Shown here: piece after piece, positions 1-43,151 of the stretch
Layout: each line of letters starts with the position of its first letter
Position numbering within the stretch: the first letter of the stretch is position 1
Assembly: GCA_017858255.1 (NCBI GenBank)
Contig: JAFMBV010000023.1
Location: 1-43,151 of the forward strand
Source: Bacteriovoracaceae bacterium
GTDB lineage: Bacteria; Bdellovibrionota; Bacteriovoracia; Bacteriovoracales; Bacteriovoracaceae
Direction: 5' to 3'
Length of the DNA: 43,151 bases
Translations under genes and position numbers: made by a program
The notes under the pieces: model-generated
What the model saw: the letters and a program-made list of their open reading frames with translations, nothing else
The model's database searches: none
Told to the model about the DNA's origin: nothing

Positions 1-1
1 T

Positions 2-373
2 CAAGACGCTTCAAAATGTATCGAAACGGCGAAGGTTGTCTGTGGTGAAGGTGCTGAATTTAAAGAATGCCTGGCCACACAGGCCGGTAGCTTTCCAAGT
101 TATTGTCGTGACCTTGCACGCGATCGTGTGGATAAAATGGAAGCTGCTTATAAGAATGATCCTAAGCTCAATAGCTGCACGAATAGTTTAATGAAGAAGT
201 GTAAGCTTGATATGGGTAAAGATGACGAGTTGGATAAGAAGGTCGTAATGGCCGGTCTTAATAAATATCAAGCCTGTTTAAAAGAGACACTTCCTAAAAT
301 GCGTGAGTGTTCAGACCTTGTGAAGGTAGATAAGAAAACGAAACCAAGTGAAAGTGTTCAGCTTATTAAATAA
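2..373 (+). CDS. Partial Cys-rich secreted-type protein (C-terminal part)
   Basis: The frame is open from the window edge, so the start lies upstream and only about 123 residues are seen. Eight cysteines occur at regular spacing (CIET, VVC, KEC, SYC, NSC, KKC, QAC, REC). The first four resemble the eukaryote-named cysteine-rich GLG1 repeat, also found in bacterial exported proteins, in which paired Cys form disulfides. The rest is lysine-rich and hydrophilic with no membrane segment. No catalytic motif is visible. A periplasmic or surface location is inferred from the even number of Cys. An internal ATG at 128 exists, but the Cys pattern continues upstream of it, so I do not take it as the start. 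Confidence 0.6.
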   Translation, partial: QDASKCIETAKVVCGEGAEFKECLATQAGSFPSYCRDLARDRVDKMEAAYKNDPKLNSCTNSLMKKCKLDMGKDDELDKKVVMAGLNKYQACLKETLPKMRECSDLVKVDKKTKPSESVQLIK

Positions 374-382
374 GAGATTATT

Positions 383-727
383 TTATAGGTATTGCACGAA
401 ACGATTTTTATCATCCACCAAAATACAGCGGGCCTCAATAGGATGCTCGCTCATTTGAAAACCAATGATGATGACTTCTTCGCCTTCTTTAATGAGGTGA
501 GCGGCGGCTCCGTTAATGCAGATTTCTCCATTTCCTGGAGTTAATCCCTTGATGACATAAGTCTCTAATCTGGCACCACTTGAATTTGAAACCACTAAGA
601 CTTTTTGGCCAGGCCATAAATCTGTTTTTTCTAAGAGAAGAGGATCAATAGTAATGGAGCCTACGTAGGAAACATTGGCTTCCGTAATTGTGGCCTTATG
701 AATTTTGCTTTGAAGCACTTCTCTCAT
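383..727 (-). CDS. panD: Aspartate 1-decarboxylase (pyruvoyl enzyme)
   Basis: Makes beta-alanine from L-aspartate for pantothenate and coenzyme A synthesis in the cytoplasm. At 114 residues it is slightly shorter than the usual 120-130. The self-cleavage site is Gly23-Ser24 in YVGSITID, where Ser24 becomes the pyruvoyl group. Lys8, Arg53 and Tyr57, which line the active site in this family, are present, as is the conserved NGAAAH at 72-77. It lies 108 bases downstream of serB on the same strand, so it could be cotranscribed or have its own promoter in that gap. The Shine-Dalgarno sequence before its ATG is weak. No PanZ-like maturation factor is seen nearby. Confidence 0.95.
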   Translation of the reverse strand: MREVLQSKIHKATITEANVSYVGSITIDPLLLEKTDLWPGQKVLVVSNSSGARLETYVIKGLTPGNGEICINGAAAHLIKEGEEVIIIGFQMSEHPIEARCILVDDKNRFVQYL

Positions 728-835
728 ATTTATAATTCTTAATTTGTGTTTGTTTGGCGTTTATACCTCAAAGGAGAAATCCCAACAACCCCGGCGTTAC
801 GTGCACTGTGTTAAGTATAAGTATTATAGAGGCCT

Positions 836-2032
836 TTAGACGTTTTCGGCGGCTTCAGTGCCAGGGATGCCTAAGAAATAGAGAATAGAGGTCATAGGTC
901 CGTGGCTCATATGATTTTGGGCCTCTTTTTTGACGATATCTTTGGCGTGAAAGGCAATCCCAAGACCGGCCACCGCCAACATGGGCAGATCATTGGCCCC
1001 GTCACCAATGGCGACGACTTGCTCTAAAGAGATCTTTTCTTGTTGAGAAATCACTTTTAGAAGAAGAGCTTTTTGTTCTGCATTGATAATAGTGCCCTCA
1101 ACCTCACCTGTAAGGTATCCATCGACAACTTTTAAATCATTGGCAAAGGCATAATCAAGGTCGAGTTTTTCTTTTAGAGCATTAGCGAAAAAACTAAAAC
1201 CACCACTAATAAGGGCGACTTTGTAACCAAGGTTTTTGACGGTCTTAACAAATTCTTCTGCGCCTTTTGTAAAGGGGAGGCCTTCAAGAATTTCTTGCAT
1301 TTGTTGTAGGCTGAGGCCTTTAAGTTTTGAAACTCGTTGGCGCAGAGACTCATCAAAATCCATCTCGCCATTCATTGCTTTTTCTGTGATGGCGCGTACT
1401 TCTGCGCCTACACCCATAACGTCGGCCATTTCATCAATGACTTCTGTTTGAATAAGAGTGGAGTCCATATCAAAAACAATAAGTCTTTTAGAACGACGAA
1501 AAACATTATCTTTTAAGAAGGCGACATCAACTTGATGCTTGGTTGAGACGTTTAAAAGTTTTTCTTTGATGTCGGAATAATCTAGTTTTGCCGGCACTGA
1601 GGTTGTTATTTCAAGTGCCTTAAAGTTTGGTGGTCTTACATTATCAATTCTTAGAATGTTGATGTCGTTATCTGCTAAGCACTTGGCCATATCGCAAATA
1701 AAGTCGGCATAAATTTTATCGGGAGAGACACAATTAAGAATAAATTTTTCATGATCAATTGTGGGCAGGTCTTGTTGTTTCTCAATTTCCTGATAGGTGA
1801 GGTTGAGATCCATTTTACTGGCCTGAAAGAGCAGCTCTTTTAAAACGGGCGCTTCACCATCAACGCGATTCTCTATTTCAATAAGAAAAGATAAAGACAA
1901 TAAACCATGAGTGACGGCCTGACCCATGTCTTGCAAAGAATCTCCCGATTCGTGAATGATACCCATGAGTTTAGTGGTAATACCTGGATGGTCGGGACCA
2001 GCAACAGTAACAAGAATGTGATCGGTTTTCAT
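836..2032 (-). CDS. serB: Phosphoserine phosphatase with N-terminal ACT domains
   Basis: Hydrolyses O-phosphoserine to serine, the last step of serine synthesis. Residues 1-170 form two ACT-like regulatory segments, the first starting HILVTVAGPDHPGITTK. This is the long SerB architecture (about 400 residues) known from actinobacteria and proteobacteria, where ACT domains bind amino acids. The HAD catalytic domain follows: motif I DMDST has the nucleophile Asp188 and acid/base Asp190, motif II is ALISGGF, and motif IV is GDGANDLPML. The ATG has AAAGGG about seven bases upstream. It follows pgsA by 16 bases on the same strand and is almost certainly cotranscribed with it. Confidence 0.95.
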   Translation of the reverse strand: MKTDHILVTVAGPDHPGITTKLMGIIHESGDSLQDMGQAVTHGLLSLSFLIEIENRVDGEAPVLKELLFQASKMDLNLTYQEIEKQQDLPTIDHEKFILNCVSPDKIYADFICDMAKCLADNDINILRIDNVRPPNFKALEITTSVPAKLDYSDIKEKLLNVSTKHQVDVAFLKDNVFRRSKRLIVFDMDSTLIQTEVIDEMADVMGVGAEVRAITEKAMNGEMDFDESLRQRVSKLKGLSLQQMQEILEGLPFTKGAEEFVKTVKNLGYKVALISGGFSFFANALKEKLDLDYAFANDLKVVDGYLTGEVEGTIINAEQKALLLKVISQQEKISLEQVVAIGDGANDLPMLAVAGLGIAFHAKDIVKKEAQNHMSHGPMTSILYFLGIPGTEAAENV

Positions 2033-2048
2033 GAAATGCCCTTTGCTT

Positions 2049-2705
2049 TCAACCGTTGTGTTTCTTTGCCTTAATCTTTTTTATTAGTCCCGCGGAATAT
2101 TCTAAGGCGGAATAAACTGAAAAGATAGAAGCGAGGTAAATGCCTATTGTTCCTAACAGAGGCATGGGAATGCCCCAAGGGTGGTCATTGGCCATAAGAA
2201 GGGGGATGCCTACCATTTGAGTGGCAGTCTTCCATTTTCCTAGCTTCCCAACTGGTACGGCCAGGCCCCTTTCTGAAGCTAGGAGCCTTAAACTTGTAAT
2301 ATACATTTCACGCAGCACTAGAATGAGGACGACCAAAGAGGGGATGCGCTCAAGCTCACCTAAAACGATAAGAGAAGACACCACTAGAAATTTATCAGCA
2401 ATGGGATCTAGAAAAGAGCCAAAAACTGTAACAATACCGCGTTTTCTTGCAATATATCCGTCAAAGAAGTCAGTAATGGAGGCCAAGACAAAAGTCCAAG
2501 CGCCTAGGTAGCCAACTCTTAGAAGAACCACTTCATTCAGGCCCCAGTTGGCCTTTTGTAAAATCATACTTGAGATAATGACGGGAATAAGAAGCATGCG
2601 AAACATGGTCAGACGATTGGGGAGATTATCGATTTCCCATTCATCCTCACGCATAGCAGGTCCTGCAATTTGTTCTGAATTTTCCTGATCGTTTTTGTCT
2701 GTCAT
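2049..2705 (-). CDS. pgsA: CDP-diacylglycerol-glycerol-3-phosphate phosphatidyltransferase
   Basis: Integral membrane enzyme that makes phosphatidylglycerophosphate, the first committed step to phosphatidylglycerol and cardiolipin. The CDP-alcohol phosphotransferase signature D-x2-D-G-x2-A-R-x8-G-x3-D-x3-D is complete (DFFDGYIAR, then GSFLDPIAD). Several hydrophobic helices surround it. The conserved N-terminus begins at NLPNRLT and is preceded by about 27 hydrophilic residues. I place the start at the ATG at 2705, which has AGGTGAG 13 bases upstream. An in-frame GTG at 2723 would add six residues but lacks a good ribosome site. First gene of a pgsA-serB operon. Confidence 0.93.
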   Translation of the reverse strand: MTDKNDQENSEQIAGPAMREDEWEIDNLPNRLTMFRMLLIPVIISSMILQKANWGLNEVVLLRVGYLGAWTFVLASITDFFDGYIARKRGIVTVFGSFLDPIADKFLVVSSLIVLGELERIPSLVVLILVLREMYITSLRLLASERGLAVPVGKLGKWKTATQMVGIPLLMANDHPWGIPMPLLGTIGIYLASIFSVYSALEYSAGLIKKIKAKKHNG

Positions 2706-2775
2706 ATGATTCGCTCTACTCACCTAAAAAGGTAACGGGTAAGGTGGGCTTTGACTAGGGTAAGACTGCCCTACC

Positions 2776-2804
2776 TTGGAAAAATTGCGACTATCTTCTA
2801 AAAT
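2776..2804 (+). promoter_or_regulatory. Possible sigma70 promoter of the PilZ gene
   Basis: TTGGAA (2776-2781) and TAAAAT (2799-2804) are separated by 17 bases and lie 54 bases before the PilZ gene, in the divergent gap with pgsA. They match the sigma70 consensus at 4/6 and 5/6. Prediction by eye only. Confidence 0.35.
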
Positions 2805-2857
2805 AGAGAGGTCATTGATGACGCATCAACATTATTGCAATTTGACAGGATGTCTTT

Positions 2858-3583
2858 ATGGAAAACCACCTCTCCCTCATTAAAACTGGCTATCAAGATA
2901 TAGAAAAAAGAATATTGCCTCGCTTTCCTTTCAACTACCTCACTTTTAAGGCCCAAAATGGTGCAGAGAGAGTATTTGCGGTAAAAGATATAAGCTTCAC
3001 AGGTATGCAGCTTTCCTTAAAGGACGGTGGGCACCCTTATAAAATCGGTGAAACTGTGCATGGAGAACTTCATTGGCGTGGGGCAGTTTTGGACCTCAAG
3101 GCCGAGGTTAAATGGGTTCATGGGCAGCGCCTTGGTGTAAAGTTTTCTGACACTCCGGCCTTTGAAGAAGAGATCAAGGGCTTTCTTTCTATCGATAATA
3201 TTATTAAAGGCATGAAAGCCTTGCATCAATCACGGATGGATTTGGATTTCCCAAGTGATCTTGAATATTGGCTTCAGGCCGATGGTCCAGTAGAAGTCTT
3301 TGTTTGGACCCACCATGATCGTGAAATATCACGCTTTCAGCTAATAATGATGGAAAGCTTTGTGGAGTACCAAGACGGAAAGGGTCTTAAGAGTGGCCGT
3401 GTCCTTACCAAACGTGATTTAGACACACCATTGGTACAAGAGGATGAATTTGTCTTCGAGATGGATGAGACCCTTGATGACGAACGGCTGATCTTTGCCC
3501 AAAATATTGTCACCAAAATTCCTGAAGGTTTTCTACCAGAGCACGTTTTTGATTTTCTGCGCCTAAAACTTCGCATCTCGTAA
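2858..3583 (+). CDS. PilZ domain protein (putative c-di-GMP receptor)
   Basis: Residues about 15-110 form a PilZ domain. The c-di-GMP-binding signature is present: RILPR (RxxxR) followed about 33 residues later by DISFTG (DxSxxG), then alternating beta strands ending in GVKFS. It should therefore bind c-di-GMP, the second messenger that controls motility and, in Bdellovibrio, the predatory cycle. Residues 120-241 form a second alpha/beta domain that I do not recognise; it has no membrane segment and is probably the output or partner-binding part. It stands alone between the pgsA operon and glpX and is followed by its own terminator. Confidence 0.85.
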   Translation: MENHLSLIKTGYQDIEKRILPRFPFNYLTFKAQNGAERVFAVKDISFTGMQLSLKDGGHPYKIGETVHGELHWRGAVLDLKAEVKWVHGQRLGVKFSDTPAFEEEIKGFLSIDNIIKGMKALHQSRMDLDFPSDLEYWLQADGPVEVFVWTHHDREISRFQLIMMESFVEYQDGKGLKSGRVLTKRDLDTPLVQEDEFVFEMDETLDDERLIFAQNIVTKIPEGFLPEHVFDFLRLKLRIS

Positions 3584-3595
3584 AAAAGAACTTTC

Positions 3596-3617
3596 AAGAA
3601 AAGCTTTTCTTTTTTTC
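3596..3617 (+). terminator. Rho-independent terminator after the PilZ gene
   Basis: AAGAAAAGCTTTTCTT (3596-3611) is a perfect palindrome that can fold with a four-base loop. It runs into a tract of T residues ending at 3617, just after the PilZ stop codon. Confidence 0.7.
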
Positions 3618-3636
3618 AAAATCTCCTTGGAGCTCC

Positions 3637-3666
3637 TTGCCCCTTTGTCATCCCTTTAAGTATAGT
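3637..3666 (+). promoter_or_regulatory. Possible sigma70 promoter of glpX
   Basis: TTGCCC (3637-3642), an 18-base spacer and TATAGT (3661-3666) lie 56 bases before the glpX ATG and just after the preceding terminator. The -10 matches 5/6; the -35 is weaker. Confidence 0.35.
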
Positions 3667-3721
3667 AGGGGCAATAATCTTTATTAAATTGATTTCGCTC
3701 AAATAACGAAAGGAACTCTCA

Positions 3722-4675
3722 ATGAATCGTAACCTTGCCCTAGAATTTGTCAGAACTACTGAAATGGCGGCCATCGCATCGGCCCGTTGGATGGGACGAG
3801 GGGACGAGAAGGCCGCTGATCAAGCAGCTGTTGATGCTATGCGACTTATGCTTGATACCGTTGACTGCCAAGGAACAGTAGTTATTGGTGAGGGAGAGCG
3901 CGACGAAGCTCCTATGCTTTATATTGGCGAAAAAGTAGGCTCTGGTAATGGACCTGCTCTAGATATCGCTCTTGATCCCCTTGAAGGAACAACGGTTTGT
4001 GCTGTTGGCGCCTCAAATTCAATTTCTGTTATGGCCATTGCTGAAGAGGGTGGCTTTCTTAACGCTCCAGATACTTATATGGACAAAATCGCTGTTGGTC
4101 CTGAAGGCCGCGGTCTTATAGATATTAAAGAAACACCAAAAGAAAACCTTCGTCGTTTGGCAGAAGCTAAAAAGTGTAAAGTGGCTGACTTAACAGTTTG
4201 TATCCTTGACCGTGATCGTCACCGCGACCTTATCGCCCAAGTTCGTGATGCTGGTGCTCGTATTAAGCTTATTGGTGACGGCGATGTGGCGGCTTCTCTA
4301 GCATGTTGCGAGGATAACTCTGGCGTCGATATACTGATGGGTACTGGTGGTGCTCCTGAAGGTGTAATCGCAGCAGCGGCCCTTCGTTGTATGGGTGGAG
4401 ACTTTATTGGCCAGCTTCGTTTTCGTCACGAAGAAGAAAAAGAGCGTGCAAGAAAAATGGGGATTACTGATCTGAATAAGATTTATACCATCGAAGAACT
4501 TGCTAGTGGCAATGTCATGTTTGTCGCAACAGGCGTTACAACAGGAGCGTTCCTTAATGGTGTACGCTTTAAGCCATGGGGTGCGACCACTCAATCTATT
4601 GTCATGCGTTCTCAGTCTGGTACAATTAGAAGGATTGAGGCCGAGCATCGCTTTGATACTAAGCCTCGCTATTAG
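3722..4675 (+). CDS. glpX: Fructose-1,6-bisphosphatase class II
   Basis: Removes the 1-phosphate of fructose-1,6-bisphosphate in gluconeogenesis. At 317 residues it is close to the family length of 320-340. Family motifs are clear: GEGERDEAPMLYIGE near residue 57, the metal-binding DIALDPLEGTT near 81, GDGDVAAS near 186, GTGGAPEG near 207, and the terminal VTTGAFLNGV. The ATG has AAAGGAA eight bases upstream. It probably has its own promoter. Together with the PEP synthase further along it supports a gluconeogenic lifestyle, as expected for a cell fed mainly on amino acids. The two genes are not adjacent, so coregulation is only a guess. Confidence 0.95.
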   Translation: MNRNLALEFVRTTEMAAIASARWMGRGDEKAADQAAVDAMRLMLDTVDCQGTVVIGEGERDEAPMLYIGEKVGSGNGPALDIALDPLEGTTVCAVGASNSISVMAIAEEGGFLNAPDTYMDKIAVGPEGRGLIDIKETPKENLRRLAEAKKCKVADLTVCILDRDRHRDLIAQVRDAGARIKLIGDGDVAASLACCEDNSGVDILMGTGGAPEGVIAAAALRCMGGDFIGQLRFRHEEEKERARKMGITDLNKIYTIEELASGNVMFVATGVTTGAFLNGVRFKPWGATTQSIVMRSQSGTIRRIEAEHRFDTKPRY

Positions 4676-4717
4676 TTTTTATATATAATTTTTTATCTAT
4701 AATTAGGGAGTAATGGA

Positions 4718-5143
4718 ATGCCCCAAGCGACTCGTACTGAAACATGGGATGCCCCCATTGAGAAAATTTTTGAGATCATCACTGACTACAATTCATATCC
4801 TGAATATGTAGATGGTTGCTCAAGTGTAAATGTTCTAGAGCAAAGTGAGACTGACGCCCGTGTGGAGTTTGGTCTTAACCTCATTAAAAAATTCAAATAT
4901 ATCCTTCACCTTAAGCAAACACGCCCTAATCAAATCTCTTGGTCTTTTGAGTCTGGAGATATTTTTAAGAAAAACGAAGGTTCATGGCAGTTTAAGGATC
5001 TAGGCGATGGTCGTACTGAAGTCCAGTATGGGCTTGAAGTAGAAGTAAAAGGGTTTGCTCCCAAGACTTTAGTAAATTCTTTAACGGAAAAAAATCTTCC
5101 GGCCATGCTTAAAAGCTACCATCAACGTTGTAAAACTCACTAA
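4718..5143 (+). CDS. SRPBCC / COQ10-START family protein (RatA-like)
   Basis: A 141-residue single-domain protein with the helix-grip pattern of the START/polyketide cyclase superfamily. It opens with RTETWDAPIEKIFEIITDYNSYPEYV, conserved in COQ10 and RatA proteins (a helix after strand 1 that closes a lipid pocket). WSFESGDIFKKNEGSWQF follows in the centre and a long C-terminal helix ends it. Relatives bind ubiquinone or other hydrophobic ligands, or associate with ribosomes; which applies here cannot be told. It begins a tight run with the next two genes (9 bases, then a 1-base overlap). The Shine-Dalgarno sequence is GGGAG. Confidence 0.8.
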   Translation: MPQATRTETWDAPIEKIFEIITDYNSYPEYVDGCSSVNVLEQSETDARVEFGLNLIKKFKYILHLKQTRPNQISWSFESGDIFKKNEGSWQFKDLGDGRTEVQYGLEVEVKGFAPKTLVNSLTEKNLPAMLKSYHQRCKTH

Positions 5144-5152
5144 GGTTTGAAC

Positions 5153-5524
5153 ATGAGTGATGAAGAAAAAAAAGAAAGTGGAATACAAGATATTATCAAG
5201 CGTATTGTGGGCGTCGGCGTAGGCGCTGCTTTTATGACTGAGGAGTCGGTTCGTAATATTTTAGGGGACCTTCCACTACCAAAAGATATTGTCTCCGGTC
5301 TGGTTCAAAATGCAAAAGGTGCTAAGGAAGATTTTAGCCAGGGACTTAGAGATGAGTTTAAAAAATATCTCTCTCACCTAGATATCGAAAATATTATTGA
5401 TTACGTTGCAGAAAATTATGATGTAGAGGTAAACGCGAGTTTCAAATTAAATAAGAAAAAAAGCGACACTCCTAAATCTGACTCTAAACCAGACTCTAAA
5501 AAGACGAGTAAAAAACCCCTATAA
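5153..5524 (+). CDS. Small charged protein of unknown function, coupled to yggS
   Basis: About 123 residues. Residues 8-35 are amphipathic and glycine-rich (GVGVGAAFMTEESVR). Residues 35-95 are predicted helices rich in charged side chains, including a possible short coiled coil. The last 25 residues are a Lys/Ser/Pro/Asp tail with repeated KSDSKPDSKK units. The general shape resembles phasin-like or polyhydroxyalkanoate granule proteins, but I see no firm family signature. The start is the ATG at 5153, with AAGG seven bases upstream, not the TTG at 5147. Its TAA overlaps the ATG of the next gene by one base (TAATG), indicating translational coupling. Confidence 0.75.
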   Translation: MSDEEKKESGIQDIIKRIVGVGVGAAFMTEESVRNILGDLPLPKDIVSGLVQNAKGAKEDFSQGLRDEFKKYLSHLDIENIIDYVAENYDVEVNASFKLNKKKSDTPKSDSKPDSKKTSKKPL

Positions 5525-6240
5525 TGGAAAGATCTGAACTCATTTCCATCCGCCTTGACCTGATTAAACGCCATTTTCATCCCAGTCATGTGCCAACACT
5601 TGTGGCCGTGACAAAGAAACAACCAGTATCTGATATAGAGTTTGCTTATCGTGCAGGAGTTCGGGACTTTGGGGAAAATAGGGTAGATGAGCTGTTAGAG
5701 AAAGCTAAAGAATGCGAGAGATTAGGTCTTGATGATATTTGCTGGCATTTTATCGGTCAAATTCAATCAAAAAAAATTCCTAAACTCTTAAGCGTAAAAA
5801 ACTTAGTGGCCATTCACTCGATAGATTCACACGTTACCTTGCAAAACTTGATGAAACGCCAAGATGATTTTAACGGCCACAACTTGCGCCTTTTTTTACA
5901 AGTCAATACCAGTAACGAAAACGAAAAATCTGGTTTTATTGAATGGGATGAATTGGCCGCGGCCATAAACCTTCTTCTTAATAACGAAGGTCAGGCCTTT
6001 GAGCTTTATGGCCTTATGACCATGAGTAAATTAAGAACCAATAACTTTGAAGAAGATGCCCTAAAGTGCTTCAATCAATTGAAAAAAATTAAGGTCTCGC
6101 TAATTAAGGACTTTCATCTCCATGATCTTAAGCTCTCAATGGGTATGAGTAATGACTTTGAAGTGGCCCTGCAGGCAGGAACAGATTATCTTCGTTTAGG
6201 AAGTTCTATCTTTGCACCCGATCAAAGGGACCGGGAATAA
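5524..6240 (+). CDS. yggS: YggS/PROSC family pyridoxal phosphate homeostasis protein
   Basis: A PLP-binding TIM-barrel protein related to the N-terminal domain of alanine racemase, with no racemase domain; it buffers free PLP in the cytoplasm. The PLP lysine is Lys31 in LVAVTKKQ. Other family blocks are FGENRVDE, WHFIGQIQSKK (phosphate-binding region), GLMTMSK, LSMGMSNDFEVAL and LRLGSSIF near the C-terminus. Length 238 is typical (about 230). It is the last gene of the run beginning at 4718. In many bacteria yggS sits with proC or division genes; that context is absent here. Confidence 0.93.
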   Translation: MERSELISIRLDLIKRHFHPSHVPTLVAVTKKQPVSDIEFAYRAGVRDFGENRVDELLEKAKECERLGLDDICWHFIGQIQSKKIPKLLSVKNLVAIHSIDSHVTLQNLMKRQDDFNGHNLRLFLQVNTSNENEKSGFIEWDELAAAINLLLNNEGQAFELYGLMTMSKLRTNNFEEDALKCFNQLKKIKVSLIKDFHLHDLKLSMGMSNDFEVALQAGTDYLRLGSSIFAPDQRDRE

Positions 6241-6534
6241 TTGCTTAACTTTGTGATTCTATTTTTCCATCTTAAATCTCTAATAAAGTGGCCTTTCTCA
6301 ATCCAATATTAACGCTTTGTTAATTTTGGCCCTTCTTTTGAACATATACCTTATTCTGATCTAAGCTTTAGCAATAATTTTAGTAAGTTAAGCCATTAAT
6401 TCTAGGTTAAAGAAATCGTCCAATAGGACCACAACTGTGTATTCACTAAATAAATTTAAAGGCAATCTTCCTTATGATTTTGTTTGAGTAGGTCCTGCCT
6501 GGTTTTATCTCCTAATGGACTTACATCTCCAATG

Positions 6535-6569
6535 AAACTTCCTCTGTTGCTGGGTGACAGAGGAAGTTT
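6535..6569 (+). terminator. Perfect 13-bp hairpin, probable terminator or attenuator
   Basis: AAACTTCCTCTGT (6535-6547) pairs perfectly with ACAGAGGAAGTTT (6557-6569) around a nine-base loop. The T run is short and mostly inside the stem, so it may act as a bidirectional terminator or as the end of a small RNA. Confidence 0.5.
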
Positions 6570-6620
6570 TCACAAATATGGAAAAGATTCACAAAGTCAA
6601 AGAATGTTTTACACGTTGCG

Positions 6621-6649
6621 TTGAAGATTGTTCATATTCAGGCTAAATT
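6621..6649 (+). promoter_or_regulatory. Possible promoter of the membrane HTH regulator
   Basis: TTGAAG (6621-6626) and TAAATT (6644-6649) are separated by 17 bases and lie about 30 bases before the ATG at 6679. Each matches the sigma70 consensus at 4/6. Confidence 0.3.
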
Positions 6650-6678
6650 ACCCAAAACACATACTAAGGTATTGAAAT

Positions 6679-7977
6679 ATGGCAGATTTAATTGTTTCAG
6701 AAAGTCTCGACAACCTTCTTAAGGGCACCAGACTAAGCATGAATCAAATAGCTGGCAAATGGGGAGTATCTGCTCCTCTTCTTTCTCAAATCAAAAATGG
6801 CAAGAAGAAACCAAGCCTAGAATTAGGCCTAAAGATCTTGCGCGAATCTGGTGCGACCCTAGAAGATAGGAAGCGTTGGATGGAAGAGCGAAATGCTGAG
6901 GGGCATGAGCTTGGGCGAATTTACAAAGATGAGAGAAAAGAAAGGGTGGAGTTTTCGTTAAGAAAAAATATAGGTGAGCTTTTCGAAAGTAGTCCGGTTC
7001 TTTTGGACCTATTTTTAGATATCTCATTAATGAAAGAGAAAGGGCTCTCTTGGAATGGTGTTTTCAAAAATTACGGTGAGTACGGTTTAGAGCTAAGTCA
7101 GACTTTAATTGAGACTGGTTTAGTGAAAAAAGAAGGCGACCGCTACTTTATCGTTCAAGACGAGCTTACCCACACAATTGATACAGAAAACTCTCTTGGA
7201 ATCATGAAATCTGTTTTTGAATCATTAAAGCAAAAACATAAGAGAGATGGTTTTCGCGGAGAGTTTCATTTCGATCTAAATGATGTCAGCCCTCAAGGTT
7301 ACCAACAACTTAAACAATTAAACGTAGAATACACTAGAAAAATGGTGGCCATAATCAAGGAAAATGAAATGCCTAGAGTTAAGGGAGGGCTACGGATTGT
7401 TGCTCAAAACCTCGTCAGTATGCTGAAGTGTTTTGTCCTACTCTTTGTTGTCGCTCAAGGTGTTGATAGCACTTATGCTCAAGGAAGTGGCGTTAGTGGC
7501 GGTGGCAGTGGCAAAATTGTTGACTCTGGGGCCATCGATATTAAAGAGTTAAAACGCGTTCTAAGTGTGAATTCCGCTGGTATCGGTTATCCGGGACGAA
7601 CGCCGAGAGCTTTAAGAATTCGTGATAGAGGCGAACATTATGAATTAAAATATCAAACAGCAGCTTTTTTAACGCCTTACTTTGCAACTGAAGAAGCGGT
7701 CGTTGAAAGTGTTGTTGAACTTAATAAAGTTATTGAACATGGACGTTTCGGTGAAAAAGAAGCGACACATATTACCCGTAATCTACCAAATCGTTGTAAA
7801 GATTGGATGGGCGGCGGTAACAGCACTGAAAGAAGGGCAATGGCCAAAGCTTTTACCCAAGAGGGAACGATAAAACCTCTCGGTTTCAAAATCCATAATA
7901 GCTACACTGCAGATGGGAAACCTCGTTTTTCTGCAATCGCTGGTTTCTATATTCCTTGTGTAGTAGAGAAAAATTAA
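6679..7977 (+). CDS. Membrane-tethered helix-turn-helix regulator with exported C-terminus
   Basis: Residues 10-60 form an XRE/Cro-type helix-turn-helix (MNQIAGKWGVSAPLLSQI, then KNGKKKPSLELGLKIL). Residues 90-240 resemble the body of the TIGR02147/DUF4423 proteins found in Fibrobacter and Bdellovibrio, but this match is from memory and weak. A single hydrophobic segment at about 249-262 (CFVLLFVVAQGV) follows positive residues. Then come a Gly/Ser linker at 269-280 and a 150-residue C-terminal domain with two Cys (RCKDW and the near-terminal PCVVEKN) that could form a disulfide. This predicts a one-component regulator of ToxR/CadC-like topology, DNA-binding inside and sensing in the periplasm. 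Shine-Dalgarno is AAGG nine bases upstream. It is monocistronic with its own terminator. Confidence 0.75.
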   Translation: MADLIVSESLDNLLKGTRLSMNQIAGKWGVSAPLLSQIKNGKKKPSLELGLKILRESGATLEDRKRWMEERNAEGHELGRIYKDERKERVEFSLRKNIGELFESSPVLLDLFLDISLMKEKGLSWNGVFKNYGEYGLELSQTLIETGLVKKEGDRYFIVQDELTHTIDTENSLGIMKSVFESLKQKHKRDGFRGEFHFDLNDVSPQGYQQLKQLNVEYTRKMVAIIKENEMPRVKGGLRIVAQNLVSMLKCFVLLFVVAQGVDSTYAQGSGVSGGGSGKIVDSGAIDIKELKRVLSVNSAGIGYPGRTPRALRIRDRGEHYELKYQTAAFLTPYFATEEAVVESVVELNKVIEHGRFGEKEATHITRNLPNRCKDWMGGGNSTERRAMAKAFTQEGTIKPLGFKIHNSYTADGKPRFSAIAGFYIPCVVEKN

Positions 7978-7982
7978 CAATA

Positions 7983-8019
7983 AGGCCTAATTAATAATTT
8001 AATTAGGCCTATCTTTTTT
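7983..8019 (+). terminator. Rho-independent terminator
   Basis: AGGCCTAATTA (7983-7993) pairs with TAATTAGGCCT (8000-8010) around a six-base loop and is followed by CTTTTTT. Confidence 0.85.
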
Positions 8020-8160
8020 ATCTAATTTCGAGATAGTTCTAATAAATTCAGGTAATTAAAGATAGTTTGATGTTTATCAGGTAGTTTTGTGCATTGACTA
8101 AAATTCAATTTTCGGGGAAAAAGGCTGGAAAACATTATCGCTTTTTTTAGGAGCAAAGAA

Positions 8161-9141
8161 ATGGAAACACAGACTCAAGAAACTATGATTCAAGAACAAG
8201 ATTCAAAAAGACAAGTTCCAGAGCTCTCGCTTCTAAGCTATATCGAAGGTGGTGCTTCTGATAAAACCAAGTTCATCGACGCTCTCTTTGGCGGTCTAAA
8301 AGATTACGGTTTTATCATTTTAAAAGATCACATCATCGATCAAGGAAAAGTCGATCTTGCTTATGAATATGTTCATGAATTCTTTCAACTACCAGAAGAG
8401 ACAAAACTAAAATATTACAACCAAGAAATGGCCGGTCAGCGAGGCCTTACTCCTTTTAGAAGGGAGCACGCGAAGGATAACCCAAACCCAGACCTTAAAG
8501 AATTCTGGCATGTAGGGCGTGAACTTTCGGCGGCATCTCAATACAAGGGTGTCTATCCTGAAAATATATGGCCCACCGAAATTCCAGAATTTAAAAAAGC
8601 GTTCATGGAACTTTATTCAGCGATGGATGCTACAAGTATCGTTCTTCTAGAAGCGATTGGTGTGGCACTCGATGTAAAACCAGGATTCTTTAAAGAGATG
8701 ATTCATGATGGTAACTCTATCTTAAGAACCATTCATTACCCACCAACAAAAGGACAGGACACTAATAACTCTATACGTGCTGCTGCCCACGAAGATATCA
8801 ATCTCATCACTATGCTTGTTGGGGCCACAAGCTCTGGTCTTCAACTTCTTGACCGCGATGGTACTTGGCTTGATGTTAATTCAAAACCAGGCCAGGTTGT
8901 CGTTGATACCGGGGATATGATGAGTCGTCTTACTAATAATATTCTGCCTGCCACTACCCACAGAGTAGTGAACCCAGATACAGATAGCGAGAGACGCTAC
9001 TCAATGCCATACTTTGTTCACCCGCACTCTAAGGCCATGCTTAGCTGTCTTGATTCATGTGTTGGAAATGGTCGAAAGTTTGACGACATTACTGCAGGTG
9101 ACTTTCTCGTTCAAAGACTTATTGAAATCGGCCTAATGTAA
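8161..9141 (+). CDS. 2-oxoglutarate/Fe(II)-dependent oxygenase, isopenicillin N synthase-like
   Basis: A 326-residue cytoplasmic non-haem iron oxygenase. The N-terminal DIOX_N-like half contains YGFIILKDHII and a long substrate helix. The C-terminal double-stranded beta helix has the metal triad: His in AAHEDIN, the Asp two residues after it, and His in TTHRVVNP, with the oxoglutarate-binding Arg in RRYSMPYF. Family members hydroxylate, desaturate or cyclise small molecules; the substrate cannot be read from sequence. Close bacterial relatives are often annotated as ethylene-forming-enzyme-like or gibberellin-oxidase-like without proof. The ribosome site TTAGGAG is ideal. It stands alone between two terminators. 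Confidence 0.9.
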   Translation: METQTQETMIQEQDSKRQVPELSLLSYIEGGASDKTKFIDALFGGLKDYGFIILKDHIIDQGKVDLAYEYVHEFFQLPEETKLKYYNQEMAGQRGLTPFRREHAKDNPNPDLKEFWHVGRELSAASQYKGVYPENIWPTEIPEFKKAFMELYSAMDATSIVLLEAIGVALDVKPGFFKEMIHDGNSILRTIHYPPTKGQDTNNSIRAAAHEDINLITMLVGATSSGLQLLDRDGTWLDVNSKPGQVVVDTGDMMSRLTNNILPATTHRVVNPDTDSERRYSMPYFVHPHSKAMLSCLDSCVGNGRKFDDITAGDFLVQRLIEIGLM

Positions 9142-9159
9142 TAATTCTGAACAGTTGTT

Positions 9160-9225
9160 GGCCCATCTTACAAAGGTTTAAGACATTCTAGTGTCTTAAG
9201 TTAATTGTGAGATGGCCTATTTTTT
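9160..9225 (+). terminator. Nested hairpin terminator after the oxygenase gene
   Basis: The outer arms GGCCCATCTTAC (9160-9171) and GTGAGATGGCC (9207-9216) enclose an inner perfect 8-bp hairpin, TTAAGACA (9178-9185) with TGTCTTAA (9192-9199). A run of six T follows at 9220-9225. Confidence 0.8.
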
Positions 9226-9240
9226 GCACTTCTATAAGGT

Positions 9241-9816
9241 ATGAAGCAACTAGCACTAATTTTACTCTGTCATCTAACTCTCTTTGGTCAATTATACGCT
9301 GAGGAGTTCCCAAGCTTTGCTAATTGTAATGAGAATGGCTGTCAAAACCTTGATGTCTTTGGTCCTCTTTATATGGATATAGATATGGACTTTGGCTTTG
9401 AGGATTATGATTGCTTAAGTTGTGATTCCAATTCTTTAAAAGTAAGGCGTAGGGAAGACCCAAATTCTGAGTTGGTTGAAGAAGTCTCAACGTTATTGAA
9501 AGTGGGCCTATTGGCAGAAGTTTTGGCCAGTTCACAATCTGAATCAGATAAGGCCAAACATATTAAAGCGGGAGCCTATATTGGCTACTTCTCTAGTGAA
9601 GCCTGTAAACATGGACCAGAGCTCTTACAACTTAATATTCGTATCAATAGAAGGGGCCAGTTTTTTTGTGCCTTAATAGGAGCTAGTGTTGCAGGCCTTT
9701 TAAAAGAGGCCTATGACAGCACAGACAGGGATAGGCATACTGTTGATGCTATGGACGCTTTTGCTACATCTCTAGGGGCCTTGTCTAATGTGCCCCTTTA
9801 TCGTATTCAATTTTGA
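9241..9816 (+). CDS. Exported protein, possibly YfiM-like
   Basis: 191 residues with a Sec signal peptide (residues 1-20, LILLCHLTLFGQLYA). The mature N-terminus is acidic and has four Cys in two pairs (NCNENGC and DCLSC). From residue about 100 the pattern KAKHIKAGAYIGY, GASVAGLLKEAYDS and DAMDAFATSLGAL resembles the YfiM/DUF2279 type of membrane-associated envelope protein, in which a conserved KE-x2-D follows a small-residue helix. The match is from memory and the function of that family is not established. Its ATG is very close to the preceding terminator and has only a weak AAGG one base before it. Confidence 0.6.
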   Translation: MKQLALILLCHLTLFGQLYAEEFPSFANCNENGCQNLDVFGPLYMDIDMDFGFEDYDCLSCDSNSLKVRRREDPNSELVEEVSTLLKVGLLAEVLASSQSESDKAKHIKAGAYIGYFSSEACKHGPELLQLNIRINRRGQFFCALIGASVAGLLKEAYDSTDRDRHTVDAMDAFATSLGALSNVPLYRIQF

Positions 9817-9837
9817 GAATGAACTATTTTAAACCTC

Positions 9838-9869
9838 CTGGTGGAAAGGTATAACTCCTTTTCCACCAG
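9838..9869. terminator. Bidirectional terminator between convergent genes
   Basis: CTGGTGGAAA (9838-9847) pairs with TTTCCACCAG (9860-9869) around a 12-base loop, midway between the stop codons of the convergent genes on either side. Confidence 0.65.
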
Positions 9870-9884
9870 ATCTATTACTTCTTA

Positions 9885-10463
9885 TTAGAAGACACCAAAG
9901 TTAAGTGAAATCCCATAAGTAAAACCTGATAATTTATTGTTACTGATGCCTGGTAAATCGACATCTGTAACGGCGAGATAACCGGCGTTAACGGCCATTC
10001 TAAAGTTTGTTGTAAATTGATACTGAGCACTGACTTCTGGTTCAAAAGTATAGATACCATCACTACCAGATAAATTGTCATTGAAGTCGATGATTCCGCC
10101 TCCTATGAGTAAGCCTGCGGTCAAAGCAACTTTATCTACAGGTTGATAAATATACTCCATTGTTACGCCGCCATATCCAAAATCTAGACTGTCTCTATAG
10201 GCAGGAAAAGCAACATTATTAACGAGGGCGTAAGCTGCTCCGCCTAAGGCAAAATTATGGTTGATAATCCAAGCGCCTTTCACTCCGTTTAAGAGGGCAT
10301 CCTTTTCATTCAATCGAGTCATCTTAGCGACTGGAGCACCGTAGCCTCCACTCTCAAAACTACTTTCTTCGCTAGTTCCCTCTGACATTGCCATCATATC
10401 TTCGGCAATAATTGGGGTTGAAATAAAGGCGAGAAGTATAATTAAATTCATTAGTCTGTTCAT
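9885..10463 (-). CDS. Small outer membrane beta-barrel protein
   Basis: 192 residues from the ATG at 10463, chosen because AGGAG lies nine bases upstream and a signal peptide (NRLMNLIILLAFISTPIIA) begins there; longer in-frame starts lack both. After an acidic, Ser/Gly-rich segment the rest alternates hydrophobic and polar residues in strands separated by Gly-rich turns (FALGGAAYALVNN, VALTAGLLIGGG, FRMAVNAGYLAVTDV). It ends in YGISLNFGVF, with the terminal aromatic that BAM substrates carry. Size suits an 8-strand barrel like OmpX/OmpW. No ligand can be predicted. Confidence 0.75.
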   Translation of the reverse strand: MNRLMNLIILLAFISTPIIAEDMMAMSEGTSEESSFESGGYGAPVAKMTRLNEKDALLNGVKGAWIINHNFALGGAAYALVNNVAFPAYRDSLDFGYGGVTMEYIYQPVDKVALTAGLLIGGGIIDFNDNLSGSDGIYTFEPEVSAQYQFTTNFRMAVNAGYLAVTDVDLPGISNNKLSGFTYGISLNFGVF

Positions 10464-10619
10464 AATCGTTATCTCCTTGATAGTTAAATCCTTAAGCATT
10501 TCTATCTTTCTTTGGTAATTACCCCAATGACTTAATAGACATCCATTGATGACATTCATCAACTTTACTTTGATGAAGTTTGCATGAAGAAGGTTTTTTT
10601 ATAGAAGTGAAGTTCTGTA

Positions 10620-10883
10620 TTATGAGAGAAACTTAAGACTAAGATAGGGAATAATGAAAAGTATTATTGAGGCAATTTTAAAGTTCGCCATAAATCTAAA
10701 ATATTCCATTGGGAGAGACTCTATCTGCACCCCAAAAAGCTTGGAGTGAAGCCGTCCTACAGGTCTTCTTAAAATGATTAAAAAGAGAGTGGCAAGAATT
10801 AAGTAGGCGATGCAAAGAAGGCTTGCCCATCCAAAAAATGCCTGCATATTCTCTCTTATAGGTAATAGGTTTAACAAATTCAT
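10620..10883 (-). CDS. Small inner membrane protein, DUF6868-like
   Basis: 87 residues with two membrane segments (about 18-38 and 68-86). Between them, RPVGRLHSKLFGVQIESLPMEYF resembles the conserved RLHxxWF...F motif of the DUF6868 family of small two-helix proteins as I remember it. The function of that family is unknown to me. The ATG has AGGAAGG five bases upstream, so translation is credible. It lies between the outer membrane protein and the 11-residue-repeat protein, on the same strand as both, but with gaps that allow separate promoters. Confidence 0.65.
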   Translation of the reverse strand: MNLLNLLPIRENMQAFFGWASLLCIAYLILATLFLIILRRPVGRLHSKLFGVQIESLPMEYFRFMANFKIASIILFIIPYLSLKFLS

Positions 10884-10919
10884 AAGGCCTTCCTAGTCGT
10901 TATACTTTAACTTATCTTC

Positions 10920-12062
10920 CTATCTTTGTGCGGCGTTTGAGTTATTTGAAGGACGCTCTTCGTTCTTCCAGTAGCCCATATTTCCATTTGCAAGTCTGCC
11001 AACACCATCAAAGATATGAGTTCTAACCTGTGAAACTCTACCTCTTGTAACCCAATCGAGTTGATATCCAAGAACAGCATTATCATAGTGCTCTTGACAG
11101 TCATCTTGTCGACCTTCTTCAGTAAGTTTTTCTAATACGTAATCCATTTTCACTTCATAGCTTGTTAACTCTGATCCATTTAAACTATAGGATTCATCGA
11201 AGTCTCTAGCATGGCGCTCTAGTTTGGCCTTACATGATTTATGGTCCAAGAAGTTAAGGGCGTTATTCACATTATCACCGACTACAACTGCTGCATCGGC
11301 GATAGCGTCTCCTGCTTTATAAAGAGGTGACAATCTATAATCTTCTAAACTAGAGAACTCAGACCCCTGCTTAATGGCCACTACAGTCTCTTCTTGGTCC
11401 TGCTTACACTCATTACTCTCTAGGCCACCAAAGCAATGAAATGTCATTGACTGCTCATGCCCAGGAATACGAACGCGATAAGTTTTTCCTTTAAGTTGAT
11501 CGACGCCATTTGATACTGCATTTTTAGTGTTATCTGCGGCCCTTGCTAAGGCATCTCTTGTGTTATTTGCACCTCTCGACAGGGCGCCACTTGCGGTATC
11601 AGCTCCAGCCGAAAAATTTTCACTTGCTGTTTCTACTCCTCTCGCGACAGCGTCTCTTGTAGAGTCTGCTCTTCTTGCAACAGCGTCCCTTGTAGACTCA
11701 AATCCTCTCGCGACAGCGTCTCCTGTAGACTCAGCACCTCTTGATAATGCGTCTCTTGCAGAAAGAGCACCTTTTGAAACGGTATCTCTTAAGGCAGCTG
11801 CATTATTACCTATATATTCTCCTGTTTGATTTAATGAATCTTCTACTCTTGCCCCTGTCAACCTAGTGGCCTCTTGATTGGAGCCTTCTCGAAGCCTACT
11901 TTTAGCTTCTTCTAATTTATACTGACATTGTTTAGAGTTAGCATTGAAGCAAAAAACCGACATGGTTTGGCCTGTTTGAGTATTTCTAAGTTTGATGGTT
12001 TTCGAGTAGGTATTTGATGACACAAGAATTACGGCCATAAAAAATAGTGTACCTGGTTTCAT
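10920..12062 (-). CDS. Exported protein with nine 11-residue repeats between two Cys modules
   Basis: 380 residues from the ATG at 12062 (GGAG six bases upstream; the frame extends to a TTG at 12083). Residues 1-20 are a signal peptide. Residues 21-60 and 193-233 are related modules: KTIKLRNTQTGQTMSVFCF with a second Cys at 46, and KTYRVRIPGHEQSMTFHCF with a second Cys at 219. Between them, residues 93-191 are nine consecutive 11-mers of type DAVARxxESTR, an amphipathic helical repeat like those of group 3 LEA proteins and apolipoproteins. Residues 234-380 form another region with Cys and a helix. It is probably periplasmic or surface exposed. No enzyme motif is seen. Function unknown; stress protection or surface/lipid binding are possibilities suggested only by the repeat. 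Confidence 0.8.
   Translation of the reverse strand: MKPGTLFFMAVILVSSNTYSKTIKLRNTQTGQTMSVFCFNANSKQCQYKLEEAKSRLREGSNQEATRLTGARVEDSLNQTGEYIGNNAAALRDTVSKGALSARDALSRGAESTGDAVARGFESTRDAVARRADSTRDAVARGVETASENFSAGADTASGALSRGANNTRDALARAADNTKNAVSNGVDQLKGKTYRVRIPGHEQSMTFHCFGGLESNECKQDQEETVVAIKQGSEFSSLEDYRLSPLYKAGDAIADAAVVVGDNVNNALNFLDHKSCKAKLERHARDFDESYSLNGSELTSYEVKMDYVLEKLTEEGRQDDCQEHYDNAVLGYQLDWVTRGRVSQVRTHIFDGVGRLANGNMGYWKNEERPSNNSNAAQR
11490..11786 (-). repeat. 33-bp tandem coding repeats (nine units)
   Basis: The nine 11-residue units of the gene at 10920-12062 are visible at DNA level as imperfect 33-base repeats, each with a GCGTCTCTTGTAGA-like core on the plus strand. Units in the middle are nearly identical, implying recent expansion by slippage or recombination. 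Confidence 0.85.
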
Positions 12063-12245
12063 CAATCTCTCCTTGCGCTTCAATTATTAAGTATTGAATA
12101 CACTGCAAGAAGTGTGACAATCCTATTTATATAAATTTAGTAACTTAAGTGATGTGATTTGTTAAAGGATTTGACGTCTTTAAAAAATGACCAAAACTTA
12201 GTCACTTTACTGAAAGAATTACATTTTAGATTATTAGATAAACAG

Positions 12246-13139
12246 CTACATTTGGTGAGGTTTAGGCGGAAACATGCCTTCTGGCGTATTGGCCATCCAC
12301 TGCTTAAGAGTTTGAAGAATGACTTCTTTATCACGAGGAAGTGTTCCACCTAGTGGGTGTTGATTGGAAACATGATTCGCTCGAAAGATTACGGGGTTCA
12401 AATCAAAGTGGCTTTTGGCCAAGATATCGTGCATCTCTCTAAAGAGCATTTTTGAGGTTAGGGGCTTTATAAGACCCCTTTCCACCATCGTATGATAGGG
12501 CGTGCCCGGTACTGAAAATGTTGTTAAAAAGGAGAAGAACTCAGGGCATGTGTCACTTAAGATTTTTGCCGTTCCCTCTATATGTTCTTCTGTATACTTT
12601 TGGCCCCCAACACCTAACATCGCAATTATTGAAAGCTTAAAACCACATTCTTTTATTTTTAGAGAGGCCTCTCTCATCTCTGATGAGGTATTTCCTTTTA
12701 CTATCATATGAAGAATTTTGTCATCACCACTCTCAAGGCCTAGGTATGCAATCTCTAATCCCAATTGATTTAAACGCTTAAGCTCATCTTCTGTTTTATT
12801 TAGGATATTCTCAGCGGTTGCATAAATGCCCACTCTTCTACAATCGGGATAAGCTTGTTGAATGGTTAGAAGGGTTTCCTCAAGGATCGCCATGGGGGCT
12901 CCGAGAGCATCTCCATCACAGAGAAAAATTTTATCACCGTGAACTCCAGAATTTGCACAAAGAAGAATGTCTTTTTTAATGTCTTCAATAGGGCGCACTC
13001 GATAAGTCTTTGAACGATACATATCGCAGTATGTGCATAGATTATTTGAGCACCCGATAGTGACTTGAAAGAGTAGTGAGCGCCCCTCTGAAGGTGGTCT
13101 ATAAACAGGGGGCTCATAAGTAATAGGGAAGTTATACAT
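12246..13139 (-). CDS. Radical SAM protein (Elp3/MiaB/NifB-type core)
   Basis: 297 residues. The 4Fe-4S site is a C-x4-C-x2-C (GCSNNLCTYCDMYRSK), the variant spacing seen in a group of uncharacterised radical SAM proteins with the GCxxNxCxxC signature. GVHGDKIFLCDGDAL follows as the SAM-binding strand region, and IAYLGLESGDD matches a later core strand that contacts SAM. There is no obvious auxiliary cluster or B12 domain. The family is widespread but its substrate is not known to me. The C-terminus (LGGTLPRDKEVILQTL) is typical of the group. It starts eight bases after the GST gene on the same strand and is probably cotranscribed. Confidence 0.85.
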   Translation of the reverse strand: MYNFPITYEPPVYRPPSEGRSLLFQVTIGCSNNLCTYCDMYRSKTYRVRPIEDIKKDILLCANSGVHGDKIFLCDGDALGAPMAILEETLLTIQQAYPDCRRVGIYATAENILNKTEDELKRLNQLGLEIAYLGLESGDDKILHMIVKGNTSSEMREASLKIKECGFKLSIIAMLGVGGQKYTEEHIEGTAKILSDTCPEFFSFLTTFSVPGTPYHTMVERGLIKPLTSKMLFREMHDILAKSHFDLNPVIFRANHVSNQHPLGGTLPRDKEVILQTLKQWMANTPEGMFPPKPHQM

Positions 13140-13147
13140 TGATATAT

Positions 13148-13759
13148 CTAACCTAATAAAGCTTGATAGCGTTTAAAAGAATCTCTCCCACTAAGTCTTT
13201 CTTGCCACTTATTAATTGCAGGGTAGTCCGCTAGACTAACTCCTACTTGATCACATATCGCCACAACTGTAGAGACGTTTAAATCTGCGAGGCTGAAAGA
13301 TTCTCCCAATAAGAAGGCGTTTTTCTCTAGGGCAAGATTAAGAATATTAAGCATTGCTGGAAGTTTCTCTTGAGACTTTTTAATAATAGCGTGGTCTTTT
13401 CTCTCTTCAGGAACAAAGATAAGTTGAATAAATATCGCGATGAGAGGAGGCTGAAGATCAGCAATAGACCAAATACTCCACTGATGAACTAGGCCTTTTT
13501 CCTTGGCCGTGCTACCTAAAATCTCCGGTTTGTAGGCCTCTGCCAAATAGAAGTTGATGGCCATTGACTCCCAAATGGTAAAGTCGCCATCAATAAGTGC
13601 CGGAACTTTTCCATTTGGATTAACAGCAAGAAACTCTGCAGATTTGTGTTCCTGATCTTTAAAGCTAATACTCTTTTGTTCATAGCTTGCACCTACTTCT
13701 TCTAAGCACCAAAAACAACGACCAGCACTAGATTGTGGGGACCCATAAATTGTCAACAT
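13148..13759 (-). CDS. Glutathione S-transferase family protein
   Basis: 203 residues. The N-terminal thioredoxin-like domain has GSPQSSAGRCFWCLEEVG, NPNGKVPALIDGD (the cis-Pro loop that binds glutathione gamma-glutamyl) and ESMAINFYLAE. The C-terminal all-helical domain has the N-capping box LGESFSLADLNVSTV. The likely catalytic residue in helix 1 is Ser, as in theta/beta-like classes. It may detoxify electrophiles; the true substrate is unknown. GGAGAAAAT precedes the ATG. Cotranscribed with the radical SAM gene behind it. Confidence 0.9.
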   Translation of the reverse strand: MLTIYGSPQSSAGRCFWCLEEVGASYEQKSISFKDQEHKSAEFLAVNPNGKVPALIDGDFTIWESMAINFYLAEAYKPEILGSTAKEKGLVHQWSIWSIADLQPPLIAIFIQLIFVPEERKDHAIIKKSQEKLPAMLNILNLALEKNAFLLGESFSLADLNVSTVVAICDQVGVSLADYPAINKWQERLSGRDSFKRYQALLG

Positions 13760-13968
13760 ATTTTCTCCTTAATATAGATTATGAAATTTGAGGTTTAGTA
13801 AAAATCCTTGAGAGGATAATAACTAAAAAGGGTCTTTATGCCAAAGAGGAGAGGTACAGCGGATAAAGCAGGTTGTTTAAAGCGGTTTGAAAATCAAAAT
13901 GAATAAGGTTTTTTTTAAGTGCATAAGAAGCCATTATAAATATTGCGAATGCAAATCAAATGATTAAT

Positions 13969-13985
13969 AATAGCGTATCGCTATT
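13969..13985. promoter_or_regulatory. 17-bp palindrome upstream of the Omp85-like gene
   Basis: AATAGCG (13969-13975) and CGCTATT (13979-13985) form a perfect inverted repeat with a three-base centre. It lies 65 bases before the likely start codon and is a candidate operator. Confidence 0.4.
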
Positions 13986-14003
13986 TGAAATTAATTACGG
14001 AGC

Positions 14004-14024
14004 TATGGTTATTTTATAACCATA
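14004..14024 (+). promoter_or_regulatory. Perfect inverted repeat in the leader of the Omp85-like gene
   Basis: TATGGTTAT and ATAACCATA pair around TTT, giving a 9-bp stem with a three-base loop, 26 bases before the likely ATG at 14051. It could be an operator or an mRNA hairpin. Confidence 0.4.
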
Positions 14025-14050
14025 ATTTCCGCCACAATAAAGACCGCTTA

Positions 14051-15229
14051 ATGAAGTCATTTCTAGCTATCATTTTTTTATGCATGGCATTTACGGTGAA
14101 TGCAGTTGTTATTGAGGCCGTAGATCTTGAAGGCGCTACGAAAACAAAGAAATCAGCAATCATTAGGTGGGCAAGTATTCCCATTGGTGAAAATATTTCC
14201 CAGGAAGAGCTTGATTTTGTTATTGAGAAAATACACAGGATTTCACAGCTAAACCTCATAGACGTTAAATTTGAAAAAGGAATTTTAAAAATTAAAATTG
14301 AGGATAAGTGGAGTCTTTTTCCGGTTCCTATTGTTTCTCAAAGTGGTCAATATTTCTCTCGTGGTTTCTTGCTCTACGAAAATAATTTTCTTGGACGATT
14401 GGGGACTTTTGCCCCCGGAGTTTTCTGGACCAATTCTGGTTTAAACGCACTTGTTTACTGGCAAGAAGATAATATTATTTCAAAAAATGTGGGAATGAAG
14501 GTTATCTTGTTGCATAAGAATGACCTTACTCAGTTTGAAAGAAATGATAATATTGAAAAAGAATTTGAAAGTAGATTAGATAGCGTAATCCTCACGCCTA
14601 ATTTTCAGCATGGTAATTTCGATCATAAGCTAGGTCCGATTTTTTTAAAGAGAATGATTTATGAAGGCCAAGAAAAGGTCTTTGATAGCAAGAGATACGG
14701 TCTCTATTATAGACAGCACTATAGAGGGTTTAAAAAGCTTCCTGTATTATTTGATGGTTTTAATGCCACTTATGACTTCTTTTTTATTCCTAAGGGAGAG
14801 GATTACGACTATCTAACAAGTGGGGAAGTCGTTTATTTGGATCCAATTGATAGAGACTTTCTGCAATATGGCCTTCATTTTAATTACACAAATAACAGTA
14901 GTTATCTTTCCCCAAAGACTCTTGGTGGTAATCAGGGGTACAGGGGATATGACCGAGAATCCCTACCTACACAATGGAATTATGGTGGTTTTGTTGAGTA
15001 TAAGAAGCATTTATTTGGTACAGTATATAGCTCTGTTTTCTATGAATACAATCAATCAAAATTAATTAAACCTGTCATGGATGGGGCAACTTTATCTGAG
15101 AGCACTGTTGGGATAAATACGGCCTATTATTTTCAAAAAATCTCCATACCTGCACTTATTTGGGAATACGCATATAATGTGGATGATAAAAGTCATCATT
15201 TTCTATTTAACTTAGGATTAACACTATAA
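14051..15229 (+). CDS. Minimal Omp85-superfamily outer membrane protein
   Basis: 392 residues from the ATG at 14051, where a signal peptide begins (KSFLAIIFLCMAFTVNA); upstream in-frame codons, including a TTG at 13985, would spoil it. Residues 20-95 read as one POTRA domain (VIEAVDLEGATKTKKSAI, then the helix ISQEELDFVIEKIHRI and the strands LIDVKF and LKIKIEDKW). The rest is beta-strand rich. GGNQGYRGYDRES near residue 300 matches the conserved loop-6 RGY/RGF motif of Omp85/TpsB barrels. Ending YNVDDKSHHFLFNLGLTL is consistent with a final barrel strand. Only one POTRA, against five in BamA, and a short barrel suggest translocation or lipid insertion in the outer membrane, not core BAM function. 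Confidence 0.75.
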   Translation: MKSFLAIIFLCMAFTVNAVVIEAVDLEGATKTKKSAIIRWASIPIGENISQEELDFVIEKIHRISQLNLIDVKFEKGILKIKIEDKWSLFPVPIVSQSGQYFSRGFLLYENNFLGRLGTFAPGVFWTNSGLNALVYWQEDNIISKNVGMKVILLHKNDLTQFERNDNIEKEFESRLDSVILTPNFQHGNFDHKLGPIFLKRMIYEGQEKVFDSKRYGLYYRQHYRGFKKLPVLFDGFNATYDFFFIPKGEDYDYLTSGEVVYLDPIDRDFLQYGLHFNYTNNSSYLSPKTLGGNQGYRGYDRESLPTQWNYGGFVEYKKHLFGTVYSSVFYEYNQSKLIKPVMDGATLSESTVGINTAYYFQKISIPALIWEYAYNVDDKSHHFLFNLGLTL

Positions 15230-15328
15230 GATGATCTATTATCTATTATAGATATAGGCTTATATCTTTAGCTGAGTTAAATAGTTCTATTCTCTCCAAA
15301 CATCTTCTTTGGTTTTAGTATCCGTAAT

Positions 15329-15357
15329 TTGACACTTAAAGAGTTAATAATTGTTAG
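15329..15357 (+). promoter_or_regulatory. Possible promoter of the M14 carboxypeptidase gene
   Basis: A consensus -35 TTGACA (15329-15334) is followed 17 bases later by a weak -10 TGTTAG (15352-15357), 37 bases before the ATG. Confidence 0.3.
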
Positions 15358-15393
15358 GTTAATTCCCAACCTGTGGATTGGAAGTAACCTGAA

Positions 15394-16740
15394 ATGGGTT
15401 TAAAATTAGGGATGATCTTAAGCACTCTGTTTGTTCTATTCTTTAGCTCTATCTTCGCCCAAAACGGACTTGTTAAAGAAGGTTTTCTTGTTCAAGACTC
15501 ACAAAAGGTATTTTTAAAACACATTCAACAAAATAAAGCTCTTGTTATCGATCATATGAGCAAGAAAAGTTATGAAGTTTATGGGCCAGAAGGACTTGGG
15601 CTTTGGTTAAAATCTATTGGTGCTCCAATTATTGATTTGGCCATTATTGAAGGATTAGATAATAAGAATACTGGCGATTATCCCACTCCCGAGAAAGTTG
15701 GTGATGATCTTTTAAAACTTTCAAAAAAATTTCCTGATATCATGACCCTCTTTTCTATTGGTAAATCGAGAGGAGGAAGAGATTTATGGGTTATTAAGAT
15801 TTCAGATCATCCCAACGTTGACGAGACCGAACCGGAAGTAAAGTACATCGGTAATATGCACGGAAACGAAATTGTTGGCCGTGAACTATTGGTAAAACTC
15901 ATCGAAGATATTGGAAATCGTTATTACTCTGGAGACACTGAAATAATAGATCTGGTAGATAATACCGAAGTCTTTATCATGCCTTCGATGAATCCTGATG
16001 GGGCCTTAAAGCGTCAGCGCGGTAATGGGGCGTGGAAAGATCTTAATCGTAACTTTCCTGATTTTTCTACTTTAGATAATCGTGATATCCCCGATGGGCG
16101 TGAGCCTGAGACAATGGCCGTTATGAAATGGCAAAATAGTCGTAAATTTTCTTTATCAGCTAATTTTCATGGGGGTACTAAAGTCGTTAATTATCCATGG
16201 GACACAACTCGTACACCGGCTCCGTTAACTGACATGACCATCGAATTAAGTAAAGAGTATGCTTCAAGTGTAGATGGTTTTTTCAATTCCACGGAATTTC
16301 CTGGCGGTATTGTAAATGGAAATGTTTGGTATGAAGTTAATGGTGGAATGCAGGATTGGAGTTACTATTATCACAATGATCTTCAAGTGACGATTGAGCT
16401 TTCTCATCAAAAATGGCCGCCCTATAGTGATATACCCCAGTACTATAGTGAAAACTCATGGTCTTTAGTTCGCTTCTTAAAACGGGTGCATCAAGGCCTT
16501 GGTGTGAAATTACCAAATAAGACTTCGGCCGGGAAGCTCTCCATTCTTAGGATAGAGAATGGTCGAAAAAAGAAAGTTGGTGATTATAGAATCAATAATG
16601 GTGAATTTTATAAAGTCCTTAATCAAGGCATTTATGAAGTTCAAGTTATCCTAGATAATGGTGAAACAAAATCAACAAGAGTTGAGGTTAATTTTGATAC
16701 ATTTCATTCCGATGGGAACTTTCTCTCTCTTTGGCCGTAG
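15394..16740 (+). CDS. Exported M14 zinc carboxypeptidase (CPD/CPN-like)
   Basis: 448 residues with a signal peptide (1-22). The zinc ligands are His156 and Glu159 in GNMHGNEIVGRE and His259 in ANFHGG; the general base is Glu335 in VTIELSHQKWPP. NPDGALKRQRGN (substrate Arg region) and NGGMQDWSYYY are typical of the M14B carboxypeptidase D/E/N subgroup. A transthyretin-like beta domain follows at about 377-440 (SAGKLSILRIENGRKKKVG), as in that subgroup. It should remove C-terminal residues from peptides in the periplasm or outside. Its last 53 bases overlap the end of the convergent ppsA gene. Confidence 0.92.
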   Translation: MGLKLGMILSTLFVLFFSSIFAQNGLVKEGFLVQDSQKVFLKHIQQNKALVIDHMSKKSYEVYGPEGLGLWLKSIGAPIIDLAIIEGLDNKNTGDYPTPEKVGDDLLKLSKKFPDIMTLFSIGKSRGGRDLWVIKISDHPNVDETEPEVKYIGNMHGNEIVGRELLVKLIEDIGNRYYSGDTEIIDLVDNTEVFIMPSMNPDGALKRQRGNGAWKDLNRNFPDFSTLDNRDIPDGREPETMAVMKWQNSRKFSLSANFHGGTKVVNYPWDTTRTPAPLTDMTIELSKEYASSVDGFFNSTEFPGGIVNGNVWYEVNGGMQDWSYYYHNDLQVTIELSHQKWPPYSDIPQYYSENSWSLVRFLKRVHQGLGVKLPNKTSAGKLSILRIENGRKKKVGDYRINNGEFYKVLNQGIYEVQVILDNGETKSTRVEVNFDTFHSDGNFLSLWP

Positions 16741-19138
16741 CAGCTATTTCTTCTAATTCAGAAATATTCTTCCTTACCTTCAAAAGAACATCAGGGTTAA
16801 GTGAAATACTATCAATCCCTTCCTCTACCAAGAACTTGGCAAAATCTGGATAATCACTTGGTGCTTGTCCACATATTCCTACTTTCTTCTTCATCTTTTT
16901 TCCTGCTTTTATGACTGAAGAAATTATTGTTTTTACGGCCTCATTTCTTTCATCAAATAGGTGAGAGATGATTTCAGAGTCTCTATCAACTCCTAGGGTA
17001 AGTTGTGTAAGGTCATTTGATCCTATAGAAAGGCCATCAAATATTTCTAGGAATTTATCGGCCAAAATAACATTACTTGGAACTTCACACATGACATATA
17101 CTTCTAGATTTTTTTCACCTCTTTTAAGTCCATTTTTTTTCATCACTTCAAGGACCTTTTCTCCTTCTTCGATAGTACGACAAAATGGAATCATTAATTT
17201 TAAGTTGGTAAGGCCCATGACTTCTCTAACCTTTTTCATCGCCTTACACTCAAGAGCAAATCCTTCTAGATACCTTTCATTGTAATAGCGAGAGGCACCA
17301 CGAAAACCGATCATTGGATTCTCTTCACTAGGCTCATAATCTACTCCACCTATTAGTTTTGCATATTCGTTAGTTTTAAAATCACTCATCCTAACGATAA
17401 CTTCTTTTGGATAAAAGGCAGCAGCAATCGTCCCAACTCCTTCAGCAAGTTTGTCGATAAAGTAGTGAGTTTTATCTTCATAATTTTTAGTCATCTCTGA
17501 AATTGTCTCTTTGGTGCGATGATCAGTAAGTTTATCAAAGTTAACAAGTGCCATCGGATGGATCTTAATTGAGTGATTGATGATGAACTCCATTCTTACC
17601 AGTCCAACACCATTATTTGGTAAAAAAGACAAATGAAAGGCTTCATCAGGGTTCGCTAAAATCATCATAATTGATGTTTCTGTATTTTTAATTTCTTTCA
17701 GCCGAATTTTTTCTATTCTAAATGGCAGCTCTGTTTCATAGACAAAACCAGTGTCTCCCTCTGCACAGCTTACTGTCACGGTTTGGCCAGTTTTAAGAAC
17801 TTCTGTTCCTTTCTCAGTCCCGACAATCGCCGCTAGCCCTAGCTCTCTGCTCACTATGGCAGCATGACAAGTTCTTCCTCCTCGGTTGGTGACAATGGCC
17901 GAAGCCTTTTTCATTACAGGTTCCCAATCTGGATCTGTTTTTTCTGTGACCAAGATCTCACCTTGTTGAAGTAACCCAAGCTCACTTGGATCATTTATAA
18001 CTCGCACCTGGCCCGATACAATCTTCTCTCCAACACTACGGCCGGTAACAAGAATAGGTCCTCGCTCATTTAGATAATATGTTTCGACTTCTCCAATTGA
18101 TTTTTGGGATTGAATAGTTTCAGGCCGTGCTTGAACAATATAAAGGTCTTCGGTTTCACCGTCTTTGGCCCACTCTATGTCCATAGGGGAGAAATGACCT
18201 AGCTTTTCGCAATAGTGATCTTCAATAATACAGGCCCATTTGGCCAGTCGCAGAAGTTCATCTTCATTAATTGAGTAGCGATTTCTGGCCTCTTTTGTTA
18301 CCGGAATATTTTTTATCATCTTTGACCCGTTAAGATCGTAGACCATTGTTAATTCCTTAGTGCCTAATCGCTTACGTAAAATAGGCTTAAAGCCTTCTTT
18401 TAGGGTGGGTTTGAAAATATAAAACTCATCAGGATTAACAGTACCTTGAACAATATTTTCTCCAAGTCCATAGGAAGAATTGATTAATACGGCGTCTTTA
18501 AAGCCACTTTCTGTATCAATAGAAAACATAACACCAGAGGCAGCAAGGTCAGAGCGAACCATCTTCTGAACACCAATTGAAAGGGCGATCTTCTTATCAG
18601 CAAATCCTTTTTTTTCTCTGTAGGATAGAGCTCGATTAGTAAAAAGAGAGGCAAAGCACTTTCTACAGGCATTTAGAAGAGAAGTTTCTCCACGAATATT
18701 AAGAAAAGTTTCTTGTTGTCCTGCAAAACTAGCATCTGGAAGGTCTTCTGCGGTTGCACTACTTCTTACGGCAACATCTGGATTGTCAAAATACTCCTCA
18801 CCGAGTTTAAGGTAGGCCGAAGAAATCTCTTCACTTAATTCTTCAGGAAAGTGAGCATTTAGAATTAACTGACGTATTTTGTGACCATTCTTTCTTAAGT
18901 TATCTAAATTGTCGGTATCCAAAGTTGATAAAATTTTGTGAATAGGTTCACTTAAACTATTGAATTCGATAAAATAATTGTAGGCATCAGCAGTGATGGC
19001 AAATCCATTAGGAATATTAATTCCTCTAGGTGTAAGTTCTCTAAACATCTCACCTAGAGACGCGTTCTTCCCGCCGACTCTGGGGACATCATCAATAGAA
19101 ATATCATTAAACCATTTTATGAGATTAAATTCAGACAT
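16688..19138 (-). CDS. ppsA: Phosphoenolpyruvate synthase
   Basis: Converts pyruvate and ATP to phosphoenolpyruvate, AMP and phosphate, starting gluconeogenesis. 816 residues against about 790 in E. coli. It has the N-terminal ATP-grasp domain (GGKNASLGEM near 22, AVRSSATAEDLPDASFAGQ near 123), the swivelling phosphohistidine domain with His425 in GGRTCHAAIVSRELG, and the C-terminal TIM barrel (GFRGASRYY, VMCEVPSNV, SIGSNDLTQLTLGVDRDS, VGICGQAPSDYP). Shine-Dalgarno AAGGGA. No regulatory PpsR is seen here. The 3' end lies inside the opposite carboxypeptidase gene. It is 183 bases downstream of the RLAN-RimK gene on the same strand, enough for a separate promoter. Confidence 0.96.
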   Translation of the reverse strand: MSEFNLIKWFNDISIDDVPRVGGKNASLGEMFRELTPRGINIPNGFAITADAYNYFIEFNSLSEPIHKILSTLDTDNLDNLRKNGHKIRQLILNAHFPEELSEEISSAYLKLGEEYFDNPDVAVRSSATAEDLPDASFAGQQETFLNIRGETSLLNACRKCFASLFTNRALSYREKKGFADKKIALSIGVQKMVRSDLAASGVMFSIDTESGFKDAVLINSSYGLGENIVQGTVNPDEFYIFKPTLKEGFKPILRKRLGTKELTMVYDLNGSKMIKNIPVTKEARNRYSINEDELLRLAKWACIIEDHYCEKLGHFSPMDIEWAKDGETEDLYIVQARPETIQSQKSIGEVETYYLNERGPILVTGRSVGEKIVSGQVRVINDPSELGLLQQGEILVTEKTDPDWEPVMKKASAIVTNRGGRTCHAAIVSRELGLAAIVGTEKGTEVLKTGQTVTVSCAEGDTGFVYETELPFRIEKIRLKEIKNTETSIMMILANPDEAFHLSFLPNNGVGLVRMEFIINHSIKIHPMALVNFDKLTDHRTKETISEMTKNYEDKTHYFIDKLAEGVGTIAAAFYPKEVIVRMSDFKTNEYAKLIGGVDYEPSEENPMIGFRGASRYYNERYLEGFALECKAMKKVREVMGLTNLKLMIPFCRTIEEGEKVLEVMKKNGLKRGEKNLEVYVMCEVPSNVILADKFLEIFDGLSIGSNDLTQLTLGVDRDSEIISHLFDERNEAVKTIISSVIKAGKKMKKKVGICGQAPSDYPDFAKFLVEEGIDSISLNPDVLLKVRKNISELEEIAATAKERESSHRNEMYQN

Positions 19139-19321
19139 GAGTGTCCCTTCTTTTTATGGCCACCTATTAATAAATCGCCAGTTATTTCAAACTTCTTATA
19201 TAGTATTAGCTTAATGCTTCCAAAAATATGACTTACATCAATTTAGTTTTAGAGTTAGAGCGCTTTCTGGTGCGCCTTTAAATCTTTCGTTGAGGATCTT
19301 TAAAGAGGGGAATGTGGATGG

Positions 19322-20815
19322 TTATTCTGTGTGAGTTACTGTTACTTTGTTATCAATGAAGGCCAGGGCAAGCTTACGATAGAGTTCTTCTCCCAAAACG
19401 AGATCTTCGATCTGGTGATCAATATTTGGGTTATCATTTACTTCTACAACTAATGCTTCACCATTATGTTCCTTGATATCAACGCCATAAAGTCCATTAC
19501 CAACGAGACCCGTGACTTTAATCGCAGTATCTATGATGAATTTTGGCACTTCGTTTAGTGGAAGAGTTTCGGAGTCTCCAGAGAAATCTTCACCCTTTTT
19601 GGTATGGTCATAAATTTGCCAATGGCCTTTGCTCATAAAGTACTTGCATGCGAATAGTGCTTCACCTCTTAAAACTCCAATACGCCAATCAAAATCAGTT
19701 GGAAGGAATTTTTGAACAAGGACGAGTGCAGATTTTTTAAAGAATTCCACTAGGACATCTTTGAGCTGTTGGCGGTCCAAAACTTTCTTTACTCCTATAC
19801 TAAAACTTCCATCTGGAATCTTTAGAATCATGGGGTAATCAAAACTCTTTTCTAAGTTTTCTAGTGCAGAGTCTTTACTATCGGATACAAAGCGGGAGGG
19901 AAGCTGAGGGATATTATTTCTTACCATAAGATTGTACATAAATACTTTATTTGTACACTTTAAGATACTTTCAGGGTCATCAATTACGACTAGTCCTTCT
20001 TGTTGGGCCCTATGGCTAAATGCATACGTGTGGTTTTTAATCGTCGTTGTTTCGCGAATAAAAAGGCCGTCAAATTCATTTAAACGAGAGAGATCCTTTC
20101 TTGTGACTCGCTCACTATATATACCCATCTCGGCACAAACTTTTTCAAAATTTTGTAAGGCCGTTTCGTCAGATGGTGATAGTTCTTCTTCTGGATTGGT
20201 TAATATAGCAAGATCAAAAATATATGTCCTCCTAGGATTAGGCAGCCTCCACATCTTTGTGGAATAAACCTCTAGGGATTTTCCGAAATACTCTTCTTCG
20301 TCTTCATTGAGCTCTGTAAAAGCAACGGGTGTTACAGAGTCAATTTTCCAAAGCTCTTTTAGATTAAGTTTAATTTCTAAAATCGGGCTTGGGAACTGCT
20401 CATAAATTTGTTGGGCAAGACCTTTAAAGACCGCTTCTTTACTGTGACCAAAGTAGCATCTAAAAGCAATGGCCTTTAAGTCATCTGATTTCTTTGTGAA
20501 ACGTTCTGCGGCCTCTTTAGCCACTTCTTGGAGCTCATCCAGGTCATAGAGATAGAGTTTCTTCTTACTAAGGTCATTGAGAGTTTTTAGAGACGGAATA
20601 ATTCTGTGGCCACGAGACTCTGCTAATAGTGAAGAGTAGTAACCGACAGAGAGATATTTGTAACTCTTGCATAGATTGATAACTCTTGTAGGTCGTTTTC
20701 TTCCACTCCCTAGGTTTAAATCAAAGAGGTAGTCTTTAGCGAGCATTAAATGTTCGGTTGGATAGTAGGCCTTCCAGTCCTCGATATTATCAACTAGTAC
20801 TATGAGCTCTTTCAT
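19322..20815 (-). CDS. RLAN-RimK-like ATP-grasp ligase
   Basis: 497 residues. The N-terminal 190 match the RimK-like ATP-grasp N-terminal (RLAN) domain: VDNIEDWKAYYPTEHLM, then VINLCKSYKYLSVGYYSSLLAE. The C-terminal half (about 290-490) is a RimK-type ATP-grasp: YPMILKIPDGSFSIGV (ATP lysine loop), LVQKFLPTDFDWRIGVL, GNGLYGVDIKE and the metal-binding VVEVNDNPNID. RimK enzymes join amino acids, classically glutamate, to a carboxyl group by an acyl-phosphate. RLAN-RimK genes are known to sit beside GNAT/C39 peptidase genes, exactly as here with the divergent neighbour 101 bases away. Acceptor unknown. It is cytoplasmic, with no signal peptide. Confidence 0.9.
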   Translation of the reverse strand: MKELIVLVDNIEDWKAYYPTEHLMLAKDYLFDLNLGSGRKRPTRVINLCKSYKYLSVGYYSSLLAESRGHRIIPSLKTLNDLSKKKLYLYDLDELQEVAKEAAERFTKKSDDLKAIAFRCYFGHSKEAVFKGLAQQIYEQFPSPILEIKLNLKELWKIDSVTPVAFTELNEDEEEYFGKSLEVYSTKMWRLPNPRRTYIFDLAILTNPEEELSPSDETALQNFEKVCAEMGIYSERVTRKDLSRLNEFDGLFIRETTTIKNHTYAFSHRAQQEGLVVIDDPESILKCTNKVFMYNLMVRNNIPQLPSRFVSDSKDSALENLEKSFDYPMILKIPDGSFSIGVKKVLDRQQLKDVLVEFFKKSALVLVQKFLPTDFDWRIGVLRGEALFACKYFMSKGHWQIYDHTKKGEDFSGDSETLPLNEVPKFIIDTAIKVTGLVGNGLYGVDIKEHNGEALVVEVNDNPNIDHQIEDLVLGEELYRKLALAFIDNKVTVTHTE

Positions 20816-20823
20816 TTTTCCTC

Positions 20824-20855
20824 ATTAAGCCTATTTGTGTTTTTTTTATTAAGCC
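20824..20855. promoter_or_regulatory. Direct repeat in the divergent control region
   Basis: ATTAAGCC occurs at 20824-20831 and 20848-20855, 24 bases apart, in the 101-base gap between the divergent RLAN-RimK and GNAT-C39 genes. It may be a shared binding site. Confidence 0.3.
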
Positions 20856-20916
20856 AATATTTAGCTTTGATGTTAGTATGGGACAACTTTTTGGTCACTA
20901 AAATAAGAGAGAAAAA

Positions 20917-22011
20917 ATGAAATTTCGGGCCGGAAAAAAGTCAGACATATCTGCCCTTGTGGGGTTGGAAAAGAAATCCTTTGATAGTGATCAACTTAGT
21001 GACAGAAGCTTCAAGTATTTTATGGACTTATCTCATGGAGAGATTCTTGTCCTTGAGGTAGGGGGAGAAATTGTTGGTTATGGAGTACTCGTTTTTCATC
21101 GAGGTACGGCCTTGGCCCGCCTTTACTCTCTTGCGATTGATAAACGCCATAGTGGCAAGGGTCTTGGCCGTAAACTCCTGAATCGTTTAGAGGGGCTGGC
21201 CCGTGAAAGAGGCTGCACCTACCTTCGCTTGGAGGTCAAGTCTTCCAATAAATCAGCTATCTCCCTTTATGACTCTTGCGGCTACCGGCGCTTTGCTCAC
21301 AAAGAGAATTACTATGAAGACCAAGAAGATGCTGAATGTTATGAAAAGAGGATTCGTGAGCTTGAGGGCAAGCTTATTAAGGGACCTAAGGTTCCATACT
21401 ATCAACAAACTACCGACTTTACCTGTGGCCCTTCGAGCCTCTTAATGGGGATGAAAGCTCTTAACCGAAAGATAAAGTTGAATCGTGAGCATGAGATTGA
21501 GCTTTGGAGAGAGGCGACGACAATATTTATGACCAGCGGTCACGGAGGTTGTGGTCCTCACGGGCTTGCTCTAGCAGCCCATATTAGGGGTTTTGAAGTT
21601 GAACTTTATATAAATACTTCTGCTTCTTTATTCGTGCAAGGGGTTCGTTCAGCTCATAAAAAAGAAGTCATCCAGCTAGTTCAAAAGTCTTTTGAAAAGA
21701 AAATTAGGAAAGAAAAAATTAAGGTTTTTAAAGATGAATATGATTGGGACACCATTAAAGATATTTTTGCTTATGGGGGCATACCAGTCCTCCTGATAAG
21801 TGCTTACAGGCTTACCGAGACTAAGGCGCCCCATTGGATAGTGTTGACTGCCATGGAAGGAGATTTTATCTATTTTCATGATCCAGAAGTAGATAAGGAT
21901 CAGTTGGCAACGGATAATATTAACGTGCCTGTAAGACGAGATGAGTTTGAACTTATGGCCAAATTTGGGTCTAGCCAATTAAAGTCGATTGTCGCCATTT
22001 ATAAAAAGTAA
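20917..22011 (+). CDS. GNAT acetyltransferase / C39-like peptidase fusion
   Basis: 364 residues. Residues 1-145 form a GNAT domain with the acetyl-CoA loop in RLYSLAIDKRHSGKGLGRKLLNRLE (RxxGxG/A type) and the C-terminal SAISLYDSCGYRR. Residues 157-360 form a papain-fold peptidase of the C39/DUF3335 type: catalytic Cys170 in DFTCGPSSLLMGM, His306 in APHWIVLTA and Asp322 in YFHDPE. This fusion is a known partner of RLAN-RimK ligases, so a ligase plus a peptidase and acetyltransferase may make and trim or cap a peptide or amide. It is cytoplasmic, as there is no signal sequence. The ribosome site is AGAGAG. Confidence 0.9.
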   Translation: MKFRAGKKSDISALVGLEKKSFDSDQLSDRSFKYFMDLSHGEILVLEVGGEIVGYGVLVFHRGTALARLYSLAIDKRHSGKGLGRKLLNRLEGLARERGCTYLRLEVKSSNKSAISLYDSCGYRRFAHKENYYEDQEDAECYEKRIRELEGKLIKGPKVPYYQQTTDFTCGPSSLLMGMKALNRKIKLNREHEIELWREATTIFMTSGHGGCGPHGLALAAHIRGFEVELYINTSASLFVQGVRSAHKKEVIQLVQKSFEKKIRKEKIKVFKDEYDWDTIKDIFAYGGIPVLLISAYRLTETKAPHWIVLTAMEGDFIYFHDPEVDKDQLATDNINVPVRRDEFELMAKFGSSQLKSIVAIYKK

Positions 22012-22080
22012 GGAAGATTAGTTTGAATTAAGGTTTCGTGCCAAAACTTTATGGAAGGTTATTTTAACTATATAATGAGC

Positions 22081-23115
22081 TTATTTTTTGTAAATGAACC
22101 TTTCTTTACTAAGTCTATTTCTATAGACTTGTCCTTCCATTGAAGCCCCATAGCAGAGAAATTTATCTTCACAAACAAAGAATGAGCTTGAACCAAGAGA
22201 TTCAACGGTACCAAAGACATTGTCATTCTCTAAACTGGTCACAGTAAATTTTGTGAAGGTATTATCGCCATTATAGAATACTTCGTCTTCTACTTTTATT
22301 TGACTGTAAGGTAGAAGATAGTAGGTCTCGCCCAATTTAATTTCGAATGATTGAAAGCTAGGGTCCAGTAATGCTGGAAAAGTATTTAACTGATATTTAT
22401 TAATTGGAAAGTTATCGTGCCACTGTGAAACGGCAAAATTTGGGGCATAGAGTGAATCATGATCCCAATTGTGGGCAGAAGCTGTACCTAGGTCATACCA
22501 CGTTTGATCTAGGCGACAAAGAAGGGGACCACCAGAGTCGCCTGGCATAAGTTCAACCTTGTACACACCTTCTAAATAGATCAGTTTGTTTTTGAGTTTT
22601 AACCTTGTAGGGGAAAAGCTACTGCCATGAAGCTCCCCAGTTTTTGTAGGTGCCCCTTCATTAAGGCCGTAACCGCTGATGAGGCACTCTGTAAATTTAG
22701 GCAAGAGTTTTTCTAACCTCTCTCTCGTAGAGATAAGGGTAAAGGCAGGAATCTTAGGTGATGTCTCTAGTTGAATAAGGGCGTGGTCTTGCCAACGATT
22801 AAATTCTTCTCTGTTGATAAGACGATGATCATACTTTGGGAAAACTTTAGTGCTTACTCCATAGAACGTTTCATTTGTTCCATTACAGGAGATGTTCAAA
22901 ACATTCGATTTATGAAGACAGTGGCCTGCCGTTTTAACAAGTCCATTCCCCACATAGCTTCCTGTGCAGTGAAAGCTCTCCTGATTATATTCTTTTTCTA
23001 AAGTAATGAGACAAAGTCCTTTTGGAAGAGACTCTGGAATAACTTTTTCTCCAAGTGATGAATGGAGGGAAAAAGAAAATAGAAAGAGGCCAATTAAGGT
23101 AAAAGCATAAGTCAT
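22081..23115 (-). CDS. Exported trypsin-like serine protease (S1)
   Basis: 344 residues with a signal peptide (1-22). The catalytic triad is His65 in VKTAGHCLH, Asp110 in WQDHALIQL and Ser194 in MPGDSGGPLLC. Disulfide partners around the His loop (HC and HCL) and Cys200 are present as in chymotrypsin folds. Residues about 250-344 form an added beta-rich C-terminal domain without a recognised name. It is expected to digest proteins in the periplasm or outside, fitting a predator or saprophyte. It converges with the GNAT-C39 gene (69 bases between stops). The real start may be the first ATG at 23115; no strong ribosome site is seen. Confidence 0.88.
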   Translation of the reverse strand: MTYAFTLIGLFLFSFSLHSSLGEKVIPESLPKGLCLITLEKEYNQESFHCTGSYVGNGLVKTAGHCLHKSNVLNISCNGTNETFYGVSTKVFPKYDHRLINREEFNRWQDHALIQLETSPKIPAFTLISTRERLEKLLPKFTECLISGYGLNEGAPTKTGELHGSSFSPTRLKLKNKLIYLEGVYKVELMPGDSGGPLLCRLDQTWYDLGTASAHNWDHDSLYAPNFAVSQWHDNFPINKYQLNTFPALLDPSFQSFEIKLGETYYLLPYSQIKVEDEVFYNGDNTFTKFTVTSLENDNVFGTVESLGSSSFFVCEDKFLCYGASMEGQVYRNRLSKERFIYKK

Positions 23116-23202
23116 ATTCGCATACTAACCCAAAACATCGTGGGGCTGTATTAGGGCCGTAAAAAAGTTAAGACTTTTTGAGGACTAATAGGGCGTTTTC
23201 AT

Positions 23203-23844
23203 TTATTTGATCTTCTTTTGGCGTAAATAAGTGATATGGCCAGTCTCTATGCCATTAAAGGACTGGGGAATGGTTTCGGTTATAACGTAGCCCATTTTGT
23301 CATAGAGCGCCTGTGCCGGCTCCATATAGGGCTCATCTGACGTGTAAAGCCTTAGATAGCTAATTTGCTGGGATAAGGCATAGTCTTCAGCAAAGTTGAT
23401 CAGCGCTCTTCCGAGACCGAGGCCTCTTGCACTTTCGCTAACGACTAATGAGGTTATCCAAAGGGCCTCTTTGTGATCTTTTTTACTCTTATAAAGACCA
23501 ATGACTGCTCGTACAACTTGCGTTTCCGGGTCCTTTGAGATGAAGTACTTAATCCATCCATCCCGGTACCAGTTGTTCATAATTTTCTTATAACGAGGAT
23601 CACCTAATGAACCTCTAACATCATTTCTAATGAGCTTTAAATGTACCTTGTCCTCACTATCGGCAAAGTATTTTTGAATGAGTTTGATCGTTTGATCCCG
23701 GTCACCTTGAGATAGGGGGTGAATAGTACTCATAGGCGACAGTAGAAGTCTGGCATTGTCGTAACATGTTCCCTGGATTGGATTAATCCAGATAAAAAAC
23801 GTCAGCAATAGGATTTTCAATAAATGATATCGATTCACCAACAT
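23203..23844 (-). CDS. GNAT acetyltransferase with an N-terminal signal or anchor
   Basis: 213 residues. Residues 40-205 are a clear GNAT domain: WITSLVVSESARGLGLGRALINFAE holds the acetyl-CoA pyrophosphate loop (RGLGLG), and PAQALYDKMGYV is the usual C-terminal helix-strand. Residues 1-25 (LKILLLTFFIWINPIQG) look like a signal peptide or anchor, which is unexpected because acetyl-CoA is cytoplasmic. A later start at the Met at 23733 would give a cytoplasmic enzyme, but neither start has a good ribosome site. Divergent from the large ligase gene with 78 bases between. Confidence 0.8.
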   Translation of the reverse strand: MLVNRYHLLKILLLTFFIWINPIQGTCYDNARLLLSPMSTIHPLSQGDRDQTIKLIQKYFADSEDKVHLKLIRNDVRGSLGDPRYKKIMNNWYRDGWIKYFISKDPETQVVRAVIGLYKSKKDHKEALWITSLVVSESARGLGLGRALINFAEDYALSQQISYLRLYTSDEPYMEPAQALYDKMGYVITETIPQSFNGIETGHITYLRQKKIK

Positions 23845-23922
23845 TTATCGTCACGAATTATTAAAGGCTTTAGTTTGAGATGTCGAAAAGTCTAAGGCAT
23901 TTAAAGTAGAGGGAGTTATCAC

Positions 23923-26900
23923 TTGAAACTGTTTAATTTTAAATATCTAATTCCTTTGATCTTAATGATCTCCATATCTTGTAGTGTCTCCTATGATTAT
24001 TCTTCGGCATTTAGAAATCCTTCTTCGGATGATCCCGAGTATCAAAAAATTGTGAACAAAGATTTAGTTAGTTATGGTGAGAAAGGTCCTAGTGAATGGG
24101 TTAAATCTCAAGTTGAGACATTTCTAAGTAATACTGACTCTCTTGATGCATCCTTACCACCTAACCTAAATGAGTCACGCTCCGTGAGCATAGTGGCAAA
24201 GAGAAATCCCTTTAGGGATATTCTTTATAAAGAAGGCTTCGTTGAGGCCAGTGATCGTACACTTTTTATGTTTGATAAATTATTTATGGCAAGGATTCTT
24301 GAGAATTACCTAGGTGAGTCCTTTAGAACCTATCACCAAAAGACAGATGGCCTTAAAGAATTTCTTATGAATAAGGGAATTGTGGCCAGAGATGGGCGAG
24401 TCGTAAAGTCTGCCCAAGAAATCAAGGCTTTATTTGAACTTGAATTTCCTCAAGGCTTTATCTTAAAGCCACCTGTTGGGATGAGTTCTGCAGGAAAATC
24501 ATTTTATAAAGATCCTCAAGAAATTGTGGAATTAATTATGAAGCAAGATGGAGAAATCTATTCTCCAGAAGAGGTCGAGCGCCCCTTTCATTGGAAGAGG
24601 GTCCGTCGCTTTACTTCCGGAGAGCGCTATATCATTCAAGAGAAGCTTGAAGGGACCAGTGGTGTTGGTGGTAATGGTAATTATGGCGATTTTAATGAGT
24701 TTAGAGTGCACTCATTTTATGACAAAGTTGTTGATGGTGGTACGGAGACTCGTTGGTACACAAAGAATAGTGAACAAAAGAACAAACAAGTTAATGAGTT
24801 TGTTCAGGGTCTATTAGATAAACTGCCTAAAGAGTTAACCTACAAGCAGGCATGGTCCTTTGACGTTTTCTGGCTACCAGACGGACAAATGCGTCTGATA
24901 GAAGTAAATACCAATTGGGGTGAGGCCGGAAATTGGTCAGGCTTCTTTAGAACACCAAAAACTCTCGGGGCCTATATTCGTCATTTTGAAAAGCGTTTTA
25001 AATGGAGATTTGAAGGAGTTTCAGGGTGGTTGCTTCGTAATAATTGGGGCAATCTTCGCAATCATATTGATCATGAAAAATATGAGTACTGGGAAGACCT
25101 TAAGAATTGGTTCAAAGATAATGTTGCAGATAAATTTGTTAAGAGGAAAACTGCGGAGAGCTTAGAGTATTTTAGAGAGACTCCTTGTGAAGGGGCAATG
25201 TGCTTTAGCTCGCGTTTCTTCTATGCTCCCTACGAAGCTCCTCGCGTTGGATTAGAAGTTGAACTTACTGGTCTTAGTCAAAAACAAATAGTCACTGAAC
25301 TTCAACAAAGTATTGGTGGGATTATCGAGTCTCGTGATGATGCTTATGAGTATATAGATCCGGCCACAAAGAAAAAGAAAACGGTAAATTCACAGGTTTG
25401 GAAGATTAAAAAAAGCAAGATTGGTAAAGTCCTTGTTGTCGTGGAAGACAATGGTCTTGATATGAACGATCTTCAGACCTCGACAAGAGAATCCAAAGTC
25501 ATCGAAGTTATAACTGAACCCATAGAGCATAAACAGGTGCAATTATTTCAAATGGGTCTTAACCGGTTAGTGGCGGCCGGTGCAAGAGGCACCAATAGCG
25601 AAACACCGGTTTCAATTCAGGTGAATGTTGAAATCGTTGATAAAAAACATCCAAAGTTAGAGAGTGAATTTCTCATCAACCTAATGAGGAACTATTATCG
25701 AGATGAAAACTTTTCCACGATCCAAAAAGAAATTCCCCTTATTGCGGGGAGAGAAAACTATGTGGGGGTCTATAGTCCAGGCTTCATGGATCGCTTATTT
25801 GAACAAGACTATAAACCTAGCATGCGTGAACTCTTTGATGATTTCTTCTATCGCCAAAGTGCAGAGTATCTTGGCAACTTAGAAGCATGGGATGATGACA
25901 TTACAAGCATTCAAAAGTTTGTTAAAGAACAACTTCCCGCACAGGGGTTTGAGTCCATTCTAAAGGTATTTAAGTGGAATGATTTGAGAGTGAGTTCTGC
26001 TCTTATAGAGCAATACCCCGATGATTGGATAAGTGATTACTTAGTTAAAACAGATTGGGTTAAACCACGACCTCTTGTAGAGTTTCGCAGGCCTAACAAT
26101 AACTTTAATGCTCTAGAAGCAACAAAGAGTGTTGTTGGTATTGTTCAACGCTCAAGAGAAGGCGAGTTTAGCTACCCCGAAGAAGTTGCCAAACGCCATG
26201 GCATAGACGTCGATGGGGTAAAAGCAATCATGGCGATTGAGAACCCTTACGAGAAACCTTATATCGTCAGACAATTCTTAGGGGATCCAGAAAATCTCAG
26301 TGACTCTAAGGAGTATGACGAGTTCTTAAGTTTGAAGAAGTTCGCTTATAAACGCTCCGTTGCCCTTTGGGTGGATATGAAAAAACCTGTGCGAGCGCCA
26401 TTTATTCTACCTGGGGAGAGTGTTGTCTTTCATCGTTTACCCGACACTGGTCTTAATATTATGGGTAAGTACAACCCCGCGCTAGTAAATGCAGAGCTTT
26501 CCAAGGTTTTAGATCATAAGTATGTTGAGGCGATGTTTTGGGAGAAGTATGCTCCAAGTGTCATGCCTAAGACAAAGCTTCTCGGTGAGATGACAACGGA
26601 TAAGATAAAACCAAAAGACTTAAGAGGGCTTCTTAATAAAGAATTTCCTAATGGTTGGGTAATTAAAGGGGTTTGGGATAATGCAACTCAAGCGGACTTC
26701 CTTGTTACTAATGAGACTGATCTTGAAGAGGAAATTCAAAAATATAAGAACAACCAAGTTGATTTTATAAAGTACATGCAGGAACTACAAAAGGATTTTG
26801 GTGCCTCAAACCCCGACCTCTTTGTGAGAAAGCTTAGAGAGAGGCCAGAGTTCATGGGCTATCGAATAAATAAATTTTTAAAGAGCCCCGAACTTTCTAT

Positions 26901-27453
26901 TGTTCAAGAAAAACTTAGTATTCAAGAAGAGTTTCGAGTTGAGGTAATTTCTGGCCGAGTATTGGGGGATGGTTCAACTATTCCTAGGTATCAATATGAA
27001 TATCCTGATAATGATAATTGGCAGAATGATCCAAATATTAAGAGAGTGGAGAGTTACGCTCAGGATGCGTTAGATAAACTGCCACCGGAATTAAGAGGCA
27101 TGACCTTTGGGATGGATGTCGCAGTTTTAAAAGATGGAACAATTAAAATGATCGAATCCAACCCTCAAGGTAATTCTGGATTTCTTGCCTATGATAAAAG
27201 GTCTGTGAAGGCGCTCGATAAATTTCTCATAAAGTATCCTGAGATGGTTAAAAGTGGGAAAGTTCAATTAGGCATGGAGCCTGTTAATCAGATAAAATGG
27301 ATGAAGACTTTTATCGAAGGCGAGTTAAAAATGGATATGGAAGTTCACTATCCGCATCTTACATTTTTGAATACTAAGGTCGTCTATACCAAACGCTATG
27401 GCCGCTCATGTCGCGCTCTTCTTCTTCCTTTGTTGAGATTAAAGTCTAATTAG
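23923..27453 (+). CDS. Exported triple ligase: ATP-grasp, amidoligase-like, ATP-grasp
   Basis: 1176 residues from a TTG start with GAGGGAG eight bases upstream. Residues 1-20 are a signal sequence ending ISIS-Cys20, a relaxed lipobox. Residues about 110-365 are ATP-grasp-like: FILKPPVGMSSAGKS, RYIIQEKLEG, EFRVH and the metal-binding RLIEVNTNWG. Residues 435-745 resemble the glutamine-synthetase-like Amidoligase_2 fold: APRVGLEVELTGLS, VIEVITEPI, SIQVNVEIVD and PLVEFRRPN, with several Glu as likely metal ligands. Residues 850-1110 are a second ATP-grasp: GWVIKGVWDN, SIVQEKLSIQEEFRVE, TFGMDVAVLKDG and IKMIESNPQGN. It would make three amide- or ester-forming reactions, or assemble a peptide. How it gets ATP outside the cytoplasm is unclear. 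Confidence 0.75.
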   Translation: MKLFNFKYLIPLILMISISCSVSYDYSSAFRNPSSDDPEYQKIVNKDLVSYGEKGPSEWVKSQVETFLSNTDSLDASLPPNLNESRSVSIVAKRNPFRDILYKEGFVEASDRTLFMFDKLFMARILENYLGESFRTYHQKTDGLKEFLMNKGIVARDGRVVKSAQEIKALFELEFPQGFILKPPVGMSSAGKSFYKDPQEIVELIMKQDGEIYSPEEVERPFHWKRVRRFTSGERYIIQEKLEGTSGVGGNGNYGDFNEFRVHSFYDKVVDGGTETRWYTKNSEQKNKQVNEFVQGLLDKLPKELTYKQAWSFDVFWLPDGQMRLIEVNTNWGEAGNWSGFFRTPKTLGAYIRHFEKRFKWRFEGVSGWLLRNNWGNLRNHIDHEKYEYWEDLKNWFKDNVADKFVKRKTAESLEYFRETPCEGAMCFSSRFFYAPYEAPRVGLEVELTGLSQKQIVTELQQSIGGIIESRDDAYEYIDPATKKKKTVNSQVWKIKKSKIGKVLVVVEDNGLDMNDLQTSTRESKVIEVITEPIEHKQVQLFQMGLNRLVAAGARGTNSETPVSIQVNVEIVDKKHPKLESEFLINLMRNYYRDENFSTIQKEIPLIAGRENYVGVYSPGFMDRLFEQDYKPSMRELFDDFFYRQSAEYLGNLEAWDDDITSIQKFVKEQLPAQGFESILKVFKWNDLRVSSALIEQYPDDWISDYLVKTDWVKPRPLVEFRRPNNNFNALEATKSVVGIVQRSREGEFSYPEEVAKRHGIDVDGVKAIMAIENPYEKPYIVRQFLGDPENLSDSKEYDEFLSLKKFAYKRSVALWVDMKKPVRAPFILPGESVVFHRLPDTGLNIMGKYNPALVNAELSKVLDHKYVEAMFWEKYAPSVMPKTKLLGEMTTDKIKPKDLRGLLNKEFPNGWVIKGVWDNATQADFLVTNETDLEEEIQKYKNNQVDFIKYMQELQKDFGASNPDLFVRKLRERPEFMGYRINKFLKSPELSIVQEKLSIQEEFRVEVISGRVLGDGSTIPRYQYEYPDNDNWQNDPNIKRVESYAQDALDKLPPELRGMTFGMDVAVLKDGTIKMIESNPQGNSGFLAYDKRSVKALDKFLIKYPEMVKSGKVQLGMEPVNQIKWMKTFIEGELKMDMEVHYPHLTFLNTKVVYTKRYGRSCRALLLPLLRLKSN

Positions 27454-27595
27454 CTATAGTATTGATATTTCATGGGTTTAGCTAGTGCTTAAGTTCAAAG
27501 TATGTATAAAGAATTGACACTAAATAAAGTCTTTTCAACCTTCCACATCGAAACTTAGTTTCCTGATAAATTGGTTTTCTTTTCAAAGGAAACAC

Positions 27596-28912
27596 ATGAA
27601 ACTTTTTTTCCTCTTTGCTCTACTTTTAATGGCGTCCTCAGCTTGGTCACTAGATGTATGCCAAACAAAATACACTCTGATGCATTTAGCTGAAAGCCGC
27701 TGCCTAGAAGTTGAAAGACCTATTGGTTATGAGAGTTTTAACATTCGTAGCGTAGTCGTTTCTAAAAAACTCGCGGATATTGATACACGGCCTTTAATCG
27801 TTATGATTCCGGGGGGACCAGGAGAGAGTCATGGGCCTCTTAGAAGGGCGCTTCAAGAAAGAGAGATTCTCAATGCTATTTTGCATGGGTTCAATCACAA
27901 CATCGTGATGTTTGACCCAAGAGGAACTGGGGGCTCTTTACTTCCTAGGCCGGTTACAACCTATCAAAATGATGTGATTTCAACGGCAAACTTTGTTGAT
28001 GATCTCAATGCTGTTATTGATGCTACCTCTCAAAATCAACCAGTAATTTTGATGGCGCATTCTGCGGGAGGGCAAGTCGCCTTAGAAATGGCAATAAAAT
28101 ACCCAAGTAAAGTAAAGAAGATAATTTTAATGGCCGCAAGTCCTAGTGCTCGTTTAATGGGGGTTACCAACCTTGAGTTCTTTGAGACTAGTGCCCCTGA
28201 GTTTTTAACTAAGTACTTGCGTGATTTTTCTTATGAAGAACGTCAGGACTTATTAAGTAAGTTTTATTTTATTGAAGATTATATGGCCCAGCAGCTTAAG
28301 GCCCGGGTTCTAAAAAAGCATGTTCATTTAGAATTTCAAAAGCAAGTACTTACTCGCAGCTTTAAAGACCCACGAGATTTTCGTAATGTTTTGCGAATAG
28401 CGATTGAAGTCCAAAGCCAGGTAAGTGCTGCAAACCGTATTCAAAAGATTTATCAGATGATTAAAGAAGTAGAGTCGTCGGCGAAGGAGCGTATTATCCC
28501 TGAGGAGTTGCGGATGCTGAAGCTCGATCCAACTCCCTTAACGAAGGGAAAGCATAGTAATAAAGAATGGATTCAAAAAATCATCATGTGTGGAGAAGGG
28601 CTAAGTAAAAGTGAATTGAGCCTACCCATCTTTTACGATGGACGAACCATGAACTATTTTTGTGACGGAATCTACAATAAATCAGGGGTATTTCTTAATA
28701 ATGAAAGATTGGAAAGAGTCACGCAGCCTGTTCTAGTATTGGCCGGAGATAAAGATACTCAGGTTCCATTAAGCCTACAACGGGATGCCTATGCTCATCT
28801 TCCTAATGCTAAATTTGTAGTTATTAAAGATGGTGGCCATACATTTTTTAGGAGTCATCCAATGGATGTTTATAACGCTCTAGAAAAATTTCTCGTGAAT
28901 TCTGGAAATTAA
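27596..28912 (+). CDS. Exported alpha/beta hydrolase, proline iminopeptidase-like
   Basis: 438 residues with a signal peptide (1-18). The fold markers are the oxyanion loop MIPGGPGES, MFDPRGTGGS, the nucleophile Ser in MAHSAGGQVALEM (Ala replaces the first Gly of GxSxG), the acid in VLAGDKDTQVP and His in DGGHTFF. GGPG plus a large cap inserted after the nucleophile is typical of the prolyl aminopeptidase/TAP-like group that removes N-terminal residues from peptides. It follows the triple ligase on the same strand by 142 bases and has a good ribosome site (AAAGGA). An exported peptidase partner for that enzyme is possible but unproven. Confidence 0.88.
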   Translation: MKLFFLFALLLMASSAWSLDVCQTKYTLMHLAESRCLEVERPIGYESFNIRSVVVSKKLADIDTRPLIVMIPGGPGESHGPLRRALQEREILNAILHGFNHNIVMFDPRGTGGSLLPRPVTTYQNDVISTANFVDDLNAVIDATSQNQPVILMAHSAGGQVALEMAIKYPSKVKKIILMAASPSARLMGVTNLEFFETSAPEFLTKYLRDFSYEERQDLLSKFYFIEDYMAQQLKARVLKKHVHLEFQKQVLTRSFKDPRDFRNVLRIAIEVQSQVSAANRIQKIYQMIKEVESSAKERIIPEELRMLKLDPTPLTKGKHSNKEWIQKIIMCGEGLSKSELSLPIFYDGRTMNYFCDGIYNKSGVFLNNERLERVTQPVLVLAGDKDTQVPLSLQRDAYAHLPNAKFVVIKDGGHTFFRSHPMDVYNALEKFLVNSGN

Positions 28913-28936
28913 TCCTTCGATTAAACGTCAATACTC

Positions 28937-28966
28937 TTTAACTGTACGCAACTGTGTACAGTTAAA
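28937..28966. terminator. Perfect 11-bp inverted repeat after the hydrolase gene
   Basis: TTTAACTGTAC (28937-28947) pairs with GTACAGTTAAA (28956-28966), loop of eight. No T tract follows on the plus strand, so termination there is uncertain; a factor-binding site is the alternative. Confidence 0.4.
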
Positions 28967-29180
28967 AATATGCTGGATGGCGATCATAGCTTCTCCTTCT
29001 CTAAAAATATTTTAAGGGAGAGAAATTACTCCAAACCGTATAATTATACTTTTCAAAATAGTTGTTTTTACCCATCTCTTGGGCATTTTTTGGGTACATT
29101 TTTTTAGGATTTAGATATTTGACTTGCGAGAATACTGTTGCGTGTTATGAGTTGTTGACCCAAAATTTTAGGAGAGTATG

Positions 29181-29522
29181 ATGACAAAATTAGCTTTTAT
29201 TATGGCCTCAATATGTGTTTTAAGCTCATTCGCTGCAACAACAGTTGAAACAACTCAAAATGGAGCTGATTCAAGAAGTTCTGCTAGGATCACTATTACT
29301 GGTGAAGAGGCCAAGAAAATGATCGATTACTTAGGAGAGGTTTCTCAGTATACGGGGAGTTTCGTCGCTGAGGATGGGGGAATGGGGAAGTATTATATAA
29401 GTGGTCCAGGTATCACTTGTAGAACTCTCAATATGGGTCATGTTGAGCCTGAAGATAGAGATATTGATCGTCTCTATAGCTGTGAGATTTCTTTTGGTGC
29501 AAATGGTTCCGTGAATCTATAG
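29181..29522 (+). CDS. Small exported protein of unknown function
   Basis: 113 residues with a signal peptide (TKLAFIMASICVLSSFAA). The mature part is about 95 residues and polar, with two Cys (TCRTLN and SCEISF) that may form a disulfide, and GEEAKKMIDYLGEVSQY as a short helix. No family recognised. Two ATGs overlap at 29178 and 29181; the second is better spaced from GGAGAG. The preceding 250 bases hold the 28937 hairpin, a second weaker one (TTCTCT with AGAGAA near 29000-29020) and a TTGACT at 29119 without a matching -10. Confidence 0.7.
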   Translation: MTKLAFIMASICVLSSFAATTVETTQNGADSRSSARITITGEEAKKMIDYLGEVSQYTGSFVAEDGGMGKYYISGPGITCRTLNMGHVEPEDRDIDRLYSCEISFGANGSVNL

Positions 29523-29617
29523 GTTTTAAATAACTAAACGGACTATCCCTTTGCAATGGATTGATTTTTAATCAAATAGGCCCTAAATTTGAAGGGTATC
29601 TTTCAACTGGGACTAAA

Positions 29618-30865
29618 ATGTCTAAAGTAATCGCTGTATTAAAGGCCATATCTGTAACAGGCGTTAATTCTGAAGATATCAGCAAAGCGCTGATTTGTTG
29701 GGACGAAACGGCAATGGACTCAGCGAACTTTTGCCTCAAATCAATTAATGATCAATTCTCTTCTGAATTTGTTGAAAATCTTAGAATCGCACTTATTGAA
29801 TATAATTCGGCACCACAAACATCTCTAAACTCCTGTTTGAAAGCATTGGAGGCTCTTGTTGATCTTCCTGCCTCAACCCAACTTAACCCGGATTTCTTTC
29901 AAAATCTTAGAGTAGCCTTTCTTGAGTTCGAATCTGCTCCAGAGACTTCTCTCAATTGTTGCTTAAAGGCCTTTGAGTCATTGAGTCCCTTGTCTCAAGC
30001 TCCAGAGGAAGAAGCCGATAAATTTCAAAACTTGAGAATAGCTTTTTTAGAATCTATTGAAGACCCAAAACAAGCATTGAATTTAATTCTAAAAGTGATT
30101 GAGACGTTGCCGGAATTTTCTATTGTTTCCGATTTAAGAAAGGGCTTTCTCTCCTTTGAAGAAAAGTCAGAATTAGAATCGATTAATCATTTTCTTCGCT
30201 ATTTTGGAGAGTTAGAAAAGTCACCTTTTATTTCAGATATTCGTAAATCGATTCAAAAGTTTCCACAGGCCAATTGGGCGGACGCTTTTAGTTTTGGACA
30301 AATTCAAAGTAAAGTATGGCTAATAGAAGAGTGGAGTAAGCTCAAACTTCCCCTTCCTAAAATGAGTTTTATTCTAGGTGGGTGGTACGGCCTACTCGCG
30401 GCCCTTGCTGAGGCCAGAAATCAAGCTCTTAGTGAAAAGTATCGAAGTTTTGATGTTGATGCTGAGTGCACGCTTATTGCGGACTCTATTAATAAAACTC
30501 TGCTTCTAAATGATTGGAAATTTAAAGCGACGACAGAAGACATGCACAAGATCAATTACCACGGACACGACTATCACACTCTTAAGTCAGATGGCTCTGA
30601 AGTTCGACTGATTGAAAGCCCTGATTTGATCATTAACACGTCTTGTGAACACATCGGTCATTTTTCTGAGTGGTACGCCACAATTCCTGACGGAACGACT
30701 CTCATTTTACAATCTAATGACTTCTTTGATGAGGCCACCCATATCAACTGCTCAAAAAACCTTCAAGAGTTTCAGTCCCAATGCAAAATGAGCAAAGTCC
30801 TTTTCGCAGGAGAAAAAGAGTTTCCTCTCTATAAACGTTTTATGCTTATTGGAATAAAATCTTAG
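29618..30865 (+). CDS. Helical-repeat protein with a methyltransferase-like C-terminus
   Basis: 415 residues from the ATG at 29618 (the frame opens at a TTG at 29561; neither has a strong ribosome site). Residues 50-215 hold about five related helical units beginning NLRIALIEY, NLRVAFLEF, NLRIAFLES, DLRKGFLSF and DIRKSIQKF, spaced 34-43 residues. Residues 225-415 look like a Rossmann-type class I SAM methyltransferase: FILGGWYGLLAALAEA as the glycine motif, SFDVDAECTLIAD, and LIINTSCEHIGHFSEW with TLILQSNDFF. Similar domains, as far as I recall, occur in marine phage and bacterial gene sets beside twitch-type radical SAM genes, which also occur 6 kb downstream here. Substrate unknown. Confidence 0.65.
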   Translation: MSKVIAVLKAISVTGVNSEDISKALICWDETAMDSANFCLKSINDQFSSEFVENLRIALIEYNSAPQTSLNSCLKALEALVDLPASTQLNPDFFQNLRVAFLEFESAPETSLNCCLKAFESLSPLSQAPEEEADKFQNLRIAFLESIEDPKQALNLILKVIETLPEFSIVSDLRKGFLSFEEKSELESINHFLRYFGELEKSPFISDIRKSIQKFPQANWADAFSFGQIQSKVWLIEEWSKLKLPLPKMSFILGGWYGLLAALAEARNQALSEKYRSFDVDAECTLIADSINKTLLLNDWKFKATTEDMHKINYHGHDYHTLKSDGSEVRLIESPDLIINTSCEHIGHFSEWYATIPDGTTLILQSNDFFDEATHINCSKNLQEFQSQCKMSKVLFAGEKEFPLYKRFMLIGIKS

Positions 30866-30900
30866 AATATTTGTCTTTATTAAAGTGCAATTTACCTGTG

Positions 30901-30928
30901 TTGAATATAGCTTAGTTTCTGTTACGAT
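30901..30928 (+). promoter_or_regulatory. Possible promoter of betT
   Basis: TTGAAT (30901-30906), 16 bases, TACGAT (30923-30928). It would start transcription about 25 bases before the ATC at 30958. Confidence 0.25.
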
Positions 30929-30957
30929 GGGGCTATCTTCAACAAGGATTTAGTTCT

Positions 30958-32913
30958 ATCAACACTGAAAAAAACTTAAATAAGAATGTTTTCTTTAGCT
31001 CTGTGTTTTTTATTCTTATCATTACCATTTTGGCCTCCGTTTTCCCAAAATCTTTTGCCCAGGTCTTTATTGAAATTCAAAGCTGGATAGTTGAATCAAC
31101 GAGTTGGTTATATGTTTTATCTGTCGGCATAATCATGTTTATTGTGCTGTGGATGATGCTCTCTAAAGTCGGTGAAATAAAGCTAGGTCCTGACCATTCT
31201 ACGCCTGAGTACGGCAATCTCTCGTGGTTCTCAATGTTATTTTCTGCAGGGATGGGAATTGGCCTTCTCTTCTTTGGTGTGGCCGAACCTATCATGCACT
31301 TTTCTTCTCCACCTATGGGAGATCCTAATACATTAGAGAGTGCCCGAGAGGCGATGAAGATTACCTTTTTTCATTGGGGTCTGCATGCTTGGGCCATATA
31401 TTCGATAATGGCCGTAACTTTGGCCTATTTTTGTTATCGAAAAAACCTTCCTCTTCTACCGCGCTCTGCTTTCTTTCCTTTAATAGGAGATAAAATATTC
31501 GGAGTAACGGGAGATATCATCGATACCTTCGCCGTTATTGGGACAATGTTTGGTGTGGCCACTAGTCTTGGTTTTGGTGTTACTCAGGTTAATGCCGGTC
31601 TAAACTATCTTTTTGATGTTCCACAAACCAGTATGGTTCAAGTGGGTCTCATTGCCATTATCACTCTTATGGCCACAGTTTCTGTCGTATTAGGTCTTGA
31701 TGGGGGAATTAAAAAGCTTTCAAATGCTAATATCATTTTGGCGGTTCTGCTGTTATTGGCCGTTCTCATTCTTGGGGATACAGGGGAGCTTATGCGCTCT
31801 TATGTCCAAAATACGGGCGCCTATCTTTCTGATTTGATGTATAAAACTTTTAATCTCTATGCCTATGAAAGAAAAGATAAATGGCTCGGTGGCTGGACTC
31901 TTCTTTATTGGGGATGGTGGATTTCTTGGTCACCTTTCGTAGGGATGTTTATTGCGCGAATTAGTCGTGGGCGAACAATTCGCGAGTTTCTCTTGGGAGT
32001 TCTCTTTGTTCCTTCAGCATTTACCTTTTTGTGGATGACCGTTTTTGGAAACTCTGCGATTAATCTTGTGCTTAAAGATGGCGCAACTGAATTAGTCACA
32101 GTTGTTAATGAAAATGTCCCCGTCGCGCTTTTTAAGTTCTTTGAGTACTTTCCCTTCTCAGGTGCCTTAACTTGTCTTGGGTTGTTACTAGTCGTAACAT
32201 TCTTTGTTAGTTCCTCAGATTCTGGCTCTCTTGTTATAGACACCCTGACCTCTGGTGGTGCAGAAGAGCCTCCTGTTTGGCAGCGAATTTTTTGGGCCTT
32301 ACTTGAAGGTGTTGTTGCGGCGACTCTCTTACTTGCAGGAGGACTTGAGGCATTACAAACAATGACTATTGTCTCGGCCCTTCCTATGATCTTCTTGATT
32401 CTTATTGGTGCCTTTGCTCTCGTGCGATCTTTGAATGATGATGTCATGCATATGAAGGCCGTGATGAATCATACGACTACCGTTCAATTTTCTAATTCAA
32501 GCACCTCATGGGAGTCTAGATTGGACTCCATCGTGAGTTTACCTAAAATAACTGAAGTAAAAACCTTTTTAAAAAAAGACGTGGCGAGTGCTATTAAAGA
32601 GCTCTCTACTACCATGAATAGTAAGGGGTTAAATACCAAAACTGTTATTGATGAATCAAGTGCAAAAATTGTCGTCATAAATAACGATGTTGAAGACTTT
32701 GTTTATAAAGTAGTGATCCGTAAATTTAGTGTTCCAGACTATGCCAATGATGAGCAAGATGGTTATTGCCGTGCCGAAGTCTTTCTTTTATCTGGTGGTC
32801 AGGATTATGATATCTTTGGTTACACTAAAGAGCAGATTATTACGGATATAATCACTCAATATGAAAAGCACTTTCACTACTTACACCAATCTAATTCTGA
32901 GGTTTACTCTTAG
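30958..32913 (+). CDS. betT: BCCT-family choline/betaine transporter, BetT-like
   Basis: Sodium- or proton-coupled uptake of choline or glycine betaine for osmoprotection. There are twelve membrane segments with BCCT landmarks FSAGMGIGLLFFGVAEP, GTMFGVATSLGFG, and WWISWSPFVGMFIARISRG. A long cytoplasmic C-terminus (about residues 500-650) ends YTKEQIITDIITQYEKHFHYLH, as in E. coli BetT, where it senses osmolarity. The first usual start codon in frame is GTG at 31003, but residues matching the BetT N-terminus (EKNLNKNVFFSSVFF) are encoded upstream. The only plausible start there is ATC at 30958, which has AAGGA nine bases before it. Its 3' end overlaps the convergent mscS gene by 23 bases. Confidence 0.88.
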   Translation: MNTEKNLNKNVFFSSVFFILIITILASVFPKSFAQVFIEIQSWIVESTSWLYVLSVGIIMFIVLWMMLSKVGEIKLGPDHSTPEYGNLSWFSMLFSAGMGIGLLFFGVAEPIMHFSSPPMGDPNTLESAREAMKITFFHWGLHAWAIYSIMAVTLAYFCYRKNLPLLPRSAFFPLIGDKIFGVTGDIIDTFAVIGTMFGVATSLGFGVTQVNAGLNYLFDVPQTSMVQVGLIAIITLMATVSVVLGLDGGIKKLSNANIILAVLLLLAVLILGDTGELMRSYVQNTGAYLSDLMYKTFNLYAYERKDKWLGGWTLLYWGWWISWSPFVGMFIARISRGRTIREFLLGVLFVPSAFTFLWMTVFGNSAINLVLKDGATELVTVVNENVPVALFKFFEYFPFSGALTCLGLLLVVTFFVSSSDSGSLVIDTLTSGGAEEPPVWQRIFWALLEGVVAATLLLAGGLEALQTMTIVSALPMIFLILIGAFALVRSLNDDVMHMKAVMNHTTTVQFSNSSTSWESRLDSIVSLPKITEVKTFLKKDVASAIKELSTTMNSKGLNTKTVIDESSAKIVVINNDVEDFVYKVVIRKFSVPDYANDEQDGYCRAEVFLLSGGQDYDIFGYTKEQIITDIITQYEKHFHYLHQSNSEVYS

Positions 32914-33817
32914 ATAATATGGAAGCCTCATTCTTATGATTTTGAGTGGGGTTCCTTATTTCCATTTGCGATAAATGGAAGTTCCAACCATTGGCCTTTG
33001 TAATTTTAGTAAGTCCCTTTCGCATATCTGATTTTAAATTCCAACCACTACTTGGGTTCTTCGCCCAGGCGGCCAGCCAGAATTTAACTGAGTCCTTATC
33101 TGTACCCATAAACCATAGTTTTGGTTCCTCATTATCTTGGACATGAAAGTATGTGGATTTTTTTGTTATTTTTATTAATTCTGTTTCTAAAAGATCAAAG
33201 TCAGCATTAGGTTCAATAAAGAATTCGATATATGCCCAGACATAGAGGTCATTTAAACTGTAATTGAGAAACTCTTTTGATATGAGTGTGGAGTTGGGTA
33301 CCAGGTAACGGCGCCAATCCCATAGCTTTATCGTAGTGTAGGTCAGGTTAATCTCTTCAATAGTGCCATAATGTCCATCCACTTCTACAGTATCGCCAAT
33401 TCTTGCTGAGTTACTGAAAGACACAACCATTCCCGCAAAGAGATTTTCAATATAGGGTTTTGCGGCCATAGAGATAAGAACGGTAATAATAGCAACAAGA
33501 ATGGAAGTGTATGTTTTAGAGGCACCATCTAAAAAAGGGAGCAGAAGGAGGATGATCCATACACCTAAAATGAAAGGGCGAGTGAAGCGTTGAAAGAAAA
33601 TAAATCGTGTCTCGATATTTTCAAGACCGCGAATAAGAGACTCTTCGTGATTGTCTGTAATGGGAGACTCTGTCATAATTGATTCGAGATTCTTTCTCTT
33701 CTCTAAAAGCCTTGTCTTCTTTTTTTCCATCCTATTCATCATTCCCCTCAAAAGAAGCCAAATGGTTAAGAGGGATCCTGTTACAATTCCACTATATATA
33801 AAATAAGATTGGTTCAA
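32891..33817 (-). CDS. MscS-family mechanosensitive channel
   Basis: 308 residues. One N-terminal membrane helix (residues 6-24), a charged helix, then helices at about 82-98 and 105-125 leading into the pore and MscS beta domain: SFSNSARIGDTVEVDG, YGTIEEINLTYTTIKLWD and RRYLVPNSTLISKEF. The alpha/beta C-terminal domain follows to residue 290. It should release solutes on hypo-osmotic shock, complementing the opposite BetT uptake gene whose end it overlaps. The start is a TTG at 33817, supported by AAGGA eight bases upstream; the first in-frame ATG is at residue 26, inside the conserved part. Confidence 0.9.
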   Translation of the reverse strand: MNQSYFIYSGIVTGSLLTIWLLLRGMMNRMEKKKTRLLEKRKNLESIMTESPITDNHEESLIRGLENIETRFIFFQRFTRPFILGVWIILLLLPFLDGASKTYTSILVAIITVLISMAAKPYIENLFAGMVVSFSNSARIGDTVEVDGHYGTIEEINLTYTTIKLWDWRRYLVPNSTLISKEFLNYSLNDLYVWAYIEFFIEPNADFDLLETELIKITKKSTYFHVQDNEEPKLWFMGTDKDSVKFWLAAWAKNPSSGWNLKSDMRKGLTKITKANGWNFHLSQMEIRNPTQNHKNEASILSKSKPQN

Positions 33818-34106
33818 TTCACTTTTCCTTTTAGGTCCTAAAAACTTTGCTGAAATTTTAATGTTGTTAACATTACACCGACTTAGTTAAGAATCACTAT
33901 TAGTTTGATGGTCTAAAATAGAATTTACAAATATTGAGTGAGGTATTTATACTTTGGCCGTGAGGGTAGGCTAAGTTGCTGTTTTTACTTATATCTAAAG
34001 TCGCTCTTTTTCTTCTAAGTCTACTCATTTATTGGTGTTAGAAAACTAACAGGCGTAATTTTTATCTGTTTTTCCTGTCTGAAAGACCAAAGTGTTATTG
34101 TCTCCC

Positions 34107-36317
34107 ATGACTATTTTAAAAGCGCTTTTGCTATCAGTATTTCTTTGGCAGCCCCTCTCGTGGGCGCAAGTTTCACCTACCGAAAATATTGTAAGAAACC
34201 TTTTTGATGGCACCCAAATAATATCTTCAGAATATATTTATCGATTAGATATTCTTGAACAAACAAAGATTTATTCAAAAAGTGGTAAATTGACCGCATG
34301 GTTAAAATGGCAATTACTTGAAAATGGTCATTGGTTGCGAGACAGACTCGATCCAGAAAGTGGTTTATTAAAGGCAAGAGAAGAACTTAGATTTAAGGAT
34401 GGTATTACTCCTAGAAACGCTAAACTAAAAAATACGACGATTATTAAAAAATGGAATTTTCCCGATAATATTGAAAAAACCCCAACAACGATTGAAATAT
34501 TTGAAGATAGGGGAGTCGTTCATGGCCCTAATCGTCCACTCAAGAAGCAGATTTTGGACTCTACGGGAAATATCGTCTCTGAATTAAAATTCTTTTATAA
34601 CGGGCAAGAGAGCAAGCCTTATCGCTATGAAGAATATCAAAATAATCAGGTCACTAATATTTACGAGCTATATGAGGCCTTTAATCCTGAATTAGTTTGG
34701 CAAAATTCTCATCTGAGCGCAGAAGAAATAGAAAAGAGAAGGCGCAACCTCTATCGCGGAGATAAATTTCTTGTGGCGATTATTGATAGCGGTTTTGATT
34801 ACAATCATGAAGAACTTGCTCATCACTGGTATCAAAACCCAAAAGATCCTGTCGATGGTGTTGATAATGATAACAACGGTTGGGTTGATGATTTTATGGG
34901 TTGGGAGAGAGAGAAGGGGGTTGGTCTACCTTCAGAGAGTTCAACGGGGATGGCCGAAGGCTGGAGACCCTTATCCCACGGAACCCATGTGGCCCATATC
35001 GCGACTCGCAACATGACGGGAGTTGGGATCATAGGTTTTGCGGGAAATTATACAAATACAGATTACCTAAAAGATATAAATCGCTTTTTAAAAGAACATA
35101 AAGTGAAAGTCGTTAACATGAGTTTTGGATTTCCGGCGGACATAAGGAATCATATGGGCCTAAGAGATGCCAATAAGGTTTTAAAGCAAATGGTCAAGGA
35201 GAACTCTGAAACTCTCTTTGTTGTGGCCTCTGGGAATTCAATACCTGGAGTGGATATCGATATTTTCGCTAACCGTCAGTATCCAGCGATTATTTCGGGC
35301 AAGAATATCATCACTGTCGGCTCAATCAACAGCGATACTATTGAGGCGGACCTTCTAGACGAATATCTCATGGCAGACTTTAGTAATTTTGGTGAGAAAA
35401 GTGTTGATATTCTAGCACCAGGACAAGGTGTTTATGCGGCCTCTCTTGGCGGTGGTGAAATTCGTCACTCTGGTACCTCTATGGCCTCTCCCTACATGGC
35501 AAACGAGGCCATTAGACTATGGCAAAAATATCCTGACTTCAGTGCTAGTGAGATAAAAGAGATTTTTATGGAAAGTGCTTATCCAATGACCACAGCACCG
35601 CTAATTTTTGGCCGAGGTTTTGTTTATAGGGAAAAGGCACAAGAGCTCGCAAGAGAAAAATTCGTCAGTAAACGCTGGCAACGCGCCAAATCTCTCACAC
35701 AAACCAAGAATGGTCCAAACTGCTGGAACACCTCACTCTATCTCTCAGGACTTACAGAAGGTCTTCGCTACGTGAGCGGTGAAGAATTTAGAGCGACAAT
35801 TGATTCTCCCCTGTGCATAGAGGTCGAAATACCACAACTAGGTGATGTCGTCGCTCTTAGGCGGACAGATTTAGAAGGAAGACCTCTTAAGCACGCCATG
35901 CACTCAGAGATCCATGCTTATACATATTTTGATGAGGAGAAGGGTCTTACTAAAAATGGCCAACATGTTTTAAATAAATATGAGGAGAAGTCTCATGGAT
36001 CTATTTTTCAAAAATATAAGAATCTTTCTAGAAAAGATTGCAGGATTTATGGCATTCCTAAAGAATATTGCAATTTGAGGTCAAAGTATTATCGCTGCCA
36101 AAGTGCTGCCAGCTATCTTTCAAAAAATCCTTGGGCCAATTCTTCATATGAGTCCCTCTATCAAAATATTTTGTCCCTTGAAAAATCAAAAGAAAATCAA
36201 AACTTTGGTGGAGAAGAATTTAAAGAAGTCTCTCTAGAACTGCCTGCCCAAGGTGAAAGTGATCTTGATGACATCATTTTGGAGCGCCTTCGTTCTCTTG
36301 GTAGCAGAATAGATTAG
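34107..36317 (+). CDS. Exported subtilase with an added C-terminal Cys/His domain
   Basis: About 736 residues (a GTG at 34092 would add five). The signal peptide ILKALLLSVFLWQPLSWA is followed by a propeptide-like region to about residue 220. Numbered from the GTG, the S8 catalytic triad is Asp232 in AIIDSGFDYNHEE, His296 in SHGTHVAHIA and Ser463 in HSGTSMASPYM, with the acidic DGVDNDNNGWVDD calcium-type loop near 255. Residues 535-670 form an extra domain: GPNCWNTSLYLSGL (Cys544), PQLGDVVALRR and a His-rich HAMHSEIHAYTYF, resembling NlpC/P60-type cysteine peptidases from memory. The C-terminal 70 residues are acidic helix. It is probably secreted and able to cut protein, perhaps also peptidoglycan. 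Confidence 0.88.
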   Translation: MTILKALLLSVFLWQPLSWAQVSPTENIVRNLFDGTQIISSEYIYRLDILEQTKIYSKSGKLTAWLKWQLLENGHWLRDRLDPESGLLKAREELRFKDGITPRNAKLKNTTIIKKWNFPDNIEKTPTTIEIFEDRGVVHGPNRPLKKQILDSTGNIVSELKFFYNGQESKPYRYEEYQNNQVTNIYELYEAFNPELVWQNSHLSAEEIEKRRRNLYRGDKFLVAIIDSGFDYNHEELAHHWYQNPKDPVDGVDNDNNGWVDDFMGWEREKGVGLPSESSTGMAEGWRPLSHGTHVAHIATRNMTGVGIIGFAGNYTNTDYLKDINRFLKEHKVKVVNMSFGFPADIRNHMGLRDANKVLKQMVKENSETLFVVASGNSIPGVDIDIFANRQYPAIISGKNIITVGSINSDTIEADLLDEYLMADFSNFGEKSVDILAPGQGVYAASLGGGEIRHSGTSMASPYMANEAIRLWQKYPDFSASEIKEIFMESAYPMTTAPLIFGRGFVYREKAQELAREKFVSKRWQRAKSLTQTKNGPNCWNTSLYLSGLTEGLRYVSGEEFRATIDSPLCIEVEIPQLGDVVALRRTDLEGRPLKHAMHSEIHAYTYFDEEKGLTKNGQHVLNKYEEKSHGSIFQKYKNLSRKDCRIYGIPKEYCNLRSKYYRCQSAASYLSKNPWANSSYESLYQNILSLEKSKENQNFGGEEFKEVSLELPAQGESDLDDIILERLRSLGSRID

Positions 36318-36426
36318 GGGATTATCTATATTTCCTGGTTTTAAACCGCACTAATTACTTGAGTGATTTGCTTTGTTTGACGCTCTTTCATTTGTCTGTA
36401 GTCTTATCTTTCTTTATAATTTCGCT

Positions 36427-37575
36427 ATGAATAAAGGCATTGGGTGTGCATTTCCTAACTTTCATCTTCAAATAAAACCAGGCGGAATTACTAAGCCTTG
36501 CTGTCGCTTCATTATTGACGATGATTTGGCGCGCATGGGTGGTAATGCTAATTTGAGTGATTACTTAACTTCAGACTACTGGAGTAATTTACGGAAAACT
36601 CTAGAGAAAGGTTTAAAACCCAGTGGCTGCTCAAAGTGTTTTAATGAAGAAGATTCTGGCCAATTCTCAATGAGGTTAACTCATGAGGAGGCCGAGAAAA
36701 AACTTGATTACAATACACGAGAGAATATCGACCTCATCGATTTGGAAGTAGGCTTTAGTAATATCTGTAATTTGGCCTGTCGAAGTTGTGATTCAAATTT
36801 GAGCACACGTTGGTATGAAGATGATCAAAAACTTACCGAGGCAGGAATTCTTGAAAGAGGAAGACCAAAAGTTAAAATCAAACCGGCCTTTAATGATCTT
36901 AAAAACCTATCCATACCTAATACGATAAAATCAGTTAAATTTACTGGTGGGGAGCCATTTCTTCACAAAGAACTGCCGATTTTCTTAGATAAAATGGTAA
37001 AAATGGATATTTCTAAAAATGTAGAGTTAAGATTTTGTACAAATGGAACCATTCTTCCTAGTGACCAAATAATTGATACATTAAAAAAGTTTAAGAGCAT
37101 TGATTTTAGCCTCAGCCTAGATGGTATTGAGAAGGCAAATGATTATCTAAGGTATCCTTCTCGTTGGGACGAAATTTTAAAAGTCATTGAAAAGCTTAAG
37201 GCCCTAGTGAAAGAAGATCGCAGGTTTAGCATCACTAGGTGCACAACAGTAAGTATCTATAGCCTAGAGATTCTAGATAAAATGGAGTCATGGTGGAATT
37301 CCTTCGTAGAAGATATTCCTCATGAAAAAGGAAAGTCTATCTATCAAATGGTTCATGCTCCGTCCTATTTATCACCTGAAATTGTGCCAAAAGAAATTAT
37401 GGAGGAGTTTGACGTTCCTGCATCGGTTAAAAATATGTTTACAGGCTTGAAAAGTGGGAAAGAAACGTTAAATCTATTTAAAACTTATACACAATCTTTG
37501 GATGAACTAAGAGGCGAAGATTTTGAAAATGTGTTTCCAAAGCTCTCTAAGTTAATTGATCAATATGAATTTTAA
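36427..37575 (+). CDS. Radical SAM protein with an N-terminal twitch/SPASM-like Cys domain
   Basis: 382 residues from the ATG at 36427; an upstream TTG at 36373 adds hydrophobic residues that do not match the family. The N-terminal Cys set (C7, C25, C26, C68, C71: CAFPNFHLQIKPGG, PCCRF, GCSKCFNEED) precedes the core, where twitch and SPASM auxiliary-cluster sites are usually C-terminal. The radical SAM cluster is C114-x3-C118-x2-C121 (NICNLACRSCDSN). SVKFTGGEPFLHKE gives the GGE motif for SAM binding, and FSLSLDGIEKAND a later core strand. The auxiliary Fe-S site often binds or activates a peptide substrate. First gene of a compact cluster; it overlaps the next by 11 bases. Confidence 0.88.
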   Translation: MNKGIGCAFPNFHLQIKPGGITKPCCRFIIDDDLARMGGNANLSDYLTSDYWSNLRKTLEKGLKPSGCSKCFNEEDSGQFSMRLTHEEAEKKLDYNTRENIDLIDLEVGFSNICNLACRSCDSNLSTRWYEDDQKLTEAGILERGRPKVKIKPAFNDLKNLSIPNTIKSVKFTGGEPFLHKELPIFLDKMVKMDISKNVELRFCTNGTILPSDQIIDTLKKFKSIDFSLSLDGIEKANDYLRYPSRWDEILKVIEKLKALVKEDRRFSITRCTTVSIYSLEILDKMESWWNSFVEDIPHEKGKSIYQMVHAPSYLSPEIVPKEIMEEFDVPASVKNMFTGLKSGKETLNLFKTYTQSLDELRGEDFENVFPKLSKLIDQYEF

Positions 37576-38830
37576 GAAAGAAGAATTAAAAAAAAGTAAG
37601 ACTTTCTGTCTCTACCCCTTTGTTCATCTAAATTATAAAGTGGATGGACTTACGGCCCCATGTTTTCGTTCTAAACCTGTCTCTTCTTCCGAGGAGAATG
37701 ATAGCGGTTGGAACTCGAAAGAATGGACTGAGCTTCGATCTGACCTCCTCAATGGTAAGAAAAATGAAAACTGCAAGGCGTGCTGGGACTTAGAGGATTC
37801 TGGTGTGGGTTCCTATAGAGAATCAACATTAAAAGAAGTCGGATCTTTTAAGAATTGGTGGGACCTACAAGACGTTCTGAATGAGGACTTTTCTATCAAG
37901 AGAGGACCGCGCCAGCTTGAACTGCGATTCAGTAATAAGTGTAATCTTCAGTGTCGAATGTGTGGTCCATTATTTTCTTCGAAGTGGGAAACTGAGTATC
38001 GCGAAATTAAAGATGATCTGAATGAGCTTGGAATTAAATATAATAGAGAATCTCTGGGACCTAAGCTCTCTCTTCTTGGCCAAAAAATGCTCAAGGATAT
38101 CGTTTCATGGAAGGATTCACTAGAGTACATCATGATAGCGGGGGGAGAGGCTCTCATTCAAGATGAGCACTTGGAGTTTCTAAATATTATTTCGAGTAAT
38201 GCAAAAAACATAACGTTGGAATATTCCTCAAACCTTTCCAAGCTCACGTATAAGGGAGTGGATTACATTGAGGAGTGGTCCAAATTTAAAGCATTGGTTA
38301 TGAAGGTCTCGATTGATGGTGATCCCTATATTTATCCCTATGTACGAAAATATGGGAAAATAGAGACTGTTGTTGAGAATATTTCCCGTTTAAAGAAAGC
38401 GAAGAATATTAATATTGAGCGTCTCCTAGGAACGATAACAGTAAGTGCTTATAATATAGAACGACTTATTCCTTCAATAGAGTTTTTACTAGAGAATGGC
38501 CTTTTGGTGCATGCTAGCCAAGTTAGTGAACCTCAAATACTTCGCACCCAAGTATTACCTAAAGAAATTAAAGAGAAAATTTCTTATGATGCAGGGGTAT
38601 TTTTGGAAAAAATAGATGAAGTATTGGAACGCTATCTGCTACATGAAACTGTCGAAATGATTGAAAATCAAAGGAAGAGAGTCATACGTATGGTAAATGA
38701 CTGTCTTAACTTTATGATGGCAGAGGATCGTGAAGAAGATTTTCATAAATTCTTGAAGTATGATGCCACTTTAAATGGGGGAGAGAGTAAGCTATTTGAA
38801 TACTACCCTCACTGGAAAAATTATCTCTAA
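37565..38830 (+). CDS. Second radical SAM protein with an N-terminal Cys domain
   Basis: 421 residues from the ATG at 37565, which lies inside the end of the previous gene. It is a paralog of the preceding protein: N-terminal Cys15, Cys33, Cys70 and Cys73 (TFCLYPFVHLNYKVDG, APCFRS, ENCKACWDLEDSG), then the core C126-x3-C130-x2-C133 (NKCNLQCRMCGP), MIAGGEALIQDE and MKVSIDGDPYIYPY. PC-Phe replaces the PCC of the first protein, so the auxiliary site may lack one ligand. The pair may act together or on successive residues. Tightly linked to the next gene, whose ATG comes one base after this stop. Confidence 0.88.
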   Translation: MNFKKEELKKSKTFCLYPFVHLNYKVDGLTAPCFRSKPVSSSEENDSGWNSKEWTELRSDLLNGKKNENCKACWDLEDSGVGSYRESTLKEVGSFKNWWDLQDVLNEDFSIKRGPRQLELRFSNKCNLQCRMCGPLFSSKWETEYREIKDDLNELGIKYNRESLGPKLSLLGQKMLKDIVSWKDSLEYIMIAGGEALIQDEHLEFLNIISSNAKNITLEYSSNLSKLTYKGVDYIEEWSKFKALVMKVSIDGDPYIYPYVRKYGKIETVVENISRLKKAKNINIERLLGTITVSAYNIERLIPSIEFLLENGLLVHASQVSEPQILRTQVLPKEIKEKISYDAGVFLEKIDEVLERYLLHETVEMIENQRKRVIRMVNDCLNFMMAEDREEDFHKFLKYDATLNGGESKLFEYYPHWKNYL

Positions 38831-38831
38831 C

Positions 38832-39890
38832 ATGGATATGAATTACGCTAGGAATTTAACGGAGATTCAGGTTGAGTTATCAACTGTATGTAATGCTCTA
38901 TGTGTTGGTTGTGTAAGAACTGCTTCTAACTTAGTTGAAACTAAGGACACAATACCGAAGGGTAAGTTTCTACAAAAGAGTGTTCTTCTAAATCTATTAC
39001 AAGACGAAGCTGCTCGAGACATCTATAAAATTGAGTTTTGTGGCAACATTGATGAACCTTTGGCCTACCCAGAACTTTTAGAGCTTATTGAAGACATTGG
39101 TAAGATTTCATATAAATACAGAATTATTATTCACACTAATGGATCTTTAAGGGATGAAGAGTACCATCACCGATTGGGTTCATTGCTTAAAAGGTTTCAG
39201 GGTGGATCAGTATTAAGATATGGCATTGATGGAACAGATCATGTTCATGAGTTTTATCGCTATCAAACAAGTTTTTCAAAGTCTTTTGCCAATATGAAAG
39301 CTGCTGTAGAGAGTGGTGTTGATGTAACATGGCAGTTTCTTATTTTTCCTTGGAATAAACATCAGGTTGATGATGCCAAGAAAATGGCGTCTGAAGTCGG
39401 GTGTAAAGAAATTCGTTTTCGAGAGGATCGTAGCCTTGCTTCAGAAATGGGTGAAGAAGAAATAAAGAGAAGACGCCAGGAAAAGGTTCCTCAACAAATA
39501 AGCGCTGGTGAATTTGATATGAACCGTTTTTTACCGATTAAAGCTACAGAGAAAATTTCTTGTAAATTTAAAGGAAATGACGAAACAATGCTTTTTCTTA
39601 GTTGGGAAGGGAAGGTATGGCCTTGTTGCTTTCATTCTAATGCTCTTTATGCCAAGCCTGCTGTTAAGGAAGCATTTCTCAAACTTGTAACAAAAGACTG
39701 TGGGCCTGACTTTAATTCTCTCCATAATTCTTCGCTTACTGAGGTTTTGAATCATTCTTTTTTTAAAAAACAGCTTGTAGAGAGTTGGAGTGATTCTAGT
39801 AATGAAAGGTCATGGAGATGTGCAGAAAAGTGTAAGGTAAAAAAAGATTATACTGTGGAACTCAATAGCTATGAGGTGATTGAATTTTAA
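38832..39890 (+). CDS. Radical SAM protein with C-terminal SPASM-like cysteines
   Basis: 352 residues from the ATG at 38832, directly after the preceding stop; an upstream ATG at 38775 would overlap it. The core cluster is C20-x3-C24-x2-C27 (STVCNALCVGCVRT), close to the N-terminus. IEFCGNIDEPLAYPE takes the place of the GGEP region. The C-terminal Cys region (SWEGKVWPCCFHSN, then SWRCAEKC) resembles SPASM/twitch auxiliary-cluster sites in the usual position. It is a paralog of the last gene of the cluster (41994), with the same GNIDxPLxYP and WNKHQV/LNKHQV blocks. Substrate unknown; a peptide made or modified by the neighbouring genes is the likeliest guess. Confidence 0.88.
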   Translation: MDMNYARNLTEIQVELSTVCNALCVGCVRTASNLVETKDTIPKGKFLQKSVLLNLLQDEAARDIYKIEFCGNIDEPLAYPELLELIEDIGKISYKYRIIIHTNGSLRDEEYHHRLGSLLKRFQGGSVLRYGIDGTDHVHEFYRYQTSFSKSFANMKAAVESGVDVTWQFLIFPWNKHQVDDAKKMASEVGCKEIRFREDRSLASEMGEEEIKRRRQEKVPQQISAGEFDMNRFLPIKATEKISCKFKGNDETMLFLSWEGKVWPCCFHSNALYAKPAVKEAFLKLVTKDCGPDFNSLHNSSLTEVLNHSFFKKQLVESWSDSSNERSWRCAEKCKVKKDYTVELNSYEVIEF

Positions 39891-39951
39891 TAGATTCGCA
39901 TATTCCTTTTTTGTTAGTTAGGATTAAGCGAAATATAAATACTTATTTTAA

Positions 39952-41997
39952 ATGGAGATGAAGTCGTTGAGCGCTGGAAGAACTAATATTGTGGCCCGCT
40001 ATAAAGAGTGGAGTACGGATGTTGCTAACTACAAGAAGTGGAGAGTACTGATCTGCATTCTTGTGTCCGAGAAGGATTACAATGAAGAAAATGCAAGTAT
40101 TGTAAAGGGACTCTTTGAATATGAAGTGTGTCGCTTGCTTACTGAACCCACTTTTAAAATGTGCTTTTATAGAAACATAGAGAAGGCCATTAAGGAGAGC
40201 TCTAAAAGAGATGATTTTGATTTCTTAATCATCAGTAAACTAGGCCATGATTATAGGGATTTCTTCTACCTATTAACGGAGCATCTTAATTATAATATAG
40301 GGTTAATGGGACATATCCTTGATCGAAAAGAGCGCTATTATGAACTTCATGACCAGCATATAGTGATAAATCGAAAACTCTTGTTGAAATTGAATGAAGT
40401 TCCCTTTTACAAAAACGAAAATGCAAATAAAGAGCTAATTCATATTAAACGATCAAAGGAAAACTTTCATGACGACTACACTCCTATAAGTGTGTGTGCT
40501 GGAGAAGGGCAAATACGTGTTAAGGATATTGCGAATGGCGGCCTTTGGATTCATGAAGCACTGTCGGCCGGTCTTGATGTGGTTCCCTTTAATGAGGAAT
40601 TACGAAGAGAAAAGAGATTCTTCTATCCAAATGAGAAATTAATAACCTGTGAAGCCTTAAGAATTGAACAGACAGGTCGATATGATCCCTTTTTCCCAAT
40701 CAGCTTAGAAAAGGCGATCATAACAAGAGAGTTTATAGGCCCTCTTAGAAATTTAATTTCAGTTTGTTCTTCACTTAGGCCTTTCCTCCTATTAAAAGAG
40801 TACGGCCATTCCCATGAAACTAAAATTTGCTTGATTGATTTTTCAAAGATTTCGTTGGAAATAATGAGGTTTCTTTTTATTGAGTGGGACGGTTTGGACT
40901 ATCCAGAGCTAATGGAGTCCTTGAAACCAATCATAAGAAGAAGCTCTAAAAGTGATCTTGATGAGTATTGGAATTACTTCTTAAGCTTTTGGGAAAGTGA
41001 AGAAGAGTGGCTTCTCTTTCTAAAAGATATCAGAGAGAAAAGTACTATAGTGTTTAAAGAAATAAATTTATGTGAGAGCGATTCCTTAGATTTCTATTTT
41101 AATAAGGAAAGTGATGGGAAGGGTGACTACTTATGGCTTAGTAACTCCTTCAATTACAAACCCACTATGACAATGCTTGATAGTGACGTCATTCGGGCCA
41201 GCGCGATGAATTTTTTCACTAAAGCAAAAAAAAATAAGCCTGAATTGTTCTATGATGGGTTTGTGCCAAACAATTTGCGGCGAGCAGGTGATTTCATAAA
41301 AAATATTCATCTGTTTAAAGATCTTACCCTAGAAAATGCTGTTGATTATGGTGAGGCCTTTTGTTTTTTTCAAGAAAATGTCTTTGGATATAAGGATTTG
41401 GATGCTGAAGATTCTCCTTTTCCTCTTTTAAACGCCGATTTTCCCCACGATGAAGTCTTATCAGAAGTGATCTCTTTAGAGGGGAGCTATGTTAAGCATC
41501 GCTTGGATGCTGATGGATGGACGAGTGTTGCCTTACATGGCATTTCAGACTCTCATACTCAGTCCCATTCTCACTATGGTTATCAAACAGATGATGAGGT
41601 TCCTTATCAATGGACAAGTGCTATTGAGAAAGCACCGGCCCTTAGTAAATGGTTAGAAGACTTTTTAAGGGAAGGGGATCTCTTTGAAAAGTATTATCGG
41701 GTGAGGATCATGAGGTTAGCTCCAAACGGCCATATCCTTCCTCATCAAGATCATGAAAGTGGTGAAAGAAAGTTTTTTGCCGTTAATATTGCGATAAATA
41801 ATCCTGATCTTGCAAAAATTGTCTTCAAGGGATTTGGGGTCACTCCATGGGAGGCCGGTGATGTACGGTTATACGATGTTTCTGTGGCCCATAGTGCATG
41901 TAACTCAAGTGATTCTCCTCGCTATCATTTGATTATTCACGGAAAATTTAAAAGAACTCAAAGCGAACTCTTAAAGTTAGTAAAGAGGAATCAATGA
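39952..41997 (+). CDS. Large protein with a C-terminal aspartyl/asparaginyl beta-hydroxylase-like domain
   Basis: 681 residues. Residues about 575-672 match the aspartyl/asparaginyl beta-hydroxylase fold (a 2OG-Fe(II) cupin): RIMRLAPNGHILPHQDHES gives iron ligands His598 and Asp600, and YDVSVAHSACNSS gives His648, with Arg657 for oxoglutarate. Residues 30-240 hold an unrecognised alpha/beta domain with MGHILDRKERYYELHDQ, and 255-450 another (FIGPLRNLISVCSSLRPFLL, ICLIDFSK). No signal peptide or membrane helix. It lies between two paralogous radical SAM genes and overlaps the next by four bases (ATGA), so it very likely hydroxylates the same product. The start is the ATG at 39952, though an in-frame TTG at 39967 has a better-spaced GGAG. 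Confidence 0.8.
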   Translation: MEMKSLSAGRTNIVARYKEWSTDVANYKKWRVLICILVSEKDYNEENASIVKGLFEYEVCRLLTEPTFKMCFYRNIEKAIKESSKRDDFDFLIISKLGHDYRDFFYLLTEHLNYNIGLMGHILDRKERYYELHDQHIVINRKLLLKLNEVPFYKNENANKELIHIKRSKENFHDDYTPISVCAGEGQIRVKDIANGGLWIHEALSAGLDVVPFNEELRREKRFFYPNEKLITCEALRIEQTGRYDPFFPISLEKAIITREFIGPLRNLISVCSSLRPFLLLKEYGHSHETKICLIDFSKISLEIMRFLFIEWDGLDYPELMESLKPIIRRSSKSDLDEYWNYFLSFWESEEEWLLFLKDIREKSTIVFKEINLCESDSLDFYFNKESDGKGDYLWLSNSFNYKPTMTMLDSDVIRASAMNFFTKAKKNKPELFYDGFVPNNLRRAGDFIKNIHLFKDLTLENAVDYGEAFCFFQENVFGYKDLDAEDSPFPLLNADFPHDEVLSEVISLEGSYVKHRLDADGWTSVALHGISDSHTQSHSHYGYQTDDEVPYQWTSAIEKAPALSKWLEDFLREGDLFEKYYRVRIMRLAPNGHILPHQDHESGERKFFAVNIAINNPDLAKIVFKGFGVTPWEAGDVRLYDVSVAHSACNSSDSPRYHLIIHGKFKRTQSELLKLVKRNQ

Positions 41998-43016
41998 ACT
42001 TTAACAATTTTAAAATTACAAAGTTATGTTTAGAGTTGAGCTCTGAGTGCGAAGCTTTGTGTGTCGGTTGTATTCGTACTGCTAGGAACTACAGTGAAGC
42101 TAATCCTCATATAAAAAGAGGCGTTTTCTTAGAGGAAGAAATTTTATTAAATATCTTTAATTCTAAGACTACTGAAAATCTCGATTGTATTGAATTTAGC
42201 GGTAATATTGATGATCCATTATCGTATCCTAATTTTTTAAATGTATTAGAAATGATAGAGAGGTCTTCTTTTAATGGGGTTGTTAACGTCTATACAAATG
42301 GTTTTCTAGGGACACCTGTTGATCATTTTGAATTAGGAAAGAAACTTTTGGCGATAAGTCCAAACTCCAGGATTATCTATGGCATTGATGGCCTAGGAGA
42401 AGTCGCGAATTTATTAAAATTTGGTATAAAAACAGAAGCCGTTTTGAAAAATATGAAATCAGCCATTGATTCAGGTATCCCTGTAACATGGAAGTTCTTT
42501 GAGTTTAATTTGAATAAACATCAAGTTGAGTCCGCGAGAGAAATGGCAAGGGACCTTGGCTGTAATGATTTTTTTGTAAGGGAAGATGGTAGCGATGCAT
42601 ATAATGTGAATAAGGACCTGATAAGTATCTTACGAAATGTCACTGGTTATCATAAGGAAAGAGAAAACTTTGATTTGGATAGTTACTGGCAGAAGATTAA
42701 TAAACGAAAGGTATCCTGTAGGGCGATCATGGGATCAAGTAGAACTCTCTTTATTGATCATTTAGGCAAGGTTTGGCCTTGTACTTTTATGAGTAATAAA
42801 AATTATATAGGTCGTAGGGTAAGAGAAGAATTTGATAGTCATGTACTCAAAAATCTTAATGAAGATTTTAATGATCTTCATAAGAATTCTCTTGATAGCG
42901 TTTTAAAAGAAGGCTTCTTTAATGATTTACTGACAAATTCTTGGAGTAACGAAACTGATAAGAGAAGTTGGTACTGTCGTGAAAAATGTGAGAACAAGGC
43001 AATTAAAAACTCATAA
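41994..43016 (+). CDS. Fourth radical SAM protein of the cluster
   Basis: 340 residues, coupled to the previous gene by an ATGA overlap. The core cluster is C19-x3-C23-x2-C26 (SSECEALCVGCIRTARN). IEFSGNIDDPLSYPN and WKFFEFNLNKHQVESA repeat the blocks of the third protein. The C-terminal auxiliary region is LGKVWPCTFMSN and SWYCREKC, with Thr in place of one Cys of the paralog's PCC, so the auxiliary cluster may be incomplete or differently ligated. No companion precursor peptide gene is visible next to it. It is the last gene in the window; a hairpin follows. Confidence 0.87.
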   Translation: MNFNNFKITKLCLELSSECEALCVGCIRTARNYSEANPHIKRGVFLEEEILLNIFNSKTTENLDCIEFSGNIDDPLSYPNFLNVLEMIERSSFNGVVNVYTNGFLGTPVDHFELGKKLLAISPNSRIIYGIDGLGEVANLLKFGIKTEAVLKNMKSAIDSGIPVTWKFFEFNLNKHQVESAREMARDLGCNDFFVREDGSDAYNVNKDLISILRNVTGYHKERENFDLDSYWQKINKRKVSCRAIMGSSRTLFIDHLGKVWPCTFMSNKNYIGRRVREEFDSHVLKNLNEDFNDLHKNSLDSVLKEGFFNDLLTNSWSNETDKRSWYCREKCENKAIKNS

Positions 43017-43017
43017 C

Positions 43018-43059
43018 TGGTTTAGCTCTTATGATGTTGATCATAAAAATTGCTAACCA
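43018..43059 (+). other. Nested hairpin downstream of the radical SAM cluster
   Basis: The outer arms TGGTTTAGC and GCTAACCA (one bulged T) enclose an inner 7-bp hairpin, TTATGAT (43029-43035) with ATCATAA (43040-43046). It may end the cluster transcript, though no T tract follows. Confidence 0.4.
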
Positions 43060-43099
43060 ACTTCATCTTGAAAATTAAACTTAGAAGAGTAATACTGGT

Positions 43100-43151
43100 C
43101 TTGTTTGAAGGTAGCGAAGCTAGCTGATCCTCCGCAGGTGAAAGTCCTGCC
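43100..43151 (+). ncRNA. Possible start of a structured RNA (group II intron-like), cut by the window edge
   Basis: Noncoding and rich in short complementary stretches: GTAGC-GAA-GCTAGC, then GCAGG (43134-43138) pairing with CCTGC (43146-43150) around TGAAAGT. The AGGTGAAAGTCCT block resembles a recurring stem-loop in domain I of bacterial group II introns. Only about 50 bases are available, so this is a weak suggestion. Confidence 0.25.

Follow-up and report, generated by a model that had tools for sequence, protein, structure and literature searches.

ATP-dependent ligases are usually taken to be cytoplasmic enzymes. The Amidoligase_2 / COOH-NH2 ligase superfamily was reportedly described by Iyer et al. 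in 2009. The R2K enzymes (CDC123, R2K.2 and R2K.3) are predicted peptide ligases, and ATP-grasp genes are on record in operons that also encode COOH-NH2 ligases, GNATs and further ligases (Burroughs et al. 2015, PMC4431377). As far as the consulted part of that paper goes, bacterial R2K.2 and R2K.3 are described with neither signal peptides nor a fusion to an amidoligase. RloABC of Pseudomonas aeruginosa, an envelope-related system, links an ATP-grasp protein to exported peptidases, but there the ATP-grasp protein is cytosolic, the proteases alone are exported and an amidoligase is absent (PMC12239564). Glutathione-synthetase-like ATP-grasp effectors of nematodes have gained signal peptides, keep their ATP site and are delivered into host cells, yet they are eukaryotic, belong to another ATP-grasp family and carry no fused amidoligase (PMC5919673). 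Metazoan C7orf58 is a predicted secreted TTL-like ATP-grasp amino-acid ligase, but it is an animal protein fused to a PC-esterase (PMC2824669). In the papers that we searched, no exported ATP-grasp/amidoligase system of bacteria is described.

The window (the whole stretch of 43,151 nucleotides that was analysed) contains a gene that appears to encode such a system in one polypeptide (Table 1). A first-pass annotation, made from the sequence, had proposed a single exported chain in which two ATP-grasp domains flank an amidoligase domain. Pfam matches, predicted folds and conserved residues bear this out.

Table 1. Features of the fused gene and its divergent neighbour, in window coordinates
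Feature	Position	Strand	Details
GNAT acetyltransferase, divergent	23203..23844	-	own signal peptide; Pfam PF00583 2.2e-12
Shine-Dalgarno-like GAGGGAG	23909..23915	+	7 nt 5' of TTG start; sequence and start-codon table
Fused gene	23923..27453	+	1176 aa: signal peptide, ATP-grasp I, amidoligase, ATP-grasp II; ORF list and profile ranges
Signal peptide, residues 1-20	23923..23982	+	hydrophobic window mean 2.55; signals in relatives too
ATP-grasp domain I, residues 94-381	24202..25065	+	model pLDDT 85; VIA Z about 10
Amidoligase (glutamine-synthetase fold), residues 440-744	25240..26154	+	Pfam PF12224; Z 11.1 to 4bax
ATP-grasp domain II, R2K type, residues 851-1109	26473..27249	+	Pfam R2K_3/R2K_2; Z 11-12
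C-terminal C-R-A-L-L (C1163)	27409..27423	+	matches C-x-x-h-F/L tail of split relatives

The domain limits first read from the sequence (residues 110-365, 435-745 and 850-1110) agree with our profile ranges, and the pre-ATP-grasp part of domain II probably starts at about residue 777. In Pfam, Amidoligase_2 matches residues 441-644 with 54.3 bits (cut-off 22), and domain II is matched at about 986-1094 by R2K_3 (38.2 bits, cut-off 26.3) and R2K_2 (35.4 bits, cut-off 26.2). No Pfam model matched domain I, which resembles domain II (BLASTP E 4e-10) and a stand-alone 309-aa protein of genome G127 (34-35% identity). Structure prediction, the check that had been suggested, gave AlphaFold models (residues 25-425, mean pLDDT 85.0; residues 426-1176, mean pLDDT 82.7) with an ATP-grasp, a glutamine-synthetase and a second ATP-grasp fold, their ATP and metal residues kept. 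In VIA comparisons, the model of domain I matches Ddl and the tubulin tyrosine ligases TTL and TTLL; that of the amidoligase superimposes on glutamine synthetase 4bax with an rmsd of 3.6 A over 192 residues, and that of domain II resembles Ddl, LysX and RimK.

Likeness of fold is by itself no proof of function. Both ATP-grasp end motifs noted earlier, LIEVNTNWG (E327, N329) and MIESNPQGN (E1078, N1080), occur in the open reading frame, each preceded by its QEK and E-x-R strands (IIQEK and EFRVH; IVQEK and EFRVE). The alignment shows as conserved K182, E259, R261, D314, E327 and N329 in domain I; E445, E447, E528, N568, E570, E720 and R722 in the amidoligase; and K915, E1003, R1005, D1065, E1078 and N1080 in domain II. 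The ATP-grasp signature (strand-2 Lys, Arg and Asp of the kinase-like domain, final E-x-N) is complete in both ATP-grasp domains. That the expected ATP- and metal-binding residues are intact in all three domains, which are predicted to bind these ligands, is thus well supported at the level of the alignment.

How do these domains compare with their described relatives? Domain II scores above both R2K cut-offs, as an R2K enzyme would (PMC4431377), whereas domain I has no such match. The final strand of R2K.3 reads E-x-G-D; both domains of the fused protein have E-x-N, and in this respect neither is R2K.3. R2K enzymes carry a second Lys or Arg in the loop that follows the strand-2 lysine; in what is putatively the same loop, several relatives have T-D-K and the fused protein has T-N-E. 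With Amidoligase_2 (PF12224) the central domain shares the Pfam match, the glutamine-synthetase fold, conserved Glu, Asn and Arg residues, and cytosolic relatives that occur with Peptidase_C26. The exported clade differs from that family in being longer, in carrying signal peptides and in often being fused to an ATP-grasp domain.

The reading frame, open over 1176 residues, starts with TTG. An alternative start could in principle remove the signal, but the start-codon table favours TTG, the only one of the six candidates that has a Shine-Dalgarno-like site (the five other in-frame start codons within the first 100 have none). At the N-terminus, MKLFNFKYLIPLILMISISC has the character of a signal peptide that ends at C20. 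It had been annotated as either a lipoprotein or a Sec signal. The Sec signal stands, given the start site and the signals of relatives, and the lipoprotein label is uncertain: the lipobox S-I-S-C is imperfect, with an atypical residue at -3 compared with [LVI][ASTVI][GAS]C, and cleavage by SPI instead of SPII is possible. Two lysines (K2 and K7) precede the hydrophobic stretch and acidic residues follow it, which predicts that the enzyme part lies outside. A Sec-type signal behind a supported start codon is thus a well-supported prediction.

A single signal is weak evidence, since the same crude hydrophobicity test is passed by 43% of the remaining long ORFs at the retrieved loci. The case rests on conservation and contrast. 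Amidoligases in genomes of the phylum fall into two clades: the short proteins have no signal and are presumably cytosolic, whereas the long ones carry signal peptides. All long-type proteins with a readable N-terminus have a hydrophobic signal, compared with none of the short type except the borderline L089. In the tree, the exported amidoligases are one clade (support 100/99) against three cytosolic rows. ATP-grasp proteins with an intact start behave similarly: nearly all of those outside exopolysaccharide-type operons carry a signal, whereas four of four inside such operons do not. Cysteine is also depleted in the conserved domains of exported members (9 among 12,675 residues, compared with 7 among 1,744 in cytosolic relatives; Fisher P 0.0016, an optimistic value because the rows are related), which fits export. 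We reject the idea that the signal is an accident of one gene, as signals are conserved in relatives, and consider export of the fused protein a well-supported prediction.

Profile searches covered 369 genomes of the phylum, which we take to be Bdellovibrionota (a Bdellovibrionaceae probe matches three 16S genes of genus g83 exactly). A Bacteriovoracaceae 16S probe gave no match, and the assembly with the fused gene yielded no 16S gene. ATP-grasp I/II turned up in 31 of the 369 genomes, the amidoligase in 23. Among the 369, the three-domain fusion occurs in this genome only. Elsewhere the amidoligase is joined to ATP-grasp II (L054, L067, L068, L069, L134, L135, L140) or has no ATP-grasp fusion (L070, L082, L137, L138), and ATP-grasp I also exists as a stand-alone protein. 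In G254 an amidoligase-ATP-grasp II gene and an ATP-grasp I gene overlap by 22 nt; in G192 an ATP-grasp I gene overlaps an amidoligase gene by 25 nt and is followed by genes for two large exported-type proteins, c18 and c25. All four split proteins of these two genomes carry signals. At about 30-40% identity, nearly all split cassettes keep every catalytic residue listed above, as does the fused protein.

Because a joint alignment of all relatives placed ATP-grasp I onto ATP-grasp II, the two halves were modelled separately. They are distinct groups in the tree (100/99). Domain II of the fused protein pairs with its G254 counterpart (100/99), and domain I groups with G192 and G278 with weaker support. 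Scans of genome contigs and viral contigs confirmed no relative, and each tblastn search of plasmids and phages yielded either nothing or a single weak ATP-grasp match. A match in G032 was rejected, as it lies in a MoxR-type ATPase. The genome studied here also has a second Amidoligase_2 protein (L008:5488-8394), at least 968 residues long and with a signal peptide; its gene is cut by the contig end.

Exported amide hydrolases accompany some relatives. Six amidoligase-ATP-grasp II loci adjoin a BPL_N/GATase-fold protein, with signals in all six and conserved nucleophile-type Cys, His and Glu; two of these loci are cut by contig ends to ATP-grasp II only. In G018 and G072, a gene next to the cytosolic amidoligase is of class-I glutamine-amidotransferase type (a Peptidase_C26 match in G018), so that the exported pair parallels the cytosolic one. 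In the genome with the fusion we found no amidase partner: the only match, a BPL_N candidate, proved on inspection by eye to be PurQ. The c18 loci of G006 (same genus), G050, G011 and G252 have Peptidase_S58 and/or a carbon-nitrogen hydrolase nearby, several with signals. No Pfam model matched c18; searches of PDB sequences gave weak matches only for the amidoligase and c18 profiles and none for the fused protein and the ATP-grasp I profile, and NCBIfam and PADLOC returned no match. We dropped c18N as a further amidoligase, since the likeness is one short motif (FGFESEY) and profile comparison gave no support. One locus (L150:2979-13510) combines exported-looking c18C paralogues, c18N, two carbon-nitrogen hydrolases, a BPL_N protein and a Peptidase_S58 protein.

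Many of these exported proteins have a cysteine motif at one end. Across 46 genes of the exported families, the terminal regions (the 30 residues that follow the signal and the final 25 residues) contain C-x-x-[VLIM]-[FLYM] 21 times and all other positions contain it once; the reversed motif shows no terminal bias in the same count. As the motif was spotted before it was counted, these numbers do not amount to an independent test. Several ATP-grasp I and c18 proteins have the motif at the N-terminus; the amidoligases, the fused protein included, have it at the C-terminus. Outside the families, four of five terminal occurrences lie in the same loci (L137, L150). A terminal C-x-x-h-F/L is common to unrelated exported proteins (L070:5250-9937, L137:12097-13170 and L150).

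Around the fused gene itself conservation is patchy. At DNA level, four of the six congeners share a cytosolic RLAN/RimK ATP-grasp ligase gene and a GNAT-C39-like peptidase gene (19322-22011; 69-77% identity) but not the remaining queried stretch, fused gene included; the distribution of the fused gene within the genus is therefore patchy. The divergent GNAT gene lies 78 bp from the fused gene. Its signal makes it a second exported-type enzyme with a cytoplasmic cofactor, and any functional tie between the two is hypothetical.

ATP is normally absent outside the cell, which makes the export of ligases odd. The phylum consists largely of predatory bacteria, and it is from the phylum that we infer predation by the source organism. 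We tentatively favour the reading that the fused protein is a Sec-exported, multi-step carboxylate-amine ligase whose three active sites would work outside the cytoplasm, most plausibly on ATP from prey. The protein would leave by Sec and lose its signal, and its two ATP-grasp domains and one amidoligase domain would then form amide bonds successively on one substrate, probably to attach amino acids or a short peptide to a polymer of the envelope or of the prey. Where exported amide hydrolases lie beside relatives, their role would be to trim the bond or undo it. In this picture the activity, the order of the steps, the substrate, the place of action and the source of ATP are all extrapolated. 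Ordered assembly of one product, as first proposed, fits the split forms, because the three modules are elsewhere separate adjacent genes; any order of steps or substrate is conjecture. A Sec signal is enough for secretion to the supernatant in Bdellovibrio bacteriovorus (PMC12622784), and the nematode effectors set a precedent for ATP-grasp enzymes that acquire signals and reach the cells of a victim (PMC5919673).

The first-pass annotation had offered three ways around the lack of ATP. An anchor that faces the cytoplasm is unlikely, as the charge pattern places the enzyme outside and the signals of relatives are ordinary. Action during export is unlikely too, since Sec translocates unfolded chains. 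ATP from lysed prey, used outside the predator's cytoplasm during predation, is our best guess. Against our favoured reading, the fusion was found in one genome only, a family of exported relatives has lost its site (see below), no amidase partner was found in this genome and single signals are weak evidence (see above).

One could also argue that the enzyme decorates the cell's own peptidoglycan or exopolysaccharide, in the periplasm or at the surface, with trace ATP or another phosphate donor. The topology is compatible with this, and leaderless ATP-grasp I relatives sit in exopolysaccharide-type operons (L009, L071, L073, L063) with ABC exporter, deacetylase-like and glycosyltransferase-like genes (identities read by eye). 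However, we see no site for another donor, the class's ATP residues are kept and we know of no periplasmic supply of ATP. We regard such a role as rather unlikely. One of these operons (L063:9101-12690), of polysaccharide type, has ATP-grasp I and c18 halves without a leader, which suggests a cytosolic counterpart of the exported system.

Alternatively, the exported folds could serve as binding modules, or catalyse a reaction without ATP turnover. In f22, a family of ATP-grasp I proteins with export signals (L044-L048, L055, L056, L058-L061), every aligned member has lost the strand-2 lysine (K182 to R) and N329, and the final motif is D-x-V, once E-x-I, in place of E-x-N. These proteins are probably altered or inactive. 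Export is hence compatible with loss of the canonical site, and some exported members may be inactive. In L135, moreover, E445 is replaced by K. The fused protein and nearly all split cassettes nevertheless retain the listed residues, which makes an altered role improbable here. Least convincing of all is a cytosolic enzyme whose signal is a misreading, is bypassed by an internal start or acts as an anchor with the catalytic part inside: it would put the protein where ATP is, and internal GTG codons exist (24052, 24184 and 24193), but these have no Shine-Dalgarno sequence, and the positive N-terminus, the conserved signals of relatives and the cysteine depletion all speak for export.

Returning to the exported ligase that we favour, a broader picture is conceivable, if somewhat doubtful. 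Bdellovibrionota might export a toolkit for amide bonds, made of two ATP-grasp ligases, a glutamine-synthetase-type amidoligase and several amide hydrolases, that performs ATP-dependent chemistry with prey ATP beyond the predator's own cytoplasm. Some parts would share the terminal C-x-x-h-F/L as a tag for holding together or attaching, and the fused protein would be the fused form of this toolkit. With an exported clade whose active sites are intact, one can test directly whether predatory bacteria carry out ATP-driven reactions beyond their cytoplasm, and the exported ligases are candidate new enzymes for modifying cell-envelope polymers.
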